Source: Cenarchaeum sp. (GTDB lineage Archaea > Thermoproteota > Nitrososphaeria > Nitrososphaerales > Nitrosopumilaceae). Taken from it: a DNA stretch of 64,000 bases. Shown here in pieces: positions 1-64,000 of the stretch. The notes below the pieces were generated by a model, which made no database searches, had not been told where the DNA came from, and worked only from the letters and a program-made list of their open reading frames with translations. The stretch is from contig JAHRAL010000056.1 in assembly GCA_020027325.1 (NCBI GenBank), positions 1 through 64,000 on the forward strand. Reading direction: 5' to 3'. A program made the translations under genes and the position numbers. Each line of letters starts with the position of its first letter. Positions within the stretch are counted from its first letter, which is position 1.

Positions 1-398
1 TCATAGTCGGGTACCCGACTGAGCAGGAGTGCGACTTTGAGGAGACCGTCAGGATGCTAGAGGATACAAGGCCCGACATTATCAACCTCTCAAAGTACAG
101 CTCGCGGCCCGGAACCGAGGCCGCAGATCTTGACAGGATAGACGAGCAAGAGACAAAGCGGCGCAGCCGCACGATACACAGGATTGCCAAAGAGATTGCA
201 GCTGCCAACAGCGCAGAATGGCTCGGATGGCGCGGCAGGGTCACGCTAGTCGAGAAGGGCGAGCACGGCCAGATCGGGCGCAACTATGCATACAGGCAGG
301 TAGTCCTAGACGAGCCAGGCGATGAAGGACTAGGAGAGTCGATTGATGTAGAGATTATCAAGACGGGGCCGCACGGCCTGATTGCAGCTAGAGCCTAG
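1..398 (+). CDS. tRNA methylthiotransferase, MiaB/CDKAL1 type (3' part only)
   Basis: Partial gene entering from the left edge; the reading frame is open from base 3. The protein end begins IVGYPTEQECDFEET, matching the late radical-SAM region of MiaB-like enzymes, followed by INLSKYSSRPGT and then a TRAM-like RNA-binding domain (about the last 60 residues). Enzymes of the archaeal/eukaryotic CDKAL1 branch methylthiolate N6-threonylcarbamoyladenosine next to the anticodon of tRNAs reading ANN codons. The iron-sulphur cysteine motif lies outside the window, so the radical-SAM assignment rests on the C-terminal part. Subfamily choice is by established archaeal distribution, not by a visible residue. 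Confidence 0.8.
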   Translation, partial: IVGYPTEQECDFEETVRMLEDTRPDIINLSKYSSRPGTEAADLDRIDEQETKRRSRTIHRIAKEIAAANSAEWLGWRGRVTLVEKGEHGQIGRNYAYRQVVLDEPGDEGLGESIDVEIIKTGPHGLIAARA

Positions 399-438
399 AC
401 CACGGATAGATAGAGTCGCATATCACAAAGGCTTGAGC

Positions 439-1413
439 CTATGGGGTAGTTATCGTCTGGGCACCGTCAAAGACATGTCCAGAGTTGCCAGTTGCCTTGT
501 AGCGTATGTTTATGTCGTAATCCGTACCGGACTCCAAGCCTTCGAATATGCACAAGGATGCGTGTGTTTTGACCAGTTCTCTTCCAGAGTCATCGGTTAT
601 GAAGCATTTGTAGGCTCTGTCATTATTCATGACATCGGGAAAATCAACCGTGATTGTATCCGTACTCCTAGTTATCGTAGCGTCAGCGCCTAGCGTGGTG
701 GGCAGGGTACTAGATGTGGTAACGGAATCTGGATATGTGTTTGGATCAGTGGTGCTACTGGCACTTGATGTCGTACTAAGGGTTCGGTTCGGGGTATAGT
801 AATTGATCCTGCCATCATCGCCAATTACGCGTATGTTGTAGCTGTATTCAGTGTCTGCTGTGAGGCCGCTAAACCTGCACTCCGAGTCGCGTGAGGTAAA
901 TGCACTCCTGTCTTCACCCTCCCAGAGCAGGCATCTATATCTGTCAGCATTGGCCTGATCCGGAATGTCTACCTGAATAAAGTCAGCACCGACAGTCGTC
1001 TGTCCGCCGTGTACGTCTCGGGTCGTGGTGGGCACGACATCTAGGAGGTTTGAATTTGTTCCATCGGATGCCAACGTCGTGAGGGTTTGGGCACCTTGAT
1101 AGATATATCCGCCGGGCTTTGCGCGTATGTTAAAGTTGTACGCTGTTTCGGCCGTAAGACCGTCAAACTCACAGATCGAAGTAGAGGTAGTGGACGTGGT
1201 TTTGTCACGGACACTCTCAGTCCAAATTATACAGACGTACTCGTTTGCACCCGAAACATCAGCAAAATCGACTGAAATCGAGTCAGTGTTCAGGGTCACA
1301 GATGCCTGATGGATGTCGCCTGTCACCTGTGCGTCGGCCTCTTGAGCCAGTCCTACCACGCCTATTGCTGCAATCCCCAGCACTGCAATTATCAGGCTAT
1401 GTAGGTAGTTCAC
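439..1413 (-). CDS. Secreted protein with three fibronectin-III-like repeats
   Basis: 324 residues. An N-terminal signal peptide (hydrophobic stretch to about residue 24, AQEADAQ cleavage region) is followed by three similar units at roughly 30-115, 135-215 and 235-324. Each has a pattern like ISVDFADV, an aromatic/Cys strand, CEFDGLTAETAYNFNIR and a final G-A-Q/T strand ending in TLTT, typical of fibronectin-III-type beta sandwiches. Each repeat carries a Cys pair (for example C..I and C.F.GL) that could form a disulphide outside the cell. Ser/Thr-rich linkers separate the units. No transmembrane anchor or PEFG signal is seen. It is probably a cell-surface or secreted adhesion-type protein; the ligand is unknown. 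A TATA-like box lies 26 nt upstream. Confidence 0.72.
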   Translation of the reverse strand: MNYLHSLIIAVLGIAAIGVVGLAQEADAQVTGDIHQASVTLNTDSISVDFADVSGANEYVCIIWTESVRDKTTSTTSTSICEFDGLTAETAYNFNIRAKPGGYIYQGAQTLTTLASDGTNSNLLDVVPTTTRDVHGGQTTVGADFIQVDIPDQANADRYRCLLWEGEDRSAFTSRDSECRFSGLTADTEYSYNIRVIGDDGRINYYTPNRTLSTTSSASSTTDPNTYPDSVTTSSTLPTTLGADATITRSTDTITVDFPDVMNNDRAYKCFITDDSGRELVKTHASLCIFEGLESGTDYDINIRYKATGNSGHVFDGAQTITTP

Positions 1414-1434
1414 GACGTGGTGCCAAGTGTTGGA

Positions 1435-1443
1435 GTATATATG
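1435..1443 (-). promoter_or_regulatory. TATA-like box for the fibronectin-repeat gene
   Basis: CATATATAC on the minus strand, centred 26 nt before the ATG at 1413. This is the leaderless spacing seen throughout the window. Confidence 0.55.
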
Positions 1444-1624
1444 TCATTGCTCCATGCGTTGCTTGCGATCATGCCCCTGTCTTTTCAGTCCATCGAGAAC
1501 TGATTTCGGGATAACAGGCGCGCACCTAATCCGGTCTGAACTAGGCGTACAAAGTCAGGCAGGTGCGATGGATAAAAGGACACTAATTTCGGATCTCCAC
1601 ACGCGTGGCGTTTTTCAGTATAAG

Positions 1625-1636
1625 TTTATATTTAAA
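1625..1636 (+). promoter_or_regulatory. TATA-like box
   Basis: TTTATATTTAAA centred about 26 nt before the ATG at 1656, suggesting leaderless transcription of the secreted protein gene. Confidence 0.55.
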
Positions 1637-1655
1637 CTCGGTCGTTGCGCGATGA

Positions 1656-2846
1656 ATGCTCAAACTCAGATACGGCATGCTTGCTTTTACGGCTCTGATG
1701 GCACTTGTTCTAGTCTCACCTGCGGCTTTTGCACAGACTAGCGATGACGATGACAACGATGTTGCACCTGCACCGCCAAGCATCGGCGCAGACATTCCCC
1801 TGACATACTTTGGACCCGCACCGTCTGATGTGCAAAAGGAGTTGATTGGTCCTTTCCAGCTCTTAAAGTCTGGAACACTTGATCTTGACGAGGGTACGAT
1901 TACCCTGCCGCTCTATGAGGGCAAGGTCAGCGTCGACCCAGTACAAGAAGAGACCGTCTGGTATATCATTACTGATACGACGGATGCTGCAAATGCCGCA
2001 GCCTTGGGCTTAAACCACTCGCCCAAGCTAGCATATGCAGAGGTTGACAAGGGCGCACGCTATGCAAAGATTGGACATGGTGCAATCCTGCACTTTACGG
2101 CAGGAATGGTAGATTTCAGTCCAGAGCGCAGTCTCACTCCCGGCGACCCCGCCCCATTCCCACCGGCAGCTTTTGAGCCCGGCTCTGTAGGCGATGAGGA
2201 CTATTCCCCCCTAGTTGTAATACTCAATGCCGGAAGGCACGTCTATAACGCACCGATCGTCGCCGCCGGTGAAAAGGACGAGTTTACCTGCTATGAAGAG
2301 CCAGACTATAGCAAGGTTCACGACAATGTAGTCCAAATCTGCCCAGAGGAGGGAACCGTGACGATGAAGCTTACAGCAGGATTCAGCTTTGCACGACCAG
2401 TCATGTACCTTAGCACCGATGCAAGCCACCCACTGGCCGCAACACTAGAGGGCGCAACATATTCACCGGCAATGAACGACATTGATGTTGGTAGGGACGA
2501 CAGCGCATTTAGCGCAGTAGAGAGGATCTTTGTCATGGCAAACGGCCCGACCGGCCTTGAAAACCCCCAGAGGCAGGGCCTGACAAGCGCAATAGTCGAC
2601 GGACGCTCACCACTCAACGTACTAGGCGGAATACCCACCATTGCGACTGATTACAGCCCTCTCTGGGACGTAAACCTCGGGGTCTGGACAGAGGAGGCCC
2701 TAGAAAAGCACTATGATTCACGCGTCAGCGAAGAGTTCCAGATACTCGGACTAGTAGAGCAGGGCTGGATTACCGGCCCCGAAGGCGGCCCGTTCGGCTC
2801 TATCGGCATGATTGTAAACTGCCCCATTGTCTTTAGATTCCTCTAG
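1656..2846 (+). CDS. Secreted protein of unknown function
   Basis: 396 residues with a clear signal peptide (LAFTALMALVLVSPAAFA, cleavage near residue 26) followed by an acidic stretch SDDDDNDV. The rest is a globular extracellular domain with no membrane segment. Two Cys close together (FTCYEEP and VQICPEEG) and a third in the C-terminal MIVNCPIVF may form disulphides. I do not recognise the family with certainty; the end GGPFGSIGMIVNCP resembles secreted proteins of ammonia-oxidising archaea. An ATG four bases upstream is in another frame, so 1656 is the start. It is monocistronic, with its own TATA box. Confidence 0.7.
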   Translation: MLKLRYGMLAFTALMALVLVSPAAFAQTSDDDDNDVAPAPPSIGADIPLTYFGPAPSDVQKELIGPFQLLKSGTLDLDEGTITLPLYEGKVSVDPVQEETVWYIITDTTDAANAAALGLNHSPKLAYAEVDKGARYAKIGHGAILHFTAGMVDFSPERSLTPGDPAPFPPAAFEPGSVGDEDYSPLVVILNAGRHVYNAPIVAAGEKDEFTCYEEPDYSKVHDNVVQICPEEGTVTMKLTAGFSFARPVMYLSTDASHPLAATLEGATYSPAMNDIDVGRDDSAFSAVERIFVMANGPTGLENPQRQGLTSAIVDGRSPLNVLGGIPTIATDYSPLWDVNLGVWTEEALEKHYDSRVSEEFQILGLVEQGWITGPEGGPFGSIGMIVNCPIVFRFL

Positions 2847-2940
2847 ACTGTCAGGCATCCGTGCCTGTATTTTCTGATCGCAAATAGAACGCCAAAAAAC
2901 TTTAGCTTGCAAGTTGGATTAAAACTACACTAGAAGGTTT

Positions 2941-2950
2941 TTTATTAAAA
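2941..2950 (+). promoter_or_regulatory. TATA-like box for the ftsZ-like gene
   Basis: TTTATTAAAA centred about 26 nt before the GTG at 2971. It supports GTG as the true, leaderless start. Confidence 0.55.
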
Positions 2951-2970
2951 CGGTCTAGTACCCTAGTACA

Positions 2971-3909
2971 GTGACCACAATATACGAGCCGATCTTGATC
3001 GTTGGAGCAGGCGGCGTAGGCTCAAAACTAGCACCAGAGGCAGCAGCGAGGCTCGGCGCATCATACGTCACGATTAGCAATGCAGATACGGACTTGGGGG
3101 GCAATAATGCCATCCCGGTCTCGACTGGCGCGATCCTAAACCCCACGGCGCATGTCATACGCGCCGCCGTCCGCGCAGAGTCAGAAAGGGTGCTCGAGGC
3201 AGTCGGCAGGGCCAAGACCGTCGTCATACTAGCAAACCTTGCAGGCAGGTCTGGGGCCGGAATCGCGCCGATGGTGGCAGACATCTGCTCTAGGGCAGGA
3301 AAAAAGGTCGTCTCGTTTGCAATAATGCCGTTCAAGTATGAAAAGGAGCGAATCTTTGGGGCCGGAATCGCGCTAAAGAGGCTCCGCGAGGCCAGCAACT
3401 GTTCGGTCGTGGTGGACAATGACGCCATCTTGGATGGAAATCCGAACCTGAGCGCCAAGAGCTGCTATGACATGGCAAATGCGGCCATAATGCACGTGGC
3501 AGGCTCGATTATATCGGCCGACATTCCAGACGGGAACAGCGTGGTCTCAATGTCCAATACGGGCTCGAACCTGGAGCAGTCACTGGTCGATTCAGTAAAG
3601 ATGCTCTACGAGAACGCAACGCCTGGCTCTGTGAGCCGCTCACTGTTGTATATCATGGGCAACAACGTTCCCGTGGGCGCCATACGCGACACGTCAGACT
3701 CTGTGTACGAGCTGACAGGCAGCAGCACGTCAGTTGTTGCAACCGGCGAGGGCGATGACGGACTGGTCATGCTGTCTGAGCTGAGCGGTGCTACAAAGTT
3801 TGACGCATATGATCCGCTCGGCATCATACCGGCAAAAAAGACCATAGACTGGGAAGAGATGGAGAGCAGTGTTGCTGCCGGTCTTGACCTAGAACAATTA
3901 GAAAAATAG
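2971..3909 (+). CDS. Divergent FtsZ/tubulin-superfamily protein
   Basis: 312 residues from a GTG start. An N-terminal nucleotide-binding loop GAGGVGSK (about residues 12-19) and a tubulin-like fold pattern (SFAIMPFKYEKER near 115-127, VVDNDAIL near 147-154) place it in the FtsZ superfamily. The signature loop that should read GGGTGTG is AGRSGAG (91-97), and the T7-loop NxDxxD motif that completes the GTPase site in filaments is not visible. Known context: ammonia-oxidising archaea divide with Cdv/ESCRT proteins and carry such altered FtsZ proteins, whose role is unresolved. It converges tail-to-tail with rpl31e, with one base between the stops. GTP hydrolysis is doubtful; the superfamily assignment is fairly secure. 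Confidence 0.8.
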   Translation: MTTIYEPILIVGAGGVGSKLAPEAAARLGASYVTISNADTDLGGNNAIPVSTGAILNPTAHVIRAAVRAESERVLEAVGRAKTVVILANLAGRSGAGIAPMVADICSRAGKKVVSFAIMPFKYEKERIFGAGIALKRLREASNCSVVVDNDAILDGNPNLSAKSCYDMANAAIMHVAGSIISADIPDGNSVVSMSNTGSNLEQSLVDSVKMLYENATPGSVSRSLLYIMGNNVPVGAIRDTSDSVYELTGSSTSVVATGEGDDGLVMLSELSGATKFDAYDPLGIIPAKKTIDWEEMESSVAAGLDLEQLEK

Positions 3910-3910
3910 C

Positions 3911-4504
3911 CTAGTCTTTCTTTTCTTGTGCTTTCGAATCAGCCTTGGGTGTTTCTTGTTCTGTTTTGGGTGCGTCTTTTGCAGGCTCTGCTGTCTTTGG
4001 TGCCGGCTCTGGATCACTGGTTGCAGGCTCTGCGGCCTCGGGTGCGGGCTCTGCTGTCTTTGGTGCCGGCTCTGGATCACTGGTTGCAGTATCGGCCGGC
4101 GCATCCGGACTGTCTGCCGAGTCCCCGGACTTTTCATCGACTAGCTCTGCATAATCTGGGACGTCTTCTGTATACGCATCCTTGAGCGTCTCATCGGCAT
4201 CATCGGCAGGAGCGTCTGGCGGAGCGTCTGCTACGGGCTCGGATCCAAGGGTGTATGGCGAGACTAGGATGTGGCCCGTATCGGTCCGCGACATTCGGAC
4301 CCTGATCTTTCTTGGCGGTTTTTTGATCCCGCGCGACCATATCTGGTGCGAGAGATTTTCATCGATGCGAATGTCCTCGACCTTCATGTGGCGGCGTGCA
4401 AACTCGCGAATCATGTTTATCGCGCGCATTGCACGGCGGTTGTTGGGGGAGAGGAGGACTTTGCCCAGCGGTATGGTGTATACACGTTCAGAGTCAGCAG
4501 ACAT
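3911..4504 (-). CDS. rpl31e: Ribosomal protein L31e with long acidic Pro/Ala tail
   Basis: 197 residues. The first ~88 are a normal L31e (YTIPLGKVLLSPNNRRAMRA, WSRGIKKPPRKIRVR), a large-subunit protein near the peptide exit tunnel. The remaining ~110 residues form a low-complexity tail rich in Ala, Pro, Asp, Glu and Lys, with the unit SDPEPAPKTAEPA present twice. Archaeal L31e is usually about 80-100 residues, so the tail more than doubles the protein. The tail reads without a stop in the same frame and keeps the local codon style, so it looks genuine rather than a frameshift. It is the second gene of an operon, one base after rpl39e. The tail's function is unknown; it could lie at the exit tunnel. 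Confidence 0.9.
   Translation of the reverse strand: MSADSERVYTIPLGKVLLSPNNRRAMRAINMIREFARRHMKVEDIRIDENLSHQIWSRGIKKPPRKIRVRMSRTDTGHILVSPYTLGSEPVADAPPDAPADDADETLKDAYTEDVPDYAELVDEKSGDSADSPDAPADTATSDPEPAPKTAEPAPEAAEPATSDPEPAPKTAEPAKDAPKTEQETPKADSKAQEKKD
3984..4089. repeat. Tandem 43-bp direct repeat inside rpl31e
   Basis: Bases 3984-4026 and 4047-4089 are identical, with a 63-bp (21-codon) period. They encode the duplicated SDPEPAPKTAEPA unit of the L31e tail. Exact identity at the DNA level suggests recent slippage or duplication. Confidence 0.85.
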
Positions 4505-4505
4505 C

Positions 4506-4664
4506 CTAGCCCACCTCTACGTCTGTCTGGCGCCATGCCCGTCGTTTCGGGTTTGTGCGCACCGATCGGCGCGTGCGAAGTATCACCCATGCCGGAACAG
4601 GGGATGTTTGCTTTGCCTTTTTGATCAGTCGGATCTTTCTTGCCGAGCTCTTGCGTGCAGACAT
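4506..4664 (-). CDS. rpl39e: Ribosomal protein L39e
   Basis: A 52-residue, strongly basic protein starting MSARKSSARKIRLIKKAKQ and containing the family core PVPAWVILRTRR and RTNPKRRAWR. L39e is the smallest large-subunit protein and lines the exit tunnel. Its stop is one base before the rpl31e start, giving a two-gene operon that is a common archaeal arrangement. Length and sequence fit the family (about 51 residues). Translation was read directly from the bases. Confidence 0.93.
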   Translation of the reverse strand: MSARKSSARKIRLIKKAKQTSPVPAWVILRTRRSVRTNPKRRAWRQTDVEVG

Positions 4665-4688
4665 TGATTCGACACACTCTTTGAGTTC

Positions 4689-4696
4689 TTTTTAAA
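4689..4696 (-). promoter_or_regulatory. TATA-like box of the rpl39e-rpl31e operon
   Basis: TTTAAAAA on the minus strand, about 28 nt before the rpl39e ATG at 4664. Confidence 0.55.
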
Positions 4697-4702
4697 CCAA
4701 TC

Positions 4703-5242
4703 TCAGAGCGGCGCCCAGAGACCGGTCCTGCGCCCGATATCCTCCAGGATGCGCGCAGTCGCACCCCAGATCGTGTACCCGCCGTGCAAAAAGACCCTGC
4801 CAAGGTCGGGGGACGTCCCAGACGAGGAAAAGATGTCCTCAAGCGACGGGGCAAGGATTTTGTCGACCTCGGCGTTTGGCACAAGCTCCGAGGTTTCGGC
4901 TCTGATGCACACAAACGGGACTATCTCGTATCCAGAGCTCTGTGTAAAGACGGCGTCCATCTGTCCGATAACCTCGGTGCGGCCTATGCGCACCCCGAGC
5001 TCCTCGTTGGACTCGCGGAGTGCCGTATCCAAGAGGTCGCCGTCCTGCGGCTCTACCTTGCCGCCAGGAAACGCGACCTGGCCTGCATGTTGCCTCATGC
5101 TCTGCGGCTTTACTGTCATTATGACCGATGGATCCACTGCGTCGCTGATTATTACCAGGACGGCAGACATGATGCGAGACGACTCTCTTATTGCCGGGTC
5201 TAGTGTCGATTCAAGGCTGGATCTTAACGAGTCAAGCTCCAA
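4703..5242 (-). CDS. Nudix hydrolase, CoA-pyrophosphatase-like
   Basis: About 179 residues from a TTG start. The Nudix box is complete: GGKVEPQDGDLLDTALRE then SNEELGV (about residues 60-84), fitting GX5EX7REUXEEXGU and giving the metal-binding glutamates. The preceding segment MRQHAGQVAFPGG matches the CoA pyrophosphohydrolase (NudL) group, which cleaves CoA or acyl-CoA at the pyrophosphate. It is the last of three minus-strand genes after the 3-hydroxypropionyl-CoA ligase and dehydratase. A CoA-related substrate would suit that context, but this is inference. The start is uncertain; a shorter form from MSAVLVI is possible. Confidence 0.82.
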   Translation of the reverse strand: MELDSLRSSLESTLDPAIRESSRIMSAVLVIISDAVDPSVIMTVKPQSMRQHAGQVAFPGGKVEPQDGDLLDTALRESNEELGVRIGRTEVIGQMDAVFTQSSGYEIVPFVCIRAETSELVPNAEVDKILAPSLEDIFSSSGTSPDLGRVFLHGGYTIWGATARILEDIGRRTGLWAPL

Positions 5243-5266
5243 ACACGGCTCAACTCTGGTGCGCGG

Positions 5267-6028
5267 TCATTTCTTTGACTTGTTGACAAAGGCCGTCATG
5301 CGCTCCTCGCGGTCCTTGTGCGTAAAGCAGTTGCGCCATGCGAGCAGCTCGATTCCAAGGCCGGTCTCAAGGTCTGCGTTCCGGCCCTGATTTATCGAGA
5401 CCTTTGACATTCGCACGCCCATTACAGAGTTGGCAGCTATGGTCTTGGCCATTGCCTTTGCCTCATCCATGAGCGATTCGGGATCGGCCAGCTTGTTTAC
5501 AAGGCCGATGCGGTGCGCCTCGTCTGCTGTTATCGTCTTGCCGGTGTAGACGATTTCCTTGGCCTTTGCAATCCCGACCAGACGCATGAGCCTCTGCGTG
5601 CCGCCCCACCCCGGGGGTATCCCGATCGTCACCTCGGGCTGGCCGAGCATTGCAGTTTTTGCCGCAATCCGGATGTCGCACGACATTGCCAGCTCGCATC
5701 CGCCGCCAAGTGCGTACCCGTTTATTGCAGCAATGGTCGGCTGGGGGACCAGCTCTACCCTGTTTGTGAGCAGCTGGCCAAGCTTTGCGTATTCGACTGA
5801 CTCGTCGGGCGTGATCTTTGACATGTACTCAATGTCGGCCCCTGCAGAGAATGCCTTGCCGCCCTCGCCGGTGAGTATAACCACCTTGATGTTGGTGTCG
5901 TGTGCGATAGTATCAAACGTCTTGATGATCTCGCGTGCAATCTCGATGTTCATCGCGTTGAGCTTTTCTGGGCGGTTGATCTTTACCGTGCATACAGAGT
6001 CCTCAGTCGAGACGTTTACGAGCGACAT
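5267..6028 (-). CDS. 3-hydroxypropionyl-CoA dehydratase / crotonyl-CoA hydratase (enoyl-CoA hydratase family)
   Basis: 253 residues starting [20 protein letters not shown]; this start drops a non-conserved upstream extension. Crotonase-fold features are the oxyanion-hole segments AFSAGADI and [17 protein letters not shown], the second acidic region [19 protein letters not shown] and NKLADPE. In Nitrosopumilus maritimus an enzyme of this kind beside the ADP-forming 3-hydroxypropionate ligase dehydrates 3-hydroxypropionyl-CoA and also hydrates crotonyl-CoA, serving both halves of the hydroxypropionate/hydroxybutyrate CO2-fixation cycle. Here it directly follows that ligase (34-base gap), so the same role is likely. 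The family assignment is certain; the substrates are inferred from context. Confidence 0.88.
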
Positions 6029-6062
6029 TATGCTCCACGCCCCGCACGCATGGCAATAAATG

Positions 6063-8189
6063 TCAACGTGTCCGGGCCCCCTGTGCCCCCCACTGTGCAA
6101 GTGCAGAAGCTGCTGCCACCCAGTCGCGCAGGTCGTCATAGACGGGTATCTTGTGCGACTCGATCATTGCAGAGACGCGCTGCGTGTACGGGCCGCCGTT
6201 GCCGCCGACTAGGAGCGGCTTTTTGCGCCTGCCAGAAAACTCTGCCAGGTACTTTATGATGACCTCGTCTAGCGGATCGTCCTGGAAGACAAACCAGGGC
6301 ATTACAATGTCGACGTTTGGGTCCTCCATGAACGTCTTTATGACATACTGATAGTCCTCGGCCGTGGCCCCGCCGGTGACATCGACCGGGTTGCCCCGGC
6401 CGATGACGTACGTCTTTGGGAAATGGTCAACCATTGACTTTAGGTTCTTTGGGGTTATCCTTGCAAGCGATATTCCAAGGCGCTCAAAGTGATCAATTCC
6501 GCCTATCATGGGGCCGGCGCCGTTGCTTGTGAGTCCTGCTGCGTTGCCCTTTGCCGGCGGCTGCCATGCAAGCGCCTTTGTGACTGCTGCAAGTTCCTGA
6601 TAGCTGTCGACTGATATTATCCCGGCCTGGCGGAGCGCGCCCATGATAATTGCATTCGAGCCCCCAAGCGATCCCGTGTGCGAGGCGGCCTGCTTTGCAC
6701 CCATTGCAGTACGCCCGCTCTTCCATATGACTACGGGCTTTTTCTTTTGGCGCATTACGCGCTTTGCAGTCTCGATGAACTTGCGCCCGTCACCAAAGCC
6801 CTCGACATACAGCGCAATGACACGGGTCTGCCTGTCGTTGGCCAAATACCATATCATGTCGGCCTCATCTACGTCGGACCTGTTGCCATAGCTGACCATC
6901 TTTGAGAGGCCAAACGCATCGGCAGTCTCCAAAAAGCTGATTCCCATCGTCCCGCTCTGCGAGAGAAACGCAACGGGTCCAAGCTTTGCGCGCACCATGC
7001 GGGCCTGGCCCTGAAACGCACAGTCTAGGCGGTTGGCCGCGTTGAACATGCCTATGCAGTTGGGGCCGATTATGCGGATCTTGTGCTTGAGGGCGAGGCG
7101 CTTTACTTCGGATTCATACTCTGCACGCTTGCCCCCGAGCTCCTTGCCCCCACCGGAGACGATAACGACGCTGTGGACCCCCTTTTTGGCGCACTCTTCG
7201 AGGACCGGCGGGGTGACAGATAGGTCGACGCACACGACGACGAGATCCACCTTGCCGGGTACAGCAGATATTGACGGGTAGCACTTTGTCCCAAGTATCT
7301 GCTTTTGTTTTGGGTTTATCGGGTATACCTTGCCATGATAGTCGTGGCGGGTCAGGCTGTCAAGCACAGAGTTTCCTATCTTGCCGGGAGTCGACGATGC
7401 GCCGACTAGTGCTATTGACTTTGGTGTAAAAAACGTCTCCATGTTTGTGGCATCGGGCTTTGCATGCGAGATTGCATTCGGTTTTGGCGTCTTGCGCAGT
7501 ATTATCTTTGCATCAACGACCGTGTATGACTTTGGGCGGACGATTACCGGATTAAAGTCAATGCTCTCAAAGTGCGAGGCGTTTTCTGTGCCAAGCTTGC
7601 TGATGTTGAGCAGTGCGCGTGAAAGCATTGCCATGTCGATCTTGGCCGAGCCGCGGAACCCACGCAAGAGCTTGGAGCCCTTTAGCTCTGCAATCATGGA
7701 TCTTACATCCTTGGATGTTATCGGCAGCATCCTAAAGGCCACGTCCTTCATTACCTCGGTCATTATGCCCCCCATGCCAACCATGATGACTGGTCCAAAC
7801 TGGGGATCGTTTTGGAGTCCGACGATTAGCTCGACTCCGGGCTCGGACATTTGCTCAAGAAGTATGCCCTTGAGTTTTGCCCCCTTTACTCGCCGTGCGT
7901 TTTTTGTCATCTCGTTGAACGTCTTTTTGACCTCGTCGGCGCTGCGCACCCCGACCTTTACACCGCCAATGTCGGTCTTGTGGAGTATCTGGGGCGAGAC
8001 GACCTTCATTACAAGCGGAAAGCCGATGGACTTTGCGGCCTTGGCCGCCTCGGCAGGCGTGGTTGCAAGCACATAACGCGGAACGCGGATTCCGTATGAT
8101 TTGAGTATGGACTTTGATACGTCCTCGGTGATGACCTTGTGATCCGTCCTTATCGTCTCATCAAAGATACTCCTGACGCGTTGGTTCAT
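6063..8189 (-). CDS. 3-hydroxypropionate-CoA ligase (ADP-forming), ATP-grasp domain first
   Basis: 708 residues. Domain order: ATP-grasp (about 10-235; [39 protein letters not shown]), then CoA-binding Rossmann domain (about 250-370; [16 protein letters not shown]), then the succinyl-CoA-ligase-like domains with ASHTGSLGG (phospho-histidine) near residue 500. Such enzymes make an acyl-CoA from acid, ATP and CoA, releasing ADP rather than AMP. In N. maritimus the homologue next to the crotonase activates 3-hydroxypropionate in the energy-efficient CO2-fixation cycle. The gene leads a minus-strand run with the dehydratase and a Nudix gene. Substrate is inferred from linkage. The second ligase in this window has the opposite domain order. 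Confidence 0.86.
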
Positions 8190-8210
8190 TTAGGATCACT
8201 GCGTCCGATT

Positions 8211-8223
8211 GTAGTTATATTAA
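8211..8223 (-). promoter_or_regulatory. TATA-like box of the 3-hydroxypropionyl-CoA operon
   Basis: Minus-strand GTTTAATATAAC, centred about 28 nt before the ligase ATG at 8189. Confidence 0.5.
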
Positions 8224-8306
8224 ACTTTATCAGAATCCGGCAGATGCGGTCTGCAATACATCAGAGCTTGTGATCCTGCGATCCGTGTGGATGTGGGCAA
8301 CCAAAG

Positions 8307-8314
8307 ATTATAAG
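8307..8314 (+). promoter_or_regulatory. TATA-like box for tRNA-Thr(GGT)
   Basis: GATTATAA centred about 27 nt before the tRNA 5' end at 8338. Confidence 0.5.
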
Positions 8315-8337
8315 GATTCAGACTTTGGTGCGTGCGT

Positions 8338-8411
8338 GCTTCGATAGCTCAGCCTGGTAGAGCGTTACCTTGGTAAGGTAAAGGTCGCGGGTTCGGATCC
8401 CGCTCGAAGCT
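8338..8411 (+). tRNA. tRNA-Thr (anticodon GGT)
   Basis: A complete 74-nt cloverleaf with no intron. Acceptor GCTTCGA pairs TCGAAGC; D stem GCTC/GAGC; anticodon stem TTACC/GGTAA around loop TTGGTAA, giving anticodon GGT (reads ACC and ACU); T arm GCGGG-TTCGGAT-CCCGC; discriminator T. CCA is not encoded. The downstream methylase stop lies only 2 bases beyond the 3' end on the opposite strand. Confidence 0.95.
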
Positions 8412-8413
8412 CT

Positions 8414-9265
8414 TCAATAATTCTGTATCAAGAGCTCAGAATGCCCGTTGCGCGAGCTCCCGACAGAGTTTATCGCACGCTTTGCGCGCAGCCTGCCGAC
8501 GGACCAGTCCGCATCAAACGTGGCATGGACGTTGCGCGTGTCAGAGTTTGACACAAGCACATAGCATCCGCGCTCGGATAGCTTGTTGCACGTCTCGGCA
8601 AGGCGTGCCAGGTCTTGTGCACCAAAGTCCATGCTCGTATAGCTGGTAAAGCTTGCAGTCCGGCTTGCAGGCTGGTACGGCGGATCAAAGTAGACAAAGT
8701 CCCCGCGCCGTGCGGTGCGAAGCACCGCGGTAAAGTCGGCGCACTTTATCGAGATCCTGCGGGATCGCAGGATGCGGCTTGCTGACCTGAGCGCGTCCGC
8801 ATTGACAATGTTGGGGTTGGTGTATCGTCCCATCGGGACGTTGAACTGGCCGTTGCTGTTGACCCTGTACAGCCCGTTAAAGCACGTCTTGTTTAGGAAC
8901 AGCAGGCGTGCGGCCTTGGCAACCTGGGTGCGCGGGGCCGAGGCCCTGGTCGCATAATAGTAGGCCCGCGGGTCTTGGGCATAGTTTCTTTCGTGCACGC
9001 GCAGAGACGAGATGAGCTCCTCGACCCTGTCGCGCACGGTCACGTACGTGATTATGAGGTCAGAGTTGAGGTCAGACAGCGAGCACGGGGTGCGCGCATT
9101 GTCTGCAAGAATCGAAAAGGCCATTGCGCCCCCGCCGACAAAGGGCTCATAGTACGTCCCAAAGCTGTCAGGTATGTGGGCGCGGAGCTCGGATATGATC
9201 TGCCTCTTGCCGCCGGCCCACTTTACAAAGGGGGCGGCAATCTGGTATGCCTGCTGGTGCGCCAA
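8414..9265 (-). CDS. DNA adenine N6-methyltransferase (Dam / D12 class)
   Basis: 283 residues. It has the class-alpha (D12) motif set: FVKWAGGKRQI (motif X, about 13-23), YYEPFVGGGAM (motif I, SAM binding), LFLNKTCFNGLYR and the catalytic DPPY (about residue 193). Family members methylate adenine within short sites such as GATC or GATATC. No restriction endonuclease gene flanks it, so it is an orphan enzyme that may be regulatory, phage- or element-derived, or half of a lost restriction system. It abuts tRNA-Thr(GGT) tail to tail. The recognition site cannot be deduced from sequence alone. Confidence 0.92.
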   Translation of the reverse strand: MAHQQAYQIAAPFVKWAGGKRQIISELRAHIPDSFGTYYEPFVGGGAMAFSILADNARTPCSLSDLNSDLIITYVTVRDRVEELISSLRVHERNYAQDPRAYYYATRASAPRTQVAKAARLLFLNKTCFNGLYRVNSNGQFNVPMGRYTNPNIVNADALRSASRILRSRRISIKCADFTAVLRTARRGDFVYFDPPYQPASRTASFTSYTSMDFGAQDLARLAETCNKLSERGCYVLVSNSDTRNVHATFDADWSVGRLRAKRAINSVGSSRNGHSELLIQNY

Positions 9266-9395
9266 TACTGTTTGGCACGGCTTGCTTTGAAGTCATCAAT
9301 TGGCAACAAAAAATTACCCCATGCGCAGTAATTATTGATCACACGCAGGCGTAAAGAGGCATTAAAAATAGAAAATTAAAAAAGGAATTTTCCTG

Positions 9396-10046
9396 CTAGT
9401 CCCACTTTGACCATGCGGCCATCCAGCGATACGTCCACGTATTGAGCTTACAGCCCAACGCAGCCATTGTCACTGACAGCACAGCTCCGGCACCGGCACC
9501 CAAGGCAACTGGGCTGTTGTAGAATTTGCCCACCTGGGGTTCTATCGGTGTCATGTATGGAGGCAGAGTCGGTCGCGGGTACTTGAACGCAGTCTCTAGC
9601 GGGTCGGCAACCGTTATCAAGTTCACCATGTTGAACAGAGGCAACGACATGCCGGCTAGCACACCGCCAAACAGAATCAACGAGTGCTTGTTCTTCTTTG
9701 TAGCCCAGTAGGCAAGATCCATCAGCATTGCAGATGGGAGCCAGACCGGCGTGACAATAAAGTCATACGGATAACCAAGAGCAAACCAAGCCCCTTTGGC
9801 GATCCATGTGTAGACTGTCATTATCAGCGCATAGTACGTCGCAGTACCCGGCACTCCAGTGAATGTCAGGTAATAGGCCGCACCAACCACGAGCATGAGC
9901 GTCTGCGATATGGAAAATATCACAAATGATGTCCATGCCCAATCAGTGTAGAAGATATAGTCTCCAGCGTTGATCGTCAGCAGTGTAGAGTTTACAGCAA
10001 CTACCACAATGAAGAGGTAGTGTGTACAACGTCTCAGCCAAACCAT
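9396..10046 (-). CDS. amoA: Ammonia monooxygenase subunit A
   Basis: 216 residues starting MVWLRRCTHYLFIVVVAVN, the standard archaeal AmoA length and start. It is a polytopic membrane protein with about six hydrophobic segments, including TLLTINAGDYIFYTDW, GVPGTATYYALIM and ALGYPYDFIVTPVWLPSAM. AmoA is part of the membrane enzyme that oxidises ammonia to hydroxylamine, the energy source of these archaea. The gene follows amoX on the minus strand after a 99-base gap that holds its own TATA box, so it can be transcribed separately. The upstream in-frame extension to 10121 is not conserved and crosses the promoter. Confidence 0.98.
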   Translation of the reverse strand: MVWLRRCTHYLFIVVVAVNSTLLTINAGDYIFYTDWAWTSFVIFSISQTLMLVVGAAYYLTFTGVPGTATYYALIMTVYTWIAKGAWFALGYPYDFIVTPVWLPSAMLMDLAYWATKKNKHSLILFGGVLAGMSLPLFNMVNLITVADPLETAFKYPRPTLPPYMTPIEPQVGKFYNSPVALGAGAGAVLSVTMAALGCKLNTWTYRWMAAWSKWD

Positions 10047-10068
10047 TACAGGGTCAACAAGAATGGAA

Positions 10069-10081
10069 GTATATATAATTT
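10069..10081 (-). promoter_or_regulatory. TATA-like box of amoA
   Basis: Minus-strand AATTATATATACT centred about 28 nt before the amoA ATG, in the amoX-amoA gap. It is one of the strongest TATA elements in the window, fitting a highly expressed gene. Confidence 0.65.
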
Positions 10082-10145
10082 TAGGACGACTAGCGATCAA
10101 CACGCACGCGTATATCAGCAAAAATAGGATATAGGTAGTTTACAC

Positions 10146-10508
10146 CTAGTTTCCAACGTAGAGAGATATGAGCACGGTTCCGACCGCAGTGGCAGCTAGT
10201 GTTACCCCAATGATCCCGTTGCTATTCTTTGCAGAGCCCTCCTCACATACCTTTACGGAGAAGAGGTACCCAATGGCCTCTACGATGGTAAGCACTATGA
10301 ACGCATAGTGACCGCTCGGTGTCGGATACGCCCAAGGATAGTAAAAGTATCCCGCAGCCGTACCGCCAAACGTTGCTAGCCAGGCAGCAATGTAAGAGAT
10401 CGTGATAATGCCAGTCATGTTCTCTACACGCCTGCCAATCATTTTCTCTACATCTGCTGAACCGGCACCGCCGCCTCCAGCCGAGCCGAACCCCTTTGGA
10501 AGAGTCAT
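10146..10508 (-). CDS. amoX: AmoX, small membrane protein of the archaeal amo cluster
   Basis: 120 residues starting MTLPKGFGSAGGGGAGSADV, with about three membrane segments (ITISYIAAWLATFGGTAAG, YAFIVLTIVEAIGYLF, IIGVTLAATAVGTVLI). It matches the uncharacterised gene that accompanies amoA in ammonia-oxidising archaea. Current work treats AmoX as a likely accessory subunit of the ammonia monooxygenase complex. It lies immediately before amoA on the same strand. The true start is set by a TATA box 28 nt upstream; longer in-frame forms to 10841 read back across an opposite-strand gene. Confidence 0.92.
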   Translation of the reverse strand: MTLPKGFGSAGGGGAGSADVEKMIGRRVENMTGIITISYIAAWLATFGGTAAGYFYYPWAYPTPSGHYAFIVLTIVEAIGYLFSVKVCEEGSAKNSNGIIGVTLAATAVGTVLISLYVGN

Positions 10509-10530
10509 CAAGCAGGCTCGGCGGTATAAT

Positions 10531-10540
10531 CCTTTTAAGT
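10531..10540 (-). promoter_or_regulatory. TATA-like box of amoX
   Basis: Minus-strand ACTTAAAAGG centred about 28 nt before the amoX ATG at 10508. Confidence 0.55.
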
Positions 10541-10656
10541 CTTTCTTGGGCCCGTATAAATACAAAAAGCGATCAATACGCCCGATCACGGGGTGCAATA
10601 CCGCCCAGTCGATCAGAAACGCTTCCAGATACGTTCTGCGATCACGATTTGGACAG

Positions 10657-10665
10657 CTTTTAAGT
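10657..10665 (+). promoter_or_regulatory. TATA-like box
   Basis: CTTTTAAGT centred about 29 nt before the ATG at 10690 and only about 17 nt before the alternative ATG at 10678. It therefore favours 10690 as the start. Confidence 0.45.
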
Positions 10666-10689
10666 AAAGCGCGCAGTATGGGCACTGTA

Positions 10690-11214
10690 ATGTTTTGGCC
10701 TGGGATGGGGGATCCCACAAAGAGGCGGAAAACGCTAAAGTTCCTGCTCATAACTGCGGCAATCGGGATATCAGTCGGGGTGGTCAGCAGCACGCTGCTC
10801 GGCGAGCTTGCACGCAACGACCCGCTAAAGGTCTGCATCAATGACAGGGTGACAAGCTATAACATCAGCGCGACGCTCGAGCTGTATGTCGACGGCGTGC
10901 AGGCAGATATTCCGGCAAACATCGGGTTCAGTGAGGACGGGTGCCAGAGGACGCTCTATACGCTTACCAGCGACGGTGCAATACATGCGTCGTGGGAGGA
11001 GGAATATCCGTTTGAGCTGGGACATTTCCTGTGGGTGTGGGAGTTCCCGCTGCGTGACATGGACCAGTCAAAGTCAAGGATACTGGTCAACGGGGCCGAG
11101 ACTGGCGACTTTATCAACACGCCGCTCATTGACGGCAGGACGTACACGGCAGAGTTTACATCAAAGGCATACGACACTGCAAAGGACCACGACTTTCTCC
11201 CACCCGACCAATAA
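10690..11214 (+). CDS. Membrane-anchored extracellular protein next to amoX
   Basis: About 174 residues (MFWPGMGDPTKRRKTL...). A positively charged N-terminus precedes one membrane segment (FLLITAAIGISVGVVSSTLLG), so the rest faces outside. The external domain has the pattern ELYVDGVQADIPANIGF, DGAIHASW and FELGHFLWVWEFPL. This resembles thaumarchaeal anchored domains in which the equivalent positions carry several His (IHTHD, GxIHxES, FTLGQFF). Here most of those His are replaced, so a metal role would be lost or altered. It is divergent from amoX. Start chosen by TATA spacing; ATG 10678 is an alternative. Function unknown. Confidence 0.68.
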   Translation: MFWPGMGDPTKRRKTLKFLLITAAIGISVGVVSSTLLGELARNDPLKVCINDRVTSYNISATLELYVDGVQADIPANIGFSEDGCQRTLYTLTSDGAIHASWEEEYPFELGHFLWVWEFPLRDMDQSKSRILVNGAETGDFINTPLIDGRTYTAEFTSKAYDTAKDHDFLPPDQ

Positions 11215-11323
11215 GTTCTGGCGCCGGGATCCCATCCGCACGGTGCGCCAATGTTTTGCACCGGGCCTGCCGTTTGTTTTGGTGGAGACGGGCTTGCCGG
11301 CGTGTCAGCATATGCGCGCAAAT

Positions 11324-11332
11324 CATTATAAT
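11324..11332 (+). promoter_or_regulatory. TATA-like box for tRNA-Gln
   Basis: CATTATAAT, centred about 30 nt before the tRNA 5' end at 11358. Confidence 0.5.
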
Positions 11333-11357
11333 GTAGCTTGCGCCCTGTGTTGCGCAT

Positions 11358-11463
11358 AGCCCGATAGTCTAGCGGTCAATCAGGCAACGCCTGGGCCAAT
11401 GATCTCGCGCTCTGGATCTCTAGGGGATACGCGGGGACGGCAGTTCGAATCTGCCTCGGGCTA
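11358..11463 (+). tRNA. tRNA-Gln (anticodon CTG) with two predicted introns
   Basis: The 106-nt gene has acceptor AGCCCGA/TCGGGCT, T arm GGCAG-TTCGAAT-CTGCC and discriminator A. Removing 11380-11399 (20 nt, in the D loop near position 21) and 11416-11428 (13 nt, canonical 37/38 position) gives a 73-nt cloverleaf with anticodon stem TCGCG/CGCGG around CTCTGGA, anticodon CTG. Both introns fit bulge-helix-bulge geometry. Intron 1: helix GGTC/GGCC flanked by two AAT bulges, with inner hairpin CAGGC-AAC-GCCTG. Intron 2: helix CTCT/GGGG flanked by bulges GGA and ATA. The D arm GTCT/TGAT with a weak fourth pair parallels other archaeal tRNA-Gln. The gene ends directly against the rps7 stop on the other strand. 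Confidence 0.85.
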
Positions 11464-12066
11464 CTATCTAGATGCCTGCGCTATGCGCTCTAGCTCGTGC
11501 TTGCGCTTTACAGACGGCGCATCAGGCGAGTTCTCGGCCGCACCGACGAGGTGGTCTGCGAGGTACTCTTCGATGGATTTTGGGTTTGAAAACGTGCTCT
11601 CGCGCACGCCGTCTGCGATGAATTTTAGCGCAAGGTCTACGCGGCGCAGCGGCGAGACGTCGACTGACACGTGGTACACGGTTCCGCCGTACACGATCCT
11701 AGTCGTGTCCTCGTTTGGCGCAGAGTGCTCGACGGCGCGCACCAGAACCTCGACTGGGTTTTTGCCCGTCTTTAGCTCGATTATCGTAAAGGCTGACTTT
11801 ATGATGTTAAATATCCTGGCCTTTTTGCCTGCCATCCGCCCCGTGTTTTTTGCATACTTTTTTCCAAAGTGCATCATCTTGTTTGCCAGGCGCTCGACAA
11901 TGTGCGAGTCCTCCTTGTTGAAGCGCTTTAGTGCAGAGCGCCCGTATGTCACTGGGATCACCACCTTGCGCAGCGATATTGCGTTGCGGAGGCTGTTGTC
12001 AGATACCGTAATGCCCGACGTATCCCACCTGTCAAAGAGCTTAAAGTTGGGCTCCTTTGCGGTCAT
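11464..12066 (-). CDS. rps7: Ribosomal protein S7
   Basis: 200 residues with archaeal S7 features ([47 protein letters not shown]). S7 nucleates assembly of the small-subunit head on 16S rRNA. Its start overlaps the rps12 stop by 4 bases, so translation is probably coupled. In many archaea EF-1alpha and S10 follow S7; here the operon ends and the stop abuts the tRNA-Gln gene on the opposite strand. Confidence 0.96.
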
Positions 12067-12500
12067 CTTCGCGGCTTCTCCTTTTTGCCGATGACTAGCT
12101 CGTGGAGCGACGTGTCATTTACCTTGAATACCTTGAAGCGGACTCCGGGAATGTCGCCCATGGCGCCTCCCTGTGTTGCGCCCATCCCCTGGATGTGGAC
12201 CTCGTCGTGCTCGTCGATAAAGTTCATTGCGCCGTCGCGGGGCAAGAACGCCGTAACGGTCTTGCCGTTTTTGATCAGCTGCACGCGCACGCACTTGCGC
12301 ACAGCAGAGTTTGGCTGCTTTGCCTCAACGCCGACCTTTTCGAGCACGATCCCGCGCGCCTGGGGCGCGCCTCCCATGGGGTTTGACTTTTTGTCCAGTC
12401 CGAGCTTGCGCCTCTTGTATGTCGATATAGACCACCTCTGGCGCTTGCGCTTTGCGCGGATCACGCGCCCTGCAAAGAGGCCCAAGGGTGACTTTGCCAT
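12063..12500 (-). CDS. rps12: Ribosomal protein S12 (S23e family)
   Basis: 145 residues. It contains the decoding-site core ([37 protein letters not shown]) and an N-terminus [18 protein letters not shown] typical of archaeal S12. It sits in the small subunit at the A-site and contacts the codon-anticodon helix. It lies 3 bases after nusA and overlaps rps7 by 4 bases in the RNA polymerase/ribosome operon. Confidence 0.97.
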
Positions 12501-12503
12501 GAA

Positions 12504-12968
12504 TCAGCTCATCTCCAGCGTTGGTGCCCCGACGCCCTCTATAGTGACCTGTGTGATTCCAAAGTACCTGTTTGCAATAAGCCGCGCCTTTGAGACGTTG
12601 CGCCCCTCGCGCCCTATTGCCAGTGCCTTGTTGTTGTTGTCCACCATGACAGTTGCAATCCGCGTTCCGTTATCGCGGTTATTTATCTTTACTTCGCGGA
12701 CAAGTTTCGGGCGCAGCACGTTGGTTAGAAACTTTGCCGGATCCTCAGAGTGCTCGACTATCTCGACGTTTTGTTCGATTGCATTTTGGACTGCCTTGAT
12801 CAGCACGCCTCCCTTGCCGATCGCCGCACCCGCCTTGCCCTCATCGACTACAAAGATTACCCTGTCATACTTTTCGTCCTCGATGCAGTCTCGTGCGCGC
12901 ACGTGCGTCTTGCCCTCAAAGAGGTGCATGAGGCGCATCTGGTCCTGCGTGATCTTTATCTCGGACAC
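12504..12968 (-). CDS. nusA: NusA-like transcription factor (two KH domains)
   Basis: 154 residues from a GTG start (VSEIKITQDQMRLM). Two KH RNA-binding domains are visible, with loops GKAGAAIGKGGVLI and NKALAIGREGRNVSK. Archaeal NusA lacks the polymerase-binding and S1 domains of the bacterial protein and is nearly always found between L30e and S12, as here. It binds nascent RNA and is thought to influence elongation or termination. A longer ATG start at 13043 would overlap rpl30e by 20 bases and adds a non-conserved Lys/Cys-rich lead, so GTG 12968 is preferred. Confidence 0.92.
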   Translation of the reverse strand: MSEIKITQDQMRLMHLFEGKTHVRARDCIEDEKYDRVIFVVDEGKAGAAIGKGGVLIKAVQNAIEQNVEIVEHSEDPAKFLTNVLRPKLVREVKINNRDNGTRIATVMVDNNNKALAIGREGRNVSKARLIANRYFGITQVTIEGVGAPTLEMS

Positions 12969-13023
12969 TATACTGGCACCCTTGTTCTGTTTGCTGCACA
13001 CATCGGTGCACCGGCCGGGACGA

Positions 13024-13323
13024 TCATTGTTTTTTGGATTCACCTATTATGGCCTTGATTGTGGCCGCTGCAAGCTTTACAAAAGAGAGTGCAGATATGC
13101 GGTACTGCCTGCCGCACAGCTTGCTGAGCTCAACTGACGAGCCTGCAAACTCGACGACGGGGACGCCGGCGGCCTTGGCGGATTCGGCAATCCCTGGCGT
13201 GGCAGACCTCGATACTATGACGAGCTTGCTGTTGCCGATCGCGTTGGATACGCTTTTAGAGCCGATTATACAGTTCTTTTCTTTGAGCGAGTCTGTTATC
13301 GCCTTTTCTAGCACGGTTGGCAT
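13024..13323 (-). CDS. rpl30e: Ribosomal protein L30e
   Basis: 99 residues of the L7Ae/L30e fold (KLVIVSRSATPGI, GVPVVEFAGSSVELSKLCG). L30e is a large-subunit protein related to kink-turn binders. It stands in the conserved archaeal place between rpoA and nusA. A TATA-like box at about 13351-13360 on the minus strand lies 90 bases after the rpoA stop, so the ribosomal-protein half of the block can be transcribed independently. Confidence 0.93.
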   Translation of the reverse strand: MPTVLEKAITDSLKEKNCIIGSKSVSNAIGNSKLVIVSRSATPGIAESAKAAGVPVVEFAGSSVELSKLCGRQYRISALSFVKLAAATIKAIIGESKKQ

Positions 13324-13350
13324 GTACGAGAACCCGCTGTCGACTACCGC

Positions 13351-13360
13351 TTTATAGGTA
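13351..13360 (-). promoter_or_regulatory. TATA-like box before rpl30e
   Basis: Minus-strand TACCTATAAA about 31 nt before the rpl30e ATG; an internal promoter between rpoA and rpl30e. Confidence 0.45.
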
Positions 13361-13413
13361 TAGTCATGGCGTGGAGGGGGCGCGGGTGTGCATACGCAGT
13401 AATGGTGCGCAGC

Positions 13414-16400
13414 CTAGCGTTTCTTTGAGACCTGCATGTACAGGTCCACGGTGCCGCTGCCAATCGGTATGTTGCTGCCCACGATGACGTTTTCAGTCAC
13501 CCCGCGGAGCTTTTCAATCTCGCCGGCAAGGGCCGCACGAGCAATTGTCGGCACCGTAATCTCAAAGGCTGCGCGCGCCAAGACGCTGTCCTTGGAGCCG
13601 GCGACGCCGTGGCGGCCTATCTGCTGCATGTGGCCTCGCGAGCACATGAGGTCCGAGACGAGCATGATATAGCGGTCATCTACCTCGAGTCCCTGGTCCT
13701 CTAGCGTCGAGTTGAGCTCGTTGATGAGCGCGTTGCGCGCCGCCTCTATTCCAAGCGTCTCGGCAATCTCGAGGACGTTGTTTGTGCGCACCTTGCGCTT
13801 GTCGATCCCCTCTATCCCCAGTACTTTTTGGAGGTTGGAACCGGTTGTCTGTATGACCCACTCACCGTCGTTTTGGACCAGCGTGATGCGCTCAATGCTT
13901 GGAACCCCCTTTACGGTCGTGTTGAGGACCTTGTTGCGTATGGCCAGTGCGCCCGGCGCGTCGGTCTCCTCGACAAACTTTAGCACGATCGTCGACTCGC
14001 TTGCCTCAATCTTGAACTTTTTGTTCGACGAGAGTGCAAGCTCAATGTCCTCTGCTGTAACCTCGCGGTCGGCCATCACGTCGCGGTCCAGCTTTAGGAT
14101 GATCTCGGATTTATAGTCCATCTCATAGCTTGCCAGCGCCGAGACCCTGGTCTGGAGTACGTTCTTTGCGACCTCGATTGCCTTTTCCCTGTCGTTTTTT
14201 ATCGACTCTTCAAGATAGATGTCCATTGTCGGGGTGGTGGGTTTCTTGCGCGCGTCGACTAGCTCGATTAGGCGCGGCAGACCGAGCGTGACGTTGCGCT
14301 CCCTGATTCCCGCAAAGTGGAATGTTCTTAGCGTCATCTGCGTGCCCGGCTCGCCGAGGGACTGCGCCGTGACGATGCCGACTGCCTGGCCCGGCTCGAC
14401 TTTGGCACGGTCATAGAGATCGAGGCCCTTTTTGCACACAGTCTCGATTCCTGCCAGGCTCAGGTTCGAGGAGGTGACGGCCTCAATCACGGTCGACTTT
14501 AGTTTTGGATTAAACGTCTTTGTGTATTTTTTGAGTACTCCCGAGATCTCCTCGCCGCCGGCCTTTTTGCCGCTATCAACGATTCTCTGGGACTCGATGA
14601 GGCGCGATATGTTGAATGCCTCGCCGTGGTCGCTCTTTGCCACGTCGATTCCGTCCTCGCCGTACAAAAACTGCATTATGTGGCCGTACGGATCCCTCAC
14701 CGTGCCGTCGTATTCCAGCCGTATGTGCTCTAGTGCGTTTATGAGGCGGCGCTGCATGTATCCGCTCTGCTGCGTCCTGACTGCGGTGTCGACTAGGCCC
14801 TCGCGTCCGGCCATTGCGTGGAAAAAGAATTCCAGGGCCGAGAGGCCGTCGCGGTAGTTTGACTTTACAAACCCGTGCGAGTCGGGGTTGTCATCGTTGG
14901 GGCTATAGTGTGAGAGCGCCCTGTCGTTGTACCCCTTTAGGAGGCGCTGTCCCCTGCGCGACTGCTGGCCTAGGGCGCCGGCCATCTGGCCGATGTTGAG
15001 CGAGGAGCCGCGTGCGCCAGTCGTTGCCATGATGCGCCCCGCGTTGGTCTCATCAAGCGAGGTGTCTGCAATGTTTCCTGCCTTGTCACGCGCCTTTGAG
15101 AGCTCGTTTACGATATAGACCTCTAGCGAGTCTGCAACGGAGAGCCCGCGAGTGGTTTTTAGCATGTTCTTTTTTGACTGTGAGATAAAGTCGTCCACGA
15201 TGTCATAGCTGTCAGATATCTTGTCAAGGATCTGCGCGCGCGACTTTTCAGACATTTCAAGGTCAGAGTAGCCGTAGCTGAACCCATAGTGGGTGATGAA
15301 CTGCTTTGCTATGACGAGTATCGAGTTGAGAAACGTCTTTGCCTGGATGTTGCTATAGTCCTTGGCAATGCGGTGGAGCACGCTTTCGGACTCTTCGGCG
15401 CCGATTGAGGACTTGTCAATCACGCCGCTGATAAGCTCGCCGTTCTTTATCACGACGTCCTGCTTGGAGCCGGACGTGCCCTTTGCCCACTTGGACGTCA
15501 TTACATAGTTAAAGTCAGACGGCAAAAAGAGCGAAAAGAGCTGCTTGCCCGTATAGACGGGCCGGCCCTTTGCGTCCTTTGTTGCGGGCTTTGGAAGTGA
15601 GCCGTTATAGTTTCCAAGCATTGCATAGTTTGTAAACTCTGCCGGTGTGAGGTATGTGTCATCTCTGGTGAGCAGGTACGAGCCGGTGACATAGTCGCGC
15701 AGCCCGCCGATGATGGGGCCGCCGTATCGCGGCGAGATTATCTGGTCCTGGACTCGCATGAGGAGTATGGCCTCGGCGCGGGCCTCCTCGCTCTGGGGTA
15801 CGTGGAGGTTCATCTCGTCGCCGTCAAAGTCCGCGTTGTAAGGCGGGCATACGGAAGGGTGGAGGCGGAACGTCTTGCCGGGCAGGACCTTGACATAGTG
15901 CGCCATTATCGACATCTGGTGCAGCGATGGCTGCCTGTTGAACATTACAATGTCGCCGTCTAGGAGGTGGCGCTCGATCTTGTACCCGATTTCGAGCGAA
16001 TCGGCAATAGTCTGCTTGTCCTCTACAAAGTCTAGGCGGATCTTGACGCCGTCGGGGCGTATGATATAGTTGACCCCGGGGTACTGTGTGGGGCCGTTGA
16101 CTACGAGCTTTTTCATCCGCTCAATGTTCCAGTCCGTGACGATCTCGGGTATGGTGAGCTTTGTTGCAATGTATAGCGGGACGCCGACTTCTGAGAGGTC
16201 TAGATCCGGATCAGGCGAGATTACCGTTCTGCTAGAAAAGTCGACGCGCTTGCCGGACAGCGAGCCGCGGAAGCGGCCCTCCTTTCCCTTTAGCCTCTGC
16301 GTCAGGGTCTTGAGCGGCCTGCCGGAGCGGTGGTGCGCCTGCGGGATTCCAGAGACCTCGTTGTCAAAGTATGTGGTTGCGTGATACTGGAGCAGGTCCA

Positions 16401-17205
16401 CCAGGTCCTGTACGATGAGCGGCGGCGTTCCGGCCTCTTTGCTCTCCTTTAGGCGCTGGTTGACGCGGATGATGTCGACCATCTTGTGGGTCAGGTCATC
16501 CTCGGATCGAATGCCCGTCTCTAGTATTATCGAGGGCCGGACCGTGACGGGGGCCACGGGGAGCGCCTGGAGCACGAACCATTCGGGGCGCGCCGTGGTG
16601 GGGTCGTATCCGAGCAGCTCTAGATCTGCATCTATGATCTGAAAGAACCTGCTGCGAATCGTGATTGGGAGGAGCCTGTTCTCGCCGGCCTCGGTCTTTT
16701 CGATAAAGTTTGTAGGCTTTGTGAATATGAGATCGTACTGGATCTTGCCACAGTGGGGGCACTCCTTTGCCTTGCGAGCCTTTTCGAGTATCATTTCTGG
16801 GATGCGCTTTTGCGAGACTGCCGTGTATGCGGCCTCGCGCGACATTACGCGTGCAAGCTCGTCGAGGTCGTCCTGTGCTATCTTTAGGCGCGAGCACGAG
16901 CGGCACGTCATGAGCAAGAGCTTGTAGATGTTGTCGATAAACGCAATGTGAAAGACCGGCTCTGCCAGCTCTATATGTCCAAAGTGGCCCGGGCATCGCG
17001 CACTCGTGTTGCCGCACGTAAGGCATTTCTGGCCGGGCTCGAGGGTGCCGAGGCGCCCGTCCATCAGTCCGCCCTGGACTGCCATGCCGTCCTCGTCGTA
17101 CGTCTCTGGCGCCGTTATCTCGGCAACAGAGTACTTGCGGATCTCTGTCGGCGACCAGACAGAAAAGCGTATGCCGTCTATGGTCTTTGCAGACTGGAAC
17201 GACAT
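13414..17205 (-). CDS. rpoA: RNA polymerase largest subunit, unsplit (A' plus A'')
   Basis: 1263 residues. One continuous frame covers the A' part (zinc motif CLTCGNTSARCPGHFGH near residue 60; catalytic Mg motif NADFDGDEMNLH near 455-465) and the A'' part (GQAVGIVTAQSLGEPGTQM, SRGHMQQIGRHG). Most archaea encode A' and A'' separately; thaumarchaea keep them fused, as eukaryotes do. The sum of usual A' and A'' lengths matches. The stop of rpoB is followed directly by this start. It forms the catalytic core with RpoB. Confidence 0.98.
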   Translation of the reverse strand: MSFQSAKTIDGIRFSVWSPTEIRKYSVAEITAPETYDEDGMAVQGGLMDGRLGTLEPGQKCLTCGNTSARCPGHFGHIELAEPVFHIAFIDNIYKLLLMTCRSCSRLKIAQDDLDELARVMSREAAYTAVSQKRIPEMILEKARKAKECPHCGKIQYDLIFTKPTNFIEKTEAGENRLLPITIRSRFFQIIDADLELLGYDPTTARPEWFVLQALPVAPVTVRPSIILETGIRSEDDLTHKMVDIIRVNQRLKESKEAGTPPLIVQDLVDLLQYHATTYFDNEVSGIPQAHHRSGRPLKTLTQRLKGKEGRFRGSLSGKRVDFSSRTVISPDPDLDLSEVGVPLYIATKLTIPEIVTDWNIERMKKLVVNGPTQYPGVNYIIRPDGVKIRLDFVEDKQTIADSLEIGYKIERHLLDGDIVMFNRQPSLHQMSIMAHYVKVLPGKTFRLHPSVCPPYNADFDGDEMNLHVPQSEEARAEAILLMRVQDQIISPRYGGPIIGGLRDYVTGSYLLTRDDTYLTPAEFTNYAMLGNYNGSLPKPATKDAKGRPVYTGKQLFSLFLPSDFNYVMTSKWAKGTSGSKQDVVIKNGELISGVIDKSSIGAEESESVLHRIAKDYSNIQAKTFLNSILVIAKQFITHYGFSYGYSDLEMSEKSRAQILDKISDSYDIVDDFISQSKKNMLKTTRGLSVADSLEVYIVNELSKARDKAGNIADTSLDETNAGRIMATTGARGSSLNIGQMAGALGQQSRRGQRLLKGYNDRALSHYSPNDDNPDSHGFVKSNYRDGLSALEFFFHAMAGREGLVDTAVRTQQSGYMQRRLINALEHIRLEYDGTVRDPYGHIMQFLYGEDGIDVAKSDHGEAFNISRLIESQRIVDSGKKAGGEEISGVLKKYTKTFNPKLKSTVIEAVTSSNLSLAGIETVCKKGLDLYDRAKVEPGQAVGIVTAQSLGEPGTQMTLRTFHFAGIRERNVTLGLPRLIELVDARKKPTTPTMDIYLEESIKNDREKAIEVAKNVLQTRVSALASYEMDYKSEIILKLDRDVMADREVTAEDIELALSSNKKFKIEASESTIVLKFVEETDAPGALAIRNKVLNTTVKGVPSIERITLVQNDGEWVIQTTGSNLQKVLGIEGIDKRKVRTNNVLEIAETLGIEAARNALINELNSTLEDQGLEVDDRYIMLVSDLMCSRGHMQQIGRHGVAGSKDSVLARAAFEITVPTIARAALAGEIEKLRGVTENVIVGSNIPIGSGTVDLYMQVSKKR

Positions 17206-20200
17206 CTAGACCCTCTCCGTTATGAGCAGCCTCGGGGCGATGTTGAGGCTCTGCATCTCTTGCAGCAATAGCTTGAATGCGTATGCAATCGAGATCGACG
17301 AGACCTTTGCCTTGTCCCCGCACACCCGGCAGACATAGCGGCGCAGCTTTGCATCGTGATACGCGACAAGGCCGCACCTCTCACAGACATAGATCGAGGA
17401 CTTGTCAGACTCGTCGAGCAGCCTGTCCTTGAGTATCATTGATGAGCCGTACGCAATAAGGCAGTCGCGCTCCATCTCTCCGAACCGGAGTCCGCCGCCG
17501 CGGGCGCGCCCCTCTGTAGGCTGCTTTGTGAGCATCTGGACCTGGCCGCGGGCTCGGGCGTGTATCTTGTCGGCGACCATGTGGTGGAGCTTTTGATAGT
17601 ATACGACGCCGATAAAGACCTCGACGTTAAACGGCTTGCCGGTGCGCCCGTCATACATGACCTCCTTTCCGGAATACTTGAACCCGTGCGATGACATGAC
17701 CTCCTTGACCTCGTCCATCTTTTCACCTACAAATGCCGAGCCGTCAAATTTCGAGCCGCGGAGGGCGGCGGCCTTGCCCGTGATTGACTCCATAAACATT
17801 CCCACGGTCATGCGGGAGGGGAATGCGTGCGGGTTGATGAGGACGTCCGGCGATACTCCCTCCTTTGTGTATGGGAGATCTTCGGCCTTTGCGAGTATTC
17901 CAAGGACGCCCTTTTGGCCGTGCCTTGAGGCAAACTTGTCGCCGATCTCGGGCACGCGCATGTCGCGGACCCTGATCTTGTACATCTTGCCGCCCTCGTC
18001 AGACTGGGTCATCACGATGGTGTCGACCGTGCCGGATTCAGACGGCCTCACACCCACAGACGTGTCGCGCCTGTACGGGCCCGTAGACTCGAACTCGCGG
18101 TACTCTTCCATGAACCGCGGCGGGCTGGTCTTGCCAATCATAATGTCGCCGCCGGTGACGTTTGACTCTGTTGCAATTATTCCGTCCCCCTCGAGCAGGC
18201 GGTACGACTTGTCCCCCTTGTAGCCGCGCACGTTGGAATCGGCGTTGGGAATCTCAAACGTGTCGCGCATCCCGCCAGGATACTGCTTTGCCTCTGCATC
18301 GTATATCCTGAAAAAGAACGTCCTTGCCAGGCCGCGGTCCACTGACTGCTTGCTGAGCACTATGGCGTCCTCAATGTTATAGCCGTCAAAGGGAAGGACT
18401 GCCACCACGCAGTTTTGCCCGGCGGGGCGCTCCTCGAGTCCGAGAAGCCCCATTGCCTTTGTCGTCACTATCGGGATCTGGGGATAGAGCATAAAGTGCT
18501 GGCGGACGTATGTGCTGGTGTTCATTACCGGTGTTGAGAATCCGAGGCTCTGCTTTGCCATTGCCGACTCGTACGTGTTTCTTGGGGACTGGTTGTGTTC
18601 CGGGTACGGGATTATCGAGGCGCCCACGCCGAGTATCGCAGACGTGAATATCTCTAGGTGCGTGTACTTTTTGGCGTTCTTGTCGCTTAGCGCGATGTAA
18701 TAGTTCTCCTCCTCGTTGGCATCAATGAGGTCAATTACCCCCTGCTTTAGCAGGTCGGTCCAGGGCACCAGCTTTTTTGACACCTTGTCAAGCATCTCAG
18801 ACGTCAAAAGCGACTTGCCGTCCTTGATTACCACCAGCGGACGGAGGACGCGGCCCGCATTGCAGTTGATGTACATGCGGGTTGTGGCCCCCGGCACGCG
18901 CCGGCCGTGGTACGATATGCCAATGTGCGGGTGTATCTTGTCTGTGCGCCTCAGATCCCGGAGGGATTCGGTGAGCTGCTCGCCGTCCTTGTGGTATCCG
19001 ATGAGCTTGCCGTCGACAAATATGCGCGTGCCGTCTCGCTTTACGTCGTCCTTTGTGTCATCAAATACGGTGACATCCATGTTGTGGAGGCGCTCGATTA
19101 TCTCCTCGGACGGGACATGGACAGATATGAGCGCAGAGAGGGCAAGGTTCTTGACTAGGCCACAGTTGGAGCCCTCTGGCGTCTCGCTTGGGCATATGCG
19201 GCCAAAGTGCGTCGCATGCAGGTCGCGGGCCTCAAAGTTTGGCTGCGTGCGGCTCAGCGGGGACTGGATGCGGCGGAGGTGGCTGATCGTGGAGAGATAG
19301 TTTGTCCGGTCCAGCAGCTGCGTGACGCCCATGCGCCCGCGCCCCCAATTGCCCGTTGCAATCGCATTGTTGAGCTTGTCCGATATTATCCCGGGCCTCA
19401 CGGCAGCAGCTACTGCATTGATACCGCGCTTTTGCCCAGAGCGCTCTAGCTGGTACTTCATGTCGCGGATCAGGCTGCGAAACGCGGTCCTAAAGAGGTC
19501 GGCGAGCATCTGGCCTGCAAACTTTACGACCTTGTTGCCATAGTGATCCTTGTCGTCTGGCTGGATCCACCCGAGCTTTAGCTCCAAGAGCTTGCACGAG
19601 GCCTCGCCGAGAAACCTTGCCTTCTCCTTGCGGTTCTCGGGGTGCTTGCCCAGGTGCGGCAACAGGCTCCAGTCAAGGAGGGTCTCTGCGCGCTTTATCT
19701 GGAACTCTTCGAGCATGCCTGGTGCTATCCTCTTGCTGATGTATACGATGGCGTCCTTTGATGTGACCACGGTGCTCGACTTTTCAAACGAGGCCTCCAG
19801 CTCGTTGCTGATATCGTCCACGAGCGAGACCGTCGAGGCAATGTCCTTGTCAGACTCGACGCCCAGGGCCCGCATGAGCGTGATTACCGGTATGTCAACC
19901 GGTGAGCCGGGGATCCGGGCCACAATCAGGCCGTCGTTTTTCATCAAGAGCTCGAGCTTTGAGCGGTATCCGACTATGGACGAGTAGATCTTTGCCTTGT
20001 AGACGACGTTGTTGCTCACAGTCTCCTTGTCCACTATGATCTTGTTGTACGAGAGGTCCTCAAGGCCGACGATTACGCGCTCAGAGCCGTTGATCACAAA
20101 GTAGCCGCCGGGGTCGTGCGGGTCCTCGCCGTGGTCGATTAGCTTGTTGTCATCAAACGTGTTGAGTATGCACATTCCGGACTTTATCATGACCGGGATG

Positions 20201-20553
20201 TTGCCGATGTGGATGTCGCGCGTCTCTAGCACCTTGTCGTCCTCGATGACAGACGACGTGATATAGATCGGCGCCGCATACGTCACGTTGCGAAGCCGCG
20301 CCTCGGCAGGTGTGATGCTCGTGACCGAGCCGTCAAGCTCCATTATTCTTGGCGCCTTGCGGATTATTTTTCCAAGCTCGATCTTGTACGGGTACTCTGA
20401 GTTTTCGATCTCTATCTGTCCGACCTCATCGACGATGCTCTGTAGTCCGCGGTCCAGAAATTCGTCAAACGAGTTGAGGTGCTGGCGCGCAATTCCCTCC
20501 CGTCGCAGAATGTCTTGTATTATTGGCCAGCGCTTACTTGATGGATCCGCCAT
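17206..20553 (-). CDS. rpoB: RNA polymerase second-largest subunit (unsplit B)
   Basis: 1115 residues combining B'' and B', which are separate genes in several euryarchaea. Landmarks are the fork and hybrid-binding regions (VKNLALSALISVHVPSEE), DGYNIEDAIVLSK, KFASRHGQKGVLG and a C-terminal zinc ribbon (CERCGLVAYHD then CRVCGDK). It forms one half of the catalytic cleft with RpoA. Three bases separate it from rpoH, and it abuts rpoA, so the three are one transcription unit. Confidence 0.98.
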   Translation of the reverse strand: MADPSSKRWPIIQDILRREGIARQHLNSFDEFLDRGLQSIVDEVGQIEIENSEYPYKIELGKIIRKAPRIMELDGSVTSITPAEARLRNVTYAAPIYITSSVIEDDKVLETRDIHIGNIPVMIKSGMCILNTFDDNKLIDHGEDPHDPGGYFVINGSERVIVGLEDLSYNKIIVDKETVSNNVVYKAKIYSSIVGYRSKLELLMKNDGLIVARIPGSPVDIPVITLMRALGVESDKDIASTVSLVDDISNELEASFEKSSTVVTSKDAIVYISKRIAPGMLEEFQIKRAETLLDWSLLPHLGKHPENRKEKARFLGEASCKLLELKLGWIQPDDKDHYGNKVVKFAGQMLADLFRTAFRSLIRDMKYQLERSGQKRGINAVAAAVRPGIISDKLNNAIATGNWGRGRMGVTQLLDRTNYLSTISHLRRIQSPLSRTQPNFEARDLHATHFGRICPSETPEGSNCGLVKNLALSALISVHVPSEEIIERLHNMDVTVFDDTKDDVKRDGTRIFVDGKLIGYHKDGEQLTESLRDLRRTDKIHPHIGISYHGRRVPGATTRMYINCNAGRVLRPLVVIKDGKSLLTSEMLDKVSKKLVPWTDLLKQGVIDLIDANEEENYYIALSDKNAKKYTHLEIFTSAILGVGASIIPYPEHNQSPRNTYESAMAKQSLGFSTPVMNTSTYVRQHFMLYPQIPIVTTKAMGLLGLEERPAGQNCVVAVLPFDGYNIEDAIVLSKQSVDRGLARTFFFRIYDAEAKQYPGGMRDTFEIPNADSNVRGYKGDKSYRLLEGDGIIATESNVTGGDIMIGKTSPPRFMEEYREFESTGPYRRDTSVGVRPSESGTVDTIVMTQSDEGGKMYKIRVRDMRVPEIGDKFASRHGQKGVLGILAKAEDLPYTKEGVSPDVLINPHAFPSRMTVGMFMESITGKAAALRGSKFDGSAFVGEKMDEVKEVMSSHGFKYSGKEVMYDGRTGKPFNVEVFIGVVYYQKLHHMVADKIHARARGQVQMLTKQPTEGRARGGGLRFGEMERDCLIAYGSSMILKDRLLDESDKSSIYVCERCGLVAYHDAKLRRYVCRVCGDKAKVSSISIAYAFKLLLQEMQSLNIAPRLLITERV

Positions 20554-20556
20554 ATC

Positions 20557-20805
20557 TTATACCTCTACTACGTATCGATAGTACACGGCCTGGCCTGCGG
20601 TGCTGCTCGTCCTGGTAATCTTGATCAGGTCCCCGGGCTTTACGCCGAGTCCGACTATGGCAGGATCGGTGACAAAGATCAGGGGGAGCTCGACGAGCCG
20701 GCAGTTGTACTTTGCAATGACCTCGCGGGCCTCCTCCTTTGAGACTATCTCGTGCTTTGGCACATAAACGTGATCCGGAACCAGAATCTGATTCTTTTTT
20801 ACCAT
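20557..20805 (-). CDS. rpoH: RNA polymerase subunit H (Rpb5 C-terminal type)
   Basis: 82 residues (VPDHVYVPKHEIVSKEEA, DPAIVGLGVKPGDLIKITR), the standard length and core of archaeal RpoH, equivalent to the C-terminal half of eukaryotic Rpb5. It binds the lower jaw of the polymerase. It is first in the rpoH-rpoB-rpoA operon. A GGGGT Shine-Dalgarno-like run lies just upstream of the ATG, and the nearest TATA-like element (minus strand, about 20857-20866) is farther off than usual. This gene may therefore have a short leader, unlike most here. Confidence 0.95.
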   Translation of the reverse strand: MVKKNQILVPDHVYVPKHEIVSKEEAREVIAKYNCRLVELPLIFVTDPAIVGLGVKPGDLIKITRTSSTAGQAVYYRYVVEV

Positions 20806-20970
20806 AGTTTTTTACCCCCATGCGCGCCAGCTGCTAGAGGATCAAAACACGGCAAATTATGATAAAGGGTAAATTTGCTTAATATATACGTAATTGGAAT
20901 CCGGCGTCACTTTTGGTCAAGATTTCGTAAATTAAATCATTAATTTAGGAACAGAATAGTGATAGAACAC

Positions 20971-20980
20971 ATTTAAATAC
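20971..20980 (+). promoter_or_regulatory. TATA-like box
   Basis: ATTTAAATAC centred 28 nt before the ATG at 21004. It selects that ATG over TTG 20989 and ATG 20998. Confidence 0.5.
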
Positions 20981-21003
20981 TACATATATTGGACAGGATG
21001 CAG

Positions 21004-21834
21004 ATGAAGTCAAGCATCGTCATTGCAGCACTATCAATAATGCTGATTGGAGGCGTTGCGGCTGTCCCATCATACGCTCAGGTCTTGGATGCCATAACGA
21101 TCTCTACTGACAAGGAATCGTATTCGGCCGGCGAGACTGTCACAGTCAATGGCAATATACGCCAGACCATGCAAGGCGCAGTGGCACTCACGGTACTGGC
21201 ACCAAACGGCAACAGGATCAATGTTGATCAGCTTACACCAGATGATGCAGGAGCGTTCTCTACGACATTTGTTGCAGGCGGTCCCCAATGGATGACTGCC
21301 GGTCAATACGAGATAGTGGTATCTTATGGCGTAGTCGCGGCCAACATTGTAACCAACACGGCGACCATCGAGTATACCGGAGGCGTTGCAGCACCCGCAC
21401 CGGACCCAGAGCCCCCGGCCGATGATCCACTAGCAGGAATTACATCGTCAATAACAGGCGGCACCATAACCAGCATCCGCATAGGCGACGATGAGGCGGC
21501 AGTTGTAGTCATCATTGATGCAATTGATGACGGAGAGCTTACACTCAACATTCCAAGGGACATATTCGAGTCAAAGTCTGACGGTCAGTCAGGCGACGAT
21601 ATTCCGTTTATCGTCCTAGTCGACAGTGCAGAAGCCAACGCAATAGAGACATCAGGTGCAGGCGTGCGCACGCTTACAATACCCTTCACGGCAGGAACCG
21701 ATGTAATCGAGATCTTTGGCTCGTGGATCATCCCAGAGTTTGGCATTATTGCCATAGGCATACTGGCAGTCGCAATAGTGGCCATAATAGTGGCAAGCTC
21801 TAGATCATCTGTAAGCATCTTGCCCAGATACTGA
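21004..21834 (+). CDS. PEFG-CTERM surface protein
   Basis: 276 residues. Signal peptide MKSSIVIAALSIMLIGGVAA...YAQ; an N-terminal beta domain (SAGETVTVNGNIRQTM...YEIVVSYG); a Pro-rich linker (APAPDPEPPADDP); a second beta domain (SITGGTITSIRIGDDEA, LTLNIPRDIFESK, LTIPFTAGTDVIEIFG). The C-terminal sorting signal is IPEFG followed by a membrane helix and the basic tail RSSVSILPRY. PEFG tripartite signals are known in thaumarchaea and are thought to be processed by an archaeosortase-type enzyme that attaches the protein to the cell surface. The next gene has the same layout and the same tail, so they are paralogues in tandem. Exact role unknown. Confidence 0.85.
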   Translation: MKSSIVIAALSIMLIGGVAAVPSYAQVLDAITISTDKESYSAGETVTVNGNIRQTMQGAVALTVLAPNGNRINVDQLTPDDAGAFSTTFVAGGPQWMTAGQYEIVVSYGVVAANIVTNTATIEYTGGVAAPAPDPEPPADDPLAGITSSITGGTITSIRIGDDEAAVVVIIDAIDDGELTLNIPRDIFESKSDGQSGDDIPFIVLVDSAEANAIETSGAGVRTLTIPFTAGTDVIEIFGSWIIPEFGIIAIGILAVAIVAIIVASSRSSVSILPRY

Positions 21835-21860
21835 GGAAGAGTTTGCCAACGCAAAATATA

Positions 21861-21871
21861 CATAAATATAG
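21861..21871 (+). promoter_or_regulatory. TATA-like box
   Basis: CATAAATATAG centred about 27 nt before the ATG at 21893, between the two PEFG genes. The second gene therefore has its own promoter. Confidence 0.5.
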
Positions 21872-21892
21872 ACACGCTGGGGGCTGTTGCTG

Positions 21893-22720
21893 ATGAAGGC
21901 ACGTCTTGCAGTACTCTTGCTCATATCGGCAGGGCTGATATCGGCTGCCGGAGTTCCAAACATTGAGGCTCAGACAGGCATGACCGTGCTGGTCACAACG
22001 ACTGACGGTACCGACATTACAATCAGCGGCGAGACCACGAAGACAGATGATATCGCTGTCAGCGTCATAAATTCCAATACGGGCTCTGTCATATTTGTCG
22101 ACCAAGAGGCACCCAATGCAGACGGAACGTACAGCTTTTACAGTTCGACAGATTCTGAGGGCTGGCCAGAAGACGGGTTATACCTAGTCACTGCAAAACA
22201 AAGGGACAGTAGTGCATACAACTTGGATGTAACCATACAGGTGGAAGACGGAAGGATAATCACGGACAATGCGGCAAAGTCCTCACTTGACGTTCCCGGA
22301 GAGGTCGACACAAGGCCGGCTCCCATCAGCGGCCTCATGATCGATGTCACAGCAGACATTGGCTCTGATGTAATAACAATAGACGGAACCACGACATCGC
22401 AGGCAAATTCCGTAACTGTTATCGTCACATCACCGTCAGGCAACAAGGTTTACACTGATCAAGTCAGGCCATCCGCATCAGGTGTGTTTAGCGCCGACAT
22501 CAACCTCGGATGCCCGCACTGGCAGGAGGCTGGCTTTTACACCATAGACGTCCAGCAGGGATCCAACTCGCTGTTCCAAAAGTCAGTAGACGTGGAGATT
22601 AGCGAATGCCTCGTGGTGCCAGAGTTTGGCGCACTAGCAATGGCAGTACTGGTCGTATCAATAGTGGCAATAGTGGTTCTGGGCGCCAGGTCCAGACTGA
22701 GCATAATGCCAAGGTACTAG
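21893..22720 (+). CDS. PEFG-CTERM surface protein (second copy)
   Basis: 275 residues. Signal peptide MKARLAVLLLISAGLISAAG; two repeated beta domains with the pattern ITISGETTKTDD / ITIDGTTTSQANSV, V.VIN/VTSP.GN.V.VDQ and a WxEdGxYxVxxxQ strand. It ends with VPEFG, a membrane helix and the tail RSRLSIMPRY, nearly the same ending as the preceding protein. The two domains resemble the first domain of the neighbour, so domain duplication as well as gene duplication is likely. A surface-attached structural or adhesion protein is the likeliest role; no catalytic residues are evident. Confidence 0.83.
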   Translation: MKARLAVLLLISAGLISAAGVPNIEAQTGMTVLVTTTDGTDITISGETTKTDDIAVSVINSNTGSVIFVDQEAPNADGTYSFYSSTDSEGWPEDGLYLVTAKQRDSSAYNLDVTIQVEDGRIITDNAAKSSLDVPGEVDTRPAPISGLMIDVTADIGSDVITIDGTTTSQANSVTVIVTSPSGNKVYTDQVRPSASGVFSADINLGCPHWQEAGFYTIDVQQGSNSLFQKSVDVEISECLVVPEFGALAMAVLVVSIVAIVVLGARSRLSIMPRY

Positions 22721-22730
22721 CAGTCCAAGC

Positions 22731-22740
22731 CTTTTTATCC
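22731..22740 (+). promoter_or_regulatory. TATA-like box for the 4-hydroxybutyrate ligase
   Basis: CTTTTTATCC, centred 28 nt before the GTG at 22764. Confidence 0.45.
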
Positions 22741-22763
22741 AAAACTAGCTGTCCACTCGCATA

Positions 22764-24863
22764 GTGTCAGAGTTTGTCTTTTTAGAGTCAAGATCAATAG
22801 CAGTGATTGGCGCATCAGACAAGAAGGGAAGCGTGGGTCGCGCCATCACCTCAAACATAATGTCAGGCTACCGGGGCACCGTATACCCGATCAGCCCCAC
22901 GCGCAAGACCGTCTTTGGCAAAAAGGCGTACGCGTCGGTGGCTGATGTGCGGGGTCCAGTCGAGCTGGCAGTCATAATCACAAAGAACACAATCGTCCCC
23001 CTCGTCCTCGAAGAGTGCGGCAAAAAGGGGGTAAAGGGCGTGGTGGTCATCACGGCCGGATTCAAGGAGGTCGACGACGCAGGAGCCGCACTAGAGCGCA
23101 AGATTGTCGGCATTGCGCAGAGGTATGGCATCAAGATGATAGGTCCAAACTGCCTCGGCGTCATGAACCTGGACCCAAAGGTCATGATGAATGCGACGTT
23201 CCTAAAGATAACGCCAAAGTCCGGCGGCGTCGCACTCGTCTCGCAGAGCGGCGCCATTTGCGCCGCACTAGTCGAGGATGCAAGCGCGCAGGGGATAGGA
23301 TTCTCGGCCATTGTAAGCATGGGCAACAAGGCGGCCATGAGCGAGGTCGACATGCTAGAGATGCTCGGCGAGCACAAACAGACCCGTGTAATTGTCATGT
23401 ATCTAGAAGACATGGGTGATGGCGCCAGATTCATGCGCGTCTGTAAAAAGATAACAAAAAAGCACAAAAAACCAGTGCTCGTCCTAAAGGCAGGACGCAG
23501 TCCAGAGGGGGCAAAGGCGGCCATGTCGCACACGGGTGCGCTGATGGGATCCGACGAGTCATACGACGCAATACTCCGCCAGTCCGGTGCGATAAGGGTG
23601 GACACCATGGGCGAGCTCTTTGATTATGCAACCGCGTTTGCAAAGCAGCCGCTGCCGGTGCGCGGCGACCTGGCAATAGTGTCAAACGCCGGGGGTCCGG
23701 CCATAATATCGACTGATGCCAGCTCGAGGCTCGGCATACGGATGGCAAAGATCGACTCTGCAAGAAAGACCATCGACAAGGTCATCCCGCCCTGGGGCAG
23801 CTCCCGCAACCCAGTCGACATCGTAGGCGATGCCGACTATGACAGGTTCCGGGACACGCTGGACGTCGTCCTGGCCCACAAAAACGTCGGCTCTGTAATC
23901 ACAATGTGCACGCCTTCTGCCACGCTGGACTATGACGGCCTTGCACGCGTCATCGTCGAGATGTCAAAAAAGCACAAAAAGACAATGCTTGCAAGCCTGA
24001 TGGGCCTGGATGAGGGGATTACCAACCGCCAGATACTGGCCGACGGCGGCGTCCCGTACTATACGTATGCAGAAGGCGCAATCAATGCGCTTGCAGTCAT
24101 GCTGCGCTTTGCCGAATGGACAAAGCGGTCCGCAGGCATGATTACAAAGTTCAAGGTAAACAAGGCACGAGTCAGGCGCATACTTGACGGTGCGCTTGCA
24201 GACAAGAGAAAGAGCCTGCTAGAGGAAGAGGGCCTAGAGATATTGAAGGCGTATGGACTTCCGCTGCCAAAGAGCAGCGTGGCAGCAACGCCTGCCGAGG
24301 CAGTAAAGGCTGCCAAAAAGATCGGTTATCCCGTGGTACTAAAGATAGTCTCGCCGCAGATAACCCACAAGTCAGACGTGGGCGGCGTAAAGGTCAACCT
24401 CGGCGATGACAGGCAGGTGCGCGCAGCGTATGCAGAAATTGTCGCCAATGCGCGCAAGCACAGCCCGCACGCAAAGATAAACGGCGTCCTGGTAGTAGAG
24501 ATGGTAAGTGGGGGCAAGGAGATGATCATCGGCTCAAAGCTTGGACCAAACGTTGGGCAGACAGTCATGCTCGGGGCCGGCGGGATATACGTCGAGGTCC
24601 TAAAGGACGTCGTCTTTGGCATAGCACCGCTCTCGAACCGAGAAGCGCACGACATGGTCTCATCAATAAAGACCTCGCGGATTTTGGACGGGGTGCGCGG
24701 TGAGCCGCCGTCTGACAAGGCAAAGCTGGCCGAATGCATTGAGCGCGTCTCGCAGCTTGTTGCAGACTTTGAGGAGATCAAGGAGCTTGACATGAATCCA
24801 GTACTGGTAATGCCAAAGAATCGCGGGTGCCGCATACTCGATGTCCGGATCGGGCTCAGCTGA
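22764..24863 (+). CDS. 4-hydroxybutyrate-CoA ligase (ADP-forming), CoA-binding domain first
   Basis: 699 residues from a GTG start supported by TATA spacing. Domain order: CoA-binding Rossmann domain (SIAVIGASDKKGSVGRA, residues 11-28), ligase domains with MSHTGALMGSDE (phospho-histidine near residue 255), then ATP-grasp at the C-terminus (GYPVVLKIVSP, HKSDVGGVKVN, DMNPVLV; about 475-699). It makes an acyl-CoA with ADP release. In N. maritimus the homologue beside 4-hydroxybutyryl-CoA dehydratase activates 4-hydroxybutyrate in the second half of the CO2-fixation cycle; the same neighbour follows here. Substrate by linkage. Confidence 0.86.
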   Translation: MSEFVFLESRSIAVIGASDKKGSVGRAITSNIMSGYRGTVYPISPTRKTVFGKKAYASVADVRGPVELAVIITKNTIVPLVLEECGKKGVKGVVVITAGFKEVDDAGAALERKIVGIAQRYGIKMIGPNCLGVMNLDPKVMMNATFLKITPKSGGVALVSQSGAICAALVEDASAQGIGFSAIVSMGNKAAMSEVDMLEMLGEHKQTRVIVMYLEDMGDGARFMRVCKKITKKHKKPVLVLKAGRSPEGAKAAMSHTGALMGSDESYDAILRQSGAIRVDTMGELFDYATAFAKQPLPVRGDLAIVSNAGGPAIISTDASSRLGIRMAKIDSARKTIDKVIPPWGSSRNPVDIVGDADYDRFRDTLDVVLAHKNVGSVITMCTPSATLDYDGLARVIVEMSKKHKKTMLASLMGLDEGITNRQILADGGVPYYTYAEGAINALAVMLRFAEWTKRSAGMITKFKVNKARVRRILDGALADKRKSLLEEEGLEILKAYGLPLPKSSVAATPAEAVKAAKKIGYPVVLKIVSPQITHKSDVGGVKVNLGDDRQVRAAYAEIVANARKHSPHAKINGVLVVEMVSGGKEMIIGSKLGPNVGQTVMLGAGGIYVEVLKDVVFGIAPLSNREAHDMVSSIKTSRILDGVRGEPPSDKAKLAECIERVSQLVADFEEIKELDMNPVLVMPKNRGCRILDVRIGLS

Positions 24864-25010
24864 GCCATACACGGCAATAGTCTAGTGGTTTGAGCGCATC
24901 ATTGCGTCTTTTTTGGTGCCATAATGACTTGCCCTAATTACCATCTAGCTTTTGCATTTTTTCCATATATACCCATGATTTCGGGATCTTGCACACTGTG
25001 TGGCAGTCTA

Positions 25011-25021
25011 GAATTTTTATA
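25011..25021 (+). promoter_or_regulatory. TATA-like box for 4-hydroxybutyryl-CoA dehydratase
   Basis: GAATTTTTATA, centred about 27 nt before the ATG at 25044, so the dehydratase has its own promoter. Confidence 0.5.
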
Positions 25022-25043
25022 GTGCGGCAGTGTAATCTGTGGC

Positions 25044-26585
25044 ATGCCTGTGACACAGGACAAGCACGGGATGAAGACCGTCGTGCCCATAACTAGTGGT
25101 GCCGAGTACATCCAGAGCCTGCGGGGCAGGGACCTGGATGTCTATCTCTTTGGCGAGCGCATAAAGGAGCCGGTGGACCACCCGATGATCCGCCCCTCGA
25201 TTAACGCAGTCGCAGAAACATACGACCTGGCAGTACGCGAGGAAGAGCTTGCATCAACAGAGTCGTCTATATCCAACAGGCGCGTAAACCGCTTTTTGCA
25301 CATTGCAGAGAGTGCCGAGGATCTCGTCCTCCAAAACAAGATGCAGCGCAAGCTGGGCCAGCTTACGGGCACGTGCTTTCAGAGGTGTGTCGGCATGGAT
25401 GCGCTAAACTCGCTCCACTCTACGACGCACGAGATTGACAAGGCGCACAATACAAAATACCACGAGAGGCTCTTGGAGTTTATCAGGATGATACAGGAAG
25501 AAAATCTTGTAATCGGCGGCGCAATGACTGACACAAAGGGGGATAGGTCAAAGGGTCCGTCTGAGCAGGATGACCCCGACATGTTTGTACATATTGTCGA
25601 CCAGGACGAAAAGGGCGTGTATGTTACGGGTGCCAAGGCGCACCAGACGGGCTGCATAAACTCGCACTGGATAATCATAATGCCCACGATGAGACTCGTC
25701 GATGCTGACAAAAAGTACGCCATAGTCGGCGCGTTTCCCGTTGATGCAAAGGGTGTGACATACATCTATGGCAGGCAGTCGTGCGACACGCGCAGCATGG
25801 AAGAAGGCGACATTGATGCGGGAAACGCAAAGTTTGGGGGCCAGGAGGCACTCGTAATACTTGACCGCGTATTCATACCGTGGGAGCTGGTATTCATGAA
25901 CGGCGAGTACGAGTTTGCCGCAATGCTAGTCGAGAGGTTTACTTGCTACCACCGCCGGAGCTATGTCTGCAAGACCGGCCTCGGGGACGTACTGATTGGA
26001 GCTGCGGCCACCGTTGCAGACTATAACGGCGTGCCAAAGGTGTCCCACATCAAGGACAAGCTGGTAGAGATGACGCACCTCAACGAGTCGATATATGCCG
26101 CAGGAATCGCCTCGTCGTACCAGGCACACAGGATGGACTCGGGGGTCTGGCTCAACGACGACATGCTGGCCCAGGTCTGCAAACACAACGTGACTCGGTT
26201 CCCCTATGAGATAAGCAGGCTTGCCCAGGATATTGCAGGCGGGCTTGTGGTGACGCTTCCCTCTGAAAAGGACTTCCAGAACCCAAAGACGGGGCCGCTG
26301 CTCAAAAAGTATCTGGCAGGGCGCAAGGGTGCAGACATTGAGGACCGCATGAGAATCCTCCGCCTCATAGAGAACATGACCCTGGGACGCAACGCGGTCG
26401 GATACCTCACAGAGTCGATGCACGGGGCCGGCTCGCCGCAGGCTCAGCGGATCCAGATTGCGCGCCAGATGCAGCTCGGATACAAGAAACAGCTTGCAAA
26501 GGATCTTGCCGGAATCGACGGCGATGAAAAAGAGCTAAAAGAAAACTCGGAATATTTCAAGCGCGTCTTCAAGATACCGTCCTAG
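25044..26585 (+). CDS. 4-hydroxybutyryl-CoA dehydratase
   Basis: 513 residues, the family's usual size. It is a [4Fe-4S]- and FAD-dependent enzyme that converts 4-hydroxybutyryl-CoA to crotonyl-CoA by a ketyl-radical route, the diagnostic step of the hydroxypropionate/hydroxybutyrate cycle. Cluster ligands are visible as C111 and C115 (TGTCFQRC) and the later H303 and C309 (YHRRSYVC). Other family segments include GGAMTDTKGDRSKGP and ESMHGAGSPQAQR. It lies after the 4-hydroxybutyrate ligase. The stop overlaps the convergent signal peptidase stop by 4 bases. Confidence 0.96.
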   Translation: MPVTQDKHGMKTVVPITSGAEYIQSLRGRDLDVYLFGERIKEPVDHPMIRPSINAVAETYDLAVREEELASTESSISNRRVNRFLHIAESAEDLVLQNKMQRKLGQLTGTCFQRCVGMDALNSLHSTTHEIDKAHNTKYHERLLEFIRMIQEENLVIGGAMTDTKGDRSKGPSEQDDPDMFVHIVDQDEKGVYVTGAKAHQTGCINSHWIIIMPTMRLVDADKKYAIVGAFPVDAKGVTYIYGRQSCDTRSMEEGDIDAGNAKFGGQEALVILDRVFIPWELVFMNGEYEFAAMLVERFTCYHRRSYVCKTGLGDVLIGAAATVADYNGVPKVSHIKDKLVEMTHLNESIYAAGIASSYQAHRMDSGVWLNDDMLAQVCKHNVTRFPYEISRLAQDIAGGLVVTLPSEKDFQNPKTGPLLKKYLAGRKGADIEDRMRILRLIENMTLGRNAVGYLTESMHGAGSPQAQRIQIARQMQLGYKKQLAKDLAGIDGDEKELKENSEYFKRVFKIPS

Positions 26586-27250
26586 GATTTTCCGGGATTC
26601 TGCTCGCCTTTATCCGGCGTGCCGTTATCTGGCTCTGTTGCATCCTTGAGCACATCATCGTGCGGGGATGCTGTGTCCCCGGTCTCGGGTGCAGAGTATT
26701 CGCCGTCACGCGGGACATCGTCAAGGTCCCCGACATCCGTATCGGCAGACGCCGGCCCACGTGAGTCGCGCCTGTGCTTGTATATCATCACCCCCACGAT
26801 TACTGCAATCAGGATATAGTTTATCGGCGGGGCCAGGATCTGCGTGACTATGCCGATCTGCGGTATCACGTATACCACCTTGCCTATGTAATATTCGGCA
26901 GTTATGGGATAGTCAGTGCCGGGTATCGATATCTGGTTTGCGTCCCCGATCGTCCGAAGGACACGCGGATCCTCGCTGACTATATCGTCTATCCTGTGCA
27001 CGATTACCGTGTCTGCGCCGTCTGGGCGGTCAAAGACGATGATGTCGCCCACCTCCACGCGGTCGATTGTCTCATGGCCCTGGACGATGAGTATGTCGTT
27101 TACCTCTAGTGCCGGAACCATGCTTCCGCTTGCAACCACATAGAACGGATAGGGTGTTGCAAACGCCGCATACATGACAAGCCATGCGGCAACGAGTGCT
27201 ATCCCTGTGACTGCCAGCTCGACGGCGAGTTTGTTCTTTTTTAACCCCAT
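26582..27250 (-). CDS. Signal peptidase I, archaeal S26B type
   Basis: 222 residues. One N-terminal membrane helix (VTGIALVAAWLVMYAAF), then the catalytic Ser43 in VVASGSMVPAL, His85 in VIVHRI (a Ser-His pair, as in eukaryotic SEC11 and archaeal enzymes, instead of bacterial Ser-Lys) and a likely Asp103 in TIGDANQ. A second helix near 140-160 is followed by a long acidic cytoplasmic tail of about 60 residues (DVGDLDDVPRDGEYSAPE). It cleaves signal peptides such as those of the secreted proteins in this window. The acidic tail is longer than usual. Confidence 0.92.
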   Translation of the reverse strand: MGLKKNKLAVELAVTGIALVAAWLVMYAAFATPYPFYVVASGSMVPALEVNDILIVQGHETIDRVEVGDIIVFDRPDGADTVIVHRIDDIVSEDPRVLRTIGDANQISIPGTDYPITAEYYIGKVVYVIPQIGIVTQILAPPINYILIAVIVGVMIYKHRRDSRGPASADTDVGDLDDVPRDGEYSAPETGDTASPHDDVLKDATEPDNGTPDKGEQNPGKS

Positions 27251-27299
27251 GTTGTATATCGCGGGTTTTACCTCATAAGATAAACATTGCTAGTCGGAT

Positions 27300-28055
27300 C
27301 TAGAGCTGTTTTCCGCACTCTTCGCAGAACTTTGAATCAGGCTTGTTTGCAAATCCGCACGATGCGCACGCGCCCTGCTGCGGCCCGGGTGCGGATGTAC
27401 CAGAAGACGAGCCGCCAAGTATTATGATCTCGCCGACCTTTTCAACGCGGTTCCACGTCACGCTTGCAACCTGTCCGTCGTCGGATTCAACGGTTAGAAC
27501 CAGGCTTCCCGATGCGGGATCGACTCCGACCTCGCGTGCAACGCCGATTTTAAACGCACGCTCGTCATAAACATCCATTCCCGCAATGGCGCTGATGGAT
27601 ACCGGCGCATCGGACTTTGGCTGTGTCAGACCCGGGATGGGCGGCAATTCCTCGACCGGAGGGGGCGGCGGCACCAAGTCTCTGGGCGGTGCGATTTCAG
27701 ATGCGGTCTTTGCAAGCCCGACGTCCATGCCGTCCTCTGGCTTGCGAAACACGCGGTACTCTGCTATCGGCGAGTCGCACGTGGTGCACGTGTACTGGCC
27801 GCGCTCTACGAGAACCAGATTGTCTGCAACGGTTTCGTTTGGCGATTCATAGTCTATCTTTGGGCACCCGTCGTAATCTTTTTCACAGACGTTGCAGTGG
27901 TATGACGACACGGATGGTTCCGGGAGGCGGCCGATTGGCGCCAGAAACAGGTCCGGGCCGCCAAGGTTGCCTTTTTGCTGCAGGTCATCACCGATGGTGG
28001 CCATAACGTATCCGCCAGAGCCCCGGAGTTTTTTGAGTCGTTGGTCTGAGCTCAC
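27300..28055 (-). CDS. PRC-barrel-like protein with zinc ribbon(s)
   Basis: About 251 residues from GTG 28055, which fits a minus-strand TATA at about 28081-28090. The N-terminal part has two CxxC pairs (YHCNVCEKDYDGC, YTCTTCDSP), a Pro-rich linker (PPRDLVPPPPPVEELPP), a PRC-barrel-like beta domain (AGMDVYDERAFKIGVAREVG, VASVTWNRVEKVGEIIILG) and a C-terminal zinc ribbon CASCGF...KFCEECGKQL. PRC barrels often mediate protein or RNA contacts, for example in CdvA and RimM. Function here is unknown. The same ribbon type ends two genes at 53.4-54.3 kb. A start at MATIGDD is possible. Confidence 0.7.
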   Translation of the reverse strand: MSSDQRLKKLRGSGGYVMATIGDDLQQKGNLGGPDLFLAPIGRLPEPSVSSYHCNVCEKDYDGCPKIDYESPNETVADNLVLVERGQYTCTTCDSPIAEYRVFRKPEDGMDVGLAKTASEIAPPRDLVPPPPPVEELPPIPGLTQPKSDAPVSISAIAGMDVYDERAFKIGVAREVGVDPASGSLVLTVESDDGQVASVTWNRVEKVGEIIILGGSSSGTSAPGPQQGACASCGFANKPDSKFCEECGKQL

Positions 28056-28203
28056 AGTACAATCAGACCACATACCGCATTTAAGTATATTTCACAGAAT
28101 CCAATCTCCGGCACTCGGCAAAAAGAACATTGCATGTGCACAAGGACGGACAAGACACGGGCGGTTTCGGCCAAGCGGTTTTTGGGCGTCGGGCCCAACA
28201 AGG

Positions 28204-28212
28204 TTTTTAAAC
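28204..28212 (+). promoter_or_regulatory. TATA-like box for the ferredoxin gene
   Basis: TTTTTAAAC, centred 27 nt before the GTG at 28235. Confidence 0.5.
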
Positions 28213-28234
28213 AAACAGGCCGGATCTGCCAACA

Positions 28235-29191
28235 GTGTCGCTGCTACTCAAGGACAGGGTGTATACGATGGAGGCCCCGACTGCCAAGCGCGGCGTCTAT
28301 CCGCTCCACGGATACAAGCTCGGACTCTACAGGCTCCCGATACGGATAGACGAGCCAGGCGAGATAAAATCGATTGTAGACGGGCTCAAAAAGACTTTCG
28401 AGATGGACACGTATGCGGACAGGATCTTTGCGACATACAGGTGGGTCGAGTACAAGGACGGCGAGGATTCAGAGTCAGCAGACCTCTCTGTCACAGTCGA
28501 GATAGTCACAGGCGAGGTAGTCGACATCATTTACCAGGTCTTTCCGCTAGAAAAGTTTGGCGATCCCAGGTGGGTGGCAGACTATCGCAAAAAGGCAGAC
28601 CATTTTGCAAAGATGATAATTGACACAATCCTGCGCAACACGATAATGGCAGACAAGATGATCGAGTCGATTGCAAAGTCTGAAGACATTACAAAGACCG
28701 ATGCAATGCTGCGTCTTGAGGAGATGACGCCGCTATCAAAGATCGTTCCGAATGCAAAGCCAAAGCCCGTAGCGCCGGCCCCCGCAGGAGTCCCCGGAGC
28801 TGCCGAGCCCGTAGCCGAGCTCGAGGTCGAGGTTCCAGACGGTGCAAAGCCGGGCCCCATAGACGTCGAATACAAGTCAAAGATGCCCGCATCGGCGGCA
28901 TACGAGGTGGACGACAGCAAGTACAAGATAAAGACGTGGGGACGAAGGGGCACGGACAATGCGGTAATGGGCGTGTGGGGCGAGTTTGTCTCTGTCGACT
29001 TTGACATCTGCGTGGCAGACGGCGCGTGCATTGACGCATGCCCCGTGGACGTGTACGAGTGGTTTGACACCCCGGGAAACGCGGCATCGGACAAAAAGCC
29101 GCTAATGTCCAAAGAGTCGGACTGTATATTCTGCCTTGCATGCGAGGGCGTGTGCCCTCCAAAGGCGATCAAGATATTTGAAAACTCGTAG
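28235..29191 (+). CDS. Ferredoxin (zinc-ferredoxin-like, two 4Fe-4S sites) with extra N-terminal domain
   Basis: 318 residues from GTG. The C-terminal ~100 residues match the archaeal seven-/eight-iron ferredoxin of the zinc-ferredoxin type: DFDICVADGACIDACPVDVY, then SDCIFCLACEGVCPPKAI, with the typical EWFDTPG between. About 200 residues precede it: an alpha/beta domain (YPLHGYKLGLYRLPIRIDEPG ... FGDPRWVADYRKKADHF) and an Ala/Pro linker. It carries low-potential electrons in the cytoplasm, plausibly for CO2 fixation or reductive biosynthesis. The fused N-terminal domain is not part of ordinary ferredoxins; I do not recognise it, and its role is unknown. Confidence 0.85.
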   Translation: MSLLLKDRVYTMEAPTAKRGVYPLHGYKLGLYRLPIRIDEPGEIKSIVDGLKKTFEMDTYADRIFATYRWVEYKDGEDSESADLSVTVEIVTGEVVDIIYQVFPLEKFGDPRWVADYRKKADHFAKMIIDTILRNTIMADKMIESIAKSEDITKTDAMLRLEEMTPLSKIVPNAKPKPVAPAPAGVPGAAEPVAELEVEVPDGAKPGPIDVEYKSKMPASAAYEVDDSKYKIKTWGRRGTDNAVMGVWGEFVSVDFDICVADGACIDACPVDVYEWFDTPGNAASDKKPLMSKESDCIFCLACEGVCPPKAIKIFENS

Positions 29192-29230
29192 GGGCGGTTC
29201 GGCACAATACACGACTATGAATACCAATGT

Positions 29231-29240
29231 TTAATTATTG
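29231..29240 (+). promoter_or_regulatory. TATA-like box
   Basis: TTAATTATTG centred 28 nt before the ATG at 29264. Confidence 0.45.
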
Positions 29241-29263
29241 CTTGAAACACATTATACAATAAC

Positions 29264-31168
29264 ATGGACGCAGGCAGGTTCTCTGCAATAGTTGTGATTG
29301 TAATACTGGCATTTACAGCACTGCCGCAATCACTTGCACAGGAAGACGACCCACTGCCATGCAAATCGGATTTTGTCCCAGTAATGAGGCCCGATAATGC
29401 AGGGACGGCTTGTGTGACGTCTGTCACTGCCGAAAAATTCATTCAGCGCGGATGGAGCTATGCAATAACAGAAATACCCCATACAGATGAAATACAGCCT
29501 ACAACAAACAATATAGATATAGAAGATACAGAATCCATTACATTGTTGCAAAACTCTGTAGTGCAGCCTGAAACCCCACAAACCATCCAGAACCCAAGTG
29601 ATGCAACCAAAGACGCACACACGCCCGTAGTTGCAGAATCCATTACAACAAAAGACGAGATATGCCACAGCGATTTCGCAGACACGCTGGTGGAACCCCT
29701 CTCACACTCTATTACCGACGGAGAGTTTCTCGGGTTCTGTGCTGACATCCACTACAAGTGGTTTGCCATTTATCTTGATACGGACACTGGTGGAAGCATT
29801 ACCCTAGAGATACCAAAAGACATAGTCGACCTAAAACAGTATGATTACTTGGACTGTTACAGAAATTCATACTCTTTTGATGGTAAAAGACTTCATGAGT
29901 CAAGATATTCCGTAAAGCAGGTTGCACAGTCGGACGATTCCAGAACAATAGAGATTACATTTGACAAGCCGGTAGGACGCATACAGTATTTTGGCGCGTA
30001 TGGCATATTTGACGGCGTGGATTATTCACAACCAAACTATTGCATAGACGAATATGAAAAAAACGGCCATGATCCTGCCGGACATCTCCCCCGGGTAGAG
30101 CCCAATTATATGCCAGATCCGCCAGAATGTCCCGACTTGTTGGATTTGAATTATACCATTACCGGCGGCCGAGTAGACAAAATATGTGGAAACTTTTTCG
30201 AAAACTTTGAAGAAGGTTATCCGATTAGAAACCGTTCGCTAGACATACACTTTAGTGGCATCAGGTCTCTCGAATATCTTACCATTGAGATCCCGTGGTA
30301 TGCTTTGACACCGGATAGGATATTAGGCCTTTATGATCTGGTTACTTGGGATAAAAGATTTGCCGACTCTAAAGACTGTATTTCAACAGAAATCGTGGCT
30401 GTAACTCCCGAATACTATACTTTAAAAATACCGGTTGAAGCTAATGAAAAACTTCTCACATACGGTGGCTGGGCGAATGATAACATACAATGGAAAGATA
30501 TATCTGAAATAGTGGATAGTATCAGGCCGCCTAAAACGCCTCTTGATAGTCCCGACCCCATGTACTATGATTCAAAATTTAAAAGGTTACAGATTGCACC
30601 ATTTGATAAAAATGTGGATGGCAAATCGGTAAGATATTGCGATCTAGTACCTCACACGTATACCGATGACTTTGCAAGTCTAGATAACTGGATTACTTAT
30701 GATTATAAAAACTGGCATATAGTACAACCTTCTGAAGCCGTGCCAAATGAGAATATCCAAACCAATACGGTTGCAAGTTCGTCTAATTGTGGTACTGAAT
30801 GTATTCTCCTTCTAGCTAAAACTCTAAACACAGCAAGAGAATTATTGATTACATTTGATAGATTCATTGCAGCTGATGTTGACCATGATGACGGCTTGTA
30901 CATTCAGTATAAGAATAATTATCGCGATTGGATCACACTTGCAGCATACACAGGAAACAACAGCATGCACACAGGACAGTGGACCAGCACCAATCTAGTA
31001 CTTGACGTTCCACGTGACATTACATATTTACGTTTTCTTGCACAATCGGACGCCAGTAGTGAAATAATAGCAATTGACAACTTGTCAATAACACCAAGTG
31101 TTCATGGCAACGGAGCTAAAAACAATCCACATCCCACAACAGCCTCAGATAATAGAGTCGATCCATAA
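29264..31168 (+). CDS. Large AT-rich secreted multidomain protein
   Basis: 634 residues. Signal peptide (IVVIVILAFTALPQSLAQ); a Cys-containing N-terminal segment; a Thr/Pro-rich linker; two related beta domains (about 155-260: SITDGEFLGFCAD, ITLEIPKDIVDLK, GRIQYFGAYG; and 295-410: TITGGRVDKICGN, LTIEIPWYAL, EKLLTYGGW). These match the second domain of the PEFG protein at 21.4-21.7 kb. A C-terminal jelly-roll-like domain follows (about 475-615: YTDDFASLDNWI, LLITFDRFIAAD, IIAIDNLSI). No membrane anchor or PEFG signal is seen. Codon use is much more AT-rich than in its neighbours, suggesting later acquisition or relaxed selection. The ligand or substrate is unknown. Confidence 0.78.
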   Translation: MDAGRFSAIVVIVILAFTALPQSLAQEDDPLPCKSDFVPVMRPDNAGTACVTSVTAEKFIQRGWSYAITEIPHTDEIQPTTNNIDIEDTESITLLQNSVVQPETPQTIQNPSDATKDAHTPVVAESITTKDEICHSDFADTLVEPLSHSITDGEFLGFCADIHYKWFAIYLDTDTGGSITLEIPKDIVDLKQYDYLDCYRNSYSFDGKRLHESRYSVKQVAQSDDSRTIEITFDKPVGRIQYFGAYGIFDGVDYSQPNYCIDEYEKNGHDPAGHLPRVEPNYMPDPPECPDLLDLNYTITGGRVDKICGNFFENFEEGYPIRNRSLDIHFSGIRSLEYLTIEIPWYALTPDRILGLYDLVTWDKRFADSKDCISTEIVAVTPEYYTLKIPVEANEKLLTYGGWANDNIQWKDISEIVDSIRPPKTPLDSPDPMYYDSKFKRLQIAPFDKNVDGKSVRYCDLVPHTYTDDFASLDNWITYDYKNWHIVQPSEAVPNENIQTNTVASSSNCGTECILLLAKTLNTARELLITFDRFIAADVDHDDGLYIQYKNNYRDWITLAAYTGNNSMHTGQWTSTNLVLDVPRDITYLRFLAQSDASSEIIAIDNLSITPSVHGNGAKNNPHPTTASDNRVDP

Positions 31169-31526
31169 TCAGAAAAATTACCAAATGTCCCGCTTAAAAA
31201 TCAACATTGTAGGTATATATAACATATGTTGTGAGCTTTGCAATGTAGAATATTATGTTCATAGTGGACCAGAGTGCCAGAATTCGTCGAGGCCACACGG
31301 TGGATTGGTCGGACGAACCCCCTCGGCAGGCATTAAGATCGCCATAGATAGACGCAACAAGCGGCAGGTTCTCGTCCAGAACCCCATAATCAAGGCGCGG
31401 CCCCGAGGTGGTTTCTCAGATTTGGAAAAAGAACGGTCCGTGACTTGGCACGCCAACTTTACACAACCGCAAAGACAGAGAATGGCGGGCTCAATTATAA
31501 ATGACTAGCAGGGCCGCGTGTCGATA
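31169..31526. other. AT-rich to mixed intergenic stretch, possible non-coding RNA
   Basis: 358 bases between two plus-strand genes. A strong TATA-like run (GGTATATATAAC, 31211-31222) is not followed by a convincing gene. Downstream are several complementary segments: TTCGTC 31283-31288 with GACGAA 31312-31317 (plus GGCC/GGTC inside), hairpin GGTTCT/AGAACC at 31367-31383, and GTGCCA 31274-31279 with TGGCAC 31446-31451. An open frame ends at 31508 but has no recognisable domain. The TATA (31493-31503) of the glycosyltransferase lies at the end. Confidence 0.35.
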
Positions 31527-33527
31527 ATGGCCAATCCGCTGACACAGCTAGTCTTTGATGCGTTCATAATGTCAGCAGTCCTCATAATGGCCTACACGAT
31601 GAACTTTTACTATCTGGCAGTGCGGACCGCACAACGCGCCCCTGCAACAGGTGCCGGCAGCTTGGAAGAAGAGCCATCTGTGACGGTCCACCTCCCAGTC
31701 TATAATGAAAAGTATGTCACGACGCGCCTGATTGACGCAGTCTGCGCGCTAGACTATCCAAAGGACCGGCTACACGTCATGGTGCTCGATGACTCGGACG
31801 ATGACACGACTGAGATGATTGCCGGGATGGTCCAAAAGTACCGCGCCGCAGGGATCAATATCGAGCACGTCAGGAGGGGAACTCGCGACGGGTACAAGGC
31901 CGGCGCGCTCCGCCACGCAATGAAGAGCACGGACACGGATCTTGTGGCAATATTTGATGCCGACTTTATCCCGCCTGCGTGGTTTTTGCGGCGCGCCCTG
32001 CCCTACTTTGCGCGCAAAGAGATCGGTTTTGTCCAGTGCAGGTGGGGCCACATCAACGAACAGTACTCGTCAATAACGCAGGTTCAGGCAATGAGCCTTG
32101 ACTTTCACTTTTTGGTAGAGCAAAAGGCAAAGAGTGACTCGGAGCTGTTTATGAATTTCAACGGGACCGCCGGGATATGGAGGAGGGAGTGCATAGTAGA
32201 TGCCGGCGGCTGGCATGCGGCAACCCTGGTCGAGGACCTGGATCTGAGCTACCGCGCACAGATGCGCGGATGGAAGTGCATATTCCTGCCCGACCTTGTG
32301 ATCAATGCCGAGCTCCCCGTGCAGATGAACGCCATAAAGCGCCAACAGTTCCGGTGGGCAAAGGGCTCGATACAGTGCGCCATAAAGCTGCTCACAAAGA
32401 TAATGATACTCCGCAAGATCGGCCTAAATACAAAGATCCAGGCCTTTGTACAGCTGACAAGGCACATTGTCTTTCCGCTCATACTGGTCCAGTTTCTGGC
32501 GCTGCCCATACTCCTCAACACGGACATCAACCTCTACGCCCTCGGGCTTCCGGTGATGACCATAGCTGCATACCTTGCGCTCGGACCGGTGGCATATGTA
32601 ATGGTCATACGCAACATGTACGGCCAGTCGTGGGCAAAAAAGGCGCTCATCCTTCCGACGCTGTTCATCTACAGTGCCGGGATGGCAGTAAACAACACGG
32701 TCGCAGTCTTTGACGGGGTCTTTGGCAAAAAGAGCGAGTTCAAGCGCACGCCAAAGTACGGGATAACGGCAAAGGGCGACGAGTGGCGCGGCAAGTCGTA
32801 CAACCTTCCGTTCACAAAGACCGTGCTCTTGGAGATCTTTTTTGTCGTATACGGGATAGCCGGAATATTTGTAGCGATATTTGCATCAAAGATAGTCTTT
32901 GTGCCGATAATTGCAATACAGACTGCCGGGTTCATGTACGTGGCCGGATACAGCCTCATGCATTCAAGATTTAAAAGAGACGCAAATGCGCGCACGCGTA
33001 CATCGAGGATGGCAGATAAGGTATACGTGTTTGCACTGGCCGGAATTATTGCAATAATCCTGATTGGCGCCGTTGCAATGTACGAGGGATACAGGACCGA
33101 CGTTTATCCACTCGACCTCTCACGAGGCTATCTCAGCGAGATCCTCCGCGAGACGAGCCCAGAGAAGACAGGCGAGTTCATACAGCTGACAATCGACTCG
33201 CTTCCAGCAGAAGGCAACCCCGTCTGGCTCTTTCCCACAAGCGAGACGGACTTTGCACTGATACAGTCCTCGCTTGCCATAATGCAAGACACCATACGCG
33301 AGGTCATGAGGGCAGACACCACCAATGCGGCATACCACACCGGCATGACCAACGTGCACAACAGCGCCCAAGAGATACGCCAAAACATCGTCGATGCCAC
33401 CCCCTACATGTATGTCAGCATTGCAAACATTGTCATGGGGTGCATCTGGCTGGCAGCAATACTGCTCATATTTGCCGTGCTCAACCGCAAAAAGGCCCAC
33501 ATGGAAAAAGTCGATGCAGGCGCATAG
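31527..33527 (+). CDS. Membrane glycosyltransferase, family 2 (cellulose-synthase-like)
   Basis: About 666 residues. ATG 31527 sits 29 nt after a TATA-like AATTATAAATG; GTG 31518 is the alternative. One helix at the N-terminus, then a GT-A catalytic domain with the processive-enzyme residues: VLDDSDDDT (first Asp), FDADF (DxD), VEDLDLSYR (catalytic Asp) and QFRWAKG (QxxRW). At least five further helices follow, then an extracytoplasmic loop and a final helix with a basic end. It uses a nucleotide sugar on the cytoplasmic side and extends or exports a polysaccharide. The product could be an exopolysaccharide or surface glycan; the sugar is not predictable from sequence. Confidence 0.88.
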   Translation: MANPLTQLVFDAFIMSAVLIMAYTMNFYYLAVRTAQRAPATGAGSLEEEPSVTVHLPVYNEKYVTTRLIDAVCALDYPKDRLHVMVLDDSDDDTTEMIAGMVQKYRAAGINIEHVRRGTRDGYKAGALRHAMKSTDTDLVAIFDADFIPPAWFLRRALPYFARKEIGFVQCRWGHINEQYSSITQVQAMSLDFHFLVEQKAKSDSELFMNFNGTAGIWRRECIVDAGGWHAATLVEDLDLSYRAQMRGWKCIFLPDLVINAELPVQMNAIKRQQFRWAKGSIQCAIKLLTKIMILRKIGLNTKIQAFVQLTRHIVFPLILVQFLALPILLNTDINLYALGLPVMTIAAYLALGPVAYVMVIRNMYGQSWAKKALILPTLFIYSAGMAVNNTVAVFDGVFGKKSEFKRTPKYGITAKGDEWRGKSYNLPFTKTVLLEIFFVVYGIAGIFVAIFASKIVFVPIIAIQTAGFMYVAGYSLMHSRFKRDANARTRTSRMADKVYVFALAGIIAIILIGAVAMYEGYRTDVYPLDLSRGYLSEILRETSPEKTGEFIQLTIDSLPAEGNPVWLFPTSETDFALIQSSLAIMQDTIREVMRADTTNAAYHTGMTNVHNSAQEIRQNIVDATPYMYVSIANIVMGCIWLAAILLIFAVLNRKKAHMEKVDAGA

Positions 33528-33535
33528 GCGTACCG

Positions 33536-35050
33536 CTAGTTTCCCGCAAGTACTGACTCGATCTCATCGACTGCACGCGTGCCAAAAATGTCGCGCACCT
33601 GGCCCATCCGGACCGATTCGCCGAGCAGCTTTACTCCGAGCTTTTCGCGCAGGACGCCTAGCACGTCAGAGAAGCGGATCTCCCACCGGTCGGAGCACTC
33701 GAGGATCTTGGATACGGCCCACTGCCGTACCCCCCGCGGGAGGGCGACGTCTGAGCCCGTCTCTACTGCAAGCTTGTCAAAGACATTGAGCACGTCGACT
33801 GTCTGTTCTGCAATCTTTTCAAGGTCAGAGACCTCGCCGTACTTTGATTCCGAAGTCATGCGTACGTTTGATTGGAACTCTGATAGCCGCAGCATCGCCA
33901 TTACCTCGCTTGTGGACTGGGCAGACGTCTCGTCTTCTCGGCCCCCGATGGACTTTACGGCCTCAAAGAGGGCGTCGGACTTTTGGTGAAACTCTGCAAC
34001 CGACTTTTCGGACCGCTTGAGCGATTCAGACAGCGACGCAATTCCGGCATCAGCCTTGGACGCACGGCCCAGTACCTCGTCGCGCAGCGATGCAAACTCG
34101 GACTTTACGGACTCGAGCGAGCCAGCAGAGTCCACCTTTGATACGACACGCGTCAGCTGGTCTTGGAGCTTGCCGACTATGGGTGGGAGCGTGTCGCTTG
34201 CAGAAGACAGCTCTTGGAGGTGCTTTTGTATGCTGCTTATCTCGACTGGGAGCTGTGAGAGCTCGGCCATCTTGGCAGAGAGTGCGGATATCTCACGGGT
34301 AATCCCAGGATCCGCGGCGTGCTTTTCCTGGGCCTCCCGGAACAGCTCCCGGAGGCGTGCAATCTCGGAGTGGACCTCTTTGATTGCCGACGGCTTTGTT
34401 GCACTGCTTAGATCCTCGCGTATTTTGTCAATGTGCCTGCCCACCTTTATTATCATCTGTGCGTTGTTTTTTATCGAGTCGCTGTTCTCGTTGACCTTTT
34501 TTGAAATGTTTTCAATGCCGCCTGATATGCGCGTGCGCTCGTCCATTCCGCGCACGGCCTCGTGCATCTTTGCGGCCTGTGAGTCAAGCTTTGCAATCAT
34601 CCGTGCATGTGCCCGCATCTCGCCGAGCCCGTCAAAGAGTTTCTGCGAGTCCGATTCGAGCGAGCCGATTTTCTTTGACTGCTTTTGTATGGTTTCCAGT
34701 GTGCCGACCAGCTCGTCGATCATGGATTTCATCGAGACCAGGATTTTCTGGTTGTCGCCAAATATCTTGGCTATAGTCTTAAAGTCCTTTGAGAGCGACT
34801 TTGTGTCAGTCGATACCGTTGCCACCTTTTTGGCAAGCGCCTCTATCGAGCGCGAGTCGGCCCTAGTTGCAGTCGCAGGTTTTTTGGGGGCGGGCTTTTT
34901 GGTAGCACCCGCAGCTGCGGACTTTTTTGTCGCCGCCGGTTTTTTGGGGGCGAGCCGTTTTTTGGGGGCCTTCTTTTTTACGGGTGCCGGTTTTTTGGCA
35001 GCCTTTGCAGGTTTTTTGCGCGTCTTGACAGCAGCCTTTCTAGTAGCCAA
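33536..35050 (-). CDS. Coiled-coil protein with histone-H1-like Lys/Ala/Pro tail
   Basis: 504 residues from a TTG start. Residues 1-62 are almost only Lys, Ala, Pro and Thr (AKKPAPVKKKAPKKRLAPKK), like the tails of histone H1 and bacterial H1-like proteins. Residues about 65-400 are heptad-rich coiled coil (SIEALAKKVATVSTDTKSLS...). The last ~100 residues form a compact alpha-helical domain (ALPRGVRQWAVSKILECSD, FGTRAVDEIESVL). The tail suggests DNA or RNA binding and the rod suggests bridging, as in nucleoid or segregation proteins; this is inference. A TTAAAAAAAA run (35073-35082) at the expected distance may be its TATA box. It diverges from the trp operon. Confidence 0.72.
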   Translation of the reverse strand: MATRKAAVKTRKKPAKAAKKPAPVKKKAPKKRLAPKKPAATKKSAAAGATKKPAPKKPATATRADSRSIEALAKKVATVSTDTKSLSKDFKTIAKIFGDNQKILVSMKSMIDELVGTLETIQKQSKKIGSLESDSQKLFDGLGEMRAHARMIAKLDSQAAKMHEAVRGMDERTRISGGIENISKKVNENSDSIKNNAQMIIKVGRHIDKIREDLSSATKPSAIKEVHSEIARLRELFREAQEKHAADPGITREISALSAKMAELSQLPVEISSIQKHLQELSSASDTLPPIVGKLQDQLTRVVSKVDSAGSLESVKSEFASLRDEVLGRASKADAGIASLSESLKRSEKSVAEFHQKSDALFEAVKSIGGREDETSAQSTSEVMAMLRLSEFQSNVRMTSESKYGEVSDLEKIAEQTVDVLNVFDKLAVETGSDVALPRGVRQWAVSKILECSDRWEIRFSDVLGVLREKLGVKLLGESVRMGQVRDIFGTRAVDEIESVLAGN

Positions 35051-35196
35051 CGCGTCCCGATCTCAGGCGATGTTAAAAAAAAGGGTTGGTAAAAAAAACT
35101 ATGCAGGGATGCTATTCGTTTATAGCATCAACGTGGTGGACGATTTTGTGGAAGGTTTTTGCGGCCAGACCAATCGGATCCTCGACAAAAACGCCC

Positions 35197-35241
35197 GTAC
35201 AGTACTCGCATTCGAGCATATGGTATGGTACAGTACGGTAC
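35197..35241. promoter_or_regulatory. GTAC repeats upstream of the trp promoter (candidate operator)
   Basis: GTACAGTAC at 35197-35205 and GTACAGTACGGTAC at 35228-35241, the second touching the TATA-like CTATATATATATT (35241-35253). GTAC-N-GTAC is nearly palindromic, as expected for a dimeric regulator. The placement directly against TATA suggests control of trpEGDCBA or its divergent neighbour. Confidence 0.4.
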
Positions 35242-35270
35242 TATATATATATTCAAGATGTTTTAAATAG
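35241..35270 (+). promoter_or_regulatory. Tandem TATA-like boxes of the trp operon
   Basis: CTATATATATATT (35241-35253) and TTTTAAATAG (35261-35270). The second lies about 30 nt before the trpE ATG, consistent with leaderless initiation; the first would give a leader of about 25 nt. Confidence 0.5.
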
Positions 35271-35296
35271 CTGATACGCCCCACAGGGGCACATGG

Positions 35297-36649
35297 ATGA
35301 GTGCCTTTGGAAGCTCGGACGCACCGCAGATACGGCAGATTGACCTAAAGGGCACCCAGTTTGAGATTTACCGCAGAATTGCCTCACACTATTCTAACGC
35401 ATTTCTGTTCGAGTCCCTCAGCGGTCCGGACATTCTAGCAGAGACGTCGATAATCGGCTTTGATCCCGACTCGACAGTCGTCGCCTACAAGGACAGGCTG
35501 GTCGTCACGGATCGCAACAGCACGGCAAGGACGATAGAGGCGGAGAATCCCATAGTCGAGCTGCGCCGGCTGGTCGCTTCCAACGACTCACAAGAGTACC
35601 GGTACATGGGAGGCGCCGTTGGGATCATCGACTACGAGGCCGCAGGCCTGTGGGAGAGGCGTCTGGAGCCAGACGGCGACGTGCCGCTAGCAGAGTTTGG
35701 GATATACAGTGACGGCATACTCTTTGACAGCAAGGAGAAAAAGCCATATTATTTCCACACGGGTCCTGACAGGTCGTCGCAGATACCGGCAGCAGAGCCC
35801 GCACACGAGGCCTTCTCACATACAGAGGTGCGCGCAGAGCCCGGCGAGGCAGAGTACGAAGAGATTGTCAAAAAGGCCAAGGAATACATCTATGCAGGCG
35901 ACATATTCCAGGCCGTGCTGTCGCGCAGGTTTAGCTTTGAATTCTCGGGCGATCCGATGCGCGCCTATGAAAAGTTGCGCGAGCTAAACCCGTCGCCATA
36001 CCTGTACCACATAAAGATGGGCGGGCGCACGGTAATGGGTGCCAGTCCCGAGATGCTCATACGCATAACGGGCAACCAGGTCGAGACGTTTCCGATAGCA
36101 GGAACGCGCCCCGTCACCGGCGATGCAGAGCGCAACGCACGGCTCGGGGACGAGATGAAGCACGACCAAAAGGAGGTCGCAGAGCACGTCATGCTCGTGG
36201 ACCTTGGGCGCAACGACATCGGGCGCGTCTGCGAGCCGGGCACAGTCGATGTCAAAAGCCTAATGTCAGTCAAGCAGTTCAGCCATGTCCAGCACATGGT
36301 GACTCATGTAACGGGGACGCTTGCCGGCAAGTACGATGCCTTTGACGCATTTGGTGCGGTATTTCCGGCAGGAACGGTCAGCGGTGCGCCAAAGGTGCGC
36401 GCAATGGAGATAATATCAGAGCTAGAGCGCAAAAAACGCGGCGGGTACGCCGGGGCCGTGGGATATTTCTCGACAAACGGATGCTGCGACTTTGCAATTG
36501 CAATACGGAGCATGTTTTTGGATCACAATTCGGGATACGTCCAGGCCGGCGCGGGGATTGTCTCGGACTCTGTTGCCTCGCGCGAGTTCCAAGAGACAGA
36601 GCACAAGGCCGGCGCGCTTGTTGCAGCACTCGGGGAGGCATCAAGATGA
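35297..36649 (+). CDS. trpE: Anthranilate synthase component I
   Basis: 450 residues of the chorismate-binding family. Core motifs: YAGDIFQAVLSRRF, GASPEMLIRI, PIAGTRPVTGD, DLGRNDIGRV, GTLAGKYDAFDA, GTVSGAPKVRAMEII and YAGAVGYFS. It converts chorismate and ammonia, delivered by TrpG, to anthranilate. It is first in a six-gene operon. The stop overlaps the trpG start (ATGA). Feedback by tryptophan is usual for the family, but the N-terminal inhibitor-binding element is too divergent to judge by eye. Confidence 0.96.
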   Translation: MSAFGSSDAPQIRQIDLKGTQFEIYRRIASHYSNAFLFESLSGPDILAETSIIGFDPDSTVVAYKDRLVVTDRNSTARTIEAENPIVELRRLVASNDSQEYRYMGGAVGIIDYEAAGLWERRLEPDGDVPLAEFGIYSDGILFDSKEKKPYYFHTGPDRSSQIPAAEPAHEAFSHTEVRAEPGEAEYEEIVKKAKEYIYAGDIFQAVLSRRFSFEFSGDPMRAYEKLRELNPSPYLYHIKMGGRTVMGASPEMLIRITGNQVETFPIAGTRPVTGDAERNARLGDEMKHDQKEVAEHVMLVDLGRNDIGRVCEPGTVDVKSLMSVKQFSHVQHMVTHVTGTLAGKYDAFDAFGAVFPAGTVSGAPKVRAMEIISELERKKRGGYAGAVGYFSTNGCCDFAIAIRSMFLDHNSGYVQAGAGIVSDSVASREFQETEHKAGALVAALGEASR

Positions 36650-37242
36650 GGTTTCTCATAATCGACAACTATGACTCGTTTGTCTACAACATAGCCCAGG
36701 CCCTCGGTAGGATCGGAATAGAGGCAGACGTCGTACGAAACGACGCAACAAGCATCAAAGAGATAGAGGACAAGAACTATGATGCAATTGTCATATCACC
36801 GGGTCCCGGAAGTCCGGACAGGGCGCGCGACTTTGGGATCTCGGGGGACGTCATACGGATACTTGGGCCGCGCACGCCGATACTTGGCGTGTGCCTTGGA
36901 CACCAGGGCATAATCAGCGCCTTTGGGGGCCGCGTCACAAATGCCGCATGCGTCATGCACGGCAAGACCAGCAATGTGAGCCACGAGGGCCACCGGCTCT
37001 TTGAGGGGGTAGACAGCCCGTTTCAGGCCACGCGGTACCACTCGCTTGTAGGCGAGTCCACGCGCATTCCTGACTCGCTCAAAGTTACTGCGCGTGCCGA
37101 TGATGACGGCGAGGTCATGGGAGTCAGCCATAAAGAGTACCCGATAGAGGGGGTCCAGTTCCACCCAGAATCCATAATGACGCCGGCAGGCGAGCAGATA
37201 CTGCGAAACTTTGCAAAGATGGCAGGAGAGTACAAGAGATGA
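36646..37242 (+). CDS. trpG: Anthranilate synthase component II (glutamine amidotransferase)
   Basis: 198 residues, start fixed by the 4-base ATGA overlap with trpE. Class-I amidotransferase triad: Cys in GVCLGHQ, His and Glu in VQFHPES; also SPGPGSPDRA and the TrpG-type ATRYHSLVG. It releases ammonia from glutamine for TrpE. It overlaps trpD by 4 bases. Confidence 0.96.
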   Translation: MRFLIIDNYDSFVYNIAQALGRIGIEADVVRNDATSIKEIEDKNYDAIVISPGPGSPDRARDFGISGDVIRILGPRTPILGVCLGHQGIISAFGGRVTNAACVMHGKTSNVSHEGHRLFEGVDSPFQATRYHSLVGESTRIPDSLKVTARADDDGEVMGVSHKEYPIEGVQFHPESIMTPAGEQILRNFAKMAGEYKR

Positions 37243-38282
37243 GCATTGCAGGGCTGGCAGTACGCGCAGCTAGTGCCGGGCTTGGCGCAGACGAGGCGCG
37301 CAGGGCAATGGATGAGATACTGTCAGGACAATGCAAGGATGCAGAGATTGCAAGTCTTTTAGAGTCGATGGCAAAAAGGGGCGAGACGGATGAAGAGCTT
37401 GAAGGCATGCTTGACTCGATGATGTCCCACTGCGTAGGTGTAGACCTTGACCAGGACTCGCTAATCGACGTGTGCGGCACCGGTGGGGACGGCGCACACA
37501 CGTTTAACGTCTCGACTAGTGCTGCGTTCATTGCAGCAGCAGCCGGCGCACGCGTGGCAAAGCACGGCAACAGGTCGTCGTCCGGTGCAATCGGAAGTGC
37601 AGACATGTTTGAGCAGCTCGGAGTAAGCCTAGACTCTACGCCAGAGGTCGTCGCAGGGATGATAGCCTCGCACGGAATCGCATTCATGTTTGCGCCAAGA
37701 TTCCACCCCGCAATGAAGAATACTGCCGCGGCGCGCAAGCTTGTAAAGACGCGGACGGCGCTCAACCTGCTAGGACCGCTTGCAAATCCTGCGTGCGTCA
37801 GGCGCCAGCTGGTGGGGATAAGCTCGGCAGCACACCTTGAGCGGATACCCTCGATACTTGCCAAGCGCGGCGCAACACGTGCGATAGGGGTGCGCTCGGC
37901 AAACGGCCTAGACGAGCTCTCAACATCATCGAGGGGGACTGCCATCATTGCAGGCAAGGCAGGCACGGAGCGAATCGAGGTATCCCCCGCAGAGCTCGGC
38001 TTGGCAGAGTCTGGGATTGACGAGATCCGGGTCGGCGGCATGGAGGAGGCCTTTGGGGCCTTTGTTGGCGCCATAGACGGCACGGCATCAAGGGCCATAG
38101 TCGAGACTGCGGCACTCAATGCCGGTGCCGCACTCGTGGCAGCAGGCATCAAGGAGTCGATCAAAGACGGCCTAGAGTCGGCCCTCGAGATCGTGCGCTC
38201 TGGCAGATCGGCTGAGACTCTGCAAAGTTTTGTAAAGAGCTATGGAAGGACGGAGAGCTTGGAGGAGATCCGGAAAAAATGA
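37239..38282 (+). CDS. trpD: Anthranilate phosphoribosyltransferase
   Basis: 347 residues. Hallmarks are DVCGTGGDGAHTFNVST (PRPP-binding), KHGNRSSSGAIGSADM and RTALNLLGPLANP. It joins phosphoribose to anthranilate. Both ends overlap neighbours by 4 bases, indicating coupled translation in the operon. Confidence 0.96.
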   Translation: MSIAGLAVRAASAGLGADEARRAMDEILSGQCKDAEIASLLESMAKRGETDEELEGMLDSMMSHCVGVDLDQDSLIDVCGTGGDGAHTFNVSTSAAFIAAAAGARVAKHGNRSSSGAIGSADMFEQLGVSLDSTPEVVAGMIASHGIAFMFAPRFHPAMKNTAAARKLVKTRTALNLLGPLANPACVRRQLVGISSAAHLERIPSILAKRGATRAIGVRSANGLDELSTSSRGTAIIAGKAGTERIEVSPAELGLAESGIDEIRVGGMEEAFGAFVGAIDGTASRAIVETAALNAGAALVAAGIKESIKDGLESALEIVRSGRSAETLQSFVKSYGRTESLEEIRKK

Positions 38283-39049
38283 GCGGCGTGTTAGAGACGC
38301 TGGTAAGCAATTCGCGGCGCGCAGTAAGCGACGGGGTGTATGACTCTGTAAGTCCCCACAAGAGCTCGGGCGTTGATCTGGCCCAGCTGGTGCGCAAAAC
38401 CCCGCACGTCCCAGTCATTTCAGAAGTAAAGTTTGCATCGCCCAGCGAGGGAGATATTTGCCGCGGCGCGGATCCGGTCGAGGTTGCAGCCCAGATGGTC
38501 GAGGGCGGCGCCGTTGCGCTGTCTGTTCTAACACAGCCCCACTCTTTTGGCGGCTCGCCGGAGAACTTGGCGCGCATACGCCAAAATGTAAACGTCCCGA
38601 TACTGATGAAGGACATAATCATAGACGCGCACCAGATAGAGGCAGGTGCAAAGATGGGCGCAGACTATGTGCTGCTCATCGAGTCGGTCTTTGAATCAAA
38701 CAGTGTGCGCGACGGGCTGATCGATCTGGCGCACTCGCACGGGCTCGGGGTGCTCTTGGAGGCGCACACGCCCGCAGAGTTTGGGTCGGCGGTACGGTCG
38801 GGTGCGGACATGGTAGGAATCAACAACAGAAACCTTGACACGCTCGAGGTGAGTCTGGCAACCACGGAGGAGATCATGGCAGCAGGCCCTGCGTGCGAGG
38901 TGCCGATAGTGACAGAGAGCGGCATATCGGCCCCCGGCGACATCAGGCGCCTTCGTGCGTGCGGCGCAGAGGTCTTTTTGGTGGGGACAAGCATAATGAA
39001 GAGTGGCGATATAGCCGGGGCCGTGAGGAGCCTGGTGAGTGCGGTATGA
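38279..39049 (+). CDS. trpC: Indole-3-glycerol phosphate synthase
   Basis: 256 residues, a TIM barrel with [42 protein letters not shown] (catalytic Lys), LLEAHTP and [12 protein letters not shown]. It closes the indole ring. It is a single-domain TrpC, not fused to phosphoribosylanthranilate isomerase (TrpF). No trpF occurs in this operon or window. Confidence 0.95.
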
Positions 39050-40233
39050 AGGGGCGGTTTGGCAAGTATGGGGGGAGGTATGTGCCCGAGACGCTTGTGC
39101 CCGCGCTCGAAGAGCTAGAGTCGGCGTTTTACAAGTACAGGCGCGAGGCATCATTCAAGCGCCAGCTCAAGCAGCTGCTGTCCGAGTATGCCGGAAGGCC
39201 GACCCCGCTATATCACGCAAAGAATCTCAGCGACGAGGCCGGCGGCGCGCAGATCTACCTAAAGCGCGAGGATCTTTTGCACGGCGGCGCGCACAAGATC
39301 AACAACACGCTCGGCCAGGCGCTCCTTGCGCGCAGGATGGGAAAAAAGTACATTGTTGCAGAGACCGGTGCAGGACAGCACGGCGTGGCCACTGCAATGG
39401 CGTGCGCGTGCCTCGGCCTTGATTCCCGGGTCTATATGGGAAGCACCGACATGGCAAGGCAAAAGCTCAACGTACTTCGGATGAACATGCTCGGAGCCGC
39501 GGTGAGCCCCGTAAGCTCTGGATCAAAGACGCTAAAGGATGCAATCAACGAGGCCATACGCTACTGGCTTGCAAACGTCAAGACGACGCACTACCTGCTC
39601 GGCTCAGCAGTCGGACCCCACCCATATCCAGAGATGGTGCGCGAATTCCAGTCAGTCATCGGCCGCGAGATACGCTCACAGATGCGCAGGATTAAAAAAA
39701 ATCCCAGCTCGATAGTGGCATGCGTCGGGGGAGGCTCCAATGCAATCGGGACATTTCACGAGTTTGTAGACACTGACGCAGAGCTCATAGGCGTAGAGGC
39801 CGGCGGGGGCGGCCTTCGCAGCGGCAGGCATTCGGCAACCCTGGGGACCGGTTCTCGCGGCATATTGCACGGCATGATGACATATGTGATGCAAAACTCT
39901 GAAGGCCAGATCGGCTCAACGCACAGCGTGTCTGCCGGCCTTGACTATCCCGGCGTGGGCCCCGAGCACTCGTGGCTAAAGGATGCAGGCAAGGTGGACT
40001 ATCGGACGGCAACTGACAGGCAGGCAGTCAATGCGTTCATGGTGCTTGCCCGCACCGAGGGGATAATACCGGCACTAGAGTCCTCGCACGCAGTCGCCGA
40101 GGCGCTAAGGATTGCCCCCTCGATGAAAAAGTCAGAGGCAATAGTCGTGACCCTCTCTGGCAGGGGCGACAAGGACGTAGACGTCGTTGGGGAATGGATG
40201 ACAGGACATGGCAGGCGTAGCAGAAAAACTTGA
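39046..40233 (+). CDS. trpB: Tryptophan synthase beta chain
   Basis: 395 residues, a TrpB1-type protein starting [17 protein letters not shown]. The PLP lysine is in [10 protein letters not shown], the phosphate loop is VGGGSNAIG and the beta-replacement region is [11 protein letters not shown]. It condenses indole with serine. The start overlaps the trpC stop by 4 bases; the end overlaps trpA by 26 bases. Confidence 0.96.
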
Positions 40234-41011
40234 AGAGTGCCGCGCAGGCGGCAGGTCGGGGCTTGCCACATATGTGATGGCAGGCCATCCAAATGTGAGC
40301 GCAACGAAGGCAGCTGTTCGCGGCATGGTGCGCGGCGGCGCCGACATCATAGAGCTTGGCTACCCGTTCTCGGACCCGCTGGCCGACGGGCCGGTCATAC
40401 ACAATTCGGCAACCGTTGCAATAAAGGGCGGAATGACGATAAAGTCATACATTGAGATTGTAAAATTTGCGCGCAGGATCACAGACGTCCCGCTCATAAC
40501 GATGACGTATTCAAACATATTTGAGCGCCACACGTACGATGCGCTGATCTCAAGGCTGGTCAATGCCGGAATCGACGGGATAATAATTGCAGACATGCCG
40601 GTTGACGAGTCTGCATCCTATGTGTCGTCCGCACGCAGGCTGCGCGCAGAAACCGTGTTTCTGGCATCGCCCAACACAAGCCGTGCGCGCCTTGGCCGCA
40701 TAGCTGCGGCATCATCGGGGTTTGTCTACCTTGTCGGCGTCTATGGCACGACGGGCCAGAGGAAAAAGGTCGCACCGTACACGCTAGAGGCCATACGCGC
40801 CGCAAAGCGCACCATCAAGGATACCGCGGTGGGCGTCGGGTTTGGAATATCGACTCCGCAGGATGTTGCCATGTGCGTGCGTGCAGGAGCCGATGCTGTC
40901 ATCGTAGGCAGCCCGATTGTCAGGATTGCAGCAGAGTCTCCTCCGGGGCGCATAGAGGCAAGGGTTGCATCATACGTTGCGGGCCTGAGGCGCGCTACGC
41001 AGAGACGCTAG
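40208..41011 (+). CDS. trpA: Tryptophan synthase alpha chain
   Basis: 267 residues, a TIM barrel with the catalytic Glu in [17 protein letters not shown], the loop Asp in [10 protein letters not shown] and [11 protein letters not shown] with IVGSPIV for phosphate binding. It splits indole-glycerol phosphate and channels indole to TrpB. It is the last gene of trpEGDCBA. The stop lies 17 bases inside the end of the convergent sirohaem decarboxylase gene. Confidence 0.95.
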
Positions 41012-42023
41012 GCGTCTTTGCAATCTCAAAGTTTTGCTCGACAAAGTACTCGACCCTGGTCTTTTTGAACTCACGCAGGCTAAAGAGGACGCGGTACTCG
41101 TCTACGTTGATCTGCGACTGTATCTGGCGCACGACCTCGTCGGCCTCTTGGCGCGTGCGCGTGTGGATCATTGAGAATACATTGTACGGCCAGTCCTCAT
41201 ACGTAGGTCGCTGGTAGCAGTGGCTTACCTGCGGGAACGCGCCGAGCATCTGGCCGACCTCTTCAATCCGCGGCTCGGGAACCTTCCAGACGATCATCCC
41301 GTTGGCTGCAAAGCCGGCATCACGGTGGCGGAGTATTGCTGCAAACCTTCGCATGACGCCGATCTCTTGGTACCGCAGCAGCTCTGAAAAGAGCCTGTCC
41401 TGCGTCATGTTGAGCCTCTGCGCCGGGGCCTCAAAGGGGCGCTCTGTTATCTCTAGATCCTTTTGCATCTCGCGGATAAACTCCTTGTCATACTCTGTTG
41501 GCACAAAGTCTACCGCAGAGACCTTGGGCTTTTGCTCAGACGGGGCGACCTTTTTCTTGTCAGACTCTACGATCTCTAGTTTTACGCCGATCTTGAACAG
41601 CTTTATCGTGGGCAGCATGCGGACCGTCTTTATCCCCTCAATCCCCTCAAACTTTGCCAGCTCTGACTTTAGGTTGGATCCCGGCGGGACGGCGATTGTA
41701 AACCACAGGTTGAATGCGCCCTCGCGCTCGTAATTGTGGCTGACGCCGGGGTGGGCGTTGATGATTTGGGCCACGTGTTCTATCCTCGAGGGCTCTATAC
41801 CCATTGCAACAAGCGAGCTCTTGTATCCGAGCCTCCGCGTGTCAAATATTGCGCTGAGCTGGCGCAAGACGCCGGATTTTTTGAGCGCGGTGATGCGGTC
41901 TATGACGTCAGCAGTCGGTATGCCGAGCCCCGATGATATCTCTGCAAACGGTTCGGCAACCAGCGGGAAGGACTGTTGTATGGTGTCCAGTATTCGCGCA
42001 TCGGTCTTGTCAAACTCTGCCAA
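40995..42023 (-). CDS. ahbAB: Fused sirohaem decarboxylase (AhbA-AhbB), double Lrp/AsnC fold
   Basis: About 342 residues from TTG 42023 (LAEFDKTDARILDTIQQSF). Two successive AsnC-type halves, each with an N-terminal helix-turn-helix-like part and a ligand domain: HPGVSHNYEREGAFNLWF and FPQVSHCYQRPTYEDWPYN. These His/Tyr/Arg motifs mark sirohaem decarboxylase AhbA/AhbB and the related NirDL proteins rather than DNA-binding regulators. The enzyme makes didecarboxysirohaem in the alternative haem route. Usually AhbA and AhbB are separate; here one chain holds both. The neighbourhood (sirohaem step, hemA, hemB) agrees. A minus-strand TATA-like box at 42045-42053 supports the TTG start. Confidence 0.86.
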   Translation of the reverse strand: MAEFDKTDARILDTIQQSFPLVAEPFAEISSGLGIPTADVIDRITALKKSGVLRQLSAIFDTRRLGYKSSLVAMGIEPSRIEHVAQIINAHPGVSHNYEREGAFNLWFTIAVPPGSNLKSELAKFEGIEGIKTVRMLPTIKLFKIGVKLEIVESDKKKVAPSEQKPKVSAVDFVPTEYDKEFIREMQKDLEITERPFEAPAQRLNMTQDRLFSELLRYQEIGVMRRFAAILRHRDAGFAANGMIVWKVPEPRIEEVGQMLGAFPQVSHCYQRPTYEDWPYNVFSMIHTRTRQEADEVVRQIQSQINVDEYRVLFSLREFKKTRVEYFVEQNFEIAKTPSVSA

Positions 42024-42157
42024 TGCCCGAGCCCGTGCATGATTTTGATAAAAACCTAGCGTACACGCAATCCACACCCGACGTTGCGGCCGAGTCGCAG
42101 GTACCAGCCGTGCAATGTGTAAACATAAATAGAAAATTTTGGCGTTCACATCTGCTG

Positions 42158-42829
42158 TTGCTAGCTGACATTGACCTTGATGGGTGCCTGATAGTCATAG
42201 CCGGCGCCGGAGCGCAGGCATACAAGAGGGCAAAGTCGCTGCTCGCCGAGAACTGCCGCATCCTAGTCGTCGGCGAGCATGTTGACAGTCGCCTCGAAGA
42301 GCTTGGATGCGAGCAGATGACAATAAGGAGACAAAAGATCGAGGACGCCTCGTTTATCCGCGGATGCGGCGCACGTATAGTCATTGCTGCGACCAGCGAC
42401 GACGAGCTTAATGCAATGATTGCCAATGCGGCGCGCCGGGAGCCAAACTGCCTTGCATATTCGGCCGACGGGTCATCACCAAGCGACTATTCGCATGTTG
42501 CAACATCGAGGCTTTCTGAAACGGTAGAGTTTGCAGTATCCACGCACGGGCAGAGCCCCGCAATGGCAAAGTCCCTCCGCGACCGTGCGGCCGAATCGCT
42601 GGCAGGCCTGGTCACCGGCCATGACGAGTCGCGCATCGCGCTGTACTCGGAGCTGCGATCAGAGGCAAAGCGCAGGATATCAGCGCCGTCAGAGCGCCGG
42701 CGTTTCTTGCAGGCAATAGCGGTGGATGCCGGCGTACAAGAGTTAATTAAAGATGGTCAGGCAGGCGCCGCACAAATGAGAGCAATGTCGATTCTAGACG
42801 GGTGGGATAATGCCAAAGACCATAGTTAA
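42158..42829 (+). CDS. Precorrin-2 dehydrogenase / sirohaem-forming ferrochelatase type (SirC/Met8-like)
   Basis: About 223 residues from TTG 42158 (LADIDLDGCLIVIAGAGAQA). The Rossmann NAD motif is VIAGAGAQAYKRA, followed by LLAENCRILVVGE and VIAATSDDELNAMIANAAR, the usual Met8/CysG N-terminal signature. A helical C-terminal domain has HGQSPAMAKSLRDRAAE. It oxidises precorrin-2 to sirohydrochlorin and may also insert iron. A TATA-like AACATAAAT at 42122-42130 favours this start; an ATG at 42023 would overlap the first codon of the divergent gene. The end overlaps hemA by 20 bases. The GxGxxA loop is slightly unusual. Confidence 0.85.
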   Translation: MLADIDLDGCLIVIAGAGAQAYKRAKSLLAENCRILVVGEHVDSRLEELGCEQMTIRRQKIEDASFIRGCGARIVIAATSDDELNAMIANAARREPNCLAYSADGSSPSDYSHVATSRLSETVEFAVSTHGQSPAMAKSLRDRAAESLAGLVTGHDESRIALYSELRSEAKRRISAPSERRRFLQAIAVDAGVQELIKDGQAGAAQMRAMSILDGWDNAKDHS

Positions 42830-44060
42830 CGCACGGGTCACGTTCCGCAAGTCCCCCATACACGTCATGGAGCAGTTTACGTTTCACAACGTCGATTCGG
42901 CAATGTCGAGCTTTTGCAACCATGCAGAGCTTGACGAGTGCGTCATTGTCCAGACGTGCAACAGGGTCGAAGTCTACGGGGCCGCAGACACTTTCAACGA
43001 GGAAAAGATCCGGCGGACGTGGGCCTCGCTTGCGGGCCTTGACAGGGACGCATTCAAGGGAAACATCGAGGTCTCCAAGAGCACGGATGCATTGAACCAC
43101 CTCCTGCGCGTGGCAACGGGCTTGGACTCGATGGTAGTCGGTGAAGAGCAGGTCCTCGGACAGGTACGCAGCTCGATTACCGATGCGCGCAAGTGCGGCA
43201 CGTCCGGCGAGTCGCTCAACACGCTCTTTGATCGTGCAGTCAGGGTCGGGGCGCGGGTGCGCCACGCAACGGGAATGAACAAGGGCGGAATTTCCGTCGG
43301 GTCGATGGCAGTAAAGCTGGCAGAAGACGCGCACGGCAGGACGCTTGAGGGACAAGAGATACTCCTCATCGGCACCGGCGAGCTCTCAACCCTTGTTGCA
43401 AAGTCGCTCAAGCACCACGGGTATCCTTTCTCAGTTGCAAGCCGCACACTGCACCGCGCCGATGCCTTTTGCAGCTCAAACGGCGGCGAGCCGGTAAAGT
43501 TTGAGAGCATACTAGACGACTTTGGGGCATACTCTGTGATCTTTGTTGCAACAACTGCGCCCTACTTTATGGTGACAGCCGAAAAGGTGGCAAGCTCGCG
43601 CCGCAGGGATTCCACGATGATAATCGATCTCTCAAATCCACGTACAGTCGAGGAGAGTGTCTCGGGCATAGAGGGGGTAAGACTAGTAAACCTTGACGAG
43701 ATTGCAGGTATCGTGGAGCGCAACGTCAAGGAACGCGAGTCAAAGGTGGAGGATGCAGAAAGGATGCTCACAGACGAGCTCCCGGTACTCGAGGCATCCA
43801 TAAAGCGGCTGGAAGCTGAGCCCATAGTGGCCGGCGTATTCCGCCACGCCGACGAGGTCCGGCGGCGCGAGCTGGCAAAGGCCATGGAGATCCTCGGCGA
43901 CGTGGACGAAAAGACTGCGCGCACGCTAGCCGACCTTACGCGCTCGATAATGGAGGAGATTGTCGCAGGCCCTATCGAACATCTGCGCCACGCCTCAGAA
44001 CAAGGCGATGACTCGACGCTAAAGGCCGCACAAAGGCTCTTTGGGCCGCCTGCCGATTAG
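42810..44060 (+). CDS. hemA: Glutamyl-tRNA reductase
   Basis: 416 residues. The catalytic Cys50 is in VIVQTCNRVEVY; other marks are ATGLDSMVVGEEQVLGQV, NKGGISVGSMAVKLA and the NADPH motif LLIGTGELSTLVAKSL, with a C-terminal dimerisation helix region. It reduces Glu-tRNA to glutamate semialdehyde, the first committed step of tetrapyrrole synthesis. The start lies 20 bases inside the preceding gene. No hemL appears in the window. Confidence 0.96.
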   Translation: MPKTIVNARVTFRKSPIHVMEQFTFHNVDSAMSSFCNHAELDECVIVQTCNRVEVYGAADTFNEEKIRRTWASLAGLDRDAFKGNIEVSKSTDALNHLLRVATGLDSMVVGEEQVLGQVRSSITDARKCGTSGESLNTLFDRAVRVGARVRHATGMNKGGISVGSMAVKLAEDAHGRTLEGQEILLIGTGELSTLVAKSLKHHGYPFSVASRTLHRADAFCSSNGGEPVKFESILDDFGAYSVIFVATTAPYFMVTAEKVASSRRRDSTMIIDLSNPRTVEESVSGIEGVRLVNLDEIAGIVERNVKERESKVEDAERMLTDELPVLEASIKRLEAEPIVAGVFRHADEVRRRELAKAMEILGDVDEKTARTLADLTRSIMEEIVAGPIEHLRHASEQGDDSTLKAAQRLFGPPAD

Positions 44061-44070
44061 GATTATATTT
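44061..44070 (+). promoter_or_regulatory. TATA-like box of hemB
   Basis: GATTATATTT centred 29 nt before the hemB ATG at 44095. Confidence 0.5.
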
Positions 44071-44094
44071 GAACTCGGGGGCAGATTTGCACAC

Positions 44095-45078
44095 ATGCCG
44101 TTTCCAGCAACGCGTCTGCGCCGCCTGCGCAAAACTCCGAGTCTGCGCGACCTGATGTGCGATGTTAGGGTCTGTCCCGCAGACCTTGTCTGCCCCGTAT
44201 TCATAGACGAGTCCGGCGGCAAGACAAATGTGGAATCAATGCCCGGCATATCGCGCATTGCGCCCGGCGATATTGTCGGCGAGGTAAAAGAGATACTAGG
44301 GCTTGGGATACGCGGGGTAATGCTCTTTGGTGTCCCGGCATCAAAGGATGATGAGGGCAGCGGTGCGTTTGCAGACGACGGCTTGGTCCAAAACGCAATA
44401 CGCGACATACGCGGCTCACTCGGGGACAAGATCGCCGTGATGGCAGACGTGTGCCTGTGCCAGTATACCAAATCCGGCCACTGCGGCCTGGTCAAAGACG
44501 GCACCACCATAGACAACGACTCAAGCCTCGAGGCCCTTGCACGCACCGCCGTCAGCCAGGCGCGCGCCGGCGTCGACGTCGTGTCACCGTCGGCCATGAT
44601 GGACGGCCAGGTAGGCGCAATACGCGCCGCCCTGGACAGGGACGGTTTTGGAGACGTTGCGATAATGTCGCATTCGGCAAAGCATGCCTCGTCGTTTTAT
44701 GCGCCGTTCCGGGACGCAGCCGCGTGCGCCCCGCAGTTTGGTGACCGCAAGTCATATCAGGTTCCATATACCAGTGCGCGGACATCGATCCAAGAGGTGG
44801 CAACAGACGTCGAGGAGGGCGTCGACATTGTCATGATAAAACCCGCCCTTGCATATCTGGACATTATCGCCGAGTCCCGGCGGCGCTTTGATCTCCCGAT
44901 AGCAGCATACAGCGTGTCCGGCGAGTATGCGCTTGTAAAGAATGCGGCCTCTGGCGGCATGATAGACGGGCAGGCCGTCACACACGAGATACTCACGGCC
45001 ATAAAGAGGGCCGGCGCGGACATTATCGTGACATACTTTGCCAAGGAGGCAGCAGCTGTCATGTGTGATTGCCGGTGA
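44095..45078 (+). CDS. hemB: Porphobilinogen synthase (delta-aminolevulinate dehydratase)
   Basis: 327 residues starting MPFPATRLRRLRKTPSLRD, set by a TATA box and by family N-termini. The zinc-type active-site cysteines are in DVCLCQYTKSGHCG; the Schiff-base lysines are in SHSAKHASSFY and MIKPALAYLD. It joins two aminolevulinate molecules to porphobilinogen. It follows hemA by 34 bases and overlaps the next small gene (GTGA). Confidence 0.96.
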   Translation: MPFPATRLRRLRKTPSLRDLMCDVRVCPADLVCPVFIDESGGKTNVESMPGISRIAPGDIVGEVKEILGLGIRGVMLFGVPASKDDEGSGAFADDGLVQNAIRDIRGSLGDKIAVMADVCLCQYTKSGHCGLVKDGTTIDNDSSLEALARTAVSQARAGVDVVSPSAMMDGQVGAIRAALDRDGFGDVAIMSHSAKHASSFYAPFRDAAACAPQFGDRKSYQVPYTSARTSIQEVATDVEEGVDIVMIKPALAYLDIIAESRRRFDLPIAAYSVSGEYALVKNAASGGMIDGQAVTHEILTAIKRAGADIIVTYFAKEAAAVMCDCR

Positions 45079-45377
45079 GGACTGACGAGAATTACGAGAT
45101 CATGCGTGCGCTCGACGAGCTCCCCCACATAGTCGGGGCCACGTGTGCCACGGCGCTGCTCCGGGCCTCGCATAACAAGACCCCTAGCCGCGACGAGTAC
45201 CGCAGGCGTGCCGCAGAGTGCTTTGCAGAGTATACGGCGCAGATTGCACAAAACGACGGCCTGTCGGGCCTGAGCGATTACATCAAGAGGCGCATCAATG
45301 AAGAGACAGAGCGGATATTGTCCGGCAAAAACCCCCAGGTAGAGCGCAGGTACAAGCGGTACGTCGATTACGGTTGA
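45075..45377 (+). CDS. Small conserved-looking protein downstream of hemB
   Basis: 100 residues from GTG 45075, which overlaps the hemB stop as GTGA and suggests coupling. It is a mainly alpha-helical, charged protein (NYEIMRALDELPHIVGATC, RDEYRRRAAECFAEYTAQ, YIKRRINEETERIL) with no signal peptide or membrane segment. I do not recognise a family. Its position at the end of the hem cluster suggests a tetrapyrrole link, but this is only context. Confidence 0.65.
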   Translation: MRTDENYEIMRALDELPHIVGATCATALLRASHNKTPSRDEYRRRAAECFAEYTAQIAQNDGLSGLSDYIKRRINEETERILSGKNPQVERRYKRYVDYG

Positions 45378-45400
45378 CTGCGGCAAAACCATGTGTTCAC

Positions 45401-45411
45401 TAGATTTATAT
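45401..45411 (+). promoter_or_regulatory. TATA-like box of the small zinc-protein genes
   Basis: TAGATTTATAT centred 28 nt before the ATG at 45435, supporting translation of the 39-residue protein. Confidence 0.5.
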
Positions 45412-45434
45412 CAATCACAGATCCATACTAGGTC

Positions 45435-45554
45435 ATGTCGGACTTGTGGAAATGTTTTAGATGCAACCTCACGTTTCGCAGTGAGGAGCTGGCCTCGACC
45501 CACAAGACCATATCGGGCCACGCCGTCACAAAAGTAAGGGTAATAACGGCCTAG
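45435..45554 (+). CDS. 39-residue C2H2-type zinc-finger peptide
   Basis: Encodes MSDLWKCFRCNLTFRSEEL followed by ASTHKTISGHAVTKV. The spacing C-x2-C-x12-H-x5-H fits a single classical zinc finger. It is too short for ordinary gene calling, but the ATG sits 28 nt after a TATA-like box and the frame closes cleanly. Single-finger micro-proteins are common in thaumarchaea and could bind nucleic acid or protein. It is followed after 17 bases by another small zinc protein. Confidence 0.7.
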   Translation: MSDLWKCFRCNLTFRSEELASTHKTISGHAVTKVRVITA

Positions 45555-45571
45555 ATGTTTTGTCTGGCAGT

Positions 45572-45703
45572 ATGAAGGCAAGATTTCCAGGAACGTGCAC
45601 AGAGTGCGGCGGCCAGATAAAGGTGGGAAAGACGATACAAAAGAATTCCAAGGGCCAGTGGGTCCACGATGCGTGCTCTGACTTGAAGGATGAGCTTCCC
45701 TGA
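45572..45703 (+). CDS. 43-residue zinc-ribbon-like peptide
   Basis: Starts MKARFPGTCTECGGQIKVGK and continues to WVHDACSDLKDELP. Potential zinc ligands are C-x2-C (CTEC) plus His and Cys in HDAC; a treble-clef or ribbon fold is plausible. It reads in tandem with the zinc-finger peptide upstream and before pepF, and may share their transcript. Function unknown. Confidence 0.65.
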   Translation: MKARFPGTCTECGGQIKVGKTIQKNSKGQWVHDACSDLKDELP

Positions 45704-45747
45704 CCGGGACACGTGCAAGGCGCAAGACAGGGCGGCAGGCGCACGCA

Positions 45748-47481
45748 ATGGGTACCGGGCGGTGGGATCTCTCCGGACTCCCAGGCAAGAGTGCCGAGCC
45801 CCGGCGCATCAAGGAGATTCTCAGGCTAGTCAAAGGGTTTAGGGGATCAGAGGACCGCCTGCGCCCAAAGATAACGCATGCCGAGCTGCGCGGCATGATC
45901 TCAAAGATTGAAGAGATTGCCGAAAAGTTTGCCGAGCTTGCATCACATGCATCGCTCTCGCATGCGGCTGACACCCAGTCAGAGGCAAACATTGCACGCG
46001 TTGCCGCAATGAACCGGCTTGGAGCACGTGTGAGAAACGAGATGCTCTTTTTTGACCAGTGGTGGAAGCTCGGACTTGATGCGCACAACGCCGGCAGGCT
46101 GCTCGGCGTCCTCGGGGACTTGCGCGCATACTATGAGCACATGCGCCTTGACGCAAAGCACACGCTTCCAGAACCCCAGGAGCGCATTATCAACATAATG
46201 GATGTGACCGGCTCGTCTGCACTAGTCAGGCTCTATGATACGATTACGTCCAAGTTTGAGTACCGCGTAAACTCAAAGACCATGGGGCGCGAGGAGCTCG
46301 GCGCACTTGTGCGCAGTCCAGACGCAAAAATCCGCCGTGCCGCGTACAGGGCGCTGCTCTCAAAGTTTGCATCAAACAGGACGGTGCTAGGCGACATCTA
46401 TACGAGCATCGTCTCGGAATGGAACAGCGTCGAGGTCGACATCCGTAGCCACGATTCTGCAATATCTGTGCGCAACATGGCAAACAACATCGACGACAGG
46501 ACAGTCGAGTCGCTTCTGGGCGTGTGCAAAAAGAACGCCGGCGTGTTTCGAAGGTTCTTTGCGGCAAAGTCCAAGATGCTGGGGCGCAGAACCATGCAGA
46601 GATACGACCTCTATGCGCCCACATCCCGCCCACCGGGCCGGCGCCCGTACGGGGCCGCGCTCAGGGACGTCCTTGGTGCAATGTCTGACTTTGATCCCCG
46701 CATGTCTGCGATGGCAAAAAAGGTCGCCGATGCGGACCATATCGACTCGTCTGTAAGAAAGGGCAAGATGAGCGGGGCATTTTGCAGCACGGTCTCGCCT
46801 AGGCACATCCCGTACGTACTGCTGAGCTTTACCGGCACGCAAGATGACACGTTCACGCTTGCACACGAGCTGGGCCACGCAGTCCACAGCATTGCGGCCG
46901 CCTCACAGTCGATACTGGTCCAGCACGCCCCGCTTCCGGTCGCCGAGACCGCATCAACGTTCTCTGAGATGCTGCTCTATGACCGCATCATGGCCGGTGC
47001 GCCGCAGGCACAGGGGCGCGCACTCTTGGCATCAAAGCTTGACTCGCTGTATGCGACGATTGCGCGCCAGTCGTTTTTTACAATGTTTGAGATCAGCGCG
47101 CACAAGCTCGTCACAGACGGCGCCGGTGTCGGCGAGCTCTCAGCTGCATACATGAAGAATCTGAGGTCCCAGTTCGGGAGATCGGTCAGCATTTCAGAAG
47201 ACTTTGCAGACGAGTGGGTTGCAATACCGCATTTCTACCACACGCCGTTTTACTGCTATGCGTACTCGTTTGGAAACCTCATGGCACTGTCGCTTTTCTC
47301 GCGGTACAAGCGCGAGGGTGCGGGGTTTGCACAGACATACCTGGACATCCTGGCAGCAGGCGGCTCCAAAAAGCCCGAGGACCTCATGGCGTCCCACGGC
47401 TTTGACATAAAGAGCGCGGCATTCTGGCAGGAGGGATTCGACTATGTCGGAGCCCAGCTAGGCGCCCTGCAAAGACTGTAA
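45748..47481 (+). CDS. pepF: M3-family oligoendopeptidase F
   Basis: 577 residues, mostly helical. The zinc-binding HELGH is near residue 373 (FTLAHELGHAVHS), with the third ligand region ETASTFSEMLLYD downstream, and a C-terminal substrate cleft (HFYHTPFYCYAYSFGN). It cleaves short peptides in the cytoplasm during protein turnover. Length and motif order fit PepF. No TATA-like box is close, so it may be read from the small zinc-protein promoter. Confidence 0.94.
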   Translation: MGTGRWDLSGLPGKSAEPRRIKEILRLVKGFRGSEDRLRPKITHAELRGMISKIEEIAEKFAELASHASLSHAADTQSEANIARVAAMNRLGARVRNEMLFFDQWWKLGLDAHNAGRLLGVLGDLRAYYEHMRLDAKHTLPEPQERIINIMDVTGSSALVRLYDTITSKFEYRVNSKTMGREELGALVRSPDAKIRRAAYRALLSKFASNRTVLGDIYTSIVSEWNSVEVDIRSHDSAISVRNMANNIDDRTVESLLGVCKKNAGVFRRFFAAKSKMLGRRTMQRYDLYAPTSRPPGRRPYGAALRDVLGAMSDFDPRMSAMAKKVADADHIDSSVRKGKMSGAFCSTVSPRHIPYVLLSFTGTQDDTFTLAHELGHAVHSIAAASQSILVQHAPLPVAETASTFSEMLLYDRIMAGAPQAQGRALLASKLDSLYATIARQSFFTMFEISAHKLVTDGAGVGELSAAYMKNLRSQFGRSVSISEDFADEWVAIPHFYHTPFYCYAYSFGNLMALSLFSRYKREGAGFAQTYLDILAAGGSKKPEDLMASHGFDIKSAAFWQEGFDYVGAQLGALQRL

Positions 47482-47589
47482 TGAAAAGGGGGAGCCGTCA
47501 TCCAACGCACCGGACTCAGGCTCCCTGTGCCCCATACGGTTTGAAGCGATGTCGAACCGGCTCTTGCTGGTGGCGATTTAAACCTTGTT

Positions 47590-47703
47590 TCAGTCTCTGG
47601 CGACTCGCTTGAGAGTGCCGTCGCGAATCTCTGGCCATACCTTGTTGGCAACCTTGCGCTGCTTTTTCTTATTGAGTGGGAGGTCCTCGGATACGAGATG
47701 ATG
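47590..47703 (-). other. Open stretch in frame after the AT-rich orphan gene, possible gene remnant
   Basis: Directly after the TGA of the next gene, the same frame stays open for 37 codons (HHLVSEDLPLNKKKQRKV...PEIRDGTLKRVARD). It has a basic, protein-like composition and the local GC-rich style. It has no start codon of its own. It may be the 3' remnant of an older gene whose 5' part was replaced by the AT-rich sequence, or it may be chance. Confidence 0.3.
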
Positions 47704-48708
47704 TCAGTGATGCGGTGGACTGCTTTTCATAATTTGTTCATATGCGTCCCTTGCAAAATCTTGCACTTTGTCAAGCATCAGCACATCGCCGTCCCAGAAT
47801 TCATCTTCTGACACATCAAAGGATAACTTTGAAACACGCATGCGATCCCTACGCACTTTGAGATACAATTCTACTCGGTCATTATATGACAAAGATACAA
47901 TGAGCGCTTTATGCTTACCAATTCTAGCTAGTTTTGCGGCATCCTCAAATGCGTGTTCCAATTGAACTATGCCAGATTCTGGCTGAAATTGACCATATTC
48001 TTTTTGCCCGTATGCTATTCCCAGATATAACATTATCATCACTTCCTTCGTATAGAATGGATCATCCCATCTTGACTCTTTGGGCGCGAACTTCGACGAA
48101 TACGTCCATAGTTTGCTCGAATGCAGGTCAGAGATACTCCAAAAGTCGGACTTTGTAGCTATACCCGATCGCGGTGCGATGAACTCTGATCTCTTGGATA
48201 CCGGAGCTATCATTATTCCGCCTCTTTCAAGTTTGCCTATAATGAACGGCACATTGTGTTTTTCTACCAGTTTGACTACATCATCAATTGCAAGAGATAA
48301 CTGCATTCTCCCCTCTGAAAGAAATCCCAGATTCCCCCATTCGATTATTCCATTGACCAGACAGTCATATACTCTTGGAACCATCTCATCAATGGTGTAG
48401 TGTTTGTATTCAACACGGTCCCAAAATTCTTGCTTTTCAAATATGTCCAATTCTTTTGAAGAAAAGTTTTCCTTTCGGTGATCACTTATTGTCACTTTTG
48501 ATACTCCGCATGCAAATATATGCGCCGCCGTTGCGAAGTGTTCGCCTGCATGTATCCCAACGTTTCCCTTTTTGTCCTCTCCGATGTAATATGTGGAGTC
48601 GTTTACATTGGCCATTTTCGAGGCATCGCTCAACACCTCACGGAATCTTGACTCGTCCCACGAGTCGTCTATCTTTCCGTATGATTGCACCATGGTGGAT
48701 TTCATCAT
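47704..48708 (-). CDS. AT-rich orphan protein of unknown function
   Basis: 334 residues, no signal peptide or membrane segment. It begins MMKSTMVQSYGKIDDSWDES; a TATA-like GACTTAAATATT lies at about 48724-48735. Mixed alpha/beta composition (GIHAGEHFATAAHIFACGVS, FIIGKLERGGIMIAPVS, SLSYNDRVELYLKVRRDRM). I see no motif I can name. The base composition is markedly AT-rich against GC-rich genes on both sides, and both junctions are sharp, which suggests horizontal gain. An alternative start is the second Met. Confidence 0.68.
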   Translation of the reverse strand: MMKSTMVQSYGKIDDSWDESRFREVLSDASKMANVNDSTYYIGEDKKGNVGIHAGEHFATAAHIFACGVSKVTISDHRKENFSSKELDIFEKQEFWDRVEYKHYTIDEMVPRVYDCLVNGIIEWGNLGFLSEGRMQLSLAIDDVVKLVEKHNVPFIIGKLERGGIMIAPVSKRSEFIAPRSGIATKSDFWSISDLHSSKLWTYSSKFAPKESRWDDPFYTKEVMIMLYLGIAYGQKEYGQFQPESGIVQLEHAFEDAAKLARIGKHKALIVSLSYNDRVELYLKVRRDRMRVSKLSFDVSEDEFWDGDVLMLDKVQDFARDAYEQIMKSSPPHH

Positions 48709-48790
48709 GTCATGATCTGCTAGGGAATATTTAAGTCGTCAATAGCGGATCAAGTGCTGGGTTACATGCCAGAATCTTTGGCTACGCATA

Positions 48791-48800
48791 GCTTTTATGG
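48791..48800 (+). promoter_or_regulatory. TATA-like box
   Basis: CTTTTATGGT, centred about 27 nt before the GTG at 48822. Confidence 0.4.
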
Positions 48801-48821
48801 TTTGGTTTTGGGCGTCTTTGT

Positions 48822-49967
48822 GTGAACTGGTATTTTGTGTATGTGGCAGCCGCGATTCTTGGAATCGGCGCAGTATCTGCAATGCCGGCGTCTGCGCAGG
48901 ACAGCAACATACCGTTTCACGAGGTGGCCAACGTCATCGTAAATGCGACAAAGACGCCTAGCGCGACTGTCTCGATCACGCTCCAGAGCACAAGCATCAA
49001 TGACATGATGATCGATCCCGAGCTGGTCGGCAGGGTGGCACAAGATGATCGCATTGCATACATTGCGTTGACCAACGAAGGTGCGTGCGTGCCGGGAGTT
49101 GGTGATGAGTCGTGCATACTTGTAAGCATACTCAGGTCCGGCGAATGGAGCACCATCGATGACGTCCAATCCGGTGCCAAAATCATCGGCGACTCGTACA
49201 TTGACGAGCTCAACGGGGCGTTTGACACGAGTGCAGAGTTTCACTCCGTGTATATCCGCTATGACAGCGAGGCCCGGCTGAGCCAGGCATCAGACAGGGT
49301 CATAGTCTCGACAGTGTACACGATGCCTCGCGAGGATACCGCATCAATGTTTGAAAAGATCGGCGGCATAATCCTCTCGCCGGACATACGCAGTGGGGGC
49401 GGATTCTACGACGTGGCACGCTACATACTTGCGGCACATGACGCACGCATGCTCTTTTCCATGACGCCCAATGCAGGCACACCCCTCATGCAGATGCGCA
49501 TAGCCGCCGAGTTCGAGATTGCAGATCCGCACAGCATTGATCCAATCGCACTGTTCTCAGCGGACTCGATAGAACGCTCTGCAATGTTTTCACGCGGAGC
49601 CAATCCGCTTGGCTCCATCATCCAAGTCGCAGTAATCTCATCGGACAAGCTGGGTCTTGCATCATCAGAGTCAGAGATACTGCCGACTAGGATTATTGAC
49701 GGGGACCACGTTCCGCTACAGCTAAACACCCCTGGATGGATATTTGAATCCGCATCAGGCAAGCTCATCAAGGCCAAGTATATCTTTGGTACAAAAGACA
49801 AGATCGAGGGCGGCGACATTTCGTTTACGCTAAGGGCAGCCGAAGCGGCTCAGATGCCGGCAGAACCCGTGCCCACATTCAGCGTCCCAGCAGAGATACT
49901 CGTCATCATACTGGCAGTCATAATAGGGGCCGGTGCGGCGGCATGGTTCCTGATGCGCCGCGCCTAA
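48822..49967 (+). CDS. Surface-anchored protein of unknown function
   Basis: 381 residues from GTG. Signal peptide (VYVAAAILGIGAVSAMPASAQ), a long beta-rich external domain (ATVSITLQSTSINDMMIDPE, YIALTNEGACVPGVGDESC with a likely disulphide) and one C-terminal membrane helix (VIILAVIIGAGAAAWFL) ending in basic MRRA. The anchor lacks PEFG (it reads FSVPAE before the helix). The external domain shows no enzyme motif. Likely part of the cell envelope. The stop overlaps the convergent decarboxylase by 4 bases. Confidence 0.75.
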   Translation: MNWYFVYVAAAILGIGAVSAMPASAQDSNIPFHEVANVIVNATKTPSATVSITLQSTSINDMMIDPELVGRVAQDDRIAYIALTNEGACVPGVGDESCILVSILRSGEWSTIDDVQSGAKIIGDSYIDELNGAFDTSAEFHSVYIRYDSEARLSQASDRVIVSTVYTMPREDTASMFEKIGGIILSPDIRSGGGFYDVARYILAAHDARMLFSMTPNAGTPLMQMRIAAEFEIADPHSIDPIALFSADSIERSAMFSRGANPLGSIIQVAVISSDKLGLASSESEILPTRIIDGDHVPLQLNTPGWIFESASGKLIKAKYIFGTKDKIEGGDISFTLRAAEAAQMPAEPVPTFSVPAEILVIILAVIIGAGAAAWFLMRRA

Positions 49968-50515
49968 AAGAGCAGGCATGCGGCGGCAAAGACCGTGGTC
50001 CACCGGCCGTCCTTGTCGCCTATGGCAGTCTGGGTAATGTTTGATGTCTTGTATATCTGCCCCGATATGTTCCACTGCTGGCGCTTTTCGTCCCAGCTCT
50101 TGTCGATGTCAAACTTTATTCCAAGCGAGGAGGCAAGCATCTGTGCTGCAATATCCTCGGCATAGTCGCCTGCCTGCTTTTGGTTCTGCCCGAATGACTC
50201 GTGCTCAGAGAGGTACCCGTAGCGCCCGTTGTCCTTTGGGCGGGCCACGCCGACTGATGCAGCACACATCCTGTGGGGCTCGTTTGTCTGGGTCTTGGAA
50301 TATATCGTGAATAGTATCTGGCCGGCCTTTATCTCCCGGAGGCCCGCCTTTCTTGGGACCATCTTTGCATGCGGCGGAAATATGCTCGATATGAGGACAA
50401 GGTTTGTGCCCGCAATTCCGGCGTCGCGCAGCGCATACTCGAAACTGGTAAGCCGGTCCTCGTGTATCCCCCTGCCTTTTGTTAGAAACATGCGTTTTGG
50501 GACAAGGTCAAGCAA
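49964..50515 (-). CDS. pdaD: Pyruvoyl-dependent arginine decarboxylase
   Basis: 183 residues from TTG 50515, placed by a minus-strand TATA-like AACATAAATA at 50541-50550. N-terminal FLTKGRG and the self-cleavage site LISSIFPP (Ser44 becomes the pyruvoyl group), then FTIYSKTQTNEPHRMCAA and a C-terminal catalytic sheet (YGYLSEHESFGQ). It makes agmatine for polyamine synthesis and, in many archaea, for agmatidine in tRNA-Ile. Length fits the family. Confidence 0.92.
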   Translation of the reverse strand: MLDLVPKRMFLTKGRGIHEDRLTSFEYALRDAGIAGTNLVLISSIFPPHAKMVPRKAGLREIKAGQILFTIYSKTQTNEPHRMCAASVGVARPKDNGRYGYLSEHESFGQNQKQAGDYAEDIAAQMLASSLGIKFDIDKSWDEKRQQWNISGQIYKTSNITQTAIGDKDGRWTTVFAAACLLF

Positions 50516-50549
50516 TATGCAACACCGGCTTGCACATCTTTATTTATGT

Positions 50550-50786
50550 TTAATCGCGTGGCGGTTTGCGCGGGTCGCGCCGCTTGGGGGCCTGTGTAAG
50601 ATACAGCCATCCCACAACCCCGCCGAGACACAGGTTGATGGTTCCAAGAAATGTTAGGTAAAAGTTTGAGGCGTAAAAGGCAGACAGCGCGCCAAATGCG
50701 CTGGTTCCAAGTACGATGCCAAACACGCCGGTGCCCATGAATGCGGCAAGCATGACCTTGAGTTTTTTGGGTTTGATATAGCGCAT
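50550..50786 (-). CDS. Small two-helix membrane protein
   Basis: 78 residues with two hydrophobic helices (VMLAAFMGTGVFGIVLGTSAF and LTFLGTINLCLGGVVGWLYL) and basic ends (MRYIKPKKLK, KRRDPRKPPRD). A minus-strand TATA-like box (GATATAAAA on the plus strand, about 50808-50816) sits about 26 nt before the ATG. No family recognised; it could be a small subunit of a membrane complex. Its 3' end is 34 bases from the decarboxylase start. Confidence 0.65.
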   Translation of the reverse strand: MRYIKPKKLKVMLAAFMGTGVFGIVLGTSAFGALSAFYASNFYLTFLGTINLCLGGVVGWLYLTQAPKRRDPRKPPRD

Positions 50787-50917
50787 GGCAACGGTTCCAT
50801 ACTGTAAGATATAAAACTTGTATCAAGCGGTTTGCCGGCTGGAGGCTTTGCCCAGACCGAGCAAGGCAGACGGGCCATGTTGCCCGGCGGCACTATTTGG
50901 CAAACGACAACGTAATC

Positions 50918-50926
50918 CTTTAAACA
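50918..50926 (+). promoter_or_regulatory. TATA-like box for tRNA-Thr(TGT)
   Basis: CTTTAAACA, centred about 29 nt before the tRNA 5' end. Confidence 0.5.
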
Positions 50927-50950
50927 CTGCCGCATTGTGTTGCGTTGCGT

Positions 50951-51024
50951 GCCAATGTAGCTCAGCCTGGCAGAGCATTCGCCTTGTAAGCGAAAGGTCG
51001 GGGGTTCGGATCCCCCCATTGGCT
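50951..51024 (+). tRNA. tRNA-Thr (anticodon TGT)
   Basis: A 74-nt intronless cloverleaf. Acceptor GCCAATG/CATTGGC, D stem GCTC/GAGC, anticodon stem TTCGC/GCGAA around CTTGTAA (anticodon TGT, reads ACA and ACG), T arm GGGGG-TTCGGAT-CCCCC, discriminator T. The D and T loops match tRNA-Thr(GGT) at 8338. Confidence 0.95.
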
Positions 51025-51164
51025 CTCTTTTATCGTGCCTGCGCAACGCACGCCAGACTTGAAATGCGATCAGTTTATTATATGGGCTGGGAGGCTTGCT
51101 GATTAACGGAATAATGACGGAGTGGCATCGACACTTCTCTGTCATTGCCCAGAGAAGAGAACAG

Positions 51165-52517
51165 ATGACACGATTTGAAGAGCTTGGAATCAAGCCAGCA
51201 ATATTGGACGCTCTTGTAGAGCAGGGATTCAAGGAGGCGTTTCCCATTCAGGAAGCTGCAATACCCGTGCTATTGTCGGGGCGCGACGTAATCGGGCAGG
51301 CCCATACTGGTACCGGCAAGACGGCAGCTTATGCGATATCAATGCTCCAGGCAATAGAGCCCGGACGCGGCGTGCAGGGACTGGTAATTGCGCCGACACG
51401 CGAGCTTGCACTCCAGATAACAACAGAGATCAAAAAGTTTGCAAAGAACACTAGCACACGGGTCATCACAGTTTATGGCGGGGCCGGAATGGGCCCGCAG
51501 CTTGACGCCCTAGAGCGCGGAGTCGACATCGTCGTGGCAACTCCCGGGCGCCTTTTGGACCACGTCAACCGCAAGTCAGTCAATCTCTCGCACGTCAGCC
51601 ACGTGGTGCTAGACGAGGCCGACACGATGCTTGACATGGGGTTCATCGACGACATCAGAAAGATACTCTCGCACACCCCAAAGGAGAAGGTAATGTCGCT
51701 GTTCTCTGCCACAATGCCCGTGCCGATACTGCGCCTCTCCGAAGAGTATCTAAACAATCCAAAGCAGTTTCTCTTGGATGCCGATGATCTCAGCGGCGAG
51801 GGAATAGACCAGTCGTTTCTCATACTCCGAGACCGTGAAAAGACAAAGTATCTGGTACAGTTCATCGAGGAGAACCAGGGCGAGCAGGCAATCGTGTTCT
51901 GCTCCACAAAATGGAGGACACGCGACGTATCTGGCTTTTTGCGCGACAAAAAGTTCAACACCGTGACAATAGAGGGGGACATGTCGCAGAACAAGCGCGA
52001 GCACTCGATGTCAAGATTCAGGCAGGGCAAGGCGCAGATACTGGTCGCAACCGACGTTGCAGCACGCGGGATCGACGTGCCCGAGGTCGCCCTGGTCGTC
52101 AACTATGACGTCCCAAACCAGGAGATGGTCTATTTCCACAGGATCGGACGCACGGCACGTGCGGGCAGCAAGGGACGCGCAATTACGCTTGTCTCATACT
52201 CGTCTGTGGGCGACTTTAACATTATCAAAAAACAGATCAAAGTCGACATGACTGATCTCAACATGAAGATGGGAATCGAGGTAAACATACCGGACAAGCT
52301 AAAGCGCGAGGTCCCGCGTGCAGGGCAGAGGTTTGGGAGGCGGCCCGGAGGGGGCAAGTTTTCACGGCGTCCAAGGGGCAGCCGCTATGACGGCCCGCGA
52401 GGCCGAGACAGGGGCGGCGGATCAAAGGCATCACGCGGGCACAAAAAGGACTCGAGGCCGCCGTACAAAAAGGGCGGCGAGAAGCGCAATTACAACGGGC
52501 TTCGCAGCCGCTGGTAG
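51165..52517 (+). CDS. DEAD-box RNA helicase with Arg/Gly-rich tail
   Basis: 450 residues starting MTRFEELGIKPAILDAL, the usual family N-terminus. Motifs in order: Q motif (FPIQEAAIP), I (AHTGTGKT), Ia (PTRELALQ), Ib (TPGRLLDH), II (DEAD), III (SAT), IV-V (ATDVAARGIDVP) and VI (HRIGRTARAG). The last ~70 residues are Arg/Gly/Lys-rich (RAGQRFGRRPGGGKFSRRP), a non-specific RNA-binding tail typical of cold-shock or ribosome-assembly helicases. It unwinds short RNA duplexes using ATP. An upstream in-frame TTG at 51096 adds a non-conserved lead. Confidence 0.95.
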   Translation: MTRFEELGIKPAILDALVEQGFKEAFPIQEAAIPVLLSGRDVIGQAHTGTGKTAAYAISMLQAIEPGRGVQGLVIAPTRELALQITTEIKKFAKNTSTRVITVYGGAGMGPQLDALERGVDIVVATPGRLLDHVNRKSVNLSHVSHVVLDEADTMLDMGFIDDIRKILSHTPKEKVMSLFSATMPVPILRLSEEYLNNPKQFLLDADDLSGEGIDQSFLILRDREKTKYLVQFIEENQGEQAIVFCSTKWRTRDVSGFLRDKKFNTVTIEGDMSQNKREHSMSRFRQGKAQILVATDVAARGIDVPEVALVVNYDVPNQEMVYFHRIGRTARAGSKGRAITLVSYSSVGDFNIIKKQIKVDMTDLNMKMGIEVNIPDKLKREVPRAGQRFGRRPGGGKFSRRPRGSRYDGPRGRDRGGGSKASRGHKKDSRPPYKKGGEKRNYNGLRSRW

Positions 52518-52567
52518 TCCAATAGTTTCACGAAACTGATTAATACCAACACGGCCGGACAGGATTC

Positions 52568-53083
52568 ATGGGCACCGTGTACGAGGATCCTTTCATAAAG
52601 ATAGCAACGATGATAGGCGGCGCCGAGTACCACAAGGTGGCCCGCTCCCTCTTAAAGTCAATTGATGCAACAGACGAGGAGATTGCAAGCTCTACCGGGC
52701 TCCGCATAAACATGGTGCGCAAGATACTCTACGACCTGTTTGGCAAGTCGCTCATCAGCGGCGTGCGCGTCAAGGATGAAAAGAAGGGCTGGTTTGTATA
52801 CAGGTGGCGCTCACGGAGGGAGGAAGTCGAGGGCTTTATCGAGAACCAAAAGAAAAAGATCATCAGCCGGCTGGAGCACAGGCTCAACTATGAGAGCGGG
52901 TCCGAGTTCTACCATTGCGGCAACGCGGACTGTCCGCGCACCACCTTTGAGGACGCGCTGGAGACGATGTTCAAGTGCCCGATGTGCTCAAAGATACTTG
53001 AGACAAAGAGCAACGACAGGGTAAAAAAGGCGCTCACGCTAAAGATCGACGAGATCAAGGGCGATATGCAGCTCACATTCTAG
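52568..53083 (+). CDS. tfe: Transcription factor E alpha (TFIIE-alpha homologue)
   Basis: 171 residues. N-terminal winged-helix domain (about 1-90: KVARSLLKSIDATDEEIA, NMVRKILYDLFGKSLI) and a C-terminal zinc ribbon (YHCGNADCPRTTFEDAL, FKCPMCSKIL) with four Cys. It stabilises the open promoter complex by acting on the polymerase clamp. A TATA-like GATTAATACC (52539-52548) lies 25 nt before the ATG. Confidence 0.95.
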   Translation: MGTVYEDPFIKIATMIGGAEYHKVARSLLKSIDATDEEIASSTGLRINMVRKILYDLFGKSLISGVRVKDEKKGWFVYRWRSRREEVEGFIENQKKKIISRLEHRLNYESGSEFYHCGNADCPRTTFEDALETMFKCPMCSKILETKSNDRVKKALTLKIDEIKGDMQLTF

Positions 53084-53125
53084 CGTGGAATTAGACTTAT
53101 TACTCCTAGCTGGTCGAGTCGTGCC

Positions 53126-53215
53126 ATGCAAAGCGGACTCGGCTGGTGGGTTGCAATGATCGCAGCTGCGTCAATTACATTCTATGGTGTCGTGTACCTC
53201 TTGCCGTGGAAGTGA
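53126..53215 (+). CDS. 29-residue single-helix membrane peptide
   Basis: Encodes MQSGLGWWVAMIAAASI followed by TFYGVVYLLPWK. It is one hydrophobic helix with a Trp-rich start and a Lys end. A TATA-like GACTTATTAC at 53094-53103 is centred 27 nt before the ATG, the same spacing as proven genes here. This is the main reason to believe it. Such peptides can be small subunits of respiratory or Amo complexes; this is inference. Confidence 0.5.
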   Translation: MQSGLGWWVAMIAAASITFYGVVYLLPWK

Positions 53216-53255
53216 CGGATGCATCAAATCGGTGCAGCGGCATGGCGCCTACACA

Positions 53256-53265
53256 TTTTTATAGC
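53256..53265 (+). promoter_or_regulatory. TATA-like box
   Basis: TTTTTATAGC, which would place transcription start near the ATG at 53289. That ATG opens only a 32-codon frame, so the following zinc-ribbon gene is either leadered or frame-disrupted. Confidence 0.45.
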
Positions 53266-53377
53266 AAATACAGGCATGGTTGCCGTTGATGGACGCATCC
53301 ACAATCACAGTTAGTTGTCTGGCGCATACTGCCGGCCCCTACTGGCACCGGTTGCTGGGCGCACATGCGATGGGGGC

Positions 53378-53743
53378 GTGGTTCTGATCAGGGTCTTTGA
53401 TGGCCGCAAGGCCGCAGAGGATTACATGTCTGCGCATACGCTTGCATTCTCTACGCCGGATCTCACACTCAAGCGGTTTGCGTTCTGGCTTGGGGACATG
53501 GTTCCGGATCCGAGCGGTGCAGAGGGCACGGTTCCAAGGATTGACACGTTTGTAGAGGAAAAGGACTTTGAGCCCATGCCCGTCGTTGATGATGACAGCT
53601 ATACGCCCTCTGGCGCAGTACTTGGCTCAATGTATGGGGATCCGTCACAGGGTGCACAGGGGTCAAGGTTCTGCGCAGAGTGCGGCTCTGGTGTGTCACA
53701 GGGTGCAAAATTCTGCGTAAAGTGTGGAACTGCGGCACCCTAG
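53378..53743 (+). CDS. Zinc-ribbon protein of unknown function
   Basis: About 121 residues from GTG 53378; TTG 53315 is an upstream alternative in the same frame. The N-terminal globular part (LIRVFDGRKAAEDYMSAHT, LKRFAFWLGDMVPDP) is followed by an acidic linker and a C-terminal zinc ribbon FCAECGSG...KFCVKCGTAAP. The start is unclear because the nearest TATA predicts initiation at 53289 in another frame. It converges with another ribbon protein, with stops overlapping by 4 bases. Function unknown. Confidence 0.6.
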   Translation: MVLIRVFDGRKAAEDYMSAHTLAFSTPDLTLKRFAFWLGDMVPDPSGAEGTVPRIDTFVEEKDFEPMPVVDDDSYTPSGAVLGSMYGDPSQGAQGSRFCAECGSGVSQGAKFCVKCGTAAP

Positions 53744-54264
53744 GTCCGGGCACCGCACTTTGTACAAAACTTTGCGTTTTGACGGAGCTGAGCTCCGCAC
53801 GATGTGCACGAGGATGCGCGTGGGCCCGATGTAAGTGCTGGATCAGGCGTGGGCAGGGTTCCGGGCGACGTGAATGCCTCAGCGGCCGATACTATTGACG
53901 GCGGTGCGCCGCCCACGGGATTGCCCGGGGTTCCAAGGCGTCCGGCAAGATTCGGCGGCATCCCCGGCGCGCCGGCCATTCCCGGCGGCATCCCGCCCGG
54001 CTGTACGGCAGCAGTGCCGGAAGCTGCGCCCTTGTCGATTGCCTTTTTGAGCTCAAACATTGACTTTACTGCAAGAAACTCGAGTGCCGAGCATGCGACA
54101 AGATAGTCACCCATCTTGCCAAAGAACTCGCGGTCATCCATCTTGCCCGACTTGTACAGCGTGTTGGAATCAAGAAACGACTCGTAATACCCCTGCGATT
54201 CGTTGAGCAGGTTGTCGAGTTTTTCAAACAGCATGTTGAGCGTGTCAACCTCGCCGTATGACAT
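53740..54264 (-). CDS. Zinc-ribbon protein with helical N-terminal domain
   Basis: 174 residues starting MSYGEVDTLNMLFEKLDNLL; a minus-strand TATA-like element at about 54285-54296 lies 27 nt upstream. Helical domain to about residue 85, then a Gly/Pro/Met-rich linker (GGMPPGMAGAPGMPPN) and a C-terminal ribbon CTSCGAQLRQNAKFCTKCG. The ribbon type is shared with the two other such proteins in this window. Members with this layout occur in thaumarchaea but have no known role. Confidence 0.68.
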   Translation of the reverse strand: MSYGEVDTLNMLFEKLDNLLNESQGYYESFLDSNTLYKSGKMDDREFFGKMGDYLVACSALEFLAVKSMFELKKAIDKGAASGTAAVQPGGMPPGMAGAPGMPPNLAGRLGTPGNPVGGAPPSIVSAAEAFTSPGTLPTPDPALTSGPRASSCTSCGAQLRQNAKFCTKCGART

Positions 54265-54330
54265 GAAGCACAAAGTGGATCACGCATTATTAATATCTTC
54301 AAGCCCGGCAGTCATGGAATGCCCCCTGTC

Positions 54331-54654
54331 TCAGACTGCTTCGTCTATGATTTTCTTTAGCTGGTCCTTTGACGCTGCGCCGACCTGCTGTTTTACGATC
54401 TCGCCGTTTTTGAAGAGTATCATCGTGGGTATGCTAAAGACGTTATAGCGCGATGAGATTTCGCCCGCCTTGTCGACGTTTACCTTGACAAACTTTACCT
54501 TGCCTTCGTACTCGCCAGAGATCTCGTCCACTATGGGGCCCACCATCCTGCACGGGCCGCACCACTCGGCCCAAAAGTCCACAAAGACCGGCGTGGAGGA
54601 GCCTATGACGTCTGTCTCCCATTGGGCGGCTTCTGTGATGTCTGAGACTGCCAT
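54331..54654 (-). CDS. trxA: Thioredoxin
   Basis: 107 residues starting MAVSDITEAAQWETDV, placed by a minus-strand TATA-like GGTATTTA 28 nt upstream. The active site is WCGPC (C32, C35) after VFVDFWAE; cis-Pro is in FSIPTMILF. It reduces protein disulphides in the cytoplasm. It diverges from csl4. Longer forms add a few residues (MPPI). Confidence 0.95.
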   Translation of the reverse strand: MAVSDITEAAQWETDVIGSSTPVFVDFWAEWCGPCRMVGPIVDEISGEYEGKVKFVKVNVDKAGEISSRYNVFSIPTMILFKNGEIVKQQVGAASKDQLKKIIDEAV

Positions 54655-54783
54655 TATCGGGGGCACAAAGCCACATGGCTAAATACCTTACACTATTTGC
54701 AAGATCGCCGAACGGACATGCCTCCGGCAGACAAGCTTTGCACAATACACAATTATACCAACCGGCGCAAGGCAGGGCCGGAT

Positions 54784-55326
54784 ATGAGCAAACAGGTCTT
54801 TCCCGGAGACGAGCTCTCCTCGATCGAAGAGTATGCCGCCGGATACGGTGCATATGATGACGGCCAGAGTGTGCGGGCATCAATAATCGGGCAGTCGGTT
54901 CTAAATTCCCAAGAGCGGGTAATCGGCTCGTCCGGACCCCTAGTCCCGGTTCCGCGCCCCGGGGACACTGTAATCGGCGAGGTGGCAGTGACGCTCTCCT
55001 CGAGGCTCATAGTTACGATACGGTTTGTCAACGGCCGGCGCGTGACTAACAACGTAGAGTGCGTACTCTCTACTAGAAACATACGCATGAGGATTGTCGC
55101 CCTAGCCGGCGATGTCATGGTTCTAAAGATAGTCAGCATCCTTAACGGAAACATCCATGCGACAGTAGACGAGCCCCAGCTCGGGGTGCTTTTCACAAAG
55201 TGCCGTAGATGCGGCTTGGGAGTCATTACCCACCGCGACGCAGTAAAATGCGCAGAGTGTGGGTGGATTGATGATCGCAAGCTCTCCTCAGAGTTTGGCC
55301 AGTCAGGCTTTGTCAAGGCACAGTAA
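54784..55326 (+). CDS. csl4: Exosome RNA-binding subunit Csl4
   Basis: 180 residues starting MSKQVFPGDELSSIEEY. N-terminal barrel (VFPGDELSSIEEYAAGYGAY), central S1-like domain (VPRPGDTVIGEVAVTLSSRL, RIVALAGDVMVLKIVSI) and a C-terminal zinc ribbon (CRRCGLGVI...CAECGWID). Csl4 caps the archaeal RNA exosome with Rrp4 and guides RNA into the degrading ring. A TATA-like ACAATTATACC at 54750-54759 fits a leaderless start. Confidence 0.94.
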   Translation: MSKQVFPGDELSSIEEYAAGYGAYDDGQSVRASIIGQSVLNSQERVIGSSGPLVPVPRPGDTVIGEVAVTLSSRLIVTIRFVNGRRVTNNVECVLSTRNIRMRIVALAGDVMVLKIVSILNGNIHATVDEPQLGVLFTKCRRCGLGVITHRDAVKCAECGWIDDRKLSSEFGQSGFVKAQ

Positions 55327-55398
55327 GGCGGCATCTATGGTGCCGCATGATGCACGGCGGTGCCAGCTGGGCCAGAAATTACGGCCTGTGCACACTGG

Positions 55399-55860
55399 CT
55401 AAAAGCCGCGAGGCTTGCGCCGTCCAAATCCGGCGCTGAACCCGATTATAACCAGGCCCGAGATCATTACAAAAAAGTTGTATGTTATGAATACCCAGTC
55501 CGTCTCAGAGTATACGGTGCCAAATATGTAGAGCTCGCCGGGGCCGGTATTTGTGACCTCTAGTACGGACACCTGGTCGGCGCCGTGAACCCACTTGAGC
55601 GCAGCGCTCTCGGTATGTGACTCGCCCATGTCTCCCTGCGGCGTGCGCAGCACCGTCTCAAAGGACTCTGCGTTTATGGTCAGGTTCTGGATAGTCCCCT
55701 CCGGGGCCCTCAGCGTGAACGGTGCAATGACTGCGCCTGCCTCATACGTGTCGTTTATGTCAAACTCGCGGACCCCAAAGTTTGTGATGAATGATGCAAT
55801 GCCTATGGAGAGTATTATCGCACCTGCGACGGTTCCAATCATGGTGCGCCTTGTAATCAC
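55399..55860 (-). CDS. Membrane protein with extracellular beta domain
   Basis: 153 residues from GTG directly after the guaB stop. Two helices (TVAGAIILSIGIASFITNF and TYNFFVMISGLVIIGFSAGF) flank an external beta domain (GAVIAPFTLRAPEGTIQNLT, VSVLEVTNTGPGELYIFG). It ends with basic GRRKPRGF. I do not recognise a family. It is probably co-transcribed with guaB without an obvious functional link. Confidence 0.65.
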   Translation of the reverse strand: MITRRTMIGTVAGAIILSIGIASFITNFGVREFDINDTYEAGAVIAPFTLRAPEGTIQNLTINAESFETVLRTPQGDMGESHTESAALKWVHGADQVSVLEVTNTGPGELYIFGTVYSETDWVFITYNFFVMISGLVIIGFSAGFGRRKPRGF

Positions 55861-57297
55861 TCAGATCACCGTCACGTCGTGGGGGCGGCTCTCGGCAAAT
55901 CCTGCCGAAGACATTTTGATAAACTCTGCATTCTCCTGCATCTGTTCAATGTTGTGTGCGCCGCAATAGCTCAGCCCCGATCTCAGCCCGCCGACCAGCT
56001 GGTTTAGGATCTCAGTTGCGCCGCCCTTGTACGGGACCAGGGCCTCGACGCCTTCGGCGACATAGTCGTTTATGTCATAGGTCTCGTCGCTTCCCTCCTG
56101 CGTCTTCCTGCCAATGGAGGCTGCCAGCGAGGCCATTCCGCGGTATACCTTGAAGCGCTTGCCGTTCTTTGTCAGCACGGTTCCGGGGGACTCGTCAGTG
56201 CCCCCGAGCAGTCCGCCTAGCATGACGGACGAGGCGCCGACTGCCAGCGCCTTTGTGACATCGCCTGATGTCCGCGTTCCGCCGTCTGATATCACCGGTA
56301 TGCCGTGCTTTTTTGCAACCTCGGAGCAGTCCATGACTGCGCTCAGCTGCGGCACGCCCGAGCCGGTGATTACTCGCGTTATGCATATCGAGCCGGATCC
56401 CACCCCCACCTTTATCGCATCAACGCCCGCAGCTATGAGGTCCTCGGCGCCTTGTGCGGTGGCCACGTTGCCGGCGATGATCTCGCATTCTGGAAACGCC
56501 TTTCGCAGTGTGCGTACCGCACTGAGCGCGTTCTCACTGTGTCCGTGCGCAATGTCGACTACAATGACATCGGCGCCGACATCGAGGAGCGCCTCGGCCC
56601 TGTCAACAAAGTCGTCCTTTACCCCCACTGCGGCGCCGACAAGCGGCCTGCCCTTTGGATCCTTTGATGCGTCTGGGTATGCGCTGTTATCGAGTATGTC
56701 CGTGCTAGTTATCAGCCCCTTTACGCGTTTGTCCCCGTCAACTAGCGGCAGCTTTTCAATCCGGTTCTCGTGCAGGATGCGCTTTGCGTCATCAAGGCTT
56801 ATCCCAACGCTGCCCGTAATGACATCAGTAGTCATTACGTCGCGGACCAGCGTCTTCTTGTCGGGTGCAAATATGATGTCGCGCTCGGTGATTATCCCGA
56901 CGAGCTTGCCCGAGTCCGGCGATGTGACCAACAGGCCGGATACCCCCATGTCGCGCTCGTATGCCAGTGCGTCGGCGACTGTCTGCTCGGGGGATATGGT
57001 GTATGGGTTCTCGACAATCACGCTTCCAGAGCGCTTTACCTTGAGGATCTCGTCGGCCTGCGCCTTTATCGTAAGGAACCTGTGTATGATGCCTATTCCG
57101 CCCCAGCGCGCCATTGTGACTGCCATTGTGTGCTCTGTCACCGTGTCCATGTTTGCCGATATGAGCGGCATGTTCAGCTCGATGTGCCTGGACAGCCTGG
57201 TCTTTATGCTGGTCTGCGAGCGGCTTGCAATGTCTGAATACTTTGGAACAAGCAACACGTCATCGAATGTGAGTCCTTCCTTGATCTCCAACGGCAA
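55861..57297 (-). CDS. guaB: Inosine-5'-monophosphate dehydrogenase
   Basis: 478 residues from TTG 57297 (LPLEIKEGLTFDDVLLVPKYS), chosen because a minus-strand GCTTATAACG lies 28 nt upstream. A TIM barrel is interrupted by two CBS domains (about 95-210). The catalytic Cys lies in GSGSICITR; the more usual form is SICTTR, a mild variation. Other marks: SDGGTRTSGDVTKAL and the mobile flap YRGMASLAA. It converts IMP to XMP with NAD, the first step to GMP. The longer start at 57342 would lie upstream of its own TATA. Confidence 0.95.
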   Translation of the reverse strand: MPLEIKEGLTFDDVLLVPKYSDIASRSQTSIKTRLSRHIELNMPLISANMDTVTEHTMAVTMARWGGIGIIHRFLTIKAQADEILKVKRSGSVIVENPYTISPEQTVADALAYERDMGVSGLLVTSPDSGKLVGIITERDIIFAPDKKTLVRDVMTTDVITGSVGISLDDAKRILHENRIEKLPLVDGDKRVKGLITSTDILDNSAYPDASKDPKGRPLVGAAVGVKDDFVDRAEALLDVGADVIVVDIAHGHSENALSAVRTLRKAFPECEIIAGNVATAQGAEDLIAAGVDAIKVGVGSGSICITRVITGSGVPQLSAVMDCSEVAKKHGIPVISDGGTRTSGDVTKALAVGASSVMLGGLLGGTDESPGTVLTKNGKRFKVYRGMASLAASIGRKTQEGSDETYDINDYVAEGVEALVPYKGGATEILNQLVGGLRSGLSYCGAHNIEQMQENAEFIKMSSAGFAESRPHDVTVI

Positions 57298-57410
57298 CCC
57301 AACACTTGGGGCTGGCGTATCGTTATAAGCTTTTGTATGCAATAATCGCGTTCAGCCAACGCTGGGGATGTAAAGAAAAAACGGCAAAATTGCCGTAATG
57401 TGTGTGTGTC

Positions 57411-57974
57411 CTATGGAATTGAACGACTGTACAGCTTGCCTTCTAGGGCCATCTTGTACATTTCGGCAACATAGGGGTTCTCACCTGGTGTTTCTGCTCC
57501 GAGCTCGACGAGTCTAGCATAGACCCTGACCACATAAGCCAGTGCGCCCATGAAGGCCACGACGACACCCATGTTAAACATCCAGTGGTTTGGTACTGCG
57601 AAGATCTCCTCAACGAACCAAAAGTGCCACATCTCGTTGACACCGATAGTAAACATGGTTGCAAGATAGCCAAGAATGGTCATCTTTAGTCCAGTGTTTA
57701 TCGAGTTGTTTGGTCCACGAAGAACTGGTACTTTGCGATCATATATCGCAGCTGCACCCCAGCCAAGAGGCAGGGCTACAAAGTGCGAATAGAGCCACCA
57801 GTGAGCAGGCGTAAACGCGCTGTCTCTGATTGATGTCTGGTGTAGTGACCCGTCGACAAAGTTGTCCACTTCGACAGATGCCGCAGTTGATCCCATAGCG
57901 ATGACGATAAGCCAGATCTTTTTCAGTCTCTGGATCTCGACCTCTTTTGGGATCAGTGCCGGTATTTGTGCCAT
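57411..57974 (-). CDS. amoC: Ammonia monooxygenase subunit C
   Basis: 187 residues starting MAQIPALIPKEVEIQRLKK. A polytopic membrane protein with the metal-binding-type residues DNFVDGSLHQTS, FTPAHWWLYSHF and GVNEMWHFW, typical of AmoC and including the likely catalytic copper site. It is required for ammonia oxidation. It lies about 47 kb from amoA/amoX here, not clustered as in many relatives. Its upstream region holds a TATA-like element and two perfect inverted repeats. Confidence 0.98.
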   Translation of the reverse strand: MAQIPALIPKEVEIQRLKKIWLIVIAMGSTAASVEVDNFVDGSLHQTSIRDSAFTPAHWWLYSHFVALPLGWGAAAIYDRKVPVLRGPNNSINTGLKMTILGYLATMFTIGVNEMWHFWFVEEIFAVPNHWMFNMGVVVAFMGALAYVVRVYARLVELGAETPGENPYVAEMYKMALEGKLYSRSIP

Positions 57975-57999
57975 ATTGGCGTATGGTATGGGACTTTGT

Positions 58000-58009
58000 C
58001 ATATAAAGT
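58000..58009 (-). promoter_or_regulatory. TATA-like box of amoC
   Basis: Minus-strand ACTTTATATG, centred about 31 nt before the amoC ATG. Confidence 0.5.
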
Positions 58010-58038
58010 ACCAGTTTATGATTCCGCCAATATTATAC

Positions 58039-58065
58039 AATATATCGATTAAAAATCGATATATT
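58039..58065. repeat. Perfect 12-bp inverted repeat upstream of amoC
   Basis: AATATATCGATT (58039-58050), spacer AAA, AATCGATATATT (58054-58065). It lies about 30 bases upstream of the amoC TATA box. It may be an operator for a dimeric regulator or a transcript hairpin. Confidence 0.75.
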
Positions 58066-58129
58066 TAGTAAAATATATGATTTTTAATCTGATTTAATCT
58101 GTATTTTATACACAAATTCTGCATCATTT

Positions 58130-58157
58130 TAATGATAAGCATTATAGCTTATCATTA
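58130..58157. terminator. Perfect 11-bp inverted repeat just after folP
   Basis: TAATGATAAGC (58130-58140), loop ATTATA, GCTTATCATTA (58147-58157). It starts 8 bases beyond the folP stop on the minus strand and is followed by T-rich sequence. It may be a terminator or RNA 3'-end structure separating folP from amoC. Confidence 0.5.
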
Positions 58158-58165
58158 GACATGAT

Positions 58166-59017
58166 CTAGGCAGGCAGTGCGTCTAGTGCCATACGTGAAA
58201 GTGCGACATTGTGTGTGCGGATTACTCTGGCACCCTGAATTGCAGCAGCTGCCTCGGCTGCCAGCGAGCCGGCCAAACGGCGCTCTGGAGGTGCCCCGGA
58301 TTCGAGCCGGCCAAGAAATGACTTGTTTGATACGGATACCAAGAGATCAGAGCAGACAGCAGATCCCAGCCGTCCTAGTCCGCCGAGAACAAGGAGGTCG
58401 CGGATCGGCCAGTCATCACCGGTCCGTGTGAATCTTGAGCCGTTGCCGGTCCTCCTAAAGAATCCGATTGCCGGATCCAACACAATGTCAGAACGCTTTG
58501 CACCATACAAGAGAGCCCTGCGTACGCTTTGTTTTAACAGATGCGCAGCTTGGATTACGGGATCGCCGTGGCCAAGTCGGCGCGCAGAATGTGCGCACAA
58601 GACGAGTGACGGACTGTGATGATCTATTACGCGTTGCATACGTGCGTCATAATCGAGGCCTGTTATGTCGTTAAGTATTACCGCACCCTCGCGCAGTGCG
58701 GCATCGGCTACACTGGCCCTGCACGTGTCAGCAGATATGGGAAGGTTGGTCTTGTTTGCAACTATGCGGATCGCCCTTACAATGCGCTCTGCCTCGGTGC
58801 ATGCAGGAATCATGGTGGACTTGTACGGGGCACTAGACATGCCTCCGATATCGATAATGTCTGCCCCGTCATCGGCCATGGACGAGGCCGCATCTGCAAT
58901 CGCTTTTCTGCCGGTTCGTACAGACGATGCAAGAAACGATTCCGGACTGGCGTTCAGTATTCCCATTACACGTACGGGATGGTTCCTGCCTATTCGTACA
59001 CCGCCTAGTCTGCTCAC
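58166..59017 (-). CDS. folP: Dihydropteroate synthase
   Basis: 283 residues from GTG. A TIM barrel with pterin- and phosphate-site motifs: VMGILNASPESF, DDGADIIDIGGMSS, LPISADTCRASVADAALREGA, LNDITGL and DIVLDPAIGFFR, with the final VIRTHNVA. It joins a pterin pyrophosphate to 4-aminobenzoate or a related arylamine. The usual LMHMRG-like segment reads LVLCAHSARR, a variation. It diverges from mptE with overlapping promoters; the minus-strand TATA-like AAAATTAAC is at 59038-59046. Confidence 0.88.
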   Translation of the reverse strand: MSRLGGVRIGRNHPVRVMGILNASPESFLASSVRTGRKAIADAASSMADDGADIIDIGGMSSAPYKSTMIPACTEAERIVRAIRIVANKTNLPISADTCRASVADAALREGAVILNDITGLDYDARMQRVIDHHSPSLVLCAHSARRLGHGDPVIQAAHLLKQSVRRALLYGAKRSDIVLDPAIGFFRRTGNGSRFTRTGDDWPIRDLLVLGGLGRLGSAVCSDLLVSVSNKSFLGRLESGAPPERRLAGSLAAEAAAAIQGARVIRTHNVALSRMALDALPA

Positions 59018-59020
59018 AAT

Positions 59021-59046
59021 GGTTTATCAAAGACCACGTTAATTTT
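59021..59046. promoter_or_regulatory. Divergent overlapping promoters of folP and mptE
   Basis: Plus-strand GGTTTATCAA (59021-59030) lies about 28 nt before the mptE GTG at 59053. Minus-strand AAAATTAAC (59038-59046) lies about 25 nt before the folP GTG at 59017. Each TATA box lies inside the other promoter's start region, so the two may exclude each other. Confidence 0.5.
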
Positions 59047-59052
59047 AGTGGT

Positions 59053-59796
59053 GTGCCGCCACGGGGATGGTATGCAAGATATGCCGAGATATTGGCCGAG
59101 TTTGGATATAGCCGATCAGGGGACGAGGCCGCAGCACGCACGCTTGACGCACTGGCCACGGGGCGGCGGGCAGTCGTACTGCTAAGAAGGCGCCTGGCCT
59201 CAAAGGACGTCTTTGCAGTGGGTGCCGGCCCATCGCTTGGAGCAGGCATTGCGATCATGAAGAGGCATCCAAAACCGGTCCGCGTTGTTGCAGACAGTGC
59301 CGTAGCAGAACTGGTGCGTAACAGGATGCGCATCGACGTAGTTGTGAGCGATCTAGACGGGGATGCAGAGTCGTTGTGCAATGCTGCGCGCGCAGGTGCG
59401 ATCATGGTGGTTCACGCACATGCAGACAATATAGACAGGCTTGCAGCTGCGCGGGACTTTGCCAATATAGTCTGCACCACGCAGTCAAGACCCGCCGGCA
59501 GGGTGCACAACTTTGGCGGGTTTACCGACGGCGACCGGTGCGTCTTTGTTGCATCCGCAATGCACGCCAAGAGCATAACGCTGCTGGGAATGGATTTTGG
59601 GTCTGTGGTCGGCAGGCATTCGATGACTCCCAGATCAAACATTGCCCTAAAAAGAAAAAAGCTGCGCCGTGCAAGGGAGTTGTTGGAGTGGATTGCTCCG
59701 CGGATCTCTGAATCAACAGGACTTTACACGGCATCAGGACATGTCGACGGATTCAAGCGCGCAACGCCGGCGGATCTGGTGCGCATGTCCGGATAA
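59053..59796 (+). CDS. mptE: 6-hydroxymethyl-7,8-dihydropterin pyrophosphokinase, archaeal MptE type
   Basis: 247 residues from GTG (VPPRGWYARYAEILAEFGYS), supported by TATA spacing. It has the archaeal DUF115/MptE signature: DVFAVGAGPSLGAGI, RVVADSAVAELVRN, DVVVSDLDGDAES, VVHAHADN and NFGGFTDGDRCVF. It pyrophosphorylates hydroxymethyl-dihydropterin, giving the substrate of the divergent folP, so the pair makes the dihydropteroate step of folate or a modified pterin cofactor. It replaces the unrelated bacterial FolK. Confidence 0.9.
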   Translation: MPPRGWYARYAEILAEFGYSRSGDEAAARTLDALATGRRAVVLLRRRLASKDVFAVGAGPSLGAGIAIMKRHPKPVRVVADSAVAELVRNRMRIDVVVSDLDGDAESLCNAARAGAIMVVHAHADNIDRLAAARDFANIVCTTQSRPAGRVHNFGGFTDGDRCVFVASAMHAKSITLLGMDFGSVVGRHSMTPRSNIALKRKKLRRARELLEWIAPRISESTGLYTASGHVDGFKRATPADLVRMSG

Positions 59797-59821
59797 CCGC
59801 GGCACAATATGCGTCCATGTT

Positions 59822-59840
59822 GTAATTACTGCGTAATTAC
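59822..59840. repeat. Two GTAATTAC palindromes one helical turn apart
   Basis: Identical 11-bp units GTAATTACTGC repeated directly at 59822 and 59833. Each holds a perfect 8-bp palindrome. Spacing of one DNA turn about 40 bases before a TATA-like box suggests cooperative regulator binding. Confidence 0.5.
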
Positions 59841-60167
59841 TGCGTGCTTGCCTAAAGCACGAGTCATTTTTGAATATAGAGAAAATATAGTCTGGCATGT
59901 ACGGATTCATAGTTGAGCATGTGTGGATTAATAATCGGACATGTGCACATGCAGGGGAGCTTGGAATTGGCAAGAGACTTGTGATTTCTGGCATGATTGG
60001 ACCCGCACTAGACACGGAGGCCTTGGAATCTGCGACCCATGAGCCGAGTTTTGGTCCCGGGATCTTTTCCCGGGTGCACCGCTACCTAGTGCATGGAACG
60101 GGGGGTTTTGGTTCGTGCAAGCCTCGCAGATGCGGGGCAAGGCGTGGCTCTTCAAAGTCCCCCCAAC

Positions 60168-60181
60168 TTTTAATTTAATTA
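60168..60181 (+). promoter_or_regulatory. TATA-like box of the TFB-like/ParB-like operon
   Basis: TTTTAATTTAATTA, about 30 nt before the ATG at 60208. Confidence 0.5.
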
Positions 60182-60207
60182 CTAGTAGGTGCCATAATAC
60201 TTACCGC

Positions 60208-61029
60208 ATGACTCTGAATGCACAGACTCGGACGGGAGGGCCAGATCTCAGGCATTCGATGAATCACCCGCAGACACGGGAGGCCAAATGCGTGTACCAC
60301 GGCACCCACTGCCTCATTTCAAGTGACGGCGAAGTGGTGTGCAGGATATTTGGAAATGTCATCAGGCGCATCGAGGATGCAGGGGTATACGGCGCAGAAT
60401 CGCGCGAGTATACTGCCGAGCACTCGGGGTACGGCGCCCAGGAATTTCTAGGAACCGCCGACCCGATTCTTAATTCACGCTCAAACAAACTCTACACAAG
60501 GCGCAGGGCCGATGCCGTATGGGAGCAACGGATACGAAAGCTGGCAGACCAGTTTAACATAAAAAAATCCCTGCGCAAGGAGATAGAGTTTGTATTCTCA
60601 TTGCTGAGGCGTAAGACCTCGCACAGGCCCTCACTCATACTGTTCTTTGCGTTCTATAACACGTGCAGGCAGCGCGGCGCGACTGCGATTAACGAGTCAG
60701 AGCTCCGCGATGCCATATGCCACTGTTGCAACCTAAAGACCATGTACACGGCGCTAAAGATCTATGGGATATTTGCCGATGAGGCGCAAAAGCTCGGCAT
60801 ATACAAAAACGGCCAGCCGACGGGATTTTACTTTAATGCGTTTCTCAGATCAGTGTACGAGACGCTGAATCTAGACGAGCTTGACAGGAATTACCTAGAG
60901 CGCAATGCGCGAAAAAAGTACCAGTCACTGCCGCAGTCCATGGGGGAGAGAACCCGAGTAAAAAGCACGTTCTTGTCCGTGCTGGGATCTAGCGGATACG
61001 AGTCCGTAAGGAGGGGCGTAAGGTATTGA
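60208..61029 (+). CDS. Degenerate TFB (TFIIB)-like protein
   Basis: 273 residues starting MTLNAQTRTGGPDLRH. The N-terminal segment CVYHGTHCLISSDGEVVCRI resembles the TFB zinc ribbon, but only C28, H31/C35 and C45 remain of the four ligands (FGN where CG would stand). Residues about 105-190 resemble the first TFB cyclin repeat (SLRKEIEFVFSLLRRK, FFAFYNTCRQRGATAINESE, NLKTMYTALKIYGI). A clear second cyclin repeat is missing. It may be a promoter-specific or decoy transcription factor, or a DNA-binding protein using the cyclin fold. First of four overlapping genes; TTGA overlap with the next. The family link is moderate. Confidence 0.62.
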   Translation: MTLNAQTRTGGPDLRHSMNHPQTREAKCVYHGTHCLISSDGEVVCRIFGNVIRRIEDAGVYGAESREYTAEHSGYGAQEFLGTADPILNSRSNKLYTRRRADAVWEQRIRKLADQFNIKKSLRKEIEFVFSLLRRKTSHRPSLILFFAFYNTCRQRGATAINESELRDAICHCCNLKTMYTALKIYGIFADEAQKLGIYKNGQPTGFYFNAFLRSVYETLNLDELDRNYLERNARKKYQSLPQSMGERTRVKSTFLSVLGSSGYESVRRGVRY

Positions 61030-62132
61030 CGGGTCTAGAAAATGCCCGAATCGTCAAGATATCGGATCTGACAAGCTCGCCGGTGCCCGTACACATCCAC
61101 TCAAACAAGCAGACAGAGCACATATCGGCAAACCTAGAGGCCGACATACACGGGCACGTCATACGCATCGCCAAGCTGAACTCCAAAATGTACGTAATAG
61201 ACGGTCACATGCTAGTCGAGGCCCATCGCAGGCTCGGGATAAAGTCCGTGCGCGTAGCCGTCCACAACGTCAAAAACATCAGGGAGGTGATAACCATGCA
61301 CGTCAAGCACAACATGAACAATCCTCCGAACCCCATACAGCTTGTCCAGGTGATACTCTACATGAGAAAGGCCGGTGACTCTGACAGGGAGATAGCCAAG
61401 GCGCTAAAGTCAAACAAGTTCATCGGCAACCTGCTCCGCCTAAAGATCAACGCCGATGCCGTAAAGGAGCTAGAAGGCATACTAGTGGATCTCTCCAAGA
61501 TGTATTATTCGGTGCACCATTTTTTCCCGTACAATCTCATTGAATGGGTGTTCAGGCAGCCCATGGACAAGCAGGTTGCAGCGGCAGCTGCGCTGCGAAG
61601 ATCCATCGACGACTTGATCGGCGTCTCTGAGCGCAAATTCATATGGCCTACCCCGATGGAGGTGCGCGTAATACAGAGGCATGCCGAGGCCCCCGCCAAC
61701 CAAAAGGTAGTGCCGGTACCGCTGCGGTTTAACAACGAGGGAATGAGGGGCAGGCCAAAAAGCACGATAGTCGGCGCCTCGGTAGTCAGCAAGCCGCCAA
61801 GCGAGTCCGAGATGCGCAAGATATGCGCAGACAACACGCCTGCATCCAGGCAAAAGCTTGCATTCAAGTGCCCCCACGGATCCCTGCTGTACATGGACGG
61901 CAAGTCGCGCATCTTTCATGTCGATGAGGGTGACGACAAGACCATAGTCCGGCTCCAGCGCATCGATTCGGAAAACAACGTATACCGCATCTCAGAGGAG
62001 TGCAGCAGGTTTATGCGCGTAAAAAACGGCAGGATCTTCCTCAAAATGTCCGGCCGTGATCAGGCACTCTCCATCGTAAAAAAGCTGAAAAAAGGCTCAA
62101 ACATCTGCATACTTTCAGCGGCGGAACTGTGA
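61026..62132 (+). CDS. ParB/Srx-fold protein with helix-turn-helix
   Basis: 368 residues from TTG, overlapping the previous stop as TTGA. Residues about 27-85 show the ParB N-terminal pattern (GHVIRIAKLNSKMYVIDGH, AHRRLGIKSVRVAVHNV). A helix-turn-helix follows near 117-140 (DREIAKALKSNKFIGNLL), as in KorB/ParB. A C-terminal part of about 120 residues (KCPHGSLLYMDGKSRIFHVDE ... ICILSAAEL) is unfamiliar. The GERRxRA motif needed by canonical chromosomal ParB for CTP binding is not present (GHMLVEAHRR). No ParA is next to it. It may bind DNA for segregation or regulation. Confidence 0.68.
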   Translation: MTGLENARIVKISDLTSSPVPVHIHSNKQTEHISANLEADIHGHVIRIAKLNSKMYVIDGHMLVEAHRRLGIKSVRVAVHNVKNIREVITMHVKHNMNNPPNPIQLVQVILYMRKAGDSDREIAKALKSNKFIGNLLRLKINADAVKELEGILVDLSKMYYSVHHFFPYNLIEWVFRQPMDKQVAAAAALRRSIDDLIGVSERKFIWPTPMEVRVIQRHAEAPANQKVVPVPLRFNNEGMRGRPKSTIVGASVVSKPPSESEMRKICADNTPASRQKLAFKCPHGSLLYMDGKSRIFHVDEGDDKTIVRLQRIDSENNVYRISEECSRFMRVKNGRIFLKMSGRDQALSIVKKLKKGSNICILSAAEL

Positions 62133-62935
62133 GGTGCCGGGGGAGGATTTCTGTGACAATGTGCATCGAATCCGCAGACGAGCAGGAAGACGCGGTCCTA
62201 AACGTGCACCAGGTCAAAAAAGGCGGGTGCCTGTCAAACCTACTCGTTTCAGTGCTCAAAAGCGAGTGCACCCAGCGCAAGACGGTCGTAGTCATGCCAA
62301 AAAACATACAGAGCTTTCGAAGCTTTTGTAGATTCAGGATAAACGCGCCGCTCCTAAACGTGCAGCACCCTGATCTGAACGACTGCCCGCCCGCGGGGTT
62401 TTTCGTCCTGATAAACAAGAACCACAGGCCGATATGCGCAGGCGGCTCCGTAAAGAGGATCACGTGCGTGAATCTGACCGGGCTTGGCCGGTGGATGGCA
62501 ATTGCGCTGTCATTGAACGTCAGCCTGTTTGGCATGTGCCTGGCAGCCGAGATCTATGCACACCATGCCATGAACTCCAGCAGGATGTCGGCCGGCCGCG
62601 GCGCACAATATGGTGCAATGGATGATGGCACAAAGGAGATGATCAGCCCGTTTACGACGATAAAGTTTGCACGCAGGTTTCCCAGCTGCAGCAGGTACAA
62701 GATAACGCGGACCTTGCAGGATCTGGAGGAAGCAGGGATGATCAGCGTGTCAAAGAGCATGCACTGCAACACCATAAGGGCAAACCCGGCCCACTCGCTG
62801 TTCTCAAGGTATTGGCCGGCCCTCTCAAAGCTCACAGAAGCGCTGCACGGTCTGGACACGCTTGAGAGAACGTCGCGCAGCATTGCCGGCATGCATCTGA
62901 TCCTGGACGATCTCCAGTGCCCCAGGACATGCTAG
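62129..62935 (+). CDS. Unknown protein with probable winged helix
   Basis: 268 residues from GTG overlapping the previous stop (GTGA); an internal start at 62153 or 62159 is possible. The N-terminal half is alpha/beta (KTVVVMPKNIQSFRSFCRF, PAGFFVLINKNHRPICAGG). The C-terminal half has a winged-helix-like segment (TTIKFARRFPSCSRYKITRT, LQDLEEAGMISVSKS). I do not recognise the family. Translational coupling on both sides ties it to the ParB-like and peptidase-like genes. Confidence 0.6.
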   Translation: MRCRGRISVTMCIESADEQEDAVLNVHQVKKGGCLSNLLVSVLKSECTQRKTVVVMPKNIQSFRSFCRFRINAPLLNVQHPDLNDCPPAGFFVLINKNHRPICAGGSVKRITCVNLTGLGRWMAIALSLNVSLFGMCLAAEIYAHHAMNSSRMSAGRGAQYGAMDDGTKEMISPFTTIKFARRFPSCSRYKITRTLQDLEEAGMISVSKSMHCNTIRANPAHSLFSRYWPALSKLTEALHGLDTLERTSRSIAGMHLILDDLQCPRTC

Positions 62936-63609
62936 AGCCGGCAGCCGATCTGGCCGGCGCACTTTTGATGGCAGCCATTGCCGGCATAGCGGCCCGGCTT
63001 GACAGAAATGAGCGCAGCATACACAACGGCACGCTCTGCTCAATGGGGGCAGGCGCGGCGGCGTTTTTGTGCACAAAATGGGCGGTTTTTGGAATACTCC
63101 CGGCGGTATCCGATATCGTGCTTATGGCGCTGTATGCCGCAATGCTCGGGGCAATGCTTTGGGGAAAGGTGTTTGTGGCACGCGGCGACATTGCAGTTAT
63201 CATGGTGACAAGCATGCTGGTGCCCTCACTGTACGGGATTCCGACAGTCGTAATAACGCTCGGCGCAGCACTTGTCGTTGCCACGGCATACTATGTCACA
63301 AGGACGCTTGCCGCAAACGTCTCAGAGTTTGCAAGTACGCGGCGCGTCTTTGGGGGAATCGACGACACGGCGGTGCGCAAGATGGCCGCATTCTTCATAG
63401 TCCACAGGCGGTCCCCCGGCGAGCGCTTTTGTTTTGCCGGCGAGACTGTAGATTCTGGACGCAGGCGCCTGGTTCTCCTGCCAAGGAACCTGGACTCTAT
63501 CGACATTGAGGCAAGGACTGAATACGTCATTGCGGCAGTGCCGTTTATGGTCCCATATTTTGCAGGCACGTGCGCGCTTGCACTGGTTGCCGTACTGGGC
63601 CTCACATAG
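62929..63609 (+). CDS. A24-type prepilin/preflagellin peptidase-like membrane protein
   Basis: 226 residues starting MLEPAADLAGALLMAA; the start overlaps the previous stop. About six hydrophobic segments. Two aspartates at the places expected for type IV prepilin peptidases: D25 in ARLDRNERSIHNG (compare DLR.R.IPN) and D87 in VARGDIAVIMV (compare GGDxK). Their spacing (62) is close to that of archaeal PibD and FlaK. A soluble insertion (about 120-205) precedes the last helix. It probably removes leader peptides of archaeal pilins; no pilin gene is seen nearby. Placement in an operon with DNA-binding proteins is odd. Confidence 0.7.
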   Translation: MLEPAADLAGALLMAAIAGIAARLDRNERSIHNGTLCSMGAGAAAFLCTKWAVFGILPAVSDIVLMALYAAMLGAMLWGKVFVARGDIAVIMVTSMLVPSLYGIPTVVITLGAALVVATAYYVTRTLAANVSEFASTRRVFGGIDDTAVRKMAAFFIVHRRSPGERFCFAGETVDSGRRRLVLLPRNLDSIDIEARTEYVIAAVPFMVPYFAGTCALALVAVLGLT

Positions 63610-64000
63610 GCCGTTTCTTTTCTAGTTTTTGCGCAGTGGAGAGTATCAGGTCGATGACTGCGCCGGTCCTGTCAAGGACACGGAGTGCCAGTCGTGCGAC
63701 CTCGTCGTTTCTTCCGTGCCTCGAGTACTGGCGGAGGTATTCAAACGTAAACTCTTTGTTCGAGTCTGTGGCGTACAGCTCGGAGAGGACGCATGCGGAA
63801 AGCTGCGCGACGGCCTCCTGGATTGCGTCTTGGCCGCCCCTGAGTCTCTTTCCCTTTTTTTGGAGTATGATGTTGTCTGCTGCATGGCTTATCTCATGGA
63901 AGAATATTCCGGCGTTCTCTGTTCCCAGGTGGATGTCATTGTGCTCAAGGCGGTAGCTTCCCATTGTCCTGCACGTGGGATCCGTCTGGTACTTTATCGC
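63602..64000 (-). CDS. ArdC-like zincin metalloprotease domain (partial)
   Basis: The C-terminal 132 residues of a gene that continues beyond the right edge; the frame is open to base 64000 (IKYQTDPTCRTMGSYRLEHN). The zincin motif HEISH in GIFFHEISHAADN and the later EAVAQLSACVLSELYAT match the C-terminal domain of ArdC/DUF1738 anti-restriction proteins of plasmids and phages. Such domains are metalloproteases by fold and often accompany single-strand-DNA-binding domains. It converges with the peptidase-like gene, overlapping by 8 bases. This suggests a mobile-element history for the right end of the window. The ATG at 63964 is internal. Confidence 0.68.
   Translation of the reverse strand, partial: AIKYQTDPTCRTMGSYRLEHNDIHLGTENAGIFFHEISHAADNIILQKKGKRLRGGQDAIQEAVAQLSACVLSELYATDSNKEFTFEYLRQYSRHGRNDEVARLALRVLDRTGAVIDLILSTAQKLEKKRPM

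Follow-up and report, generated by a model that had tools for sequence, protein, structure and literature searches.

The window, that is, the whole stretch of 64,000 nucleotides analysed here, lies in contig C17 of a 1.25-Mb assembly that comprises 134 contigs and is 91% complete. Since it encodes an archaeal AmoA (9396-10121), and since its ribosomal protein S7 is nearest to those of "Thaumarchaeota archaeon S13" (88% identity) and "Cenarchaeum sp. PNGst_S" (87%), the host is an ammonia-oxidising archaeon of the Nitrosopumilaceae. The gene studied is a tRNA-Gln(CTG) with one intron in the D arm and another in the anticodon loop, and its elements are compiled in Table 1. A TTATA-containing box is found at a similar distance upstream of the gene in the window and in all six relatives examined. 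At another place in the window, a tRNA-Thr(GGT) gene (8338-8412) adjoins a gene for a D12-class adenine DNA methyltransferase (8414-9265, minus strand), a pair that is possibly the trace of an element inserted at a tRNA.

Table 1. Features of the tRNA-Gln(CTG) locus, in positions of the window.
Feature	Position	Strand	Remarks
Probable TATA box, TTATAA	11326-11331	+	27-32 nt upstream of the tRNA; putative promoter element
tRNA-Gln(CTG) gene	11358-11463	+	20-nt D-arm intron and 13-nt anticodon-loop intron
Exon 1: acceptor 5' strand, D-stem 5' strand, D loop through A21	11358-11379	+	
GGTC, exonic 5' strand of the 4-bp splice helix H1	11374-11377	+	Pairs with 11394-11397
5' bulge AAT	11378-11380	+	Predicted cut 11379|11380, behind the second base; based on the BHB rule and on the empty sites
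Intron 1, 20 nt, tRNA position 21/22, D arm	11380-11399	+	Exactly absent in some relatives
Hairpin of intron 1, CAGGC-AAC-GCCTG	11381-11393	+	Pair probabilities 0.67-0.77
GGCC, intronic 3' strand of H1	11394-11397	+	Supported by the alignment of relatives
3' bulge AAT	11398-11400	+	Predicted cut 11399|11400
Exon 2: D-stem 3' strand, anticodon-stem 5' strand, anticodon CTG (11412-11414), G37	11400-11415	+	
Intron 2, 13 nt, canonical position 37/38	11416-11428	+	Excision, ARAGORN, scan
Exon 3: A38, anticodon-stem 3' strand, variable loop, T arm, acceptor 3' strand, discriminator A73	11429-11463	+	
Ribosomal protein S7 gene (rps7)	11464-12066	-	Pfam PF00177; tail-to-tail with the tRNA; marks the same locus in relatives

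Excision of both introns leaves a tRNA-Gln(CTG) of 73 nt and restores the cloverleaf, as judged from the excised sequence itself, from ARAGORN and from a two-segment excision scan. In the scan, both strands of the window were searched with 0-30 nt taken out at 21/22 and 0-40 nt at 37/38, and solutions were accepted only if the acceptor, anticodon and T stems were complete, the D stem had 3 bp and the conserved bases of the loops were in place, with the D-loop length preset to that of the window gene itself. Its sole match was this gene, with excised lengths of 20 and 13, and none was obtained when one strand of each of 20 order-1 Markov sequences, 64 kb long, was scanned as a control. When introns are allowed, ARAGORN miscalls the raw gene as Glu(CTC) with an 11-nt intron; once intron 1 is removed it reports Gln(CTG) with a 13-nt intron, and once both are removed a plain Gln(CTG) with all four stems, the CTG anticodon in a 7-nt loop and U33 present. 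The identity, the two introns and their exact borders thus stand as originally predicted, the D-arm borders being backed also by the empty sites described below. The description of the product as perfect is slightly too strong, because the D stem has three pairs and a U13/U22 mismatch, which is common to 3 of 43 aligned rows. The first acceptor pair is A-T; archaeal GatDE recognises A1-U72 for the charging of tRNA-Gln.

The gene was also expected to be missed by ordinary tRNA prediction, which is half true: ARAGORN without introns and the Rfam tRNA model with fast filters do not report it, but with permissive filters the Rfam model recovers 11358-11463 with a score of 34.6 bits (cut-off 29 bits), and its alignment of the whole gene confines the insertions to the D loop and the anticodon loop. 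Searched with Rfam and ARAGORN, the genome yields the window gene as its only Gln(CTG). An antisense Gln call obtained at a low threshold within a Leu gene (L191) was discarded as an artefact. A search of a phage collection gave just weak matches at E 5, several of them to tRNA arms.

At the D-arm junction, a 4-bp helix (H1, GGUC/GGCC) is flanked by 3-nt bulges (AAU/AAU), and the intron carries its own 5-bp hairpin; all were foreseen in the original prediction. Both H1 and the hairpin are included in the unconstrained RNA fold, with pair probabilities of 0.63-0.77. Among 43 distinct intron-bearing relatives, the four pairs of H1 are intact in 42, the exception (L047) keeping three, while the length of the intron ranges from 11 to 25 nt, with H1 kept throughout this range. 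The third pair is UA in 19 rows, CG in 17 and UG in 7, and the swap between U-A and C-G is a true compensatory change. The exonic strand is GGUC or GGCC, with its partner at the 3' end of the intron; the 5' bulge is AAN and the 3' bulge AAG, AGG or ATG, with AAT or AGT in three rows that include the window. On the 5' side, 4 nt separate H1 from the D stem, and as the D stem does not abut the helix, the motif is a relaxed bulge-helix-bulge (BHB) and not a strict one. The repeated AAT means that the sequence alone places the border only to within 3 nt, and AA|T was chosen on the basis of the BHB rule and of the empty sites (GGTCAA/GGAT).

The anticodon-loop intron is 13 nt long in the window and 13-18 nt long in the 43 rows of the alignment. 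That it is an insertion is clear; the textbook helix expected at its ends, however, is weak, and this is the weakest part of the original description. One can draw the canonical helix with 4/4 pairs in the window, as CUCU/GGGG with the bulges GGA and AUA, but its probability in the fold is below 2%. The minimum-energy fold, which relies on a competing hairpin, lies 7.2 kcal/mol below the BHB structure drawn in this way. In 39 of the 43 relatives the canonical helix (32-35) makes three of its four pairs, with the mismatch at C34. A register one base later gives 4/4 pairs in 23 of the 43 rows and 3/4 in the window, and the spliced product is identical under either register, except in L034. Since no relative was seen with the same gene body and no 37/38 intron, this second intron is without the empty-site proof that the D-arm intron has.

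The 141-bp region of the gene was used as a query against 61 genomes, its own included, of which 51 matched. The best match was fetched from 30 genomes and contained the gene in every case, with the D-arm intron in 28 and without it in two (G012 and G030), in which the exon junction GGTCAA/GGAT is intact. These empty sites, with the exons joined at the predicted place wherever the sequence was read, are an independent proof of the D-arm insertion. A strict pattern applied to 80 rps7 loci of named genomes recovered 44 genes with the D-arm intron and 25 without it, and missed 11 loci: in eight, the Gln(CTG) near rps7 is another gene, free of introns, two (L080 and L104) show no gene, and one (L091, a contig of Nitrosopumilus sp. 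H13) has both introns and lacks the 5' acceptor strand, being either an assembly join or a broken gene. Two further records with a Nitrosopumilaceae-type rps7 and tRNA-Gln are labelled "Candidatus Rhodobacter lobularis" (L132) and "Nitrososphaeraceae archaeon" (L107); the label of the record or the bin is probably wrong.

The 43 distinct intron-bearing sequences were made into a covariance model, which matched 288 of 300 genomes of the order, partly via other tRNAs. The 132 genomes of the window's family that were tabulated were classed by match length, a proxy for which the sequence was read at the fetched loci only: 78 match over at least 100 nt (D-arm intron present), 45 over 87-91 nt (intron absent), and nine are not listed by the model, namely seven of the pelagic genus g19, G021 and G250. 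All 45 genomes of the 87-91 nt class belong to genus g11, in which the D-arm intron is kept in 10 of 55 genomes. The arrangement had been described as unusual; with 78 of 132 genomes carrying the D-arm intron, it is not rare in this lineage.

Three other readings of the locus were weighed. The ARAGORN call mentioned above would make this a tRNA-Glu(CTC) with a single small intron in the anticodon loop, and it is on this outcome that a single-intron reading fails. We reject it, and regard it as very improbable, because the same exons give Gln(CTG) in relatives with an empty site, a separate Glu(CTC) exists in this genome (L178), and no other Gln was called on the hit strand among its 38 Rfam tRNA hits; the annotation as tRNA-Glu is thereby corrected. 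It is just as hard to believe that the D-arm segment is retained as an expanded D loop, so that only the 37/38 intron would be spliced: the segment does form a stable hairpin in the precursor, but it is absent in 45 of the 132 family genomes, exactly so where the sequence was read, and its length varies while the 4-bp helix and the 3-nt bulges are kept.

Decay into a pseudogene, to which the D-stem mismatch could point, deserves equally little credence. The acceptor and T-stem pairs are invariant in the 43 aligned rows and the anticodon stem is compensated, the gene is the sole Gln(CTG) found in the genome, and its TATA-like box is conserved. We are highly confident that the locus is a functional two-intron tRNA-Gln(CUG) gene of an ammonia-oxidising Nitrosopumilaceae archaeon, in which both introns of one precursor would be cut by the splicing endonuclease and the exons ligated.

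The enzyme expected for such splicing is represented in this genome (G000) by one subunit found with PF01974, a protein of 211 aa (L141, contig C56, L141:1177-1812). At the position of the catalytic His of the M. jannaschii enzyme it shows G, and it is a beta-type subunit. In the assembly, which is 91% complete, no alpha subunit was found. When E values as high as 1 were admitted for PF01974, there were matches in 60 of 61 relatives, two strong ones in most of them; within the same genus, G001 has a strong alpha-type match, as have most relatives, and G002 a single match only. The match in G001 makes assembly incompleteness the likely reason for the missing alpha subunit. In the alpha subunit of G008, the catalytic Tyr, His and Lys of A. 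pernix EndA are matched in the alignment, and a Lys occupies the position of the crenarchaeal loop (Lys44). The role of this loop in the endonuclease is treated in PMC6379350, and the Thaumarchaeota have been assigned an alpha2beta2 enzyme (PMC4090602).

Under the preferred reading of a functional two-intron gene, both introns and the exons would be transcribed as one precursor, and an alpha/beta heterotetramer would recognise a BHB-like fold at each junction and cleave every 3-nt bulge between its second and third bases. A ligase would then join the exons into the 73-nt tRNA. The order in which the introns are excised is likewise something that we infer.

The history of the D-arm intron was approached through 20 genes that were read, 16 of them outside the family, and 26 further sequences. 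Ten sequences, chosen because the intron was visible, come from families f4, f7, f8, f11, f12, f13, f14 and f15 and have it at the same position with 4/4 pairs. In f2, f3 and f10 a D-arm intron seems to lie slightly further 3', and in f6, f9, f16 and f17 such best matches as were read are other, intronless genes. In another order of the class, with five of the many class matches read, one genome (G316) has the intron in both Gln(CTG) and Gln(TTG), and three f22 genomes have the 37/38 intron only.

Further insertions were observed in the tRNA-Gln(CTG) of other families, on the 5' side of the D stem (f2, f3, f8 and f14) and in the D loop near 15/16 (f11 and f13), so that one such gene may hold up to three introns (loci L258, L260, L265, L266, L271, L277 and L281; L251; L273). 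In the window's genus and a neighbouring one (G001 and G008), the tRNA-Gln(TTG) (L295 and L294) has an intron between the acceptor and the D stem, and the Gln(TTG) of the present genome may thus also be hidden from ordinary tools.

In genus g11, which includes Nitrosopumilus sp. Nsub, the D-arm intron is gone from most genomes, and the loss is exact where the sequence was read. In the pelagic clade g19, an intronless Gln(CTG) sits beside rps7; the loci behind this observation and the comparison that follows are L022, L030, L088, L089, L100, L101, L118, L119, L133 and L135, C1:939857-939928 of G020, and L344. The Gln(CTG) of G020 is identical to its own Gln(TTG) at 69 of 72 positions, against 53 of 74 for the spliced Gln(CTG) of G018, which would most simply be explained if the old gene had been replaced by an anticodon-switched copy of tRNA-Gln(TTG). 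An earlier idea that the pelagic clade is without Gln(TTG) was dropped, since Rfam and ARAGORN found this gene in G020, where a DNA search and a pattern had missed it. U33 is nearly universal in tRNA anticodon loops; the pelagic Gln(CTG) has C33, as do both Gln genes of G020.

Taken together, the observations could be accounted for by one very old D-arm intron, vertically inherited since before many ammonia-oxidising families split, which a single marine genus has lost through precise excision, and which was removed in a streamlined pelagic clade when an anticodon-switched, intronless copy of Gln(TTG) replaced the whole gene. We give this history an even chance, its vertical age being what we infer. 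If it is true, the intron has been kept either by selection or for lack of routes of loss, and intron maintenance would be testable in one tRNA.

Introns of this kind are already known, as the original prediction had stated. According to PMC8450103, 217 archaeal genomes contain 673 non-canonical introns, of which Thaumarchaeota account for 107, and tRNAscan-SE 2.0 includes a Thaumarchaeota-specific intron model. Multiple tRNA introns with non-canonical BHB motifs, the D loop included, are attributed to Marck and Grosjean 2003 and Sugahara 2008 in PMC6379350 and PMC4033280, and some pre-tRNAs hold two or three introns (PMC3218864). No description of this tRNA-Gln intron was found in the literature searched; Hallam et al. 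2006, on the genome of the close relative Cenarchaeum symbiosum, is among the sources for archaeal tRNA introns cited in PMC3218864, and may already list a counterpart. What is new is the depth of conservation, the exact loss in one genus and the probable pelagic replacement by an anticodon-switched copy of Gln(TTG). The gene reveals no new mechanism; it offers natural pairs with and without a non-canonical tRNA intron, so that genomes alone suffice to trace the splice borders, the loss of the intron and the replacement of the gene.

In comparison with the canonical archaeal introns at 37/38, intron 2 is alike in its position, its small size and its possible exon-intron pairing, whereas the textbook 4-bp helix of those introns is here weak and mismatched in most relatives. 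The non-canonical and multiple introns of Thermoproteales and Thaumarchaeota share with this gene the presence of more than one intron, the D-arm site, the relaxed BHB and, probably, the alpha2beta2 endonuclease; what sets the present case apart is a single D-arm intron that has stayed at the same position through much of an order.

Follow-up and report, generated by a model that had tools for sequence, protein, structure and literature searches.

Homologues of TFIIB and ParB have so far been catalogued in archaeal transfer elements, yet their presence there still lacks an explanation. The locus described here sharpens that question: why would a divergent TFIIB-like protein, a ParB-like protein, a winged-helix protein and a prepilin peptidase be encoded together in one operon? 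The four genes come from an ammonia-oxidising archaeon and lie in a window comprising bases 1–64000 of contig C17 (70.7 kb), one of the contigs of a fragmented 1.25-Mb genome that is 91% complete. We favour, with moderate confidence, the view that they form the control-plus-processing operon of an ICE-derived conjugation or type IV pilus machine.

The genes, here called P1 to P4, are plus-strand open reading frames that together span positions 60208–63609, with neighbours overlapping throughout. P1 (60208..61029) and P2 (61026..62132) overlap at a TTGA junction, P2 and P3 (62129..62935) at a GTGA junction, and the ATG of P4 (62929..63609) stands at 62929, ahead of the P3 stop codon TAG at 62933–62935; a GTG at 62917 is a possible alternative start for P4. 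Upstream, the AT-rich stretch TTTAATTTAATTACTAGTA (60169..60187, plus strand) resembles an archaeal TATA region and is the probable promoter of the operon. Direct comparison of this upstream sequence with that of a sister genome (L004) shows that TTTAAT..ACTAGTA is common to both. The upstream region folds into no more structure than shuffled sequences do, and scans for sigma-70 promoters and terminators returned matches at approximately the level of chance. Upstream of the operon lie what we take, from reading the sequence, to be genes for RNA polymerase subunits, IMP dehydrogenase, an amoC-resembling protein and dihydropteroate synthase, giving the surroundings a chromosomal look.

As single sequences, the four window proteins match nothing significantly in Pfam or NCBIfam. 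They are very diverged; family alignments of collected relatives were needed (A1 to A4, for P1 to P4), and these were compared with PDB sequences. The A1 profile matches TFIIIB70/TFIIB (4e-6), and among 22 members of the P1 family, Pfam detects the TFIIB repeat in 17 and the TFIIB zinc ribbon in 15. An AlphaFold2 model of P1 (273 aa) shows a five-helix cyclin repeat followed by three further helices, and Foldseek relates it to TFIIB (5e-4) and to the archaeal TFB 1d3u (2e-3). P1 is predicted on this basis to carry the TFIIB fold with cyclin repeat 1. Since only three helices follow that repeat in the model, the second full cyclin repeat, which makes the BRE contact, is missing. The zinc ribbon is degenerate: CxxC has become CxxF in the window and in the sister genome G002, removing the fourth cysteine ligand, which is retained in the other 20 of the 22 relatives. 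This loss is specific to the window genus, and an alternative set of Cys/His zinc ligands in P1 is possible. A search of viral contigs with P1 gave no match. The lack of both a full second repeat and a fourth zinc ligand counts against our main reading.

P2 (368 aa) begins with a ParB/Srx-type N-domain; a helix-turn-helix (HTH) region follows, and its C-terminal domain is conserved. As a single sequence it matches phrog_1033 in PHROGs (ParB-like, 1.2e-6), and the A2 profile matches ParB 4umk (2.5e-4) across the N-domain and the helices that follow. These matches point to a ParB N-terminal fold and, more tentatively, to an HTH behind it. The position of the CTP-binding GERRxRA box is occupied by DGHMLVEA in the window, and the GERR box is absent from P2 at every locus examined. 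Nor does any open reading frame within 6 kb of the P2 loci carry the deviant Walker A motif of ParA-type proteins. Among viral contigs (IMG/VR), P2 matches through its C-terminal domain only; a search of genome contigs found no match with the window P2, and eight MAG loci with a Nitrosotalea-type P2 alignment.

P3 (268 aa) is the weakest of the four domain calls. Its A3 profile matches MarR 3nqo (1.3e-4) and also IdeR, and its model contains two helix-helix-strand-strand units with weak Foldseek matches to MarR and ArsR (E ~0.01), so that P3 probably comprises two winged helices. Matches of the same profile to designed (dTor) proteins had no domain-level support and were set aside. P4 (226 aa) is a predicted A24-type, FlaK-like prepilin (class III signal) peptidase: the A4 profile matches FlaK 3s0x (5.2e-7), Pfam Peptidase_A24 is matched by 9 of 11 family members, and the catalytic Asp25 and Asp87 are invariant across the family. 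Prepilin cleavage would be its expected activity. A family profile search of all three genomes of the window genus g1 (the window genome G000, G001 and G002) recovers P4 as the only A24-like gene in each. A sequence-only reading of the window had proposed these same four folds, which profiles uphold at the family level. Its observations of a single cyclin repeat, of a ParB-like protein with neither CTP box nor ParA partner, and of both catalytic aspartates also stand, while the broken zinc ribbon that it saw in P1 is real but peculiar to the window genus.

The arrangement extends well beyond this genome. P2 profile matches occur in 55 of 400 genomes of the Nitrososphaeria, patchily and sometimes in several copies, and P1 lies directly upstream of P2 at 38 loci in 33 genomes of the class. 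The two genes overlap or are separated by no more than 10 nt at 37 of these 38 loci; the same spacing holds between P2 and P3 at 31 of 34 loci, and between P3 and P4 at 11 of 15, P4 being present in about 15 loci. Across the Nitrososphaeria, the TFB-like, ParB-like and winged-helix genes form a constant triad with tight overlaps. All four genes keep their order in G002, at amino acid identities of 50, 40, 33 and 48% for P1 to P4. Within genus g1, the neighbours on the P4 side (an HExxH protein, CorA and large repeat proteins) are held in common; on the P1 side, the neighbourhood differs between G000 and G002. Conserved synteny and overlaps rule out a chance gene neighbourhood. The overlapping frames and junctions described from the window alone proved accurate. 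The sequence-only reading also passes the refutation that it set itself, as the genes are neighbours in other genomes and the predicted folds are not unrelated ones.

The loci fall into several types. At ICE-like loci, P1-P2-P3 is found with an RHH gene in divergent orientation and, in many cases, with a gene for an actin/MreB-like ATPase; in family f2, the triad lies close to or overlaps virB4; elsewhere it adjoins type IV pilus genes (pilins, T2SSE, T2SSF). A further type, which includes genera g1 and g17, has the four-gene P1-P4 operon at a chromosomal site.

The triad associates with genes for ICE-type VirB4, secretion ATPases and TadC. ICE-type VirB4, scored with alignment A6, is found in 35 of 55 genomes with P2 versus 32 of 345 without it (odds ratio 17, Fisher p = 4e-18, uncorrected for phylogeny), and the other 20 genomes with P2 give no VirB4 match. 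At the f2 locus L126, the P1-P2-P3 run overlaps virB4, and in this family P2 and VirB4 are some 0.6 kb apart. In the window genome, contig C15 encodes T2SSE (2.6e-25) and a VirB4/TraG ATPase (6e-15), together with a T2SSF/TadC-like protein and membrane proteins common to ICE modules. A 27-kb contig of the sister genome G001 begins with a VirB4/T2SSE module of the C15 type and ends in P4. Such linkage in cis is seen within the genus in G001 only, the window genome having module and operon on separate contigs (C15 and C17). In genus g17 (G255), operon and virB4 are far apart, at 574 kb and 1278 kb respectively. The separate contigs of the window genome, the P2 genomes that lack a VirB4 match and the distance in g17 all weigh against our main reading.

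Part of this picture is already known. A TFIIB homologue is encoded by every thaumarchaeal ICE identified and in most of these elements stands immediately upstream of a ParB-like gene, likely in one operon with it; their conserved parts include VirB4, VirD4 and prepilin peptidase, with VirB6 also listed as a module component (Krupovic et al. 2019, PMC6563490). As that account presents them, these elements share with our locus the TFIIB-ParB order, which is the known core of the operon, as well as VirB4, secretion ATPases, TadC and the peptidase. They differ from it in that P3 and P4 here lie inside the operon, that genus g1 has no detected VirD4 or integrase, and that the VirB4 module of the window genome is on another contig. 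TFIIB homologues (arCOG01981) are also common regulators in archaeal type IV pilus loci, among them a form with a single cyclin domain (arCOG05559) that, like P1, is tied to an operon of pilus-type ATPase and membrane proteins (Makarova et al. 2016, PMC4858521). Unlike here, ParB is not mentioned for those loci, and arCOG05559 is restricted to the Pyrobaculum-Thermoproteus group. The sequence-only reading was thus right to connect a DNA-binding module with secretion or pilus processing, and possibly DNA transfer, as synteny and the VirB4/T2SSE association indicate; its statement that no such system had been described does not hold against these two papers, the first of which reports TFIIB-ParB as an ICE hallmark.

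RK2 KorB is a ParB/KorB-type regulator of a conjugative plasmid. The ParB of NAH7 binds parS and activates conjugation genes (PMC12421886), and so offers a precedent for a DNA binder of ParB fold that regulates nearby transfer genes with a second HTH regulator, as we infer here for P2. Unlike either protein, P2 has neither the GERRxRA box nor a ParA partner. Ced, a domesticated archaeal conjugation machine (PMC9905601), is likewise chromosomal, conjugation-derived and of VirB4 type without mobile-element functions; the Ced paper does not mention TFIIB or ParB, and no CedA-type parts were identified here. P4 resembles FlaK/PibD-type A24 peptidases in its invariant aspartates and FlaK profile match, and differs from them in its divergence at ~226 aa, its conserved C-terminal extension and its encoding alongside regulators instead of pilins. 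Three features are new: the winged-helix P3 as a fixed third gene, a peptidase inside the operon that is the only detectable A24 enzyme in all three g1 genomes, and a machine with VirB4 and a secretion ATPase but no detectable VirD4 or integrase. We found no prior report of the fixed P3, the sole in-operon peptidase or the VirD4-less state in the literature consulted, which took in few subscription journals and the 2019 paper without its supplement.

How might such an operon work? We suggest that P2 recognises operator or centromere-like sequences within the transfer locus or close to it, and that P1, with cyclin repeat 1 and a partial zinc ribbon, helps to recruit RNA polymerase with TBP to transfer or pilus promoters; alternatively, P1 may compete with the host TFB. 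P3 could act at the same promoters as a repressor or co-regulator, and P4 would cut the class III signal peptides of the pilins of the machine. With P4 inside the operon, pilin processing would be made together with the transcriptional switch. A search for operator or parS repeats came up empty both in the window and around T4SS genes. Five close Nitrosotalea-type relatives do carry tandem palindromic TACATGTTANNNACATGTTA arrays, but solely between the RHH gene and P1; lying there and not at T4SS genes, these arrays would fit autoregulation or a centromere just as well, which counts against the main reading.

Their parC/parS-like character also suits the main rival reading, in which the operon serves DNA maintenance. 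P2 would then be the partition or centromere protein of an integrated element, with P1 and P3 as autoregulators, and the pilus link would reflect hitch-hiking within ICEs. The ParB fold of P2 is in keeping with this, as is the presence, at no fewer than eight loci, of an actin/MreB-like ATPase gene (Pfam 1.9e-10) a short way downstream of P1-P2-P3. We nevertheless consider it unlikely, because the CTP box and the ParA-type motif are absent at all loci, the window operon has no adjoining actin-like gene, the operon with P4 persists in lineages having no element nearby, and triads are located at pilus loci or overlap virB4. That the genes are merely functionless, neutral leftovers of an old ICE is harder still to credit. 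Although the very high divergence, a long tree branch and the broken zinc ribbon might suggest decay, four intact frames survive in two genomes at 33–50% identity with their overlaps retained, P4 keeps both catalytic aspartates, and it is intact in a third genome.

If the operon belongs to a transfer machine, it could instead be part of a complete and active ICE split over contigs C15 and C17. VirB4, T2SSE, a TadC-like protein, a prepilin peptidase and TFIIB-ParB are all found in the window genome, and published ICEs have such a content. The VirD4-like coupling protein of an f2 element has counterparts in the ICE-bearing genomes G037, G311 and G215 (down to 45–47% identity, E ~1e-96), but the same query finds none in G000, G001, G002 or G255; as the g1 genomes are 72–91% complete, the absence of VirD4 and of an integrase from them is provisional. 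Tyrosine integrase (PF00589) is likewise unmatched in the three g1 genomes, in a search that also missed G311, which has an ICE-type module. The GC content is host-like (54.7% for the operon versus 54.6% for the window), and the operon in G000 and G002, P4 in G001 and the P4-side neighbourhood have all been kept. A mobile element of this kind therefore seems improbable. Each of the three g1 genomes retains VirB4, the secretion ATPase and genes of the operon, and the undetected VirD4 and integrase, host-like GC and retention within the genus favour the reading that the operon probably belongs to an ICE-derived, domesticated machine in genus g1.

We speculate, more tentatively, that this domesticated machine operates without VirD4 under a TFB variant and a ParB-like switch lacking the CTP box, and that the sole peptidase, encoded in the operon, gates pilin processing. 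If so, all pilin processing of the cell would be gated by the switch of a transcriptional control operon.

Outside the operon, a convergent gene for a HEISH (HExxH) protein (63602..64000, minus strand) is cut by the end of the window. Identification of its product as an ArdC antirestriction protein was set aside for want of Pfam support, no Pfam family being found. The HExxH protein also adjoins the operon in the sister genome, and it has a homologue in a Nitrosotalea-type ICE (L003:5602-6675 versus L080:6313-6642, 1.7e-17).

Tandem palindromic arrays of TACATGTTANNNACATGTTA, with ACATGT units spaced 11 bp apart, are found at five compared loci (L044, L045, L046, L047 and L049), and only in the stretch separating the divergent RHH gene from that of TFIIB-like P1 (L044 6676-6760; L045 6554-6645). 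These arrays are candidates for an operator or a parC/parS-like site.

At several loci resembling integrative-conjugative elements (ICEs), a gene for an Actin/MreB/ParM-like ATPase (Pfam MreB match, 1.9e-10) lies 3′ of the triad of P1, ParB-like P2 and winged-helix P3. Downstream copies occupy L031 8574-9425, L080 2371-3210 and L034 2090-2953, and in ICE-like loci the next gene is often a short reading frame (about 94 aa). In one genome, G171, the four-gene operon together with the actin-like gene occurs twice, on contigs C9 and C36 (L031/L032). In the triads at L090 3235-4714 and L048 6149-7196, P1 or P2 is broken into two ORFs, and these are possibly decaying copies.

IMG/VR viral contigs (L025-L029) encode a protein matching P2 in its C-terminal domain alone (residues 269-356, 28% identity). 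Because the viral proteins share only that domain, it may travel separately from the rest of P2.

Within the genus of the window genome, arrays of very large aspartate-rich repeat proteins, calcium-binding-like and thrombospondin type 3-like, lie close to the operon in all three genomes (L003 8656-12744, on contig C17 past the window end; L004 1-6584; L111 2-6330). The gene upstream of the operon differs: in the sister genome it encodes an HFX_2341/DUF6293 CARF-like winged-helix protein (L004 12206-13183; Pfam, 7e-31), whereas the window has another gene.
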